From the NCBI RefSeq assembly GCF_964355755.1, contig NC_092673.1, forward strand, positions 4,221,001-4,285,000: DNA of 64,000 nt, given 5' to 3'. Source of the DNA: Antedon mediterranea (lineage: Eukaryota; Echinodermata; Crinoidea; Comatulida; Antedonidae). The translations under genes were made by a program, and so were the position numbers. The notes under the pieces are model-generated. The model did no database searches and was not told where the DNA came from. It saw only the letters and a list, made by a program, of their open reading frames with translations. This document shows, one piece after another, positions 1 through 64,000 of the stretch (positions are counted from its first letter, which is position 1; each line of letters starts with the position of its first letter).

Positions 1-1
1 A

Positions 2-1734
2 ATGACAAACAATAGCGTAGAAGAACGTGTTCTCATTCAAGAAATAGCTAAACATGATTTGCAAATATCTGCACTTATACAGGTTATATTTTAGATCGTA
101 CAGTTTTGATTTATTTTGCTAGGCCTGGATTTCTGAGCAGCAGTAGCCTAGGCCTAGTATCCTACAATAAGGAGGTCGTCTGTGCACTGAAAGCGAGCAT
201 GACAAATCGAACTTACCTAGGCCTAGCCTCATTAAATAGGGTAGAATGTCTTTAATAACATTGATATTTTTTCCAAACAGGATATTCGACAAAATGTTAA
301 CACTATCGATGCGCTTGAGGATGTTCATTTGAAAATAAAGGAAGAATTAAAGATTATTAAAACAAGAGTTGAAGTGAGTCATTTATTTGATCATACAGTA
401 GGGCAGGGAGTTGTACAACTCCCTGCTGAGTAGGGTAGGCCTAAATGTATTTTTTTTTCTGTATAATGTACCACCGACGCACGGATGAATGTCACCTTTC
501 ATTTTTCTATCTTTAAATCAGTTTTATTTTTATTCCAAGGATCTTGATGTATTGGCAAAAGAACAAGATGACGAAAACCAGAAACATCAATACCAGAATA
601 CTGTAGATAAATATAAGAAACAAATTATCAGGCAAGTATTTCATTATTCATTTTAATATTTATTCGTTTTAATTTGAACCCTTCGTATCACCTTCCTATT
701 TTATAAATTCCTCTGCATCAGACTTCACTCTCCTCATACAACAGTTAAAAAACATACAGTAAAGGGTTTATTAGGGTGTTGATATCACACACATTGTTAA
801 ATAACATTTGATTTCCTCTTTTTTAGCACTCACACAGAAATTAAAAAAGCAAGACTGGCGTGTAAAATGAAGATTGACCAAAATGACAAAGATGAACTTC
901 TTTCTGGAAGTTTAGACCCGGAACTAAAACAAAGGTGACGTTTATTATAATGAACTATGAATAAATTTGCAAGTAGTATACTAGAGTTAGAAAGCTGTTT
1001 AGACCCGGAACTAAAACAAAGGTGACGTTTATTATAATGAACTATGAATAAATTGGCAAGTAGTATCCTAGAGTTAGAAAGCTGTTTAGACCCGGAACTA
1101 AAACAAAGGTGATGTTTATTATAATGAACTATGAATAAATTGGCAAGTAGTATCCTAGAGTTAGAAAGCTGTTTAGACCCGGAACTAAAACAAAGGTGAC
1201 GTTTATTATAATGAACTATGAATAAATTGGCAAGTAGTATACTAGAGTTAGAAAGCTGTTTATGTGGTGTATTTAGAATTTATTTTCTATTTTTAAGGAA
1301 AAAGAAGGAAAGTCGTGCAAAGACAGCGTCAACTATAACAGAAAACCTGATGGCTTTAAATAAAATGATGGTACAAAGTGTTGAACAGAGTGAAAACACC
1401 AATAAGGTTTTAGGTAAACATATCATTGATATTTTTGTTTCCCTTTTCTTTTTTATCTGTCTGTTTAAATTTAATCTGTCTTTAGGCATGTCTCCCACAA
1501 GCATTATGCTTTTTTTAACATACCTTCTTCAATTATTTCATTTCAGATAAATCATCCAAAGGCATATCAAAAGCACATGACGAATTTGAAAAAATGAATC
1601 GAGGAATTCGTACAAGCGGAAACTTTTTAACGAAATATAACAGAAGAGAACTCACGGACAAACTTTTCATGTTTCTTGCGGTGGCGCTTTTCTTTGGAAC
1701 AGTTGTTTACATTATACAAAAACGATTTCTCTGA
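2..1734 (+). CDS. BNIP1: BNIP1/Sec20-like SNARE, complete, 6 exons, 225 aa
   Basis: Exons read at 2-82, 281-373, 540-631, 827-934, 1298-1413 and 1547-1734; all phases agree and give 225 codons plus TGA. The protein begins MTNNSVEERVLIQEIAKHDL and ends with the Sec20 signature KYNRRELTDKL, one C-terminal membrane segment (MFLAVALFFGTVVYII) and a short basic tail (QKRFL). Sec20/BNIP1 is a tail-anchored ER SNARE of the syntaxin-18 complex, used in Golgi-to-ER retrograde fusion; the family length is about 228 aa, so this copy is full length. The SNARE stretch (TASTITENLMALNKMMVQSV) is well conserved. The start is the ATG at base 2; no upstream sequence is available, but the residues after it align with the family N-terminus. 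Intron 3 uses a GC donor, and intron 4 contains a tandem repeat copying the end of exon 4. AATAAA at 1818-1823 is a likely poly(A) signal. Confidence 0.93.
632..826 (+). other. BNIP1: GC-AG intron (BNIP1 intron 3)
   Basis: The exon 3 boundary reads ATCAG|GCAAGT and the acceptor is TTTTTTAG at 819-826. Only the GC donor keeps the frame (KKQIIS-THTEIKKA), which aligns with vertebrate BNIP1 in this region. No in-frame GT donor lies nearby. Confidence 0.85.
910..1257 (+). repeat. 87-bp tandem repeat x4 spanning the exon 4 end and its 5' splice site
   Basis: Units start at 910, 997, 1084 and 1171, with the first bases of a fifth at 1258. Each unit starts with the last 25 bases of BNIP1 exon 4 (GTTTAGACCCGGAACTAAAA and on) and includes the donor AAAG|GTGACG or GTGATG. 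Units differ by only a few substitutions, which suggests recent expansion. Only the first copy belongs to the conserved exon; the other three are decoy exon ends and donors inside intron 4. Confidence 0.95.
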
Positions 1735-1817
1735 AAAAAATATTTAATATTAGAATCATGCATTAATTTTTGTTAAATATTGTATTTAAATCGATAATAT
1801 ATTTATGGAATTCAAAT

Positions 1818-1823
1818 AATAAA
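1818..1823 (+). promoter_or_regulatory. poly(A) signal AATAAA for BNIP1
   Basis: AATAAA lies 84 bases after the BNIP1 stop codon in AT-rich 3' sequence. It is assigned by position only. Confidence 0.55.
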
Positions 1824-2089
1824 GATTCCAAGTACATTCTCCCAGTTTTCCAGTAATTTTTTAGGATATCAGACATGAAATATACATGTACTACAGTAAA
1901 AAACTATATTCACATAGCCTACAATAAATACATTGTAGTGATTAATTTAGGAACAGTTAACTGGCAGAACAATTGAGCTATTCTAAGTTAATAAGTTGTG
2001 GGAACAAAAACAATACTCACTATATCTGGTATATTAGGCAAGTCCCATCATTTCTGAACATTTTACTAAGCCTCAGCATTATGTGGTAG

Positions 2090-2215
2090 GTTGACCAGTG
2101 CCTTGTCCTCCATAGCATTTTCAACTAGGTACTCATTTACAGCTGAGTATACAGGGAATTGAACCCGGCTTTCTCTGTATGTCAAGTGTCCAAACCACTC
2201 GGCTACCCAACTCCA
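2090..2215 (-). mobile_element. tRNA-derived SINE remnant
   Basis: Read on the minus strand, an A-box-like TAGCCGAGTGGTTTGGACA is followed about 40 bases later by the B-box-like GGGTTCAATTCCC. Spacing and motifs match a pol III promoter of a Leu/Ser-type tRNA, but the fragment cannot fold into a full cloverleaf and has no tRNA 3' end. It shares its plan with fragments near 5890, 24940 and 36910. Confidence 0.6.
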
Positions 2216-3435
2216 TGGTATATTATATTCTGTACCAATTGGATTGTGTTATAAAAACACTTTAGATTATTGATGGATTTCTATTAACAAAACTCAAGTG
2301 ATAGGGGTCTTGAAGAAAGAAATTAAATAATTTAATTCAGCTCATTTATTCAAATACAAATTTTTTTCTACACAACATTTAAAAATAAATCCACCTGGTT
2401 CAGAAACCTTTTTTTACATAATTAAGTAAGGAATGAATATTCAAATCTTTAACATATGAATATTCATTAAGGTATGAATATTCATTTCTCTACTACTGTA
2501 TAATCTGTTTACTCCAGACAGACTACCTACTACCATTTTGTAAATACTATTATAAACAATAATCACTAAAATTATTTAAAAATAACTTACAAATTCCATA
2601 TCCATGATAAAACGGAAATAAATGTTTACAATTTGTATACATAATTATGTCAAAAACAAAGATGAATATTAACAATAAATCAAAATCTGACTAGCATGTA
2701 ACCACACTATTTTAAAGCCATTGTTTTGATATAACAAAATATAAAATATTTTCCTAAAATTACTCATATTTCGTAGGTACAGCTGTAGGTACACACACAC
2801 GCACATAAACATCTAAAAATAGGTTTTAAATCAAACTGGTATATAAATTTCTAAGTTTTCTTTTTAAAAAAGAATATTACATTTTAACAGCTTGATAATG
2901 GAGATAAATAAATTCAAAATAGTCCTAGTGTAATACAATTACCCCAAATTTGTACAGACATTGACGTAAACTATTGGACTGGTTCGTAAACCTCGCCATG
3001 CTTCACTGGTTCTTTGGCTCGCAATAATAAAAAGTCCTTATTGTAAAAACCAAGTTATATTATTACCGTACAGTAGCAGTAACACCAATGTATTCAATCA
3101 CCAACATAAAATCATTTCATTGGTTTAACAACAATTCAGTTACCTACATAAGAGGAGATAGCTACGCTCTTATTGGAGGAGATCATTCAATTACATTGGA
3201 GGGTTTATCAAAAGTAAACATCCCTCAAATTCAATTGGATAACTACAATAATTAGGAATGAACAAGTACAGTACAACATCTACTTATTTTCTCGCAAATA
3301 ATTCACAATTAATTTATAATATCAATCTATCAACAAGAAAATTTAGTAATTCCTATATTTTTTGCAACCTAGAAAATATAAAATATAAAACTAGGAGAAA
3401 TGGTCAACAACGATGTTAAATTACATTTGTCTCCG

Positions 3436-4637
3436 TTACGATTTGGAGGTAGATTTTTCTTTTCTTTTTCGTTTTTTTTTACTCTCTTGAACCGGTTCCT
3501 CATCGATGATAAGCGCCCCTAATTCTTCGTCATCCGACGTAGAATTATGAACGCCGTTTCCTGTCCAGGATTCATCGGATTTTTTCACCTTTTCTTTATT
3601 TTTTTCACATTCATCAGTCTTTTTGGATGGTTTGTTACCTTGTAACAGATTTTGAATTTTTTCCTCCTTCAACTTTTCTTTCTCTTTTTTCGAACGTTTT
3701 CCTTTTTCAGGTTTACTAACAGTTTTTGTTTCTTTCACCAATTTTTCCTCAACATGCTTTTCTTTCTTCTCTTTTTTTTTCTTTCCAGATGGTTTTTCAG
3801 TTTCATTCTCATTTTTATCTTTTTTTGTTTCATCTCCGTTAGTAACTTCAGACGTTTCTTCTTCTTTACCTATTACATCTTTATTTTCTTCAGCTGTTTT
3901 CATTTTTTTGGCTGGTGGTACACCTTCTCCAACCGATTTTCTATTTTTGGGATCAACCTTTTTTTTGGAGAGTTCTTGCACAACTTCATCATCAGAATGC
4001 TCTATACATACTGTTACACCTTCAACAACTTTGCTTTTATTTTCCTTGTGGGTATCACAATAGGAATTGGGACAAATTACACACAGTAACTTGGCAACCT
4101 TTCCACATTCATCACAATGATGCCATGGACAATCCCATTTCCCTGGTGGGGAGAAATAAAATAGAGTTAGAGGTTGAAAGCAAGAATAATATGACATCAG
4201 TTGACTATGCAGGTAAAATACTAAAGTGCTGTCCACACTATCAAACTAGTTTGACAAAAAAAGTGTGATGTGCCTAAATATGGTAGTGATATGCTTAAAT
4301 ATGGCAGACAACATCAATCATGTCCTTTTATGGGCAAATCACATAAAGTTTGATAGTACAGACAGAGCTTAAGAGTAGATATTACCCAATTAATACAAAC
4401 TAAATCATTTCAAATAATATGGCTAGAATGTTCCTTACCGTAAGGCTTTTTCTCCAGTTTTAAACAGGTCAAATGGTAAGATTTCAGACACGTTTTTCGA
4501 TCACACATTATTAAAGCACCTCCCTCACCACATCGGAAGCAGAAGTCTTCATGTTTCACTTCTAGTTTGCGTTTCTTTCTTTTCTTTTTATCCTTCGCTT
4601 TCTTCAACTTTTCTTCAGTCGCTTCAGCTGCTGCGGT
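3436..4637 (-). CDS. NSD: NSD exons 14-15: PHD5, C5HCH and lysine-rich tail
   Basis: Exons 4637-4439 and 4142-3436. PHD5: [19 protein letters not shown] with [10 protein letters not shown]5[31 protein letters not shown]. The last about 170 residues are Lys/Glu-rich with no fold and end KEKSTSKS before TAA at 3438-3436. PHD5-C5HCH is the C-terminal reader pair of NSD proteins. Confidence 0.93.
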
Positions 4638-7600
4638 CTGTAAATAGTTAAGTTTAAAATAAAATTATTCTTGTTAGGGTGTGGTGTTTAAAAGTAAAAC
4701 CAAATTCTGGAGTTTTCACCAGCCACTGGACCGCATTCAGAACATTAAGCTCTGTCTACACTATCAAACTTTGTGACAAAAAATGTGATGTGCCCATATA
4801 TGGACATGATGATGTCATGTCACTACCATATTTGGGCACATTACACTAGTTTGATAGTGTAGACAGAGCTTTAGGAACTGTCAACATACCTTAGCACGTA
4901 CACCTATAAATCCACTACAGTTGTCAGCTCCACATTCACACTTTTTCTTTTCATTGCCTAAACAATCTAGATTGTAGTTGAAATTGAGTTCAGAACCTGA
5001 GGAGAAAAACAGTATTAATTTTTTTTTTTTTTATTAGTTAATGTCATTGTAATATTTTTTTATTTGTAAAATATTGTATATAAGATTTATTTTTTTGTAC
5101 AGCGCTTTGGTCTTGGGAAAACGCTCTATAAATAACTATAATAATACTAATTAGCTATCATCTATCATATTCATCTAGGTTGAAATAAAAATGATTTAAT
5201 TTCTAAAAAATTGACAAAATGATCAAATCATACAAACAATTTAGTTAATTACTAATGATAATTTATTTTAATTAAACTAAATAAAAACATTAACCACAAT
5301 CTAAATCTCTGTCTACACTATTAAACTAGTTTGACAAAAACAAAGGTGTGATGTGCCAAATTATGTGATATTTCCAAATATGGTAGTGATATGACATCAT
5401 AATGTCCATATATTGGCACAGCACATTTTTTGTCACAAAGTTTGATAGTGTAGACAGAGCTTTATATCATACCTGCTTTTATATCTTTAACAGCAAACAG
5501 ACCCACTCTAATGTCGCCATTAACCGTCCACTTCTGCGTCTCACAGTTCGGCCAACAACAGTGGTTCATGAAGCGTGACATGTTTCCTTTGGGCCCTGCA
5601 TCGATCGTACGATCTTTATCCAAAGTGAGAAAGTAGAAATTGGAGATGTTATCTTCATGGTCTTTCCTGATTCGGCGATGACATTCTTCATCATCAACAA
5701 GTTCCCCTACATACTCGTTAACAAAATCACCCTGAAAGAATATAAAATAATGATATTCAAAACAAACACAAAAATAACCAAAATAGTGTGCAAGGTACAT
5801 ACAGTGGAACTACCATTAAGGGGAGACCTTTGGGATCGATCAAAGTGTCCCCATTTAAGGCTTAGGGAGTGGAGTTGAAGGAGTCGGTTTAAAACCCTGC
5901 CACTAGGTCAGGATTGAACTCCGAACCTTAGGATTGGACGGCAAGCATGTTAACCACCAAGCTACAGCCCTACAACTTACTTTCTTTATATCAACCTTTG
6001 TCATCAGCCCCCAGCCTCTTGGGCCGGTTTTAAATGGAATAGAGTCGGGATACTGCCTCTTTTGAAAGCGTTGATTTTGGCAATTTTCACCTGCCGGACA
6101 AACCGTTGGATGGCATTCCACCTGTAACATGCGGTTTAGGCAATCACTTCCATCACCACAAGGGTTTGTCATGTTGGGCTTACACTCACAAGGCTGACAC
6201 TGCGATATGTCAAATGCTGGCATGGCTTTTATTACATTGCCTACTGGTTTATTAACCTATGAAAAACAAAAATATGCACAGAATCTTTTATACTGTAAAT
6301 GAAAATAACATTAATTTAATACATTTTTAATGATTTTATTATTAAAAAGATTTTGAGACCTTTTCGACTTCAAGAATGGTTTTAGGAGAGTACCCGGTGT
6401 GTCTATATGTAAGTAAAAAGCAGTATCTTGCAGGATAAAATAGCATTCAGAGTTTGTATTGAGAAACAGTATATCTTACCTTAATGTACTTGAATGGAGC
6501 AGGCTTCTTGTCATTCTCCTGCTTGTCTTTTGCTACACGCTTTTCTTTTATTGCTTTCCACTCTTTAAAATTAGCGGTGGCTTCAACAAGTGCTGTAAAA
6601 GAATGAATATTTATGATGCATGTCAGAGGTCTCTAGGCTACTTGGCACCCACTCTAGGCTACTTGGCACCCACTCTAGGCTCCTTGCCACCCACTCTAGG
6701 CTCCTTGCCACCAACTCTAGGCTACTTGCCACCCACTCTAGGCTACTTGCCACCCACTTTAGGCTACTTGCCACCACCTCTAGGCTACTTGCCACCACCT
6801 CTAGGCTACTTGCCACCCACTCTAGGCTCCTTGCCACCAACTCTAGGCTACTTGCCACCCACTCTAGGCTACTTGCCACCAGCTTTAGGCTACTTGCCAC
6901 CACCTCTAGGCTACTTGCCACCACCTCTAGGCTACTTGCCACCCACTCTAGGCTACTTGCCACCCACTCTAGGCTACTTGCCACCAACTCTAGTCTACTT
7001 GCCACCCACTCTAGGCTACTTGCCACCCACTCTAGGCTACTTGCCACCCACTCTAGGTTACTTGCCACCCACTCTAGGCTACTTGCCACCCACTCTAGGC
7101 TACTTGCCACCCACTCTAGGCTACTTGCCACCCACTCTAGGCTACTTGCCACCCACTCTAGGCTACTTGCCACCCACTCTAGGCTACTTGCCATCCACTC
7201 TAGGCTACTTGCCACCCACTCTAGGCTACTTGCCACCCACTCTAGGCTACTTGCCACCCACTCTAGGCTACTTGCCACCCACTCTAGGTTACTTGCCACC
7301 CACTCTAGGCTACTTGCCACCCACTCTAGGCTACTTGCCATCCACTCTAGGCTACTTGCCACCCACTCTAGGCTACTTGCCATCCACTCTAGGCTACTTA
7401 ATACAGTTGGAATATTCATTTGCAGGGACCATGAATATGCATTAGTACTTGTGCTAAGGCAAAGTGCCAATTATGCGTACATACCTTGTTTAAACACTGC
7501 AGCAATACCCTTGGAAGTCGTACTATCTCTACTGCCTTTATCGCCTTCTTGAAATGCAAAAACGCGAGCCTGATGCGTCCAAAAGTAGTCATTAGAACCA

Positions 7601-10600
7601 AAAAAATGCACAGGAAATTCTCCAACTTGGTGCGTTTTTTCTTGGATGTTAAGCGGCACGTTTCTGGGAATGCACACTCTTCCTGGCCACCACCTGTAGT
7701 TTCCAACTTTGACCCAAACGATGTCATCATATTGAGGGCGCTTGCCATTGCTACAATCTCGGCAGAACCAACGCCCGTCTGGAATGCTTGCGTATCCAAT
7801 ACAGTCTGGATGAAATGCAGCAGGACAGCTCTCACAACAGAGTAGATTACCACCTACAACAGATATAAATATTTATTGTAAAAACAATTGATTATTAGTA
7901 CAGTAGAACCTGTGTTTTACGTACCCTGATTTTACGTTCCCTCGATTTTACGTACGCTAAAAATAACCGATGACGTCATCATTTTCTTACATTGAGGGCG
8001 CAATTTAACAACAACAAAGCACACAAAGCCACAAGCATGGCTGTGTGAGGAATTCTGCTGTGTGTGGGACAAGCTACGCACGACGTGCATTCCCCATAAA
8101 GCAGCGACTGTTTTTTTTTTATAGAAAACAATTATATTTTACACTTTATTTAAACATCGCACAGCCTGTATATACTGTACTTTTCTAGTTAGGCCTCACA
8201 TCTTGCTAGGCCTGCTAGCCTGGCCTGAATAGTCTAGGCAAGGCCTAGCTAGTCTAGCTAGTGACCACCTGCATAATGTACAGAAGGCAAACACGGCCAG
8301 CTACGATCTCTACGTATTTGGGGTCAATTTAAGGTCAACCTTGATTTTACGAATCCTTTGTTTTACGTACGCCTTTTGGTCCCGTACCGTACGTAAAATG
8401 GAGGTTCTACTGTAAATAGCAACGTAATCTAAACCGGTCAAAAGGTGGGTGAAAATAATCTCCCCTCACTTTTAGAACGACTACATATACATACAGTATC
8501 TCAATTGCAATTGTCATATGATCATATAGCGAATAAATTTGCGTACATAAAAATAAGCTTATAAGCATCAAAGTTAATTATAATTATTTTCGATGTTTTA
8601 CAAGCAAAAAACGTAAAAACATTTTCCCGGACGCTCATACCTTTAGAACATGTGAAGCACCAACTAACGCTAACGTGTGAATGATGTTTCTGTGTCTTGA
8701 TTGGTTGAAAATGTCGACTACAGACAATGGCATTTGATGCCAACACCATACTTCCTGCTGCTATACAGGAGTCACCATAATGGTATGCAGTTGGACAACG
8801 AACACAACGCATCAAGCGCCCTGAAATAAATTATACAAAATCAAATTATACAAATTTTAATAAAACTTTTTGTTTCCATTTTTCAAATGAGAGAAACGGT
8901 AATTTTAATTTAGACAAGTAGTATACATGTCTACTATCAGGTGTATGTATTTGGTTAATTTAACGTTCATCCCTTATCTGTCACCCAAAACGAAAGCTTC
9001 TTAGTCTTTAAAAAAAAAAAAGAATATTAAATAACCATAAAAAAAGAAAAGAAAGAAACGTTACCTTTAGAAGCTTTTATATTTTTGGGGTTCTCAGCTG
9101 CACATGCTGTGCAGGTGTGCAGAGGGCAGATGAATCCTCGATTATCAAACCGTGCTTGAGGGAATGTCTTGACACACAACTCGTGGTAGAATTTACCACA
9201 TACCGATACATTGCACCTTTTAACGGTATCATCACCTTTTTTGCATATAAAACAGCAATGAACACCTGGAATATGTAAATTATGAATTTATGAGTTAATA
9301 TTAATAATATGAATATGGATTGTGACAAGCTATCTGCTATTCTTGCCTGTAGTTATGAAATGGCACAGCATTCAACAAGCATGATTTTTATAATTATGTA
9401 CGCACATCTTTTTATATATGCCAGTCCTCTATAAATGCTACCAAAATTTGCAATATTTTCATGGAAATACATGAAAAATCTCTTTACAATTAGCAAGATT
9501 ATATTCTTTTGAATGTAAAAGTGAATTTAAATATTTAATACATGGTTAGATATTTTCTACCTACCAGATATACACTCATCACATTTAAATGTACCCGTAG
9601 GCATAACGCCAAGACCGATGCAGTCAAGATGAAATGCTCCGCAACAGCTGCCCTCGCATAGCAACAATTCCCCAGGTGTTTCGCACACCTGACAGACATT
9701 TTCTTTACGTGACGCACCGGCACCGGTGGTGGTGGTAGCTTTTCCGTTGGCGTGACTTTCATCACTGGAACTCGCTCCTGTTAAAGAATACATGATGGGT
9801 GCGTTTGTTAGCAATGCACATGCATGGTTGAAATACAAACATATTATTTATTTTACTTCATTTTGAAGACAAACCTTGATATGAAGGTCAAGTGTGACTT
9901 AAGCTTCGTCTACACTATCAAACTAGTTTGACAAAAAGTGTGATGCACCCAAATATGGTGGTGATATGCCCAAATATGGTAGTGGTAGTAGACATCACCA
10001 TGTCCATAGATGGGCATATCACATTTTTTTTTTTTCACAATTTGATAGCGTAGAACCCCTCCTTTGCGACACATCTATGCAGAGATTAATAGAGGTTCTT
10101 CTGTACATTACGTTAGTTTCTTTAGTTGGGTTTAATTTGTTGTTTTTGCATGCAAACATTCAATTTATAATTTTCTGCGTGACTAAAGTGACTTAAGTTT
10201 GGTTCTCATTAAAGACATACAGTAGTTACAATAACAACGCAACTAATTTTATCAATAACAAGCGTTAGTTCTAATGAGTAATTTCTTAAGGTTAGTCCAC
10301 ACAAAAAATGTGTGATGTGTCCAAATATGGTAGTGATATGCTTAAATATGGTAGTGATATGACATTTTCATGTCCATTTATGGGCACATCACAATTTTTT
10401 GTCGCACAAAGTTTGATAGTGTAAATATAGTTTTAGTGTGAACCAAACTCTATAGTGTTTTTCATCTTTCAAAAATGTTTGAATACATATTATGTAAAAA
10501 GATCTTTTCAGACAAAAACAAGGTTGTTCAGTTTTAGAATGATTAGAATATTATAGCAGTTAGCTAGTACTTTTAGAAAAGAATATTAGATAAATACGAA

Positions 10601-13600
10601 ACAAACACAAGATTAAGAATGCCTGATGTTAATTAAATGAGCTAATAAATATAATAGAATAGATGTGCATGAAAAACTACATTACATAACTACTAGTGAT
10701 ACACAATTCCAAACTCTGTTACAACTTCAAAAACAAGGCATGCATGTTCAACAGTAGCACTACTGATGATATCTTCGCTACTTGATAAATGACACATCAC
10801 ACAGTTAGGTTTTTCTTATCACAACAAATATTTAATACAATTTATTCAAAAAATAATAATTTCATGTACCAGAGTTTGGATTTGAGATCATCAGACACCT
10901 CAAATGTTATAACTTGACTGGGCTTAATAGCCAAGGTAAATAAAAGGTACTTTGGTTACATTTATAGGTAAATATTTAGGTAATTTCAAACAAACTTCAG
11001 TATGCATGGAGCTACAGTTACTATTACTGGACATTAATCTATTGACTATGTTAAACACTAGACTCAATTCCATCTTGTCCTGCACCTAAAGACCTCAAAA
11101 TTTTTTGAGAATAAAATTGGAATTTTGTGATATTTGAAAATGAAAATGTTCCGGCCCGTTTCCGGTCTGGCGAATCGAACATCAATGTTTCGTTTTCATG
11201 ATGCTCCACAAGGCTATGCGCCAATCGATATGTTTCGCGTGAAACATTGACGTTTGATTGGATTTTCCGGCGCCGGACCGGAACAGGTGTTAAAGACCCT
11301 TAACACAGGTTTGGTTATTTTATCTAAAGTGATAGGTTTGCATCAATCTGCTAATCCTACTATACTTAATATAAATTAAAATGTTAAAATACCTAAGCTA
11401 TTAAATAAATACAGTAGTAGTAATACTGATATTAAACTAAAATAGAAAACAATGTATATTAAAATGTATACATTAATGTAAAAGGATTCTATTTATTTAT
11501 TTATGATTGTCAATATATTGTAAATCAAAGTGTATGGTATACACATTGAAAACTTATTTCATTGTGTACTGGTTAGAATTTAGGTTCAGATTCCAAGAGA
11601 AAGAAAAGGGTCTAACCACTACCCTCCACATCAACAATCTAAATTTTGTTTTGGCATACATACGCCTAAAAGACTAAAATGTTTTTTAGAAAGACAATGG
11701 TTAAATTTACAGTTTACAAAAGAAATGTACTATATTACATTTTATATTACAATCCTAAAAATGTAAATTTTTCCTCACCACCATACTTACTCTATTACAA
11801 AATTTTAATATATTAACTTTATACATTATTTACATAATTAATGTACAAATGCTCAAAAAATATATAAATATACACCTTTTTTTTAAATATTGTGTATATA
11901 GATTTTGTATATTATATATACAAAACAAGTTCCGAATTAAGTTGTAATCTAAATACAAACGACACTGAGGTAAGTACACAATTTAAAGGAGTTATGGATG
12001 AACAATATCTAGTTTATTTAAATGCAAGAAATATTCATTTACCACTGGCTGGATTATTGTTCTCAATGGTATTAGCCTCCACTGCACCAGCCGGTTTTTC
12101 CTTTTCTGTTTGTTGATTTGCCTGTGTTAAAAAGAGAAATATTTCACCTTTTTTTAATAATAAATTCTTGTAAATTAGGACTGCTGTGTGTAAAAAACCT
12201 ACTTTGTAGAAGTAACAAAAATACAAGAACATTTTTTATTAATGACATTTGGTTTGTTTAAATTACTTTTTTAAATAGGTGATAAGAAACATAGCTCCCT
12301 AAATATAGAATTTAAGGATTCCTATCTTAAAAAGCAAGATAAATAAAACTAAAGGGCAGTAATGGCACCTGTTGAAAACCACATCGCTTGTCCCACATAC
12401 AATCTGTATCTATCCTAAACAGAAACCTCCCATTCGATCGTTGTGTAAATTGTCATAAGGAATAACATAGATTCTATATTTTGTATTACTGTTACCACTC
12501 GACTGTGTAAATTGGCCTTAAAGCCACAAACAACACCAAAGGGCATTAACACTATAGCCTAAATTTGATCAAATTACATCATATCACTCTCTCTATAACA
12601 AAATCTGCTGAACTTTTATTTTTATAACAAATTTATCTCTTACTGACCTCTAATGAAGATTCAAGTAATTTCTTAGATTTTCTTTTTCTGCTTTTCTTGG
12701 ATGGATCGTATGTAATAACATCAGGCGGAATGACACTATCTGACTTTGGAATGCTTTCTACGGGTTTAATGGGTTCTTTTACCGGCATTGCTCTTTGTCG
12801 TTTCGTCGAAGGAGTCTTTGCCTTTTGACTGGGGGTAGCGGCAGCTTGTTGTTTACCAGGCTTCTCTTTTGGCGTCTCTTGCTTTTCCTTAGCCTAAAAA
12901 TAATATTTTCAAGTTGTTACTAAATTCTGGGGACATTTCAAAAAAAGGAGTTTGATTACATCATACTGGTGGCTGTATGGTACCAAAGGTGAAGATCCTT
13001 CCTCAAATTAAACCTGTTAAATATTGTATGATCTGTACCTTTAAAGAAGAGAATTTTTCTTTTTTGTTGATTCAGTAGTACTTTCCTTCTATTGGATCAA
13101 CAAAAAGAAAAATTCTCTTCTCTAATATTAGGATCCAGATGAAATTATTTCAAGATTGTACAGTACCTTTAAAGTTTTAGCCATTTCAGGTGAAAATCCA
13201 ATACTGTCAAAGTCTGCTTCTTGCATCTTTAGAGAAGGCCGTGACTCGCGTTTGGATCGCTTCGTTGGAGTCACAGGCTTACCATCGCTATCATCCTCTC
13301 TTTGTTTCCCTGTCGAGACGAATAATAATTACCCTTCATTGAATACAAATATAGTACAGTACATGATAATTAAAATTTATTGAATACAATTACAAACATA
13401 TTACATGATAATTAAAATTTATTTTACAAAATTATATTATATAATATAGCCAAGAAAAGTATTTAATGTAGAGAAAGTCAACTCAATAAAATTCTGTCAA
13501 TCTAGCTGCATCATATCTGTAGCAGTGTATTATAACTAATGTTTTACTGTAATATAGTAAACACACTACAATGTAGATAAGTAATAAATGAAAGCATCTG

Positions 13601-15823
13601 TGAAGATCAATATGAAATCAGAAAGAAACTGAACAAGACTCTACAACCCTTTCTGTAACAAAATACATTATCACACTCTTAAAATATGTTATTTATTTAA
13701 TTTAACAAAAAAATATAATACTTACTCTTTTTCTCAGGAACTGGTTTGACTGGTGTGGGATTATATTGTGCTTTTTCATCTTCTGGCAGAGCGTCCCATT
13801 TTTCCTCCAGGATTGTATAAATTCCTTTTTTACCCACTCCTGGATTTTCCTTCTCCACTTCATCCCAAAAAACCTTGCTGTACTCCACAAATGGCAAAGG
13901 TTTTCTACCCCTCTTTTTCTTAGTAGGAGATTCAGCCTCGGAAGATGCCTCTTCCTCGGATACTTTTAATTTCTTTTTGTACTGCCGCTTCTGTTTAACG
14001 GGCAATGGCGTGGTAACCTGATCAGTGGCAGATTCTTCCAACTCCGAAGTCTGACTTTTCTCTTCTTCCTGAGATTTCTCATTGGTGGATTTCTTTGGCA
14101 CTAACGGAATCGATGTTGATACAGCGGCAGCTTCATCGTCCTGATGCTTTTTGTAAGCTCGTTTTGCTTTCATTTTTGGTGAGTCTCCAAGAGATACGAT
14201 ATCAATTTCTTCTGTAGTTGCACTACCTAACCCTGCTTTTGGCATTTCATACTTAAATGTGAAGTTTAGTTTACGTTCGTGTCTGCTCATAGGAAGCGCC
14301 CGTACGCACTCGGTGACGGCTACATCCCAAGCAGGCTTTCGGTTTGGTTTTAACGAGTTCTTCTGTAACACTCTCTGTCTATCAGTTTTGTTTTTTATCT
14401 TAGCCACAAGTTCCTTTATAAGAGAATCATATTGTTCTCTACTTGCAAATTTGCGCATACTTGCTCCGCTAACCCAGCCTCTTTCTGGCACCTCACCAAA
14501 AAATTGAACGTGGTACATTCTGTAACTCTTTACACCACCACCTACAAAGCAAAGGATATCATTAATGTTTAATATTTTAGGTATCAAATTGATTTGCTTC
14601 AAGTACAGTAAAATATTTTAATAACATACAAACTGATGTAAATAAAAATGTGCCATATACTTAGAAGAATATAATTACTTGCCTTTCATTCTTGTATATA
14701 TTCCAAGATTTGGATCATAAGCCACCATGCATGGCCACCATGGATGTCCACTTACTTTTGACCAAACAAGATCACCAACCAACCACTCGCAAGGCTTCTC
14801 ATCAAATCCCACCACTGGCATCAGGTTGGCACCAGTTGCCGCAGCGCCTGCAACGGCTTGTTTCAGAAGTGCAGACTTTCCAGCTTTAACAGTCTCTTTC
14901 TTTTGAGCCACGGTTAAGGCGGTTGCCTCCTTGCTATCATCGGACTGCGAATCTGATGACTTTTCCTCAGATTTTTCTTTTACTTCCTCGGTCTCCTCAG
15001 CAGAGCTTTTGGAATCACTTTGATCACCTTTGGCATCTGGAGAAGGTTCCGACTTTGATGGCTGTTGTTCTTGTACTGGATCAACAGATTCAGACTGAAT
15101 TTTATCAGTGCCACTTTCTTCTGCTGCTGGTGGTGGTGGTAAATTTGATGGAGGAACCGATTTTGGTGGATTTTGGGAAGTCGGTGGGTACGTTGAATAG
15201 GGTTGGTAAGGTACCTGTTGCGCTGTTGCCATCTGCGGTACTGGGTGTTGAACAGTGGGGTGGCCAGGAGGTTGAGTTGTTGATGGTTGAGGATAGCCAG
15301 ACATGGCAGCTCTCTGGTCTGGTTGGAAAGGTCTATTATACGTCTGCTCATATCTTTGACTTGGTTGTTGATACGGCATTGGTTGGGCTATGTACTGTTG
15401 ACTCATGGGATGCATTGGATTAGAATACGGTTGTTGGTAACCAGAGGGCGGTGGATAATATTGTTGTCCATACGACTGAGGTGGATATGGTCCTTGGGAA
15501 TATGCCTGAGGATATTGCGAATAGACAGGTTGTTGTCCAGTCTCCTGTTGGTGAAGAGGTTGCGCTATTTTATGATACGTAGGACCCGGTACCGGGTTAA
15601 CTGGAATGTGACCAAACCCCTGAGGGCTTTGACTGTACGGTGGCATCGATGACATTGTATGTGTTCCAGATGGGCTGTAGGTTTGTCGTTGAGGTGAATC
15701 AACACTGCTGTACAGCGGTGGTATTGGTGGCAATGGGTTTCGATGTTCACCAGGATTCATGTTGTTTACATTGGTATTAGTGATTGTATCAGCAACTGAT
15801 GTATTTGATGAAGTTGTTCCCAT
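3436..15823 (-). CDS. NSD: NSD-family histone H3K36 methyltransferase, complete, 15 coding exons, 1,682 aa
   Basis: Coding exons in gene order: 15823-14683, 14541-13726, 13309-13167, 12893-12648, 12121-12043, 9777-9565, 9265-9065, 8820-8641, 7853-7485, 6592-6480, 6256-5981, 5731-5473, 4996-4890, 4637-4439, 4142-3436. Splice phases agree throughout and the sum is 5,049 nt. Domains in order: Q/P/Y-rich N-terminus, PWWP1 (about 348-440), HMG-like box (about 590-645), PHD fingers (about 830-1050), PWWP2, AWS-SET-postSET (about 1178-1379), PHD5 and C5HCH, lysine-rich tail. NSD enzymes mono- and dimethylate H3K36 in the nucleus using S-adenosylmethionine. The ATG at 15823 is preceded in frame by TAA; an ATG four bases upstream in another frame gives only a short overlapping uORF. 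The HMG box recalls vertebrate NSD2, but one invertebrate gene probably represents the ancestor of NSD1/2/3. Confidence 0.95.
4222..4372. mobile_element. MITE family A copy 1
   Basis: Inverted-repeat element of the family whose ends read CTCTGTCTACACTATCAAAC. This copy has slightly diverged ends (TAAAGTGCTGTCCACAC ... CAGACAGAGCTTAA) and a doubled internal TATGGTAGTGATATG-like segment. It lies in the intron between NSD exons 14 and 15. Confidence 0.85.
4745..4873. mobile_element. MITE family A copy 2
   Basis: Short, well-preserved copy with ends TTAAGCTCTGTCTACACT and its complement, and the palindromic centre GACATGATGATGTCATGTC. In the NSD intron between exons 13 and 14, beginning just 108 bases past exon 14. 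Confidence 0.9.
4890..6592 (-). CDS. NSD: NSD exons 10-13: AWS, SET and post-SET catalytic core
   Basis: Exons 6592-6480, 6256-5981, 5731-5473 and 4996-4890. AWS cysteines: [20 protein letters not shown] and on to [36 protein letters not shown], the SAM/lysine-channel motif [13 protein letters not shown], and ELNFNYN. Post-[15 protein letters not shown]. All motifs expected of an active NSD enzyme are intact, so it is predicted to be catalytically competent. A SINE and a MITE sit in the introns beside these exons without disturbing splice sites. Confidence 0.95.
5075..5140 (+). mobile_element. LINE/SINE 3' tail-like fragment
   Basis: Contains GTACAGCGCTTTGGTC followed by AAACGCTCTATAAATAACTA, the kind of stem and short AT tail seen at the 3' ends of L2/CR1-type LINEs and their SINEs in invertebrates. 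No coding sequence is attached. Confidence 0.4.
5302..5464. mobile_element. MITE family A copy 3
   Basis: Copy in the NSD intron between exons 12 and 13. It ends about 9 bases from the exon 12 splice donor (5471-5472), so its terminal repeat nearly abuts the splice site. Confidence 0.88.
5880..5972 (-). mobile_element. tRNA-derived SINE remnant in NSD intron
   Basis: On the minus strand: TGTAGCTTGGTGGTTAACAT (A-box region), then GGAGTTCAATCC (B-box). Starts within 10 bases of the exon 11 donor. The same design occurs near 24940. Just to its left (5801-5870) is a Tigger-style end (ACAGTGGAACTACCATTAAG). Confidence 0.6.
6631..7399. repeat. 21-bp minisatellite, about 36 copies, in NSD intron 9
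   Basis: Head-to-tail 21-base units built on GGCTACTTGCCACCCACTCT plus one A. The left third carries variants (TTGGCACCC, CTCCTTGCC, CCACCTCTA), while the right two thirds are almost uniform apart from a CCATCC variant. The array fills about 86% of the 892-base intron between exons 9 and 10. Because 21 is a multiple of three and the unit has no stop in several frames, long spurious open frames run through it on both strands. Confidence 0.98.
7485..7853 (-). CDS. NSD: NSD exon 9: PHD4 end and PWWP2
   Basis: Starts with PHD residues [20 protein letters not shown], ends that finger with WFCRDC, then encodes PWWP2 ([39 protein letters not shown]). PWWP2 in this family binds methylated H3K36 nucleosomes. 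The donor is CAAG|GTATGT. The next intron is largely a minisatellite. Confidence 0.92.
7911..8412. mobile_element. Tigger/pogo-like non-autonomous DNA transposon
   Basis: Terminal inverted repeats CAGTAGAACCTGTGTTTTAC and its complement-like right end (GTAAAATGGAGGTTCTACTG), flanked by TA on both sides (7909-7910, 8413-8414). TA target sites and CAGTAGAACCT ends are typical of pogo/Tigger elements. About 502 bp, no transposase frame visible. Internal GATTTTACG-like subrepeats at both ends. Lies in the NSD intron between exons 8 and 9. Confidence 0.8.
8641..9777 (-). CDS. NSD: NSD exons 6-8: PHD finger cluster
   Basis: Exons 9777-9565, 9265-9065 and 8820-8641. PHD1: [20 protein letters not shown] with the AFHLDC ligands and FKCDEC. 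PHD2: [20 protein letters not shown], then FYHELC and CPLHTCTAC. The following finger reads [20 protein letters not shown] and runs on to SWCFTCSK, where the next exon continues. The Cys4-His-Cys3 spacing matches the NSD PHD array, which contacts histone tails and partner proteins. Confidence 0.9.
9899..10053. mobile_element. MITE family A copy 4
   Basis: Ends TTAAGCTTCGTCTACACT ... AATTTGATAGCGTAGAA; the right end is decayed and followed by a Tigger-style fragment (AACCCCTCCTTTGCGACACA). In the large NSD intron between exons 5 and 6. Confidence 0.8.
10286..10435. mobile_element. MITE family A copy 5 (decayed ends)
   Basis: Internal part well kept (TGTGTCCAAATATGGTAGTG ... TTTGATAGTGTAAATATAG), terminal repeats eroded. 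Sits about 230 bases from copy 4 in the same NSD intron. Confidence 0.75.
11148..11284. mobile_element. GC-rich foldback element
   Basis: Imperfect palindrome: GTTCCGGCCCGTTTCCGGTC ... CATCAATGTTTCG against the complement of CGTGAAACATTGACGTTTGA ... GGCGCCGGACCGGAAC. GC-rich island in AT-rich intron sequence, about 137 bp, resembling a MITE with long diverged terminal repeats. Family unknown. Confidence 0.6.
12043..13309 (-). CDS. NSD: NSD exons 3-5: basic, low-complexity linker
   Basis: Exons 13309-13167, 12893-12648 and 12121-12043. The linker is lysine- and proline-rich ([34 protein letters not shown]) with no recognised fold and probable nuclear localisation signals. The boundaries follow from phase agreement with flanking domain exons and clear AG/GT sites. 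The small 79-nt exon at 12121-12043 is the least certain of the gene, but removing it would break the frame. Confidence 0.75.
12389..12521. mobile_element. MITE family E, copy 1
   Basis: Right end GTGTAAATTGGCCTTAA; shares ATAACATAGATTCTATATTT with the opposite-orientation copy at 20848-21020. In the NSD intron between exons 4 and 5. The left boundary is approximate. Confidence 0.6.
13046..13121. repeat. 26-base-arm hairpin in NSD intron 3
   Basis: Arms 13046-13071 and 13096-13121 are near-perfect reverse complements (AGAAGAGAATTTTTCTTTTT / AAAAAGAAAAATTCTCTTCT) with a loop of about 24 bases. Not related to the other inverted repeats seen. Confidence 0.75.
13726..14541 (-). CDS. NSD: NSD exon 2: end of PWWP1 and HMG-like box
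   Basis: Begins with the PWWP continuation [17 protein letters not shown], typical of NSD2/NSD3, and ends with a basic patch ([20 protein letters not shown]) leading into an HMG-like helix set ([20 protein letters not shown]). The HMG box lies between PWWP1 and the PHD fingers, as in vertebrate NSD2. Confidence 0.88.
14542..14682 (-). other. NSD: GC-AG intron (NSD intron 1 of the coding region)
   Basis: On the minus strand the donor is AAAG|GCAAGT and the acceptor TTTGTAG. The alternative GT four bases further in (AA|GTAATT) would shift the frame in the middle of PWWP1, so the GC donor is preferred. The join gives [20 protein letters not shown], matching family PWWP1 domains. Confidence 0.82.
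14683..15823 (-). CDS. NSD: NSD exon 1: prion-like N-terminus and start of PWWP1
   Basis: Encodes residues 1-380. Residues about 40-190 are rich in Q, P, Y, S and G with repeated SYGQ/QQPY-like runs (such as [20 protein letters not shown]). Next come an acidic/serine segment ([20 protein letters not shown] onward) and an alanine stretch, then PWWP1 with the signature [10 protein letters not shown]. The exon ends ATGAAAG|GCAAGT, a GC donor. On the minus strand CTGTAG precedes a short 5' leader at about 15870, so the first transcribed exon lies further upstream and is non-coding. Confidence 0.88.
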
Positions 15824-15869
15824 GCATATCAATTACAGAAATAATTGGCTGCTACCTACAGTAAAAAAA

Positions 15870-17589
15870 TTAAGATTTCATTTTTTAGTAAATTTAAAAT
15901 ATTTATTAAGGTATGTCACGTAAAAGGAAAACATCAAATATGATTGATGCGACATTAAATATTATATAATTTCTAAATAAACAAAAAAAAGGCCTCGTAG
16001 TTAGATAGCAAATTGGAAAAATGATACCCACTAACAGGCTGTACAGTAGCATAAGCCTACATGACATGGTCTGTCTGAATAAGGAAGCTAAACAAATACA
16101 ATAATAGGCCAGGCTAGGCTATTAATATACTTTTAGAATTCTCTTACAAAAATAAAGAATAAAAATGCTGATTTTTTAAAGATAATTATTCTAAATATAT
16201 AAAGCAACAATCCAGTTGATGAATCTATATGAATAAATCCAAACTTCCATGTTAATTATTAAAAAGTTGAGTTGAAAATCACTTGATTTGGGTAAAAAAT
16301 AAAATTAATGGAAAACTCACAGAATTGGCTGCAAAATTATGCCTTATTAATAGATGTTATTAACCACCAATTGCAAATAATCATAGTTTGAATTGTTACT
16401 ACAAATGTGAAGTATAATTTGGTGTAGTTAATTGCTAGTATCGTTTCAATTTAGTGGAAAAACAGTAAACAGAGCAAAAATGTTTGCATGAACTGTTGAG
16501 AAATTCGGCCATCTTGATAACATGCTTGAATAAAATTTGGACTTATTTTGCTTATTTACAGCTAAACTACAAATTTCTATACTATAATGATTTACTGAAA
16601 TTTACACGACAACAAAACTGTATTCAGTTTAATAATATCATAGTGAATATATTGCTAACCTGCTAAAATATAACAATATTTGAAATATTTTCAGCTTCGA
16701 TATTTTCTACCTCGTACACAAGAAAGAACTCTCCCATACAACCGAACATAATCCGATAGGGCACGGCGCCAAAATCTTTCTAATTTCATTGGACAACGAA
16801 TATGTACGAATAATTACGATTCAATGCGGAAATAGCCGAGTTGTTGTAAAACTAAATATTTCATGAAATATATAATCTGCATGTCACTATAAAAAACACA
16901 GTTTTATATCAAATTTATACAAAATAAGTATTGTTAAATTTACAATATTATAAATTCGTAAAATATACCGTTTTTAATGTTATGATGATACGTTAAGGTT
17001 AAAGGTTACATATTATGTAAAATAATTATTGCAATGACATCTACCAAAAGGTGATCTACCATACAAGCTCACCCTTATCTAGCTAAATTAACATGGCTGT
17101 ATATCACCGTATTGCTGAGTTCCCCTCGCGGAAAAGGCTGGTGTTTATGTTTTTTACGCGAGAAGGTTCAACACTATAAATAAAGACACAATCATTGTAT
17201 TGAATTAAAAGGTTTTATTGGGTAAATAAATAAGTGTTGTTAGAACTGATAGAATAACAATCAAAAAGATATTATTATGATTTGATTCATATACCATTGT
17301 TGTCTTATCTGGCTTTTTGTGGCCGAGGGTAGGGTCAGGCTAGGCCTAAAAAAAACACCTTCTGACCAGCCGCTGGATTTTTACACCTTTTTCGAGTAGG
17401 TGAGTCATTTCGCCCCTGTACAAGAACCAAGGAAGTATGAACACACAGAAAATGAAGCAGCCATAATTTATGGTTAATATGTTTATGTATAAGATATTGA
17501 TTCTTTTCTGAATAAAGTCTTGTTTTTGAAATTATAATTTATTGTAATTTAATAAATAAAAACTAATTTATGTTATTTTATTTTGTTAG
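15870..17589. promoter_or_regulatory. Divergent 5' region between NSD and the F-box gene
   Basis: NSD is transcribed leftward and the F-box gene rightward, so both promoters should lie here. Around 16740-16800 is the least AT-rich stretch with GGCGCC and a CCAAT-type motif (ATTGG on +); this is a candidate NSD promoter. Around 17100-17170 is a second less AT-rich stretch before a strong splice donor at 17400. Both assignments are positional guesses. Confidence 0.4.
17100..17399 (+). other. Candidate non-coding first exon of the F-box gene
   Basis: GAGTAG|GTGAGT at 17394-17405 is a strong 5' splice site, and the coding exon starts 190 bases later after TTTTGTTAG. The left boundary (transcription start) is unknown. 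It contains AACATGGCTG near 17091, but no long frame follows. Confidence 0.4.
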
Positions 17590-17593
17590 AAAC

Positions 17594-18946
17594 ATGGCAT
17601 CGAAAATAGATGAAATATCTGGCCCACATAGTCACTGTGATCAATGCTACAACTACAATTGTGAAGTAGATCCACAGTCTGGCAAATCATGCTCAATGCT
17701 AAGTTGTGACCTAGACTGCGGTGCTAAATTCCACAAGTGCAAGCTTTCGGAACATAAAATCCTGTGTCCCTACGAAAGGGTAGCATGCTTAAGTGCCCTT
17801 TGTGGTTGTCCAATGTCAGTGGTTCGGTGCTTGCAAGTGAGACATATGCAATCATGTCCTGCATTTGTCATACAATGTGGTCAGGTAATGTATTAATTTA
17901 TTTTTTTTTTAAAAACAACTTTCCCGTTTTAATCGTAATTTTCATTGTCATCATCAACATCATCATTTATATTATACTCATTGATTGATGAATCAAAAAC
18001 CAAGATTATCTTTATAATTTAAAATATTAATTATTATTTAATATAAAAATATTTATTTAATAGAAATACAGAGTTGAAGATTGGGATGCCCATTTCACTA
18101 GCAAAAAAGGTGATCCTTTACACGATAAAGTGTGTATGCCAATACTGAATAGATGGAGAATAGAACGAGATAGAAAGAAAGATCACATTGACAAGGTCTT
18201 TGACGATATACAAGAACTTCAACAAAGAAAAAAAGATGAGAAAGCTAACAAGGAGAAGAAAGAATCGCAAGAAAAAAGTGATGCAGTGGATGAGGCAGAT
18301 AAATCCAAAACACCGTTATCTGCAGGTGATAGCGCCCTTTATCCAGAACCACCCATAACACCGATCTCTCCAGAGCCACCTCTAACACCGCTGTCGCCTT
18401 CAGATTCGGATATTATCAGCAGAATGCCGATGGAGATCATGGAACACCTCGGCCAGTTTCTTGATGGTGAGGGTATGTATAACTTAGCAAAGACCTCCAG
18501 CTACATGTTCAATGTATGTACAACGTTACTCGATGAAAAGAAGGGAATGGTTAATTTGAAGTGGCACAAGAAAGATGTGGGTACTTGGAAGATTAAAGAA
18601 CCAGTAAGTTGATACATTTTCAGGCCCATCAACCATGTGAGAATTGTTTGACAGGAGATTTGAAAACTGTTAAATAATATAAACGTTTGCATTGATCAAT
18701 AATAACAGCACTTATTTTCTAATATGATGAAGCAGCTTCACTGCTGTAAAAAATAAGTGAGGTAATTATCAATGCTGTTTTAAACCCTAATTTAAAATCC
18801 TGAATCCTTCACTGATTTTGGGTACTGAAGTGTGCATGTATCTCTGGATGGCTGTTTTAAATTTAAACATTTTTTATTCTCTACTTATATATAAATATTC
18901 TAAATTATTTTTTTAGATGTGGGAATTTGCTTCGAAAGAAGAATAA
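17594..18946 (+). CDS. FBXO30/FBXO40-like F-box protein, 3 coding exons, 286 aa
   Basis: Exons 17594-17884, 18064-18603 and 18917-18946, all phase 0. ATG at 17594 follows an acceptor at 17587-17589. The N-terminus is a TRAF-type zinc-finger region as in FBXO30/FBXO40 (HCDQCYNYNCEV; CGAKFHKCKLSEHKILCPYE; GCPMSVVRC). Residues about 120-190 are a charged coiled coil and a Pro/Ser/Thr linker with PEPPITPISPEPPLTPLSP. The F-box spans about 220-260 (IISRMPMEIMEHLGQFLDGE). The last exon adds only nine residues, MWEFASKEE, matching the terminal VWEFS motif of FBXO30. Such proteins recruit substrates to SCF ubiquitin ligases. Vertebrate relatives are about 700 aa; this copy lacks the long middle part. 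Confidence 0.85.
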
Positions 18947-19002
18947 CCAATTTGATGTGCAGACATGAGGACAGATTATTGTAATGTACTTAAAAGCATT
19001 AC

Positions 19003-19146
19003 TAAGCTCTGTCTACACTATCAAACAATGTGACAAAAAAATGTGATGTGCCCATATATGGACATGATGATGTCATATCACAACCATATTTGGGCACATC
19101 ACACTTTTTTTGTCAAATTAGTTTGATAGTGTAGACACAGTGCTTA
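19003..19146. mobile_element. MITE family A copy 6
   Basis: Near-complete copy: TAAGCTCTGTCTACACTATC ... GATAGTGTAGACACAGTGCTTAA. It may lie in the 3' UTR of the F-box gene, where it would form a long RNA hairpin. Confidence 0.88.
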
Positions 19147-20146
19147 AGACATTAAAGCTCAGGTACAGGCATGAATTTTAAATATAATAATTGGTTAATT
19201 GTACATAAATCAAATATTTGTAACAGAAATCAAGACGAAAAAACATCAATTTCCCGTAATATGGACAAATACAAAATTTGGCAAAATTCTTCCATAAAAA
19301 CCAGTATAATTTTTTTTCAGTAGTTAGGTAGTTAACCTAATGTAATAACATGTCTGGTGACTCCCTAGATGGTGAAAAAAGATGGTGGATATACAGTGGA
19401 TAATTTTTGCTATAGCATGAAAATAAAAATCTGAAGTTGAATAAAAATATCAGAAATGTAATATTTAAGTTATATTACCTATATTTAGTTATCTGATAAC
19501 ATTTTTTACCACACCGTTTATTTTTCATTGCTTTTTAAAACGCCTCTCTATTTACAAAATTTGTGTACAAAAGAATAGAGATTTTACTGTGTAATTTGAA
19601 CTATCCCCCCACTGATTAGAAAGTGCTTATTTTCAACAAGCTCGTGTAACACAAATAAAATCCCAAAAAATATGAAACATAGGGGAAACTATAGATCGAT
19701 AATTATTGGAATGTATGATCAATAGAAATTTTTTGCCCGTACCTGGCCTTTAACATACAGTTTTATAAAGATATGAACAGAGCAAAAATATATATTTATG
19801 TACGAAATTTTATAGAATTTGTTGGCGAGAATATTTTAATACGTTTTATATTAAGTTTGGTAAAATGGAAAAGTCAATTTTAGAGTGTGGCTTTAGTATT
19901 CACTGTGAAATAGTCTTGCCATTTTCATATTAAACTCCAATTAATAATTTTATATTCTTTAAATATTATTAAAAGCATAGTTGTGTTGGCAAGTTGTGTT
20001 TTAAAAAACGGGTTTTAATAATAATATTAATGACGTATATATAACTATATAAATTGTATATTATTTATTTATGTTTTTAAAATATTAGTATATAACTAAT
20101 AGAAGATAATGCTTAGAAGGTTAGAGATATTTATGTTAGCAATATC

Positions 20147-20190
20147 AATATCAATCAATCAATATCAATCAATCAATATCAATGATTGAT
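20147..20190. repeat. Simple repeat (ATATCAATCAATC)n
   Basis: Short tandem run of AATATCAATCAATC-like units ending in ATTGATGG. Confidence 0.8.
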
Positions 20191-20847
20191 GGTATTAGAA
20201 TAATAAGGATGTGTCTACTTGAATGCAAGGGTCAAAGAATTTAGAAGCAATTGTGATTTTTTAGAATGTTTCTGGGGCTAAAAAGAGGTGATGAGGCCCG
20301 AGTGTCTGTCTCTCCCTCCTATATTATAATTACCAAAGTAATTATACATTTTTTTTTTAAATACCTGGAGGTGCCTTGTGTTTTATAATATAAATATAAA
20401 AGTTAGGAAACACACAGAGTAAGTTGTTTAGAATACTATATTTTGTAATGTAGAATTTATTACAATATGAATAATAATAAATAGGTAGAAACTAATATGC
20501 ATTCTGTTTGGTTTTAATAATAGCACAGTACAGTATTTGTAATACAATTTTAAATGACATTATCTACATCTATATAGAAAAAATTGGTTTAACTATGGAG
20601 AAAATAATAGTTTAACCAGTGAATCACAAATGTTGTACATTATTTAGTTAAAATCACAGTATTTATGATACAATTTTAAATGATATTATCTACATCTATA
20701 CAATTAATAAAGAATTGGTTTAACCATAGAGAAATAAGTTTAACTATGGAGAAAATAAATGTCCTTTGCACGGTTTAACATTGAATTACAAATATTTTTA
20801 CATATGTATATTTATTTAAAAGAATAAATGTACTGTATTTGGATAAC

Positions 20848-21020
20848 TTAAGGCCAATTTACAGTAATACAAAATATAGAATCTATGTTATTCCTAATCT
20901 TATGACCATTTAGGTACACACAATGAGGATCGGACGGTCGGTTTCCGCTCGGGATAGATACAGAGTTATATACGTGACAAGCTTTCCGCTTACCGTTACC
21001 GCTCGTCTGTGTAAATTGTT
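20848..21020. mobile_element. MITE family E, copy 2
   Basis: Left end TTAAGGCCAATTTACA and right end TGTGTAAATTG. Shares AGAATCTATGTTATTCCTA and flanks with 12389-12521 in inverse orientation. Non-coding. Right boundary approximate. Confidence 0.6.
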
Positions 21021-21352
21021 TATCAATGTAATATAAGCAATTCCGTTTCCGTATAGCATCTCATACGATCTAATATGAAAAAGGATTTATACTTAGTACA
21101 TCAGGACCGTCATAGATAGAAAAACATTCACGTATAAGATCTAACTTCTACTAATACAGTTCTTATTTTTATAAAATAACAATTTCAACAATATTTGGCA
21201 ATATCGGCTAATAAAATGCTTGACAGTTCTTTTTATAACAAACCTTTTTGCATTCTAAGTATCTTGATCATAATTTTCATAATTTAGTTCCACAAATATG
21301 AGTCATTCTGTTCAAATAATTTCATTTTATTTGTTCAATTCATTGCTTGACT

Positions 21353-21394
21353 GTTTGACCACGGACCTATACATATATAGGTCCGTGGTTTGAC
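21353..21394. mobile_element. 28-bp palindrome with 7-bp target duplication at the GPCR stop codon
   Basis: Core 21360-21387 has 12-base arms CACGGACCTATA and its reverse complement with a 4-base centre. It is flanked by perfect direct repeats GTTTGAC at 21353-21359 and 21388-21394. A related palindrome with its own different 7-bp duplication is at 34335-34380. This looks like insertion of a minimal, nearly all-TIR element. Confidence 0.85.
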
Positions 21395-22575
21395 TGAGCA
21401 GCATTCGTGCCATTTCCTTTACTTTTCGATGAGTTAACACCACTACTTTCTTTAACATTTGACGTCACTGCCTTCGGAGCTTCTTTTGTGCGAAACATCG
21501 ACTTCAATTCCGATCTAAATTTTGCGTTTAGCCAACAGTAAAGAAAAGGGTTAACGGTAATACCAATCATGGCAAAATAATACAAAATCAAGTACATCGC
21601 ATTGTCGTGAAGTGACTCGTAAAAAAGCACCAGAATTACGTAGACATTTAGCGGGAACCATGTTACACCAAATACAACCACCACCAAGATGAGCATGGTT
21701 GTGGTTCTGCGATGGCATTTGTCTTTTATAGTCTGCTGTGATGCCGTCAAGTGTTCAATTGTCATTCTACCGCGTAAAGCTAAAGCGATCAGACGATTCA
21801 TGGTGATTATGATAATCAAAGGGATTACATATCGCAAGATTATCGAAGACAAGACGAAAATTCTTCTGTAAAGGTCGCTTGGATCTGGATAAGATGCGAT
21901 GCATTTGTAGCCGGATTGTAATAGAGTTTCCCATTGGTGTAACCTTCTGAAAACTGCGTTTGGAAGTGATAGAATGAGCGAAAACCACCAGATAATGCAA
22001 CTGATCACAAATGCAGAGTTGACATCCATCCTTGGGCGAAGAGGATGTACAATAACCTGATGTCGATCCACAGCGATAGCGGTTAATGTCAAGCTGGACA
22101 CAAATGTAGAAACTTGAATAATATAATCTGTTATGTAACACATGAATCGACCGTACGGCCAAGCGTCCGATAGATTGCGCGTCAGCACCAGAGGGATGTT
22201 AAACAACGTCATGATGATATCAGAAAATGCTTGGTTCGCTAGGAAGAAGTTGGTGACGTTGCGGATTTTACTACTTCTGGTCATCACGACGCACACCAGA
22301 GTGTTGCCGACTAAAGAGATGACTACGAGTATAATATAAGCGACGTTGATGACAACTCTGACGTCATTTCTGTACGCCAGTATTAGAGTTTCCTGATTAA
22401 TTTCGTCCTTATAATTTGCCAAGAGGTCGTCGAATTCTGCATCTACTAGGTGGCCATCAAAGCTGGCGGAAGAAATTTCTTCGGTGGTATTTTTGTCAGA
22501 ATGAATGTCGTCTCCATCGATCTGGTTGATGTTAGAGTCGAGACCGAAGAAACTGTTCCAGAAAATTGACATCAT
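21367..22575 (-). CDS. GPR83-like rhodopsin-family neuropeptide receptor, single exon, 402 aa
   Basis: Seven membrane segments. TM1 has GNTLVC, TM2 FFLANQAFSDII, TM3 starts after the disulphide Cys (RFMCYITDYIIQ) and ends AVDRHQVIVHPL, TM4 IIWWFSLILSLP, loop-2 Cys in KCIASYPDPSDLY, TM5 RYVIPLIIII, TM6 LVVVVFGVTWFPLNVYVIL, TM7 NPFLYCWLN. The phrases PDPSDLYRR, EHLTASQQTIKDK and WFPLNVYVIL resemble vertebrate GPR83, within the NPY-receptor-like group. DRY is DRH and CWxP is TWFP. The N-terminus is acidic and has no signal peptide. Two ATGs in tandem (22575 and 22572) are possible starts; a splice acceptor just upstream at about 22590 suggests a non-coding first exon. The final residues HGPIYV and the stop are supplied by the palindromic insertion. 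NPY/RYamide-type receptor is the alternative call. Confidence 0.85.
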   Translation of the reverse strand: MMSIFWNSFFGLDSNINQIDGDDIHSDKNTTEEISSASFDGHLVDAEFDDLLANYKDEINQETLILAYRNDVRVVINVAYIILVVISLVGNTLVCVVMTRSSKIRNVTNFFLANQAFSDIIMTLFNIPLVLTRNLSDAWPYGRFMCYITDYIIQVSTFVSSLTLTAIAVDRHQVIVHPLRPRMDVNSAFVISCIIWWFSLILSLPNAVFRRLHQWETLLQSGYKCIASYPDPSDLYRRIFVLSSIILRYVIPLIIIITMNRLIALALRGRMTIEHLTASQQTIKDKCHRRTTTMLILVVVVFGVTWFPLNVYVILVLFYESLHDNAMYLILYYFAMIGITVNPFLYCWLNAKFRSELKSMFRTKEAPKAVTSNVKESSGVNSSKSKGNGTNAAQSNHGPIYV

Positions 22576-23745
22576 CGTTGGATTTGGTGGCTATTTATTC
22601 AAGAAAAGACACAATTTGTATTTACTACAATTTCATGGTGCAAACAATGAGCACAACAGAAATACTCGATATTCCTAGTCAAACTCGCGTGTACCTCCTG
22701 TATCAGTCGTAACAAAATTTCCGTTCCTTACAAGAACAGGTAGGCCTGAAAACTAAACTAAGATCTAAGCTTGTCCTGCTGAACGTCTGACGTTTATATG
22801 CCTTGTATAATATATTTACTGTAGGCTATATACTGACGTATCAATCAATAAAATATAATAACAAATATTAATAAACTTACGTTAAAGGAAATATTAAACA
22901 CAATTTCTCAACCAATTTTCCGTGTTTAGTCTCTCAGTCAGTCAGTAGTGCATCCGCATCAGTTGCGAGTGACAAGACAAATGAATTTGACAAGTTGTTT
23001 GGAAGAAAACAATTACGTCAAACAAGGAATTCGTTACTTTAGAAAACATTCTTTGACTTAATTGATAGGTGTTGAGAAACAAATCTAACCTATCACTGTC
23101 GCTATATAACTAGACAGCTAAATTAATTGTCAAACAGCAGTGTTATGTTTTATTTCTTTCATACTGCACATAGTAGTGGGTGGCAAGAAAGGGTCCCCCC
23201 CCCCCCACCCCAATATGAGTTGGTCTGTAACTTATACATAAGCATAACATTACCCTGTTTCGTTTCACGGAAACGTGTCCCCTTAATAGAGGTGTCTGCC
23301 GGATAAAGGAAAGGAGGGATTTTTACTGTAATTTAGAAACGAATTTTTATACGTTTTCTGGTAGGGCCTATAATAATGCATTGTTTATTGATATATAAAT
23401 AACTCGTGTAGATGATTGAACTAAATTATGTGTATATGTGATGTTGACGATCTTATTAACAAGAATATAACAATTCAATCTCTGATTATTTGCAAGACTT
23501 TCGTCAAGGATCAAGACAAGTTTTATGTGGTCGCAATAATTATGACAATCGTTTTGGGCTTATTCTTATCATACGGCCTAGATTCAATGCATGTGTTTCA
23601 GTCATTCAAAGGTCTAGTATACTATTCGCTAACATACGCTAACAATACATAAGATGATAAATCGTTATAGTTAATATACCTCTTTTCCAGTTCAGCTATT
23701 GGGGTTGCTTTGCTTGTTTTCCATGTCTAGTAACACTGTAGTAGG

Positions 23746-24061
23746 TATTATATAACACCTATATAAATTCCTGTCATTTGATTGGACGAATGTGGGTCAC
23801 ATGGCGTGCAATAGTACGCACTATTCAACGATCGTTAAATAGTACTTTTTGAAACATTTTTGTGTACTAAAAAAAAACGTCTAGATGTTATATAAAACAA
23901 ATAATGAATGTTTTGTATTCGTGTAATGGTACAAATAATGGCACTTGGTGAATGATGAAAGGTTATATCAACTCGGCTTTGCCTCGTTGATATAACCTTT
24001 CATCATTCACCTCGTGCCATTATTTGTACCATTGCACTCATAAACATTCATTATTTGTATA
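23746..24061 (+). mobile_element. 316-bp foldback element, copy 1
   Basis: Matches 32511-32826 in reverse orientation nearly base for base. The right half (about 23893-24061) is a long palindrome: ACAAATAATGGCAC..., GGTGAATGATGAAAGGTTAT and the complement, with a short CGGCTTTGCC-like turn. The left half is non-palindromic (CCTATATAAATTCCTGTCAT onward). No coding potential. Confidence 0.85.
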
Positions 24062-24934
24062 CTAGTTGGTAGAGTCCAGGTGGCCCCAAATTCCCCAATC
24101 TTTTGAAATTCAGGCTACGCTTCAGAGATTCATCCGCCTTAGTGATGGACTAATTTATATTATTTTAATCGCAGTTTCTATGCATTACATTCATAAATAC
24201 AACAAAACACGATTTATAACGCTTTTTTTTCACTTACTTACCATTTCCTTCCCTGGTAGTAAAATCACCTACATCTTTACTGCAGACCGCAGTGAATTAA
24301 ATACATATTTACCTATTCTAATATTTAATCTCATTTTGCGAGAGCAGGTAGGGCCATACACAATAAAATAAGTGAAACAACAGTTACAAATTCATTATAT
24401 AATTTTAGTGAAACATAGGGACAGCAGACGGTCGAACAGATTGACTACCATTTACTAAATAGGTGAACTTTATGATGATTTGATATAGATTAGGTGGAGG
24501 GTTTCAACTTTATAATGGGTTAATAGATGCTCCATTAAATAAAATTAATCGTGATTATTTCAACACTTATTGATACGATTCATCATACTTAAAATAACAG
24601 AAAAAATCACAGCCAACCACTTCTTCTAAAATAACATTATCGTAGAATATAAACATAGAGAAGAGGTTGAGCCAAAAGTGTAAGCTAAACAACCCCGACG
24701 ACGATGAATAATCTTTCGTGGTAACTAACATTTATGCCACTTTTATTTTGTTATTATAGGCCTAAGCCTATGTATATATTTTTTTACTATATTTAATGAG
24801 GGTGATCTATCCAGCAATTGCTGATCATTAGGGACCCTCAGGGGTTCACAAGACAAACATTATACACAAGATGCTTACATAATCAAAGTTTTTGGAAGTG
24901 GAGTTGTAATTTTGTCTTTAGAAAAAATCCTGAC

Positions 24935-25012
24935 ATGTGACGGGACTTGAACCCAGGACCCTTAGAATGGCAGCCAAGCATCATAACCACCAAGCCAAAA
25001 CTCCACTCCGGA
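24935..25012 (-). mobile_element. tRNA-derived SINE remnant
   Basis: Minus strand: TGGCTTGGTGGTTATGATGC (A-box) and GGGTTCAAGTCCC (B-box), same plan as 5880-5972. No acceptor stem pairs. Confidence 0.65.
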
Positions 25013-25070
25013 CAACTCCACATTGCAGAAACAGCGGAGAAATTGCTTCAAAATCCGAGCTGATATTTCT

Positions 25071-25170
25071 TAAAGCCTGTTCACACCTACGCACCCTAAA
25101 ACGTAAACGATACCCGGACTCCTGTGTTTTGCCATTCATTCATATAACGAACGCCGCAGGTGTGAACACC
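25071..25170. mobile_element. Small inverted-repeat element (GTTCACACCT ends)
   Basis: GTTCACACCTACG at 25079 and CGCAGGTGTGAAC ending at 25167 are inverted; preceded by TAAAGCCT as in other local MITEs. Single copy in the window, so the family call is tentative. Confidence 0.45.
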
Positions 25171-25899
25171 TAGTCATTACCATACTGCTTGCCAGTCTTA
25201 CGCCGTAAACGTACCCTCGCATACCTTCCCCAACTAAACATATGCATGTCTCCACGATATTCCCAATGTATTTATCATTAAATTAAATAAAAGAAGTTTT
25301 ATAATAAAATTGGGCTATGGTGCACTTAACTTGTAGAGGCTTAGGTATTACTGTACATTTAAAGGTTTTTCGAAAAGTGTATCTGTATAAAAAAAGGTAT
25401 GTATCAACTTAAATCTGCGAAGTTGAAAATACGAAATTGGTAAATACTAAATTTGAACGATTTATAAACAATATAAACAAACAAAGGTAACCATACGACC
25501 CGAAGGGTGAATACCTGATCAACCTTTTCGAGGTAATCAATAGTGCGCGTGCGTTAAATGACAGTAGAGATTGATTAAGTTTATCTAATGAACTCAGACA
25601 AAGTAAACGGAATCTCAAACAATATAAACATAGTTTATTTTGGAAGTTGTGATTGCATTGTTTGTCAGGCTAAAGAAGAAAAATCAAATAACACTTTACG
25701 TTAATATTCTTGTCATCACTTTCCAACGCGTGACTCATTACTACATTGTGGAGTTGCTACAGTGAAACGCAATAAGGAATTAAGGTGTATACTAATTAAT
25801 TAGTGTTGTCTGGATATACCATCTTCTATTCAGTTTTTATTGGGAAAAACAATTATGTTAGGTCTACCTGCAAAACCCAATCTCCATTCCAATTGCATT

Positions 25900-26074
25900 C
25901 AATCTACACTACCAAACTTTATGTGACAAAAAAATGCGATGTGGCCATGGACACGATGATGTCATATCACTACCATATTTGGGAATATCACTACCATACC
26001 ATATTTTGACACATCACACTTTTTTCTGGAGGGAATATATTTTCCTCTATGGTTTGGTAGTGTAAACAGAGCAT
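25900..26074. mobile_element. MITE family A copy 7
   Basis: Copy with drifted ends (AATCTACACTACCAAACTTT ... GGTTTGGTAGTGTAAACAGA) and a duplicated internal TATCACTACCATA segment. Confidence 0.8.
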
Positions 26075-26564
26075 TCCATATATCTTTTTTTTTAATTACA
26101 TGTTTGTAATCCACGTCCGAATTATTTGACAGCATCTCATTTAGGTGTAAACGGAGAATTAATGTTTCATCTTGATCGTCTCATTTTTTTCGCGCTCGCC
26201 ATAGATAAATAATTTTTTTTTCTACCGTGTATCGGTAAAGTTATTGTCGTAGTATAAACAGGCCTTTAGAGAGAATTTGTTCGTTATTAGATAGTTTGTT
26301 CTTTGCTAATATACCATATACCATCCGTAATCAATTGTAATGGTAGATTTTTCCCAAGCAGAGAGGTATTACCTCCCTGTCCCAAGTCTGTATTTATTGT
26401 CTTTTTTTAGTCCACCAGTCAACGTTTTATACGCAAGTATTTATATGTATGAAACGCCATGTGTCGAAATATTTATCCTTTTACTAATATTAAGTCAAAC
26501 TCTGTGTGGAACCCAGACTAGGTAAGTGGGGGTAGTGGGGTTTTGGAGGAACGCTATCTTTCCT

Positions 26565-26714
26565 TAAGCTTGGTTCCCACCAGGAAGCAACGCAAGAACG
26601 TAAGCGCAGCGCAAGCAGCGAGTTTTGTCCAATCACAACGCGATGGATCATCGAACTGTCGCTTGCCATTGGTCATCTTGCTTGCGTTGTGTCTAAGTGG
26701 GAACCAAGCTTTAT
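26565..26714. mobile_element. MITE family D copy 1 (AAGCTTGGTTCCCAC ends)
   Basis: Terminal inverted repeats TAAGCTTGGTTCCCACC and GTGGGAACCAAGCTTTA; inner GC-rich subrepeats of CGCAAGCA type. A second copy lies at 52563-52725. Confidence 0.8.
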
Positions 26715-27315
26715 AGTACAAAATATAATACGATAGATTACGGATTTTACTGATAATGACAATGTACATTGGTATACTTTATTCCACATCTTAACTATTT
26801 AGAAAGCAATATTAATACAGTAATTGTGATCTAATGCAATCAAATTCAGCTTTACAGTTCATTTTAGCCACCAAAATGTGACTCATCTTACTATCAAGTT
26901 ACATTACGATTGGGTCGCAATGTATACATAACATGTTCAATGTACAAAATAACAAGAACATGCTAAAATAGATATGTTATTTTTATAAATACTAATTTCA
27001 ACCACGCTTGTTGTATATAAGTGTTATTGTTCAAGGTTCAAATACATAAAAATGTTAATATACACCTATATATTTTATAATACAAAACAATTCACAACAA
27101 TTTATTTATATCAAAATAAAAATCAATCTTATATGTAAGTATGTGAACATTGCTTGTCTTGATTTGAATGGATACATTAAAAAAAAAAACGTTTATTACA
27201 AAAATACAATGACTTTTAATATTTCAGGTTTTAAGTCGATCCTCTATTTAACCATTGGTTACGGCGTAGGCCTACTTGGGCCCAATTTGTGGTTAAATAT
27301 CCAAACCATTGTGTA

Positions 27316-27663
27316 CAGTAGAACATATCCGTTAGGACACCTTTTTAAGTTGACACTTTCTATAAACAAACAATAGCTGTTTTAACACTACGACCAACTC
27401 ATATATTCCTGAGGGAATTTTGTCGGGTCCCTTAATACAGGTTCTACCTAGGCAATCTAACAACAGGACACTGAGCTTGCCTTGCCAAGGTAGGATTTCG
27501 TAACAATCCTTTGATCTTATGTCTGGCTGCGACAAATACCTTCAGTACCTGTACTACATTTTCCGTGGCGCGCGGTGTCTGTTAAGGGGCGTGGAACTGA
27601 TCGTATCGCAACCATACATAAACCCTTTGATCTCCAGTTGTTCAGATTGCCCTGGTTCTACTG
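27316..27663. mobile_element. Tigger-like fragment 2
   Basis: Ends CAGTAGAAC and its complement GTTCTACTG, flanked by TA. Interior CCGTTAGGACACC and GGGTCCCTTAATACAGGTTC resemble the GTCCCCTTAAT motifs of Tigger-type elements. No transposase frame. Confidence 0.6.
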
Positions 27664-28236
27664 TATTGAGATTTTTAAACCACTTTATGTTTCAGTTTTT
27701 CTACAAATAGAACCAAGTTATCAAGTATTTTTAAATTTATACTAGGTCACACACATGGAAACTAACAAACAAGGACCATAGATTTCTGCTCTAAAATGTT
27801 AAAATAAATTCTGTATTTATCAAGTGCAAATTAAAAATACATAGGTTATCAAAATGTTTACACTAACCATCGTCTGAAATTTGTGCCCATTAGAGAATAA
27901 AAGGTAAAACTGTGTGTGAAGAAGTTTGGCTGGCATGTGTTAGTTTCAAATTTGTATCTTTTCAATTCCAATGAGAGGTCGTATTGAAAAAACTTTAAAA
28001 AGGTATCAGTTTATATTTCAATCACCAAGTTATAATATTATATATACAACAAATAAATATATTAATAAAAGTATATTGGTCAAGCTATGGAAATCCCTTG
28101 TTGTTTAAATGATTATTACCCCAATCCCCACCCCACCCCCAATCATTTTAAAATTTGTATAATCAGATGTCATCTGTTTTAAAAATTTGATTTCTTTGGT
28201 TTATATAAACATTCATTGAAATACAGATATCCAATA

Positions 28237-28238
<2 letters not shown>

Positions 28239-28273
<35 letters not shown>

Positions 28274-28274
28274 A
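28239..28274. repeat. (ATT)n microsatellite
   Basis: Uninterrupted ATT repeat followed by AATAATAC. Confidence 0.9.
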
Positions 28275-29002
28275 ATACAAATATTATATTAAATCATTTT
28301 TTTTATTTAACTAACACAGTTTTAGAAAATAATTAAAGCATGTTTATATAAAATGACAACCGAAGGGCAGAAAACCAATATAAAATAATTCCCCCAAAAA
28401 ACTTTGTTATTTACAACTTGTTATTTTACAAAGATATTCAGTTTAAAATATAACCATTATATCTTATAATGTATCTTTAAACATTACAATACAGTATATA
28501 TATTTGTTTCTAAAAAATATGTTTTAAAACATACAAGGGTATTGTGTGTATCACTACAACAACAAAATAACAACCCACTGGTGCAGGGCTATTGGATATA
28601 AGTGGTATACACCCATATTTGTTCGTCCTTTTAAATAAATTTTGTGTACAATAAATGTCATTGTAGTGCCAATGTTTTTTATCCAACCCTCGTATCTTTA
28701 TATGGGATAACATAAATGACCTCATAACATATTATCAAACCTATAAACATATACTGTATATTACAATCAGGTGTACATCTCTAATCTTTATATAATTTAC
28801 ACTAGGCCTTGTGTTACACTTCTGTATGTATCAGAAGTGTACCACTCACCAAACCTATACATGTACATTATTATGTAGCATGGGTGTTATAAAAAATGTT
28901 ATCAATAATTAATATTTAAACTGATAAAATATGTACAAAAACTATGATCAGTCAATGTTTATAAACATGTTTTTTATACTTCTTTGCGTCTTCATAATTC
29001 TT

Positions 29003-32000
29003 TCACGAACCGCCCCCTAAACATAACTGACACTTGCAGTCTCGCACAATCCTTACTGGGCGTTCGTAAACAGTCCCGTTCGTGCACGCGAACTCAATGT
29101 TTTTTATCCGCGTTCTCCTCGGCCGACAGCAGGATGCGTCGTTGAGACCGCACTCACCGTTGCACGTGGCGTGAGTGATTTCTTTACGACTTCTACAGAC
29201 CTCTTCGTCGTTGACATCAGTGTCTACAAGATGTGATGTAACAACTTCCTTTCCACAAGTAGTTCCTAATTGGGTAGAAAAATGTAACTTGATTAAGTGG
29301 GGTATTTTAAAACCAGAGTAAAAAAATGAAGAAAGGAAATGCACAATAATATGAAGGAGGAGGCAGACCGGACGGGCATTCCGACAGGTAAATTTTGTTT
29401 ATCAAGAGGTACTGTTAAAAAAAATGCAAGCTTAAATAAGAAGGTAGTGGAGGACCAAACTTAAAGCCTTGGCTTAATGCATCCTCCTCACACAATTGTA
29501 TTATAAATTTATGTTTCTGTTCATATTGTATTGTATTGTATTGTATTGTGTGAAACAATAAACTTAAACTTAAGCCTTGTCTACACTATCAAACTTTATG
29601 CTACAAAAAATATGTGCCCATATATGGACATGATGATGTCATATCACTACCATATTTAAGCATATCACTACCATATTTTTTTTCAAACAAGTTTCATAGT
29701 GTAGACAAAGCTTTAGAACACACATGTTTTTTGTCGCTTTTCCCCTTGAACAGTCAACCCAAAAAATCTCCCTCTGAACTAAAAAAAAAACTGCTTACTT
29801 GTATTACAAAATCTTCCCATCCAACCATCTTGACAATCACACTGCGATTCTGCATCACTGGTCTCGCGACAGAATCCATTCACACATTGGTGATCCATAC
29901 ACGGATTTGGCTTATCATGTGACGGACATCCTTTGATTACGTTATGGTTGACATCACTCGTGGACACATCGTAATAGACATCATTTATGGTAAACTTAGT
30001 AAAACAGCCTGTGAAAATGTCAACATTGAAATTAGTTTTGGGCATGTGGAAAAGATTGAGAAAGAAAACTAAACACTATTATAACAGTATGCTTGAGTGA
30101 ATCCTTGAATTTGATTGGTTAATTATGTACCATGTGTATGAAAAAAAATAAATAAATAAATTCAAGTCAAGTACAAATTTACAATAATTGTAAGCCTCTT
30201 TTTTAATGGTTCTACCACCAAAACTATGGTTTAAGAGGGCCTTCAACCTGTGCCAATATATTATTTTGGTTTGCGGTGCCCCTGTATTAACCCCTCAGCC
30301 ACTCGCTCACAAACCCTCGAGATTAAACAACAAGAACTTCAACTTACCTGAAAAGCTTGTGGCATTTCTAACATGAACTTGTTGCTGTGCATTCTTGACC
30401 TCTGCTGCTGGCAGTCCACCAATGTAGGTCTTCTCTTCAATGTCAAAATGCACATTCACTCCATGACTCTTTGACATCTGCCAATCGTCATTGTCCACTC
30501 TCAATGAAATGTTCCTCTGGGACACCTTTATGTTCAACTCGTGGAACTGTCCGTCGTTCAATTTCTCAGGACTGAACATCGTGATAACAGGATAGTTACC
30601 GATATCGTAACTGACACGTATTCTACCACGGAACAGCTCAACCGCGATGTGTTCAATTTTTCCGTGGTATAGTATCACTCCATATTCCTGCATTGTTGCA
30701 AAAACTGCTTGGATGTTGAGCGTTTCACTCGTGTCAATATCCGTAAACTGCAAGTATGCGCCGCGGTGCTGGAATTTCATACTTGTAATGATTTCGCATT
30801 TCTCGCCACGGAAGCCCGGTAAGCAACTACAACTGGTAGAGGCTGTTGCGCTGATGTACAAACACTGGGCATTGTTTTGACATTCATGGACTTCGCACGG
30901 ACTGGTACTTGCATAGATGATTGGTGGTATTTCACAATATTCACCTTCAAAACCAACAGGACAGCGGCACATGTACTGCATACCAACCTCTAGACAGTCG
31001 CCACCATTAACGCAAGGACGAGATCGACAATCCCGGTAGGTATCAGTACAATTTTGGCCTCTGAAACCAGCTGGACATATGCACCTATAAAAAATGGCAA
31101 TATTTTCAATTAATTAAAACACTACACATTTAATATATATAAGGCTTAAATTAATGTATATCTTAATTGTAAATGCAAGTCCATCAATAATCTAATTCAT
31201 TTTTAATAAAAAGTTTAAATACCTATAAAATGAGCCTAGGTCTTGACATATTCCATTATTTCTACATGGATTTATACCAGCTTCACACAAATCAATGTCC
31301 AATTCACAGAAATCACCTGTAAAAACAAAATAAAAATTAATATAAAAATAAATGTTATGAAATATTATCATCAACTTTTAGTAGGTAGGCTGCCTGCGTA
31401 GATTTGGGGTGAGTTGTAATCCTTTGTTTGTTGCCCAAACTGCTAATTGAAAATAAGTTTGTTCGGACCCGTTTGAAAGTGGGTACTAATATATAATCTG
31501 CAATTATATATAGTGTTCTATACTGGAAATATTCATTCTTCCAATCACTAGATGACACAGAAACTGGATGTGGTTAAAATTCACTTTACTTTTTCACTCG
31601 ATTCACTAACAATTCTATCACAAACCTTTGTATCCATGTTGACAATTACAAGTGTAGCCGCTTATCTCGTCAATCGAGCATGATGCGTTATTCTGGCAGC
31701 GATGGTTTCGGCAATCCATGATGAGTTCACAAGTAATACCACCAAAACCTGTTGGGCACTCACAACTACATAATAAAATAAGAATAACATTATTAGATGG
31801 TTGATATATACATTTTTGTTATGTTCATTAAGCTCTGTCAAAACTTTATGTGGTATGCCCATATATGGACTTGATTATGTCATTTCACTACCATGTTTAA
31901 GCATATCACTACCATATTTGGGCAAATCAAACTTTTTTTGTCGAACTAGTTTGAAAGTGTAGACAAAGATTTAGTTTTTATCTGTTTCTTTTACTGAAGT

Positions 32001-32240
32001 ATTTTGTCTAAAATATCAAAACATACCTGAATCCAGCTTTCTGGTCGACACAAGTTCCCATATTGTGACATGGTAAAGATGCACATTCATTTATTTCGGC
32101 TTCACAATTACGTCCTTCGAACCCAGGGGCACACTGACACGTATACTGTCCTATGGCGTCACTAACGCACATCCCATCATTCTCACAAGGGTCAGATAAA
32201 CATGGGTTACACTTATCTTCACCGCTTCCTTCTTGGCCTT
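29003..32240 (-). CDS. SLIT: Slit EGF repeats, laminin-G and cystine knot, six exons
   Basis: Exons 32240-32027 (EGF1-2), 31765-31626 (EGF3), 31316-31223 (EGF4 start), 31084-30348 (EGF4 end to laminin-G), 30008-29799 (laminin-G end [17 protein letters not shown] and EGF7 [15 protein letters not shown]) and 29265-29003 (knot). The knot holds [20 protein letters not shown] and DCKCQLC and ends GGGS. Six EGFs precede laminin-G and only one follows it, as in Drosophila; vertebrates have three after it. Before EGF6 the family cleavage region reads [12 protein letters not shown]. Confidence 0.95.
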
Positions 32241-35200
32241 CTGTTAAACAAAATATTTTTCAAAATGAATAATTTAAATTCTAATCAATGCAATTCATAT
32301 TTATTAGTACATGTACTGTGTTAACATTTTTATACATTAATAAGAATTTTGTTAGCAAACAATCTCAATAGACTCGAGTATAGTTCCTGGGCCATAGTTA
32401 CGAACATTGGCGAAAATTGGGAAGTTGGATTATACTGGGTTATGCATTAGCAATGGATTAACCAAAGTTATGCCGTAATTTAGTTTAGTTTCATATAAGG
32501 TACTGTACAGTATACAAATAATGAATGTTTATGAGTGCAATGGTACAAATAATGGCACGAGGTGAATGATGAAAGGTTATATCAACGAGGCAAAGCCGAG
32601 TTGATATAACCTTTCATCATTCACCAAGTGCCATTATTTGTACCATTACACGAATACAAAACATTCATTATTTGTTTTATATAACATCTAGACGTTTTTT
32701 TTTCGTACACAAAAATGTTTCAAAAAGTACTATTTAACGATCGTTGAATAGTGCGTACTATTGCACGCCATGTGACCCACATTTGTCCAATCAAATGACA
32801 GGAATTTATATAGGTGTTATATAATATATAATATTCAATTTTGGTCAACCTAACATGAAATATACTGAAAGTACGACGTAGGTTTGTTGGTTGGTCTAGT
32901 AGTAGGATTTTAATCCGAGGATAGAATCAAGACCAACCAAGCTTGTATTTGATGGCTACGTTTGAAATTGTTACACATATTCAGGATTTCTACATTGTAT
33001 ATTATATATATTTACTTACCGAAACAAATAAACTTCCTAGAGGGTGCTGTTAGTATTGGCTTGTATTTGAGGTCATATGGACCGTCGCATCTAGCTGTTC
33101 CTGGCTCACGGTAACTGTTTTTAACCCATTCTGATAACCATCTCAATTTACAGTCACAGTACAGAGGATTAGAACTAAGTGCTCTGCAACAAGAAATTTG
33201 CCTAGATACTTATAATATGTTACCTTTTTTCCTAATATTTTTCATAGACAATTATATAACAATTCAATCGAGTACTTTACTCCGCAATTCTTGTACTTAC
33301 AGATGAGTAAGCGATGTCATATCTTTGAACGCACCATCTGGGATGTGTGAAATTTCATTGCCATGAAGCGATCTAGAAATTGAAAATGTATATATTATTA
33401 TGCATGTAAGTATAAACCAGACGACAACATATAATCACAAGGGCTTGATACAAATGCAAAGAAGACTAGGGATATTTCTATATTAGTACAGACACCCTTC
33501 ACATAATTATTGTAAAGCTCTGTCAAACTTTATGTGACAAACAAGGCCAACAGCCATAAGTCGCGTGCTAAAACGCATAGTGATTGATACTGGACCGACA
33601 GACCGACCGACCGACCGACATAGTGAACTATAAGAGTCGCGTCTACGACCATATTTGGGTATTCACACTTTTTTTTTTGTCAAACTAGTAAATGTACTTG
33701 AATGTAGCAAAAAGGTGACTGTCTCTGTGGTACTATGAGATTAGATTATTATAAGCATACCAGTACTTAAAAGAAAATTAATAAAAAACTAGCAAATAAG
33801 CAATCTGAAATGATATGTATAATTTAAAGTTTATATTTTATTTAGTATTTCCTCTTTTACCTCTCTCGTGACAATTGCATTGCATAAATATTGTACACAT
33901 CATCCAAAAAAAACCAACTATTTTAAACATAGGTTTCAGCAATGTTTGGCTAAAATAAAAATCAGTGATAATACAAGTGGTCTTTCATAAATAGAGGAAT
34001 TTTAGAAGAGTAACAAAGGTTTGTGAATTTTACTTACAAAAGTCTTAGTGTAGTCAGTCCATTAAAAGCGCCCTTAGGAACACAGCTAACTTTGTTGAAA
34101 CTTAAAATTCTGAAATAATATAAAAGAATATATGCTTAAAAGTACATAAGACATATTACTAAATTACTTGTACCAGGATAAAGAAAATGTCACTTACATT
34201 GTTGAGAGACTGGTCATGTTGGCAAAAGCATTTTCTGGGATATATGTAATGAAGTTGTTACTCAAGTCCCTAGAAAAAAAAGTTTAAATATAAACACTGC
34301 CCTCAATAAGACTACATAACTCAATGAAAAGTTTATCTAACCATGGACCTATAAATTAGATTATAGGTCCATGATCTAACTACTGTACACCCATTATGTA
34401 TAACAAAATTACCATGGGGTTGAAGAAAGAGCGGGTGTATGCAGAAGTTAATTTAAATGGTAACGGTATGGGTATTATAAATAATGGGTCCTTCCCCCTG
34501 ATATGCCTTCTATTCACCAGACATGTATCAAAAACCTTCTTTTTCATAACAAATTAAACACAATCCCTTTTACTTATGACACACACCAATTTTCAGTGTC
34601 AAAATCATTGTTTATAATTATATATAATTTGGATTTCATTCCAGACTGCTTTCATTGCTAAAACATAATTGACATTGGAGTTGGTAATATCTATCTAACA
34701 CTGTTTAGTGTCATTCAATAATTAATAGTTTTAAAAAAATAAAAAACATAGTCAAGGCAAAAATTTATATAAATAATATCCTATGGCATTATCCTACATT
34801 TATACTGTATCATAACATAATATGCTAAACAATAGTTCATAGAGCCAATGCGATATACAGAGCGATATTGTTGTACAATTTAATTAGTTTTTATTACATT
34901 TTTTTGTACAAATGTTTTAGGCCTACTTGGCAATATTTTTTGTATTTCGATGTTATTTAAGGGGCAACTGACTCTTTGAGTTATAGTAATTGTTTTGCTT
35001 TAGTTGCCCCTGACCATTGTGCTTTGTTTCTGTTCTGTATCTGTTTATTGGCCGAATAAATAAATGAAATGAAAATGAAACATCTTTTTTATTGTTATGT
35101 AAGTAAATTGTACAGTACTTTTGTAAACATTTTTAGCCATGCAGCTACTTGTTTTAAAGCTGAATAAATAAATAAAATAGTGAATCATGATATATGAACA

Positions 35201-38200
35201 CAGTAGTGGTATACTTACAGTGTTGTAAGCTTTTTAAGTTTTGACAGCCCATGTGGTATAGAAGTCAGCATGTTATTATCCAGGTACCTTAAAAAACAAA
35301 ACATCAAATAAAGATTTCTTTTTTCTAAAGTTATATTCATTACAATTTGATCTTTAAAGTTAATTATTTATCGCTATTTTTTAAAGGAAAAAATGTCTAT
35401 ATCACTCACAACTCTGTAGCAGATAACGGAATATTGATAGGTGGTGTTTTGAGCTGTTTACGGCTGCATCGTATGACGGTGCCGCTGCAGGCGCAACCCT
35501 TAGGACACATGACGTCTGGTTGACATGTGTTGTCATCATTCACTGCAATAAACAATTAAACATGCTTATTTAGAGGTCTACATTTGCAAAACGTTTGATG
35601 TTTATACATGAACTATTTCTTTTTGTACAGGCCGAGTGATGTTTTAAATTTCTTCTTTCTTTCTACTTATATTTTGTCTTTATTTCTTTTAAAAAGAGAG
35701 ACTAACCACACCATTATATAATAATATAGGTTAATAATGGGCTACCTTAGGGACCTAAAATTGTGTCCCCTTAATAGGGGTTTTCCCAAATAGGGGATGG
35801 CTGTAGTGTGTTAAAGTAATATTGTCACTTGTTCATTCTCAGGAAAGTGTTCCCTTATAGAGGTACGTGTCTCCTGAATAGGGGTTGGCCCTAGTGTCAA
35901 AACATAAAACTGCCCTTCGTTCATTTAAGGAAAATAATTAATAGGATTAGCGCAAAGTGGTTGTACTGTATACATAGCATGTTACATGAAAGGAGTATTT
36001 TACCATCGCATGTAAAAGCTTCTTCCGAGAGATCTTCAAGTGGCAGATTTTGAAGTGTCGGCGGCTGCATACAGCGTGGGGTGCCTGTGACAAGTTGACG
36101 TGCATGCAGCCACGCTGATAACCACTTCAGGTGACAGTTGCAAATAAACGGATTGTTGAGAAGATTTCTAAAAAAAGTAAAAATTTGTAACAAATGTAAT
36201 TAATTATGCATTATTAGTTATCAATTGTTTGCATATTCTGGATTAAATATAGTTTGGTTTTCAGTGGCATATCATAATAAGCAAATTTTGTTATTTAATA
36301 ATTTTCATTCATTTATCTTTTTATTTCGGAATATCATGGTGACATAATATTATATCCATAGCAAAAGAGAGAAAAAAAAATCTTAATCTAACAGCTCATA
36401 GAACAAAAACAAAGATATGTAAATAAATAATAAATAAGTTTGTTTTGTTATATTTACTGAGAAGGCAATTAGCCAATTAAAAGAGCTGACTTACAAAGTT
36501 GTTAAAGATGGACTCATATCAAATGCTCCTGGCATGACACTTGAAATTTGGTTTTCGTACAGAGATCTAAAGAAACAAAGATGAAAATGACAGTTAAGAT
36601 GACATTTAAGAATATAACCATCAATCAAAATTGCTTTCCAAATCTAATCTTTCCCTCGATGGAGACCTTATCAAGCGAAGATCTAAGAAAAGTGCTAAGC
36701 AGTGAGTCATGGATAGATGTAAACAACCGGAATCAACAATTTAGATAGATTCTCTTCTACTATTCCTCATAAAAAAATACATCAATTATATCGCTTCTTA
36801 TATAAAAACATCTCAGGCACAGAATAAATTCTAAACCACTTGGTGATATACTGAAAATTAATTAATTTGAAACAATAAGGTGAGGAAATCTGTGATAATG
36901 AGAAATAGTCACCCCAAACAAGATTCAAACCCAGAACCTTCTGCTTGATATGCAGGTGTCCTAAACATTAGACCACAGGGGCTTTCATGGTTATATATAA
37001 AATTTAGAATGATAGAGTTTATTGGTATACACATTTTACTTACAGTAATTGGACAGATCGAAGACCAGCAAACGTCTCGTTGGTTATGCATGATAATCGA
37101 TTATTTCTCAATATCCTACAAAAAAAGTTTATTTATAATGTGAAAATAATTATCAAAGTAATCATAAAAAGTAACAAAAATAAAATTTTAAAATTATGTA
37201 TATATCCCTTGTGATATATTTTTAATAATATTATACCACCAGGGATTTTTAAGATTCACTTAAAGTATCAATCACAAATTTAACTTTCACATTTGTAAGT
37301 GTTTGACCATATTTGGTTAAGATGAGGCATCATACAAAGACCATATATGGTCATACAATTATGACACAAGTATACAATATACAGCTTCTATGAAGGAACA
37401 CCTCTATTAAACAAGTAATAATAAAAGTAACTATTATCTTGAATATGCAATAAATGGGTTTTAAAACACAATAGCTTATCACATCATTTGCAAAATGGTG
37501 CAGTGAGCTACTAGCATTTCACCTTGTCAACCAGTCAAGACCAGCAGAAGTTGGTTTTGAACTAGGCTCGTATAAAATATATAGACCTAGGATAAAACCA
37601 AGCAAGTACAAACAAAATTATGTGCATTTTAATTTTTAAAGAAAGAAGAAAAACAATAACAAATATATGTTAAAATGTTATATAATTTGATTATGCAGTT
37701 AGTATATTATTTTTTATATTAAGAGTTAAAATCAAAACTCATGCCAATTTTAAAGTATGAAAACAAATAGATGGAAAGAATGATTGTTTTTGATTAACAT
37801 GTAGAAATATAGGGTGTTAATATAAATAAGTAATAAAGAGAAACATGTTCAAGAATAAAAGTTGTTTTATTGTGGAAATTTTTGACTTCTGAAGTACTGT
37901 AGCCTAACAACCACAGATACAACATTTATTAAGTGCAACTCGGAGAAAGATACTAAATGTGACAGTTGAAATTAGATAAGCTACTGAAAATTTAAAAAAA
38001 GGGAGGATCATGGCAATTATTTCACTTTTTTGATAAATCCATTACTTAAAATACAAAATCCATTAAAAGATAAATTTTCCTGCAGGCTACAGTTTAAATT
38101 CATCATTGAAATTTACCACCTAAACTATCATCCTTGATTTAATAATGTGGTACAGAACGGATGTACATATATGACAAAACGTGATCATTTTGTGAATTCA

Positions 38201-41200
38201 TTACAGATCCTAAGCCTTGGGGACTGGTGTATTTAGATGCAATTTAGTCCAATCTTAATCAAATCTTCTGTGTTTCATTACAAATGTTCATATTGAGATT
38301 AGCAGGTTTCCTTAACATTTAACATAGGAGTGAGAAATGTTTGAATTGTCGAAATGGAAAAGGTGGATGACAAATTCAGCATGTTATGGGTAACATATTG
38401 AAATGTTTGAAAAACATTTATACGGAAGCATACGCCAAATAGTTCTTCTACGGAAGTATACGGGACATATTTTATAGGGTGTAATCATGAAATGACAAGG
38501 ACAACAGATTGATACGCCACAGAAATTGATAAAATACAGAATTCTACCAACTCCGTAATTAAATTCTAAAATCGAGTGCCTGTAATAAATTCATGCTTCC
38601 GTGTAGTCGATAACATTCTGTTGTTGATTGAATCCAAATCTAAAATTTGTTTAATACATTATCAAGAAGACTACAACCAACCAATGGAAGCTCATTAGTT
38701 GTTGAGTCATAGACATAGTGTTTCCCTAGTGTGTGTTGTATACGTGTCTTCCCCTTTGATATTGCCCCAGCGTGTGAATAAAAAAATCGCATGGGATATG
38801 CATGCCTACCAACTTTATTACCATCATAAATATAAAATCAATTAGAGTATGATTAAAATTCAATTATTAAGCTTCAAATCAGCTAGAAACGATTTAATAC
38901 AGTAAATAAAAAATTATCAATCATAATAAATTAATGAAAATTTGAATAAAAAAAAATATAAATTATTTTAAATTTTCTTTTTGAATAATTTGTATTTTGT
39001 AGTAATCTGTTTTTGAATGTACTATGTGTAACACTTAAACAAACGTATATGTTTATCTGAATACGTAAAATAAAAAACACATTAATATTCATATTAAATA
39101 TGTTATTCAACTGATACGTCAATGTAGTAAATGTACGTAAATGTATAAAAGCAAGAAAAATAATACAGTAGTTATAAATGAAGAGAAAATTACTAGGCTT
39201 AGATTATGTAAATAATATGCAAATGAAGTGCAATAACCCAACCGAAAGATGAGGAGAGTAATTAAAACCAAGAAAGCAAGATTTGAAAGCAGAAGAATAT
39301 AATATATAGCATGAAAAAACATCATGTGGTTGGTTATTCAAATAATATAGTTACGTTATAACAGTAGATAAGTATAAAACATCTGATATGTAAATGATAT
39401 GTAAATGAAGTGCAATGACCTGACCAAAAGATGAGAAGAGTAATTGAAACCAAGAAAGTGAGATTTGAAAGCAGAAGAATATAATATAAACAATGAAAAA
39501 ACAGCATGTGGTCATTCAAATAATATAGTTACGTTATAATAGTAGATAGTATATAAGTGTGAATCATCTGATATGTAAATGATATGCAAATTATATGCAC
39601 ATTGTCATTATACTGAATTAAAAATATTAACAGTGATCAGATTAGTTACATGGCTTTGAAAATGATATTCAGATATTGAACAGATTCTGAAACCAGAGAA
39701 GAGAATACAGTAATACACAAAACAAAAGAATTATGCAAATGATATGCAGATGATATGCAAGTGAGGAGATCCATCATTGGTTGCCAGATACTTACAGTAC
39801 TTTCACAGAACTTAGCCCGATGAAAGCATCTTGGACCAGTTTGCTCAACTTGTTATTTGTAAGGTACCTTCACCAAGTGAAAACAAACAAATACTCAAAA
39901 GGAAAAACGAAAACAGCAAAAAGAAAATTCTACGAATGCAAAACTACAACAGCCCTTCAATTATGCATTCGTTTCATGCATTTTGTTAATCATTTTAATA
40001 GGGCAATAGTTTATTTAAATTGACTCTGTACTGCTTTGAACTGTTTAAAAAAAGGCATTAGCATTTAGATTGAAATAATTTACTAGTCTAAAATCTGTAA
40101 TTGTTAAAAGTAAATTCTACATATATAAAGATCATTCTACATCTAAATTGTAGTCATTTATTTTAAAAGAAAAAATCAAAATATAAGTCAAAAAAGTCTA
40201 AAACTGATACAAATATTGGTTTTCTAACAGTGCTTTAACATAACTAATTAGCAATAACTAACTAAAATAATCTAGTTAATAATCTACAGAAGAAAGCCAC
40301 TTTTTGTTTTAATCATGCATTTTAGTTTTATCATACTTACAAACTTAGTAACTTAGATGCGCCTGTAAAAGCCCCCTTTTCTATGATGGATATTCTGTTG
40401 GTTCTTAAATCACTGAAATAAACAAAAAATATAACACAAAACTTGTCAAAATGTCAATTGAGGGCTTTCTAATAGAATGATTTGCTTTACAATAATACAT
40501 ATATACATATCATGTATGCTAGCATATGAAAAAAAAATAACAAATGTTTTATTTATTTTTGATATATACCTAGCTCTACCAATGGTATTGAGTACTATCT
40601 AGTAATATCTCTTTACTCATATACATACATATACTAATGAAGAACCTGGGACAAATTCATTTAATCTTCTGAAACTCTCCATTGCAAATGGTTTGCTTTC
40701 CTTATTGCCAGAAAATTACAAGATTGAGGCAAGCAGAAGAAAATCAGATTACCAAATAATTCTGTCAGAGAGACTTATTACAACTTTACAATGTATTTAA
40801 TGCATGCAACCAGATGGGAAACTACACTCACAGAGACTGAAGATTTGGAAGCTTGTTGAAATAACCATTGGCTGATATTCTTGGAATTTCATTATTGTTT
40901 AATTTTCTGAAAAACAAGAAATATTATTTTTATATACATAAATAGTTAAAGATGTTATTTACAAAGACAGCCATCACTATTCTTCTTGAAGGAGACAACC
41001 ATGTTGACAAAACAAACTTGCAGAAAGGAATATTTATTATGACAAAACATCCTGGAGGATTTGAACACAGAACTATGGTATCAGTAGGAAAGCATCTGAA
41101 AATTTAATAGTACGTACAATTCAGTTGTGAATACAGGCAAGCCTTCTGGTAATTCTCTCAATCCTGCATGTGAACAATCAATCACTGTTCCTTCACAAAT

Positions 41201-44200
41201 ACAGAAAGCAGGACAATCTCTGTCAATGAAACACTCTCCAGCTTTGGAAGTTCTATGAAATTCTGAACCTGTGAGAGAAGAAAAATCAACCGTTTAACAA
41301 CAAAGATAATGATGAAAATGATTATGAAGGAATTAGATATGGGTGATTATGATGGCAATGACTTTGATAATGATGATGAGGAGGAAGTTGGGAAGGTTGA
41401 TGATTATGATTCTAATTTTGATAATGATGAAGTTTGAACATTATAATTTTGTGGCAAAGTTTGTCCAACACAACCAGTGGTGCATATTGTAAAGAGCACA
41501 TATCTCGGTGTATATAATAAATAAATGCAATGAATATGAAGTGGAAAAAGTGACATATGTTTATCGTTATTTGAATAATCCTCAGTCTTACCCTTGCACT
41601 TGTATTTAATTGGCTTCATAGTCATGAGGCGTTTTCTCTGCATCCTCCTTGGTGACTCGCAGCGAGCCTGGGTTGTCTCAATCGGATTCGCCTGAAGATA
41701 CTCGGCCAACCATTTCAAATTGCAGTCACAGATGAAGGGGTTGCGAGCTAAATGTCTGCAAGAAATCAGAAAGGAAACAATTCATAAGAAACATGAATTC
41801 ATGTGAAATTTGTTCATTAGTTTTACATCAATGTCTGTACGCTAATAGCCACACCCAATTAGGGTTAGATGATGTGTAACTCAGCTGTCCAAATGTGAAA
41901 TGCGCATTTCCTTGGACGGGACATTGGGTCAAGGACCTGCCGCCAGCACACATTGGAAATTTAACTGTAATACAGTATTTACACAATTTATTTCCTGTAA
42001 ATATTTTTTTTTTAATTCACCAAAATTATATAAAACATTTCTTTTTACTGTATATATCTGTTTTATAAATTCATCATTACTATTTTCTAGATATGAAATA
42101 AATAATACTTTTTTATTATCCATAGGCAATTTAAATTTATGAAATTTAGTGTATAAATAAATTTAAATTGAATATTCTAGATTCTATAACATAATGAAGT
42201 TTGCTTAAATAATATTACTCATTAATTTGACCTTCTAGTGGAGCCAACTGCTGGTCACCTATTAAAGAACAACAAAAATTGACCGGTCAAAACTGTGGCC
42301 ACAAAACTAAGCCTAAACAGACCCTATGTTTTAAAACTTTTCAGGGACGAATAAAGAAGTTGATAACATTTATGTTTATGTTATTTTATATCACATACAT
42401 TTAATTTTATTTTGACTAAACAACAATAAGAAACAAGGCAAACATATGATTCAACAGTTGAATGAAACATTTACCCCCACTAACCTTTCAATGACATTCC
42501 CCCAGTGTATATTATCAAAATATTACGTTTAATAATCTTAAAATGTTCAAGGATAAACGCATTACATGGCTAAAGCGTACACCTTTTGTTGATTACCCCC
42601 GGGGATACAAACAATGAGAGAAACTTGTTTCGGCCAAGTGTTTTAACTCAATGATTTGTGACTTTTTATGAGCCACGGATAGCGATTAGTTTTTGTGTTA
42701 AGAAACTCAATATCAATTTGCCTATAGTGTGTGTGGGTATGTTTGGGAGTATGTTTGAGTACAAATAGTATTATTGTTATTTATTATGTATTATATATAT
42801 AATATATATATATAAATCCAAAGGCAAATTACTGAAAAAATGACAATGCTGTGGGTATCAGTGGCTGGATCTCAATGGAGATACAAAAAAAAAAAAGGCG
42901 AAAAGCTAAATCAAAACGATAAAGTAAACAGCCAGAAAAGTTAGCAGAGCTTTTGGGCAACACTAGCCCTTCATCAGTGCAAGTGAGGGAATTTGGATAA
43001 AGTCATAGCATAATATATATATAATATATATATATAATAATAAAATATTTTTCCTAATATAATCTTTCATTAATTAAATTATTTAGTTATTCAATTTTGT
43101 CAAAAATCACTTTCCTGATAATTAACACAAAGCAACACAAATAAATTTTTCTCAAATACACACTTAAACAGTAATTTATATGTTAGTTAAATGTTCAAAA
43201 CATAAGCAATAACCATTGAAAAAAGTTTTCATCTGAACACAGGACTATGGGAATATATCTAAGCATTTATCAAACTACCAACCTACTAATCAAAATCTAA
43301 ATATGCTTTGTAATTCATTCTGAATGCGAATTCAAAACACTTGGAATCCAACGTAGTTACTTCAGATAAGATTCGCATACTAATGTTAATGACGCTACTT
43401 TAAACCTGTATATGGTTAAGTCTACTTCACAAATCGGTCCAAAGTGAAGTAAATAGGGTAAACTTCCTACGAGGAAGGTCGGTATCGGAACACCGCGCAG
43501 ACAATCTCAATTTACACCACAAAACCAGAGTGAATCAACAGTATGAGTGTACTAATTCACATGAGATGCGAGCATAGATATTCCAAGTGACCATGATTTT
43601 TTTTTGTATGACAAATTTCGGGAATGTTTGTGTGTAAATGCATTGTTCCAAGTGACCATGATAATTTTTTCTAAGAAAAATTTCAACTTTCGGGGTTGGA
43701 ATGTGCGCCCCATGTGAATATACATTTGTCTTTGTAAACATGTTTGTTTAACAGGTGTGATTGCATTGTTAAACGGACACATGAAAAACTTCCTGCGGGT
43801 CTGTGTGTCGTAAAGATTCACCTTTACACAACCCAGAGCCGAGCTCAGGGTATCCGTCTTTCTTCTGTCCACAATGGATTCACGTAATTAATATAATGCG
43901 ATTGCAACGATGATACACTGTTGAGGATAGATTCACACTAACTAAGGGTTTCTGAACTGTGTGATGACTCAACTAAGAAGACTAATTTCACCGGATTGTT
44001 TTTGTTCAGGGAGAAGCAGATGACCAATAAGATGTCCAGTGTATGACCGCATAAAATCACATATTTCTTGCATGATTCATGTTTACGAGGACATACTTAC
44101 AAATCGACTATTAGAGGCTGGAAAATAAACTAAAAGATTGTAAATTAAGCTGTCTACACTATCAAACTAGTTTGACAAAAAAAGCCGAAATATGGTAGTG

Positions 44201-47200
44201 ATATGTCCAAATATGGTAGTGATATGACATCATCAAGTCCATATACGGGCACATCAAACACATAATAGTGTAGACAGAGCTTTAAACAATGCTATTGTTG
44301 ATAATCTTTCTAGGAAAATTAAAATATATCTGTGTCATGGAAACTACCAACAGAAGGAGACAATAGAACGGTGTTTGACATGACCTAATATGACATGACA
44401 TGACCTAATATGCCTACTTACATTAAGGAATGACAAGTTTAATATTTAGAAATTGATACATAATACCATATGCTGACAACATGCAATTTAAAACATGTTT
44501 TGTATTTATAAAACGGTTGGTGAAACAAGATGAGCAATAAACACTGATTTTTGCACATATTCAGAAAAAAGTTTTTAAGAATGTTTAATTTAATAATAAT
44601 AGTTCATTTAAAAATTAAAAGTGATTTTGTATTTGTTGTATGGAAGATTTATTCTGAAATAAAGTGATCAATTAATAGCTTAAATTCTAATTTTTTTTTA
44701 CTCAATTGAAAACGTATCTATTGACAAGGTCAGATAATTACAAAATGGTCAGTCTGACCAATTGACCTAATTACATGTCAAAATATATTTACTTTTTAAA
44801 TAAAACTACCATTGGGTTACAGCAGATTATTATATCTACTGGTGTCACAGGGTTGAGATTTCACCCAGCGGAGGTAATCACTCAGAATTAAGGGATCTAA
44901 GTGTCACCTACTCATGTTGCAATTAACGCGGCTTTCAATTAGAAACGACAGGCCAACTCTCTGTCACTCAGCGACGTTGGTAACCCCACATGTCAGACGA
45001 AAGTTCACTAATTTCATAACTTCATCCTCATCTACTCACAGATCTAATAGGTTTTGAATTAACTGGAACCAGAGATTAAATTTTCAACCAGAAACTAAAA
45101 TTATCTCGTCAATTATTTGACTTTACCTTGTACCTTTTGTAGTCATAGCGACTATGAAACATAGTGAGACTAAAATGCCCCTTTTAACCATGATTTTTGG
45201 TATATATTAAAGATTGGTTACAAGAACAGGTTGGATATGAAAATTTAGTTTTTAATCTTCACAGTCGGTAATCATTTTATAGGTGGATCATAATTATATC
45301 TAAAATATTGTGGAAAATGTTAACGTTTATTCATAAAATCAATTTAAGCAACACAAACATAAAAAAACCGAAAGAAGGATTGTGTTAACCTAGGATTTAT
45401 AATTAGAGTAATTGAAAAACATGAATAGACAATGATTCTAAAAGAGAGGTTGTTCGAAAATGATACTGAATAATTGAGTATTGAAAGAATACAACACATT
45501 AAAAGGCCACAAATGGCTACCACATGAAAGATGTAACCACATGACAAACACCACCAATCAGGTCATCTTCTTCACTCAAAAAATCTAGACATATTTTTAC
45601 AAGGATATTCTGCCACAGAGAAATTGATATATCTACAGTATTTGGACATAATGTCTATAAAATCTTTCACCAGCTCATCCAACATAAAACTATTACAAAT
45701 AAAACTCAAATTTAATAAATTTCCTTTGTAAACTATTTTATAAAGTATATTGCAACTATTTAATGACTAGTAGGGCGGAAATTGACCATTTGAGACCCAC
45801 AAGGGACACCCATCCTTCCACGTGCAATGATGTCACAGATGTCACACATGACATGTTATTTTTTTGTCACTCAAGAGACCAAATGGGAAGGATGATGTAG
45901 GCTTTGATTGTATGACAAATGTATTACAGCACCAAGGACAATAATAAAGTAATAATGTTATGGGCACTCTCATAGTTTGAAGGTGAAATCCATACTTTAT
46001 GAAATGACAATTAAATAATGCTATAGTTGAAGGACTTTATACTTCCTCCATGTTTCCTTGAAGTCTGGCATTGATTGCTAACAACTCATATTAAAGTTTT
46101 ATACCTTATTTGGCACCTTTCGTATCAATTTTCTACATAAGGTTAACTTTCTGCAAAAACAATAGGAACTTGAACTGCAAGTATAGATTTGTCAAGCCTA
46201 GGCATTTACAGCACCAACCAGATAAAATTCTTGAAATTTAAAGCGATATTAGGAGTTTTAATATTTATATTGAGGAACATACATTTATGAATAAAATAAA
46301 ATAAATAAATAGTATATTAAAACTTGTATGTTGTATTAATTATATAATATAATCTTGTAATTAATGGTTTATTCTACAAAGATTTTTCTTTTTTTGTATG
46401 TATTGAGTGACACTGAAATAAAGTGTATGTTCTGTCTAATAAATAAAAAATGAAAATGCATCATATTATTTTTTATTATAAGATTATCAACAGAAGATAA
46501 TGATAGACAAGGGGTAATTAATTAGCAATTTCACTATTACTAATTATATCTCATAAACTTGGAATAGAAACCTAGCTGTCAGTAACAATAAGTTTTGTAT
46601 GTGCAAATTGATCCATACAATTAAAATACAATATCTTTGGTTTTAAATTTCCTCAATCAAAGCCAGTCTGTAAATATCAAATTCTCATTAAATCATTCTT
46701 GATTTCAATATGCCATTTAAGACATAGAAGAATGCACGTAGTCAGACATCATCAAAATAGAACTAAAATCCTAGAATATGCAATTGTACAAAATGGGCCA
46801 TCAAAACACATATTAATCACCTATTTCTGTATTATGTGTCAATTTCTTACCATAGGACATAAATTTGTTCTGTAAAATATAAAACATCAAGTTGTCTGAA
46901 CTTTCTCTTTCTATTAGGTTAAACTCAGGTATTAACTCAGAGGAGGTCATTACTGTCCCTAAAAACAAGTAAATTCCATAAACAAATCAATAAATTAATA
47001 ATATAATATACAGCATGAATAAAAATGGAGAAAAACACATTTTTGTGAATGATGTCATTTTTATGTATTGTATTGTTGACTGAGAATTGCTATGGTCATC
47101 AGCAAAGTACAGATGGACAGATGTTGGACAATAATAGAATTAAAAGGGATGTGGTGTAACCCATAAAGGCGTAATCTTTTTACTAAAAACCTTAAATCAC

Positions 47201-50200
47201 ACACCACAAATGATTTAATTATGTCACTGTGTTGAAGGTGAAGTGTTTATTACCTAAAATAACCACTAATAACTAAAATCACACAATAGTGGAAAAAGAG
47301 CCTAATCTGCTGTATAATCGCAATTGGAAAGTAACCAGAGAAAAGAACATTATTTCTGAATAAAGAGGTCGGCGGATTAACTGACTATCATCCTTCAGTA
47401 TATAATTCGTAGGATTTTTTTAATTATGCTTAGGTAATACACTTATATTTGACAGTATTGTTCGGTGCATTTAATTACCTCAACTATATGTTTGATAGCA
47501 TTATTTGCACAATACGACTTTGACAGAGTGACAGGTAAATACAATACAATTGTGGAGAGGGACACGCAGCTTAAGCCCTGTCTACACTATCAAACTTTAT
47601 GTGACAAAAAATGTGATGTGCCCATATATGGACATGATGATGTCATATCACCACCATATTTGAGCATATTACAGTACTATCATTTGGGCACATCACACTT
47701 TTTTTGTCAAACTAGTTTGATAGTGTAGACAGAGCTTTAGAATTATAAAATGACAAAAATGAAAATATTAAGAGCGTTAAGATCAGGTTTTTCAAATATC
47801 TTTATAAAATTAAATATATTCTTTCAATCTGTTTTTCTCTCTCCTTAACAATTTCCGAAAGTTTATTATTGTGTCTGTTTAGTCTCGAAGATAACAACGA
47901 TTAAGATGAACACTCAAAAGTTTTTAACTGATAAACTACTAATGTTTACATCAACAAATTACAAGTTAATCACTACATTTTATTGATACCACTTAAACAG
48001 CTTCTAGCTTTTATGTTTTAAAGATACTTCAATGTATCAAAATGTAATGTGTTTAGAACAAAGTGAACTACTTGTCTTATCATCTCACTTCGCCCGCCGT
48101 CACCTAGCATGCACTCTAGATTTTAACTATTTTATGTTATCTCAATTCGGTTATGTTTATATCAACCTTGGAAAATTGTATAGTTCAAATAAATTCCATT
48201 TGGAAGGTGGACAGGTAGCAGTTATAAAATATAAAATAATTTAATTCATAATTACAGGTAACTGGACCATACAATAGATAATTGAAGAGCCCTTAGGCCC
48301 TTATGATTGAACGGAACAAATTGGGGAAAAATAGACCCAAGGGGTAGTAAATTTAATACAATAATTCAAATACTTATATTGAAATTGACTAAACATGTCT
48401 CTTCCAATCTAGAGTTTGCATTTGGGAACCTATACTAATGAGAACATTCCAAAACCTTTTTGTTGACCCTGCTGTACTGATCAGTGTATAAAAATGTCCT
48501 GATCAAACTTGAGTTATTACTTATTTGATGGCTGTGTTAAGTACAGAAACTATTTTGTTCATAAAAGTAGGGATCTAGTTTCCTGTTTAGAGACATTTTA
48601 AATAAACACAGAAATGAAATGCTTATGGCATAACAAGCACGACAAGTCAATTGTAAAAACGTTGTTTATTGAATTTTGCATTAGCTACCAAATTGGGATA
48701 AACATTAGGTCTAGGAGAACTTTTCCATATAAATTTAAAAAGGTGTTTTTGACAAATGCATTGACAAAGCTTATAGTAAGGACTTGTTTTCTGGTATTTT
48801 AGGGTCAAAGCAAGTGGGGGTAAAACTGATGATTGGATAATAAAAGCTCAACTATGTAGAAAATTTACAGGCTTATACAAGGAACCTACTATACTAAAGT
48901 AGGAGAAATTGTTTGCATTAAAGCAATTACTATTACCCCTTTAACACTTTCACTTGAACAAACTGAAAGTAAAGTCCATCCTGCCCCCTAACATTATCCC
49001 CACCTCCCACTAATCCTCTACAATATCCCCTCAGATTATTTCATACCCTCTTATTCTAAATGAATTGCCCATGTAACCTTTCAAGATGAAAAGTTGACAT
49101 TCTGCTTCCTAAACTATTTGAAAAAGTCAGGTGATTTTGTAGTTTTCTTTCACTTGTAATTGATGGTTTATGGCATCGTTGATCATAAAAAGTTGTTGCT
49201 GAAAAGAAAGAATACAGTAATAGTAATAGTAATAGACTTACAGAGTCTGTATGCTCTTGAGTGGAGTAAATGTTCCATTGGAGATTGACTTGAGGTTGTT
49301 GTCATATAATGATCTACAGAAAGGAAAATTTTAAAAGAAAGATTGTTTTATAAAATCATTTTAACAGATACAAATGCAAGAATTAGCTTGATTAGGTACA
49401 AAGAAAGAACCAAAATTCATGTTGTCATAAGGAGGTGAACTACGGTAAAATTTTTCTTTTAGTAATTGTTTTGCACTTTGTGGAAAAGGGCTATTGTCAG
49501 GTTTATCCAGGTAGACAGGCACGTAATAGACTCATGTTGTCATAAGGCTCAGATGTATGTTTGTTCATAGTGGTGTGTCAAAACTCCTTTAATTGGACAC
49601 TCTATTTTAAGATTTCTTAAGGTCCCAAATTTGTTTCTTCCATATGATGTAAAGGGTATCTGAACGTCAGGCATTCATAGACTTCATTCAAAAGAGCAAG
49701 ACTCTAGAACTTTGGGATTGGAAGTCATGCATGAAAATTACTAATTGAAAACATTAGAATTTGTACTTTTAACACCCATTCCAAAATTTAGTTTATAAGT
49801 TAATATAAAATAAACATTTCAATTCCTTCTTAAATCTTACAGAAGTTTAAGGTTGGCCAGATCACGGAAGAGATTGGTGCGAATGCAGGAGATTCGGTTA
49901 GCATTCAACAACAAGAGCTGGAGATGCATCAATCCTTGAAAAAGATCTTCTGGTAGTTCTGTCAGCTGATTGCCATACAACACGCTTAAAAAATACAAAC
50001 ATTTAACAAAACATAATTAGTTTAATATGTGGAAGATTAATTGCATATTGTTTCCAATAATTATCACCTTTTACAAATATTTCTTTCAATATTTTACATT
50101 CATTTTCTTTTTATATCATCATTAATTTTTCATTTTGTAAACTTACAGTGAGTTAAGGAGCTTTAATCCATTGAACGCATCAGGTGAAATTTCCTCAATT

Positions 50201-53200
50201 TGATTACTACTCAAGTCACTGAAAAAGTAATAAAATTATATTATAAATAAGTTGTATTTTAGTAAGTTTTGTGCATAATGTACAAACATACTGTATTCCT
50301 TCATCATGCAATTCCACAAACTTCCATAAAAAGATAAAATTTGAAGTTTATAAACTTTATTTAAAATGTAATAATTTTAAGAAAATAACCTAAGAAAAGA
50401 AAATACAGAACTAAAAAAAAAATGTAAGAACAGTTTACACCTGAAACTCAACGGCAGTTAAATATAGGACACATTGTAACTTAATAATTATGCGGTAATG
50501 TTTATTGAATTTCATAAGAATTCAAAAAGCTTACATTCTTCCTAGTTTGCTGTAAGGTGAGAACGCACGCGGGGGTATGCTAGTAATCTGGTTCTGTTCC
50601 AATCGCCTGAAAGAATAAACAAAGTTGTCAAATTGTTGAAATTCGAGAATTTTAAATAAACTCCATCATAGCAATATTTCGTATTCTCATCTCATAGCAA
50701 CATATCCGGGAAGTATATGAGAATATAAGCTAGGTTGAACAACCTAATCAAATTCAAATGTAGTAAATATGATATTAATATGGTTGATTATGCATAAGAA
50801 CCAATTTGCATAAATGCTTTGTGTATTCACACATGAAACTTTCATATTTTGAAATTTATTCAGGGAGATTATGAGAAAATAAGCTAGTTCAACCACCTAA
50901 TCAAATTCAAATGTAGTAAATATGATATTAATATGGTTGATTATGTATAAAAACCAATTTTCATAAATGCTTTTTGTATACACATGAAACTTTCATATTT
51001 TGAAATTTATTCAGGGAGATTATGAGAAAATATTCTATTTCATCAACCTAATCAAATTCAAAATGTATGTTATAAAATATTATATGTTTGAGAAAAGTAC
51101 ATAAAAAAAATATTTTCATATTTGAAACTTATTCAAATAGATTATGAGAAAATGTGCTATTTCAGCAACCTAAACAAAATATATTAAAATATTACAAAAA
51201 CAGTACATTTTGAATATGATTTATACACATACATTTAATATTTCATATATAGGTCATATTCATATTTCATCTACCTTTAAAATAATTTGACCATGATGTT
51301 AATTACATTTAGCAACTATTGGTTTTTTTTTCACTGCAAAACGCATTATTATAATTTGATAATCGTAAGACTACCAAGTGTCTGGACTAACATTAGGAAT
51401 CGCACTTCCAACATTGAACTTTTACTCCATTAACAACGAAAAAAAGAATTCAACCCCATTCAGAGGCTCAGATACCAAAAAGGTTAACAAGTCAAACCAC
51501 AACATCAGACTTCAATCAGAAGGGATATTTTAAAGTACAGTATATTGGGGATGAAGTGTTACCCTGAAGGTGATACTATTGAGAGAGCAGCATTCAGCTA
51601 AGAAACAGCTTTTGATACCACTGGTTTTACCTGTAATTACTGCTATCATCTCTAGAGTATTGAACTAATATAGCAGATCAAATTTGGATGCGGATTTTTT
51701 AGTGGTAAAGACCACCGTGATCTGAGAAGAATTCTTTGAATTTACTTTACTTAACATAGAATTAAATGTATCTAATTAAATTAATGCAATATTTTATTTT
51801 AACCATAAATTTTTAAACAAATTGATGATTGATGACATTTGTTAATACAGACAGTGCAGTGTACAGTATTTAGAATTGTCACTGGCGGGTTAAATCAATT
51901 TTCTCACTCTATTTTAGTAATATATCAAAATTAATAAGCAAAAAAAAGCAAATAACGATGTTTCATCCGGGAGATTTTATTTTGATTCAACATTTACTTA
52001 ATAAAAAAATACCAATGATATATTTCGGATTATATAAATTTAAAACAATTTAGTTCAATAGCTGATTGCAGAGTTCTCAAAGTGGTTTTGTAGCAAATAA
52101 GAAGATTTTCTTTAAAAAATATCCCAAAGCCAAAGTAATTAAGCAATATACAAATTCAACTCAATTCTGGGTGGTGTGTTTAAACAAAATGTTTATTGTC
52201 AATATTGCTGGTCTAACTGAATAATCTTTCATCCTGGTTCCTTTGGGCATTTGGTTTACCACCAAAAGTACTTTCAGATAGATTTAGTAGGGCAGTGAGA
52301 ATTGAGATACTATTTTAGGTGAAATACAAGCCAAACAGGTAAAAAACCAGGTGGATAAGGAACACCTGTTAATCATATTATTCTAGAAACCCAAAAAATG
52401 TATTTAATGGTCTTTGGAAATGTATTACAATTATCTATTTAGTTTGCTTTTATTAGGCATCTATTCTTATAAACCAAGATGCCATTTGTAAGAAAGATGT
52501 TCTAACATTCCTCCGTTAAATATTATTAAATGAATTAACAATTTAATCTGTAGAACCCCTAATAAAGCTTGGTTTCCACTGGGATTCAAGCAAGGACGTA
52601 AACACAAACTGCAAGCAAGTTGACCAATGACAATCGACGGTTTGAATAATCTATAGCCTGGGATTGGTCAAATTACTTGTTGTGCCTACATCCTTGGGTT
52701 GCATCCTAGTGGGAACCAAGCTTTAGCTACACCTTCGGGACCCAATAAAATGTCGCCTGAATAAGAGTTGGCCATAACGTATGTTATTCCTTGTTTGTTT
52801 CAAGTGTCTTATCAATAGGGATGTCTCCAGAAAAAGAGGGTTGGTGGGGGAGAGAGAGGTTCTAATGTAGACAAACAAGAATGTGAACTCGGTTGCCTGC
52901 CCACATCACAGTGTAACCCACACCATAGAGATACCGACATACTCTCTGTCACATTCACATCATACCATTGCAGCTACCACACACTCAATTACAAGTGAAG
53001 TTGTCAAATCAGCCGACAAACCAACATTTCACACTTAAATTAAGCAGATATGAATGACACTTGACAGAACAAAAATTGAAAATATTTCATATATTTCATT
53101 GACTATCAGCTGTTTAATCATGTGATTTACAGTGAAACCCTGGAAAGTTAATGTTGAATTTGAGAAAACTATTGTCGATACCCAACTGCTGACTGCACTC

Positions 53201-56200
53201 ATCAACTTTGGTCTGATGAAAGAGAAGATCAAAGGTACTGGTGAAAATGTGAATCCCAAGAGGAAAAGAGAAATGTTCATTTCACAGCTTCATAAACACA
53301 CTCTGTGGATGTCACTCTTATGGATGTCACTGTTGGAGTCCAGTGTTAACAGACAAAACCATTAAATGTCTGGAATTGTTAAGGAAGAATAAATAATCCA
53401 AAAGATTATCTATAATTAAATTTTCAAAAGTTGATTTTATGTTTAAGTGATGGTTAAAGGTTGTCATTGTGTGAAGCCTTAGGGTATTAGAAAAAATATA
53501 CACCTCTGTTTAAATAAAGCATCAATTTATTCTCCAATGCAAGCTAAGAAGTATAAGAAATGTTTGTAATGTAAAACTCTGTCTACAGTATCAAACTTTA
53601 TGTGACAACAATATGTGATGTGCTCATATGGACATGATGATTTCATATCACTACCATATTATTTGGGGACACTTTTTTTGTCAAACTAGTTTAAAAGTGT
53701 AGACAGAGCTTTACAAAAAAAGTAAATGGGAATTCACACTTTTTCATAGTTGTAGTAGTAGTAGTTGATCAAGTTGATCCATTGTCCCATTTGTGGGGGT
53801 CAGGTAGAGAGCCTCAAAAGGTAGGGAGGTGAAACCATTCGCCATCCAAAAAATGTGCATCTACATCACAATATTTTCCACATTATAGAAACGTATTCTT
53901 AGCTGGATGAATTGGTTGCTTTAAAGGTGTGCCCATTAGAGGTTAGGTACGGTCAAAGAGGGATTATCAAATCATTAATCTTGGTAAATGACCAAATTCT
54001 CAAGCTAATGCTAATGTGGTTAGACTAACTAAAACAATTTGATTATCAGCATTTTAAAATTGTTAATCAAGTGAAACATGCCTTTACTTAATGATGTATG
54101 TAATTCTTAATTTAATGCGACATTATCAGTATTCCAATCCATAGATTTTTACGGAAGTATAATTAAGATTTTGGGGGTGATCTCATTCGGCTAAAGGACG
54201 TATACAAGTCGTATGTTAAGGATATGTGGTGTGGTTTTAATCTTTTAGAGACATAAAAATGTCACTCACCAAACAGTGAGCCTTCTTGCACCAAATATAA
54301 AATTTGCGTTATTCACTAATTAAACAAATATTTCTTTAATATTTGATATAATGGTTAAATTATTATTCATAGATGAGAAATTTATAGTAATAATATATAT
54401 TGCTACCTCTTTCATTTATAAGACACTTCAGTGGATGATATCTTTGATATAGATAACAATCTATCAATGGATAGTATATCTAGTTACATAGACAGGGAGG
54501 CTGCCCTATGCTCTGTTTCGGTAGGGGGCTGAACTAGGATATTTTTTCAGGTTTCTCTTCCATAAGAGCAAATAAACGAATTTGAGAATCGGTGAAAGAT
54601 GTTTCCTGCGAATAATCGTGTATAATAATTTTATATTTATCTATCATTACTTTTAGAACTTTATCAAGATTTATAGTTAAATATAAAACAACATTTAGTA
54701 AGACAAGTACAGGATAATCTATGCTTATGGCATATCCGTCAAATTTAAAAATAGAAATCTATCATTGCATTACGATGAAGAGGATTACATTTATAAAAAG
54801 GTATTTAAATTATTTAATATTAATTTATTCTTTATATATTTTATATATTTTTTTCTTTATATTTATTATAATGTAGACACTTGTAATTTATTCTTGAGCT
54901 TTGAAATATTTTGTACTCTTTTTCCGAAATAAAAAATGAAATGAAATGAATTAAAAAGCCATTTTTCCTTTATTATAAATATCATCGCTAGTTACATTAA
55001 TAATGATAACGTTCAGTTTTACAGGGAATTTTCTTTTAACACAATTTTACTAATAATATAATTCTAAATATCACAAATGTTTAGGGAGTGGAGAAGGTGA
55101 TTAGTAAATAACAAAGGCTTTCTATCAGCTCACCATGGATTAACTATCTTGTCCTCATCACCTTAAATTCTCTCCAAAATCATGCCACACATTTTCAATC
55201 ATAATAACATCAAACTAATAAAGGTCGTTGACCTGATGGCTATTCTGTCTATACACGCTTTTCCCTAGATGGAATTGCTTGATGTTCAAAATTCATTTAA
55301 ATGGTAATTTTTTTATATCGCTGTTATTTACTTAATGCCATTTGGCTGATAAATGCGATTGTCTTTGAAATCAATTTTCAAAATGATTTATGGGTAATAT
55401 CTGAGTGTCTCCATGTCAACTGTAAAGTGTATTTTAATTGGTAGAACATATCAACTCTGGCAAAAACACAATTCAATGTTTTATTTTTACCTGCTGTAAT
55501 GTCTAATAAAAAACATACTGTCAATAGTATAACACATTAAATACAATAAAAAAATAAAAGATATGAATAACTAATGTTTTTCAAGAATTGAAAAAGACCA
55601 TACATTATTATGTTATGTCATATTTTGTAAAAATACAAGACACACAACCAAATTTATATCAAGTCATTTACAGTTGTGTGCCAAAATATTTTGGCTGAAC
55701 TACAACTTACAGTATATATATATATATATATATGTCTTTATTCTATACCACAAGAGCTATATATTATATGTTTGACAATATTTTGGCATCAATTTGAATA
55801 AAGAACATTCTGGTGGTGTAACATTCTATTAAAAAAAACTCTTTATTACTAAACAGCATTATGTCCTAAAGTTAAAAAATATTTCAGAGTTTCAAATCAC
55901 CTGAAATAATGTGGCTTGAATTTCGCAAACTACATTTCCTGCAGCATGACCCACGGGAAAAGTGATGTGGTTTTACTTCCTTTACAATGACCCCACAGTC
56001 AACAAATACCACACGGAAATGTAGTAACTCCGATTATTCTTTTAAAATAAGTATACCAACATTTGCATTCATTTTTAAGAATAACAAATCTCAAATAATT
56101 TTCTAAACATATAAACATTTTTTTTAAATGTTTGTTAAAAATGCATTATTACATTTATTTTGGATAATTGCAGTGTTTAGACCTGAATAATAATAAAACA

Positions 56201-59200
56201 GGCAATGATTTTATAAATGCTGAGTTTCTTAATATTTGTATACTGTACTATTTGACCCAGTCAGCGTAATATTAAAGTAATACTGTTTTTACCAAAGGTT
56301 GGTATTTTTCTATGACAAATCCGGTAAAAAGATTCAACAATGTAAAAATCTTGACTCACAGGAAGAGAACTAAATTAACAATTGCATCAAAAAATCTGTA
56401 TGATCTTTTTTTATTGTTTGTCATTTGATAATTTTTACATTTTTTTCCTTCCCAAAATGTGGAAATTGTGTTGCATAAGACAGAAAATTATTTAACAAAG
56501 AAAAGTCATACCAAAGTTATGTGTATATCACCGGGCGGTTTAGAAATAATATTCTGTGCTTGATGTGTATATGAAAAAGTTATTAAAAAAACTCCATTAT
56601 CCTAAAATAAAATATATGAGCACAATGAATAGCAAAAATTAAGGTATATTCTCTTTTTTTATTGCAAACAATAATTTACATTTGAAAATTAAAAGTCAAA
56701 TTTAAAAGGTCGTTCTGATGATGCTTGCTGATACTTCCCCAATCTTATAAATATCAAATAAAATGATTAAGTAATCAGTCGGCGTCGACTGATCTAGAAA
56801 CTAAAATGTTTATCCCATCAATCAAATTAAAATATTCATTAATATTTAATTTTTATTTCAGGATGTACTGAGAATTTGGTGACTAACTATTTTATAATGT
56901 GTCAATGTTAGATTTTATCGTAATAATTGGTTTATAAATGTATTTGAAGTTACCCTTCAAGACTTTATTTTATTTATTCATTAATAGAATCCTTCCTTGT
57001 ATGTGCCTTTTCATTATTTCACTCATTTATTATGCGTTTTTGCAATTATTAAGGTTAATTACTAGATGCAGTGTTTGTTTTAAATAAATGTTATTAATCT
57101 GTTGGTAACTCCCACAAAGCCACAGATGCTGATATCATCCGAAAGCAGACTTGATCTTTGTCATAGACCCTAGGACGTATCTTTATATAAAATATCTAAA
57201 ATTGTGCTGTTTATGAAAGAATATAGATATAAATTGATTATAATTCGATGGAAAATCCTGTGGGGTAGTCATAAAGTTTGCTAGCTTTATATTCATTGGT
57301 TTTAAATATAAATCATGAAAACAAACGTCTCAAAGCAATGTGAAAATAAGTAAAAAAATGGAACAATTCAATTGAGAATGTAAAAGTTCATGCCAGTGCC
57401 TAAACCAAAATATTGGGATACGCCTGCGTCACTATTAAACCAGGGTTTGAAGTAATGAATCGCAGTTAGCATCAGGACTCGGGTGCTTCCTATACTAGCA
57501 AAGAAGGTAGCACCAGCAACTAATGACTAAACTGACAAAAATAAACAAATCTAAAGCTCTGTCTACACTATCAAACTTTATGTGACAACAAAATGTTATG
57601 TGCCCATATATGGACATGATAATGTCACCATATTTGAGCACATCACACTTTTTTTTGGTCAAATTAGTTTGATAGTGTAGACAGGGCTTTAAACCTTTAT
57701 TTATTTTACAAATGGAATCACAGATAAAAATGGAAGAATGCCACGATTTTGAATGGGATACATCGCAAGTTTGAATATAGATATCTTCATCAAAAATCTA
57801 TAATCGATAAAATTTTAGTTAAATTATTCAATACAATTTTTATCTAAAAATGTTCATGTTTCAAACAAAAATGATGAATATGACTCAATAAACATTGATA
57901 GGTGATGCTGCAGTTTTGATAATACTCACACGTTTGTATGTCATCACCAAAGTTGAAGCTACTCTCCTGAGACCGGGGTGATGGGGAAGGGGTAAAACAG
58001 GGTCAATTCAATGATAGATTCTCTTATTGTAAACTAGTGAAGACAATCTACAAGATTTGTTCGGTAAATCTCTTTTATTCGGCCAAAATACCACTAACAA
58101 GTAGCTTTGAAGAGACAGGATTAGGAGATGATTGTGATACGCCAATGGTGTCAAAGGTAACGAATATATATTTACAGATAAAAAGTAAAGACTTGTCCAT
58201 AATTCTTTTGTCTTAACTACATATTCAAAGATTAAACTGATCCATGATGTTTAGTGTTGAACATACAGAACTTAATACCTAATAGTCTTGCGTGGATCAA
58301 TGTAAAACTTTGTATGAGGTCTCGTTCAATAAGTTTTTTGTTTGTGTCAACGTTAAATACCTAATAAAATCACACTTTCTAAAACTTTAGGTGTTCAAGA
58401 AGATTCTGGTATAGTACTGTGACAGAACAAGGATTTGAACTTGGGCCAAGGGATTTGTAAACAATTTTTATGTCACTAATATAAATTAATGCTTTAGTTT
58501 TCTTCGAATTTATTATTATATTGTTGATGTTCTCTACTGAACCACCTTGGAAACCAATGCTACAGCACTGAAAGTTTCATTCAAAATAAAGACAGAATAA
58601 ATAAATAAATAATGTGCAGTGTCTTAAATCTAAAGAATGAAACTAAAAAATAAACATGTTTTTGTAATATGAAATTTCTTTTTCTTTAACAGCATTATTA
58701 GTTGAACAGTAATCGGTATAGCATTCCTAACCAACTAGCAACAGCTAAATTCTGCCCATGGCTATTTGCAAGGGTCAAGTTTACCTATAGACAAGTTAGG
58801 GTTGGGTTTATTATTATGTTTGTGTGTTCTAATTTTCAAAGTGGATTATACTTTTCTAATTTAATTATTTTAACAACAGTTTGTACATTAATATTAATAG
58901 AAATGTTTATGTTAAATGCCGTTTATATGTAAACACACAGTGTTTCACATTTGATTTTTGATCACTTGTTCTTTACTTTAATATTTCCTTGTATGAATGG
59001 CTATTTTCCAATTCGAAGCAACAAAAAAAAAAGTTTATCTCATAAAATGATCTGTTAATTCTTCCTGTAAATAATACACAAAGTAAATGTTTGTAGAGAA
59101 TAAAAGGAACTTACAACTCAACCATATCTATTGGGAAAGCTGGGGGCAGTTCTGTCAAACCTTTCCCTCGGCAATCAACTACATCTGACTGGCAGGAACA

Positions 59201-59253
59201 CTTCTCGGGACACAATGGCTCAATTTTACATTGTTTGTCATGGTCTTCCTCTC
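29003..59253 (-). CDS. SLIT: Slit guidance ligand, 25 exons, partial (D2 to C-terminus)
   Basis: Exons in gene order: 59253-59115, 50606-50535, 50218-50147, 49984-49841, 49313-49242, 41755-41592, 41268-41118, 40906-40832, 40412-40341, 39867-39796, 37115-37044, 36566-36495, 36167-36004, 35542-35410, 35287-35219, 34269-34198, 34109-34038, 33372-33301, 33183-33020, 32240-32027, 31765-31626, 31316-31223, 31084-30348, 30008-29799, 29265-29003. Phases agree throughout and encode about 1,192 residues plus stop. The order is LRR domains D2, D3, D4, six EGF repeats, laminin-G, one EGF and a C-terminal cystine knot. Slit is a secreted glycoprotein that signals through Robo (D2 binds Robo Ig1) in axon guidance and cell migration. 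The signal peptide and D1 are outside the window, probably past 64000. Confidence 0.96.
29525..29555. repeat. (TATTG)n short repeat
   Basis: TATTGTATTGTATTGTATTG-type run in the last slit intron, next to MITE A copy 8. It may be the tail of a retroposon. Confidence 0.7.
29570..29714. mobile_element. MITE family A copy 8
   Basis: Ends TTAAGCCTTGTCTACACTAT ... ATAGTGTAGACAAAGCTTTA. In the last slit intron, 85 bases from the exon 24 donor. Confidence 0.88.
31828..31973. mobile_element. MITE family A copy 9
   Basis: Left end lost the middle of its repeat (TTAAGCTCTGTCAAAACTTT); right end GTTTGAAAGTGTAGACAAAG. Lies between two slit EGF exons. Confidence 0.82.
32511..32826 (-). mobile_element. 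316-bp foldback element, copy 2
   Basis: Reverse-oriented partner of 23746-24061; the palindromic part is now at 32511-32680. It differs from copy 1 at only a handful of sites. In the slit intron between LRRCT4 and EGF1. Confidence 0.85.
33020..35542 (-). CDS. SLIT: Slit domain D4, six exons
   Basis: LRRNT4 (35542-35410): [20 protein letters not shown]. LRRs: [20 protein letters not shown] (69 nt), [50 protein letters not shown]4 (33183-33020): [20 protein letters not shown]. In family members D4 mediates dimerisation and heparan sulphate contact; that is family knowledge, not visible here. Confidence 0.95.
33513..33690. mobile_element. MITE family A copy 10, interrupted by a second repeat
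   Basis: Starts TAAAGCTCTGTCAAACTTTA and ends CACACTTTTTTTTTTGTCAAA. The middle of the usual element is replaced by a foreign segment at about 33545-33648 with direct copies of AGTCGCGT (33559 and 33635) and a GACC run. Slit intron between D4 exons. Confidence 0.75.
33558..33642. repeat. Nested repeat with (GACC)n core
   Basis: AGTCGCGTGCTAAAACGCAT, then GGACCGACAGACCGACCGAC, then ATAGTGAACTATAAGAGTCG. The GC content and composition differ sharply from the surrounding AT-rich intron. Single copy in this window. Confidence 0.7.
34335..34380. mobile_element. 32-bp palindrome with 7-bp target duplication
   Basis: Core 34342-34373 has 12-base arms CATGGACCTATA and the reverse complement around an 8-base centre. 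It is flanked by perfect ATCTAAC repeats at 34335-34341 and 34374-34380. Same family as the palindrome at the GPCR stop (arms differ at one base), but an independent insertion. In a slit intron. Confidence 0.85.
34870..35175 (+). mobile_element. Non-LTR retroposon tail-like fragments
   Basis: Two adjacent stretches end in AT-rich tails of the retroposon type: GGCCGAATAAATAAATGAAA (near 35050) and AAAGCTGAATAAATAAATAA (near 35157). No reverse transcriptase frame is visible. Confidence 0.35.
36004..41268 (-). CDS. SLIT: Slit domain D3, seven exons
   Basis: LRRNT3 (41268-41118): [20 protein letters not shown]. LRRs of 75, 72, 72, 72 and 72 nt: [81 protein letters not shown]3 (36167-36004): [19 protein letters not shown]. 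One LRR per exon with phase-2 introns is the typical slit layout. The LRRNT3 donor is GTACGT, weaker than the rest. Confidence 0.95.
36905..36985 (-). mobile_element. tRNA-derived SINE remnant in slit intron
   Basis: Minus strand: TGTGGTCTAATGTTTAGGAC (A-box) and GGGTTTGAATCTTG (B-box). Further weak B-box matches occur near 41055, 43230 and 58430. Confidence 0.6.
39205..39590. repeat. 182-bp tandem duplication in slit intron
   Basis: Two diverged copies offset by 182 bases share GAAGTGCAATRACC, AAAGATGAGRAGAGTAATT, GATTTGAAAGCAGAAGAATA and TTCAAATAATATAGTTACGT. The left flank and surroundings contain three exact ATGCAAAT octamers (39217, 39584, 39733) and several one-base variants. Confidence 0.85.
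41592..59253 (-). CDS. SLIT: Slit domain D2 (Robo-binding LRR block), six exons
   Basis: LRRNT2 (59253-59115): [23 protein letters not shown] exons: [20 protein letters not shown] (50606-50535), [19 protein letters not shown] (50218-50147), a double-LRR exon starting [17 protein letters not shown] (49984-49841) with [11 protein letters not shown], and [20 protein letters not shown] (49313-49242). LRRCT2 (41755-41592): [20 protein letters not shown]. It aligns repeat by repeat with vertebrate D2, including CRGKGL and [10 protein letters not shown]. Introns of 8.5 kb and 7.5 kb separate the exons. Confidence 0.96.
42792..43037 (-). mobile_element. Penelope-like retroelement fragment between 24-bp AT repeats
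   Basis: A 198-base insert (42816-43013) is bounded by identical 24-base AT repeats at 42792-42815 and 43014-43037. On the minus strand the insert contains CACTGATGAAGGGCTAGTGT followed by TGCCCAAAAGCTCTGCTAAC, resembling the hammerhead-like CTGATGA...GAAA element in the terminal repeats of Penelope-like elements, but with the GAAA core altered. No reverse transcriptase sequence is present. Confidence 0.5.
44145..44284. mobile_element. MITE family A copy 11
   Basis: TTAAGCTGTCTACACTATCA ... AATAGTGTAGACAGAGCTTTA; part of the right arm is deleted (CACATCAAACACATAATAG). Confidence 0.85.
47571..47740. mobile_element. MITE family A copy 12 (near-complete)
   Basis: TTAAGCCCTGTCTACACTAT ... CTAGTTTGATAGTGTAGACA. 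Longest well-preserved copy; useful as the family reference. Confidence 0.9.
50700..51180. repeat. About 153-bp tandem repeat, three to four diverged copies
   Basis: CCTAATCAAATTCAAATGTA recurs at 50743, 50896 and (diverged) 51047, with a decayed fourth at 51169. Shared blocks include GATATTAATATGGTTGATTA and CATATTTTGAAATTTATTCA. Confidence 0.85.
52563..52725. mobile_element. MITE family D copy 2
   Basis: TAAAGCTTGGTTTCCACTGG ... CCTAGTGGGAACCAAGCTTTA, as at 26565-26714. The interior is diverged. Confidence 0.8.
53572..53715. mobile_element. MITE family A copy 13
   Basis: TAAAACTCTGTCTACAGTAT ... CTAGTTTAAAAGTGTAGACAGAG with a short internal deletion. Confidence 0.85.
55713..55733. repeat. 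(TA)n microsatellite
   Basis: Uninterrupted TA run in a slit intron. Confidence 0.9.
57552..57692. mobile_element. MITE family A copy 14
   Basis: TAAAGCTCTGTCTACACTAT ... AGTTTGATAGTGTAGACAGG followed by GCTTTA; well preserved. Confidence 0.88.
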
Positions 59254-62200
59254 CTAAAATTAATAACAAAAACACAATAATGCAATTATTTTATTTGGAT
59301 TTTATATTATATAATCAACAAAATATTTGGTTATTTTGTGGAACTGCATAGGCATATGCCAAATGACACGAAATAGGTACATAGTACAATCATATAGGAA
59401 CAAACAGTTGTAATACAAGTGAGCTATAGCCTCCGGCCAGATGGCCTAAATAGGGTCAAACTTTACATAGAGACACTTGGGAATCCACAAGGCAATAACC
59501 TTTGATACAACACCAACACCCAAGTACCAGAAGCTACCTCTGCCAAAGAAAAGGGCTATGGGGCTTAGGCCCTTGGGATGCGCAAGCCAGATCTGTTTCT
59601 TTGTTAGAATACGCAATATTAGCTGAAGGCACTTTGTACATGTGTTGACATCTCTAACTCCTGGGGAATAAAGGCTTGAAACAACTTTTCAACCATCATT
59701 TCTTCGCAAAGCAGCTCAGCAAAACCAACATCTTTTGTTGGTTTCTGTCTACAAAATAAATTCACTCTCATCTGACATACAGAATCAACTTAAATTGACA
59801 TTTGTCAATCAATTAGAGTGACATGAATTTTGTTCGATAAAAAAACCCATACATCGCAACAAAATAAAATGGTGCAAACTCATTAATTTAATAATATTTA
59901 CATATTTTTTAAAAAGAGGTTGGCTGTAATATTAAAATTTATATTTCCGTTCACTCATTTGCAAATGCCCTCTTTGTTTGTTTTATATATATAAGGGTAG
60001 TCATAAAAATGTGCATTACTCTTTTGGTTTTTTTCCCTGCATTTTTTTGCATTATGTTAACCATTTATCTCATCAAATAATCTTATGCATTAGAAAATAA
60101 ATTGAAATCTTTAAATCTTTATATAGTGGTGTCCTCTGTATAGGGGTGACCCAAATGAGGGGTTTTAATGCATTTGGATGTGTCTGGGTGGTGGTCACTT
60201 GGGTGGTTTCATGTGAACAAAAACTGAAAGCAGACCTCTTCAGAAGAACTGAAAGACAAGCCACAGATTTTTACCTGAACATAATAGTACAACACACATT
60301 TATAAGAAACTTTCCAAATTCATTTATGATTGTGATGACATTATATACAGTGTCTCCTATTGAGATACAGTAGTGTCACTTGGGTGTTAATTGCTAGGTC
60401 AGTACGGTAGTCTTATCGATTTTAAGCACGTTCACAGACATTGGTAGCACCACAGGCTAGAAAATCTCACATAGGGTAACCAAGTTTGAATGCCAATGAC
60501 AGTAACGTACACATTACTAAAATTAAAACTGATTGGTCATCTTATATTTCCAAGTGCTAATGATATAATTCAAATTGTGTGCAGAGAAATGTGTTAAAGG
60601 AGCAGGGAGATGTTGTGAAAAACTTCGCCTTGAACATGAGATAGCATGCGGATGCATTATGATCTATGCCTTGAGCCAGTAATAAAATAACACTAGTTAA
60701 AGCTCAATTTAACAATACTTTATTTGTATTCTTAATGAGTTCAAAGACATGTTTAAGGTTAAAAGACAAAAACATACAGTATATACATACTTTGTTTATA
60801 TCTTAACCTACTTGTCAATACAGTAATATAAATAAATGGTAGGAAAAATTAATTAACTTGATAATAGGGACTTTATGAGCTTTAACAAAGTGAGAGTAGC
60901 TTAGCGTGAAATTCAAATTTATGAGAACGATATCATAAAGTTGCTATTTTCCTGTTTACGGAGAACGACTAGTGAAACTTAGTTATCAACAAATATTATA
61001 TTATTTTTAAAAAACACAAAAAACTATATACAAGTTTTACGAATTAGCTACATTATGACTAATGAGTAGAAAAGGAAGACTTCTGTCATAGATTTGTCCC
61101 CGGAACAATATTCCTTGAATTCTATTGTAGTAGTCAAATAACTTAGCATAAAAATCAAATTAGATTCTAGCAAGTCATCATTTTCCCCTGCAACATCTTA
61201 AAGAAATTATCCATCTTATGAGATGATGGCATGTTTAAACTTTGGCCAATGACTCAGTTAAACAAATAGCTGTAGACTAGAATTGACAGAAACGCTTCAT
61301 TAAAATTATTCTATAATAATCCGTTCATTACAAATTGTTTAATTCTATTTTATTGAATGAAAGCAAAACCAAATACAAACTAATAATATACCATTATGTT
61401 ATCTTTGTTTTACTGAAAACAATCCTTAGATATATAGCCTATTAAATTATATTATAAATTTACAAATGAGAATTTGTACTGAACTGCTACAATTTCTTTC
61501 GGAACATCTTACTGAAGTTTTTGCAGGTGTGTAAACTCTACTGTGACACCTCAACGTAATCAAATAATATTGGCTGTGAATAAATTGAATTTGTGATTTC
61601 TCCCTTGTGGGTAGATTTCTATAAATATTGCAATATAATATTTGTATTAAATAATAAGCTTAGGAGAAAAATCTAGATACCACCAACTACAATTGAACAC
61701 CCATATCAGTGAGAAAATTCACCCACCTTAGTGAGAAAATTGTATGACAATAATATCTCTCCTTGCTAAAGATTAGCAAGGCAATTAATTTACTGGGCAA
61801 ATTGTGAGAAAGTAAAAGAATATTTTACAGAACCTAGAAAGGAAATTGCCTGGAAAGGCCCAAGATTTAAATATCATGCCAAATAATATTCACAATTATT
61901 GGCTGAAACACAACATATGTGCCATAGTAAAAACAGGATTGAGTACCAGGTTAAATTTCTTGGTTCATCTCCCATCTTCATAATCAGTATTATCTTTTTA
62001 ATGGAATCCATACATTGGTTGGTACCGTTCTAATCAAAGCCAGATTTCAAAGCGACAAATTCATCTCACCGTTTGAAGAAAGCTAATAGGGAAATAATAC
62101 TCCCATGAGTCTAGTATCTAATCAATTTTTCCACGAATCCAACTTGTTCTACAAACTTAGTGATATTAATATATTAGGATATTAATTAGAACTTTGTTCA

Positions 62201-64000
62201 TTAGTCAAGTACTAAAACAACTAATTTAATCACAAATTATTAATTATCTTAGGCCTAATTGTATTTTCAGAAAACAAACAAGGCATTTGAAATAGTAAAA
62301 ATATATTAACACGATAACACAGAATTTGCTAATACAGAAAAGTTTTGCTCCTATAATCTTATAAAATATTTCTGTTTTACATCTGTTGTTTTTTTATTTA
62401 TTTTTGTAAATTTCTTTTTCAAAAGAAGACCTTGATATTATTGCTATGAGGCTGTTTTGGCAGTTATTGTAAAATCATTCTGTAACTTCCTTTCAATAAT
62501 CTACCAACAATTTCAACGTGCGTTTATGAACACACACTTTGGCAAAGTGGGGAAAACTTCAATATTTGTTCTAAAAACATCACAATTACTTAACGTTACA
62601 TTTCAAACCATGTTAATTAAGTTACACCATTTTTAGGGTGAACCATGTATAATATATTAGCTAATTTCCTTTCTAGCGGGAGGTCAAAAGAGTATTAACC
62701 CGCCACAAACAACGCTAAACAAACTACACTATACAACCTTGCCTTCCCCCCTCATGATGTCATCACTCGGCCTCTTTAGCCAGACAAATTCCTAGTATTT
62801 ATAACATGAATACAACTATATTAATTTTAATACATTTGGTATAGATTAAATATAGTTGAATTACTATCCTTAGACATCACATATTCTATCTCTATGGGAA
62901 GGATATAAAGATCATTGTAACATTTTGTCATATATTAACTATCAACATTAATTAAAGATAATAAAATCTGCGGAGTCGGCTACTTGCATGGCAGTTAACA
63001 CGGAATCTAAATTTATCGTTTTTAGTATAATAAAATACTTCCTCAACCTTGAAAAAACAGGTGATATGAATTAGACAAATTGAAATTTAACAAAAACATT
63101 AATTTTGTTATCTTATCAAACTTATTAATCATTCACAAAACAGTTCAATGTTAATGGAAAACATTAATACAATATCACCCTGTCATCCTCATTGAAATTC
63201 AGTAATGTCTAGGGAGGAGGGATTGTGGGTGAGAGGAAGAGGAAGGGTGGGCTTATCCTTGGGGATCAATAAATGTAGTGTAACATAACTATTGATTATA
63301 AGTCAGAATAGTAAATTAATAACTGGTAATTAGTAGGCCTACTAACGAACTTGACAAGAATTACTGACAAACAGACAAAATGTCAATTTTAGATATGATC
63401 ATGTACTGATATCAATTAACTGTAAATATTTGTGTAGGTTGTATGAAGATTGTTCTCACTGTCTATCAATAATTTCCACTTGCCTTAACCACCAAGTACT
63501 ATATCACAAATCTCTATTCAGAGTCAAGTGGCCTTAATGGTAAAGAAATAGGTCCTCGATTTTTATAACCGCAAAATGTTTTGTTCCGGTACTCTCTCTT
63601 TGAACACAAGGATACATCATTCATTTTAATCACACTATTTGTAATATATTTTAGCCTTTATACACAGTTTAAAAAAACATCATGTATTGAATATTATTAT
63701 GTTTTTATGATTGTGACTAATATAAAATAATTAGTTTGTAAACATTTTAAGTGATAAAGATTTTTTATTTTTACTATCTTTCATACTTGGTTTAATATTA
63801 ATATCTGTCTTCTCTAATACAAGGTAGACATTGACTTGCTGTTTGTTTATATTTTTGTGTTTTTCTTTTTATAAAATATACTACATATATAAAACAATTT
63901 TGATGAAGAAAATTACAAAGCCATGGGTCACTCAATCTCAGATAAATTAAGAGGCAAATAAAATAAGCAAAAGGCTACACAAAACTGTTTTTTTTTAAAT
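59254..64000 (-). other. SLIT: 5' part of slit intron before D2, running off the window
   Basis: No further slit exon (D1 LRRCT, LRRs or signal peptide) was recognised in these 4.7 kb. The sequence is AT-rich and mostly featureless, with short Tigger-style motifs near 60125 (GGTGTCCTCTGTATAGGGGT). It is read as an intron because the exon at 59253 begins at an acceptor in mid-gene. Confidence 0.65.

Follow-up and report, generated by a model that had tools for sequence, protein, structure and literature searches.

The coding end of a neuropeptide receptor gene in Antedon very probably lies in an excision scar of a P-element-type transposon

Introduction

The cuts made by P-element transposase are staggered: one DNA strand is broken at the tip of the transposon, its partner 17 nt into the 31-bp inverted repeat (PMC7776569; PMC10983969). 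In the fly, sequenced excision repairs of P{wa} carry the 8-bp duplication together with at most 17 nt of each CATG-tipped end, the donor having 17-nt tails; the two sides meet through microhomologies of 1-3 nt, bluntly or across templated filler, and one-sided products occur as well (PMC2895639). Galileo, a member of the same superfamily, makes 7-bp duplications with the consensus GTAGTAC (PMC2775673). Searches of open-access papers yielded descriptions of laboratory P footprints and of non-insect P-like transposons, and no account of a genome-wide set of scars.

Here we describe a short palindrome at the 3′ end of a receptor gene of the crinoid Antedon mediterranea, located in a window of 64,000 nucleotides (contig NC_092673.1, positions 4,221,001 to 4,285,000), and compare it with related sites across the 354 Mb genome. 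In our assessment the palindrome is very probably a scar, left when a P-element-type DNA transposon was excised and the broken ends were joined.

Results

The receptor gene and its palindrome

The locus contains the following features.

21367..22575, minus strand: rhodopsin-family neuropeptide GPCR of 402 aa in a single open frame (Pfam 7tm_1, E 3.8e-52)
21353..21359, no strand: target-site duplication, copy 1, GTTTGAC (direct sequence; the 7-bp length is common to the family)
21360..21387, no strand: probable 28-bp excision scar, CACGGACCTATACAT-A-TATAGGTCCGTG (by comparison with the family end CATGGACCTATAMATTAG)
21388..21394, no strand: target-site duplication, copy 2, GTTTGAC (direct sequence)

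The nearest relatives of the receptor with solved structures are NPY2R, which is the best PDB match (E 9.3e-46), and the prolactin-releasing-peptide (PrRP) receptor. A direct read of the window gives 21353-21394 as GTTTGAC, CACGGACCTATACATATATAGGTCCGTG and GTTTGAC, and with its flanks the palindrome runs GACT GTTTGAC CACGGACCTATA CATA TATAGGTCCGTG GTTTGAC TGAG. A sequence-only reading of this DNA had described a 28-bp palindromic insert with 12-base arms between perfect GTTTGAC repeats, and the sequence agrees with it in detail. The arms are indeed 12 bp long; an inverted-repeat search reports one pair with 14-nt arms here because the AC and GT of the flanking repeats pair as well. Set against CATGGACCTATAMATTAG, the 28 bp decompose into 15 nt of one transposon end, a junction of 1 nt and 12 nt of the other end. 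The end consensus of the family is CATGGACCTATAMATTA(G), and the receptor scar carries the CACGG variant of it.

With respect to the protein, the open frame ends in ...AAQSNHGPIYV, and its last six residues and stop are supplied by the scar through the codons CAC GGA CCT ATA TAT GTA TAG. This translation bears out the sequence-only reading, in which the element contributed H-G-P-I-Y-V and TAG. Joining the flanks around one GTTTGAC yields a 401-aa protein ending in ...AAQSNSQAMN, which reproduces exactly the ancestral tail (SQAMN) that had been proposed. The seven-helix domain stops near residue 346 and the altered residues lie at the very end of the 402 aa. The exchange of five residues (SQAMN) for six (HGPIYV) was most likely nearly neutral. 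The hydrophobic-x-hydrophobic form of the new IYV tail might, speculatively, make it a putative PDZ ligand.

As a control for chance, the window was shuffled 100 times under a first-order Markov model, and perfect palindromes with arms of at least 12 and a spacer of up to 6 were counted. The shuffled windows held a mean of 0.08 such palindromes each, and in none of the 100 shuffles was one flanked by a 7-bp repeat. There are four in the actual window, and two of these (21358-21389 and 34342-34373) do lie between 7-bp repeats. The second of these belongs to the same family as the receptor scar.

34335..34341, no strand: target-site duplication of the second scar, copy 1, ATCTAAC
34342..34373, no strand: second probable scar, CATGGACCTATAAATTAGATTATAGGTCCATG, composed of 18 nt + 1 + 13 nt
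34374..34380, no strand: target-site duplication of the second scar, copy 2

Two further inverted repeats were seen in the window. A perfect 24-bp palindrome, GCAGGGAGTTGTACAACTCCCTGC, lies at 403-426 without a flanking duplication, and an exact 16-nt inverted repeat, TAAATAGTACTTTTTG, spans 23836-32736 with its copies 8.9 kb apart and each adjoining ACGATCGT; this pair may represent repeats in opposite orientation.

A genome-wide family with 7-bp duplications

The core GGACCTATA-(0-20)-TATAGGTCC occurs at 156 sites in the genome, compared with 0 for a reversed control. The arm CATGGACCTATAA has 634 exact copies (control 12), many of which are degenerate palindromes or passengers within larger repeats. 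Taken as a whole, the genome most likely contains several hundred excision scars of this end family. Among 34 copies with unique flanks, 22 have an exact 7-bp flanking repeat, and repeats of 3-6 or 8-12 bp were found in none. This answers a question that the sequence-only reading had raised, namely whether related palindromes elsewhere carry 7-bp duplications.

An enlarged sample comprises 74 sites, selected so that the two copies of the duplication differ at no more than one position and gathered through exact arm matches, which biases it toward well-preserved ends. The duplication is perfect at 40 of these 74 sites, and about half carry one difference. In oriented copies, the duplicated target follows the motif GTYNRAC, with T at position 2 in 73/80 and A at position 6 in 73/80.

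Empty sites were sought by aligning the joined flanks of scar loci against the window and the collected loci in order to find scar-free paralogues. One scar (L140) lies within a dispersed repeat, copies of which, both in locus L006 and in the window, are scar-free and contain just one ATCAAAC-like target.

4229..4302, plus strand: scar-free copy of this dispersed repeat with a single ATCAAAC (empty-site control)
5297..5360, plus strand: second scar-free copy
19074..19141, minus strand: third scar-free copy

Scar-free paralogues also exist for L010, L027 and L028, making four scars in total. Given the uniform 7-bp repeats and these paralogous empty sites, the sites of the family did undergo insertion with duplication of a 7-bp target. 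At the receptor locus itself we infer such an insertion from the perfect GTTTGAC repeat. The proposal of an insertion with 7-bp target duplication is thus backed by the repeat length of the family and by the empty sites of four other insertions.

Ends and junctions of the scars

The ends of the scars match CATGGACCTATAMATTA(G) up to position 17-18 at most, and there is no consensus beyond. Position 18 is G in 12/31 arms, only modestly above chance (p 0.013), and the retained length may be either 17 or 18 nt. The 74 sites hold 64 distinct sequences without a common centre, and sharing of internal sequence between the ends, by which MITE copies are recognized, was not found among them.

Several sites with good duplications (L149, L107, L045, L103, L101 and L106) are one-armed, having one end or one end plus 3 nt. 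Specifically, the retained end measures exactly 18 nt in L149 and 16-17 nt in L107, and in L045 and L103 it measures 17 nt and is accompanied by a 3-nt remnant. Where one form recurs at different targets, the join is always by overlap (microhomology) or blunt, whereas each of the 30 insert-bearing types, among which are some simply mutated scars, occurs only once (Fisher p = 0.0003; the seven recurrent types include a paralogous pair, without which p is about 0.001 by hand calculation). The longer inserts resemble the ends and flanks more than shuffles do (mean 6.8 vs 5.0), which suggests the resemblance that templated filler would give, in a set into which mutated arms are mixed.

Two unlinked loci, L115 and L157, have in common 31 nt of end sequence, CATGGASCTATAAATTAGAAGGACTMACAAC, and are the only two such in a genome search. 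This length equals that of the P-element inverted repeat, a likeness that is suggestive only; the 31 nt are a possible remnant of the full inverted repeat of the parent.

Scars in repeats, arrays and other end families

One scar, GTTCAAT..ATTCAAT, lies inside a dispersed repeat of >3 kb (L015, L019, L020, L021, L114). It is present in 40/40 scored copies and was therefore inserted before the repeat spread, which carried it along as a passenger. Tandem arrays with a scar-bearing unit that repeats at about 81-93 bp, or at multiples of this, were seen at L137 (G000:C8:28476646-28482629), L138 (G000:C1:41168807-41169634) and L154 (G000:C3:4223778-4224876), those on C1 and C8 being close to the ends of their chromosomes. 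It appears that young satellites have scars as their seeds or among their components.

Other scar families have the same CATGGA tip and 7-bp duplications, namely CATGGAGCTATAMATT (L154, L155, L049, L144), CATGGAGGAAATATA (L010, L011, L012, L014) and CATGGAGTAAAGAAT (L025). Scars of two families are stacked at one target in the order CTTGTAC, scar, CTTGTAC, scar, CTTGTAC (L010 1459-1531, L014 1463-1531 and L025 1471-1535), and the single 7-mer that they share indicates repeated insertion at one site. A palindrome at L104 (G000:C1:21784328-21784366) combines one CATGGACC end with one CATGGAGC end without a duplication and is perhaps a hybrid-end event between two families.

Transposases and the search for a parent

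P-type transposases are encoded in the genome, with 35 matches to the RNase H domain PF21787 (best E 4.6e-39; controls 0/14), several of them in long open frames. Three copies on C1, C3 and C8 (L054, L094 and L095) are ~99% identical over at least 5 kb, contain a 794-aa frame with a P-type RNase H domain and look recently copied.

No intact transposon with the scar ends appeared in lists of exact 18-mer ends, arranged by preceding base, which cover nearly all genome occurrences and which diverged or rare parents could escape. The only inward pair at transposon distance (C4:2997597/3002393) was rejected because one of its ends is a scar with a different flank, and a 3.2-kb end pair on C7 proved to be two separate scars when read. 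At the P-type transposase loci that were read, no scar-family ends lie within about 2.5 kb; the L057/L060 transposase family, whose borders can be defined, lacks CATG ends. The other end family that was checked, CATGGAGCTATAMATT, with 65 exact hits against 0 in the control, likewise gave no inward pairs at transposon distance. The failure to find an intact end pair indicates that the scar-making element is lost, rare or diverged.

Discussion

Excision scar or mobile palindrome

The sequence-only reading had taken the palindrome to be mobile in itself. A 25-45-bp palindrome could be a minimal two-end transposon, or micro-MITE, moved in trans, and the inverted ends, 7-bp duplications, empty sites and copies numbering in the hundreds all suit such a unit. 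This part of the earlier proposal was not supported, and we consider it quite improbable. Nearly every site has its own junction, recurrence is limited to microhomology and blunt joins, and intact duplications surround sites with one end or with 3 nt of the other. P-type ends also require internal binding sites (10 bp) that lie further in, and DNA of ~30 bp would hardly be flexible enough for its two ends to be paired. From a transposing unit one would expect the reverse, with common centres and two complete ends. The capped arms, the variable and one-sided joins and the centres with almost no shared internal sequence therefore argue for excision of a larger transposon rather than for a transposing 28-bp unit. 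Chance or local palindrome formation (slippage or hairpin templating) without any insertion has little beyond the existence of such processes to recommend it; the absence of palindromes with flanking 7-bp repeats from the 100 shuffles, the single repeat length genome-wide and the empty sites refute it for the family and make it exceedingly improbable here.

Two other possibilities accept excision and differ in its source or timing. The scars might stem from a different superfamily whose members likewise duplicate 7 bp and cut deep inside their ends, which would be compatible with a transposase type that is deduced rather than read from a recovered parent. This we regard as unlikely, as the 7-bp GTNNNAC-type target, the CATG tips, the 17-18-nt tail and the 31-nt end of L115/L157 together fit the P type, and we know of no superfamily other than P with so long a stagger. 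Somatic excision only, in which the sequenced tissue lost elements that are still intact in the germ line, would account for many scars and for the missing parents. Against it, one scar has been copied passively within a >3 kb repeat to at least 40 places, others lie in tandem arrays and about half of the sampled duplications differ at one base. The copies in the repeat and the arrays indicate that the scars are inherited and old, and exclusively somatic loss is accordingly very improbable.

Excision by a P-element-type transposase, the reading that we favour, draws on both the footprints and their ends. The family shows duplications round a short remnant, empty sites and joins that are capped, variable or one-sided, as excision footprints do. 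The 7-bp duplications with the target motif GTYNRAC resemble those of the P superfamily (7-8 bp; compare GTAGTAC), and the retained tails of at most 17-18 nt would point, indirectly, to a staggered cut of ~17 nt. On these grounds we infer that the parent belonged to the P superfamily.

A proposed course of events

A transposon whose inverted ends read 5′-CATGGACCTATAMATTA(G).. would have entered near the 3′ end of the receptor coding region, duplicating GTTTGAC. Its transposase would then have made staggered cuts, one flush with the tip of the transposon and one on the opposite strand 17-18 nt further in, leaving each broken chromosome end with a single-stranded tail of at most 17-18 nt of transposon end, a step for which the length cap and P biochemistry argue. 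Host end joining through short microhomologies and small fillers, as the observed junction spectrum suggests, could have sealed the tails, here as 15 nt + 1 nt + 12 nt. The product would be an inert scar with an in-frame stop by chance, as a result of which, judging from the joined flanks, SQAMN would have been replaced by HGPIYV.

Implications

Each scar would record the separate repair of a germ-line break whose initial ends are known, and one animal genome holds several hundred of them. Such scars let the joining of a wild lineage (microhomology, blunt or filler) be measured without experiments, and they could date a vanished transposon and reveal altered protein ends. They also caution that short palindromes with target duplications are not necessarily mobile elements. 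A broader picture, to which we give slightly less than even credence, is of a lineage of the P superfamily, with targets of 7 bp, that is now gone or almost gone from this genome and is known only by several hundred inherited scars, one of them translated as the end of a receptor, the scars forming a natural archive of germ-line end joining.

Comparison with known systems

The closest likeness in form is to the P{wa} excision footprints (PMC2895639), in which a duplication, a CATG-tipped end of at most 17 nt, microhomology or filler, a mirror tail and a second duplication follow one another, and which include one-sided products. Those footprints have 8-bp duplications, a known parent and an origin in laboratory events, whereas the Antedon scars have 7-bp duplications, no parent that was found and the character of inherited genome-wide fossils; the end sequence after CATG also differs between the Drosophila P element and the Antedon scars. 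Galileo (PMC2775673) likewise has 7-bp duplications whose second base is T and whose sixth is A, but it consists of long elements with long inverted ends, whereas only short end remnants are seen here. Zebrafish Pdre/THAP9 (PMC10983969; PMC7776569) similarly places P-type transposases and transposons outside insects, with the difference that its ends are 13 bp, its duplications 8 bp and intact as well as internally deleted copies are present. MITEs and bacterial REP/REPIN palindromes are, like the scars, short, numerous, palindromic and interspersed, but their copies have internal sequence in common and the scars do not. The Antedon scars are objects of a familiar kind, unusual in their number and in where they are found.
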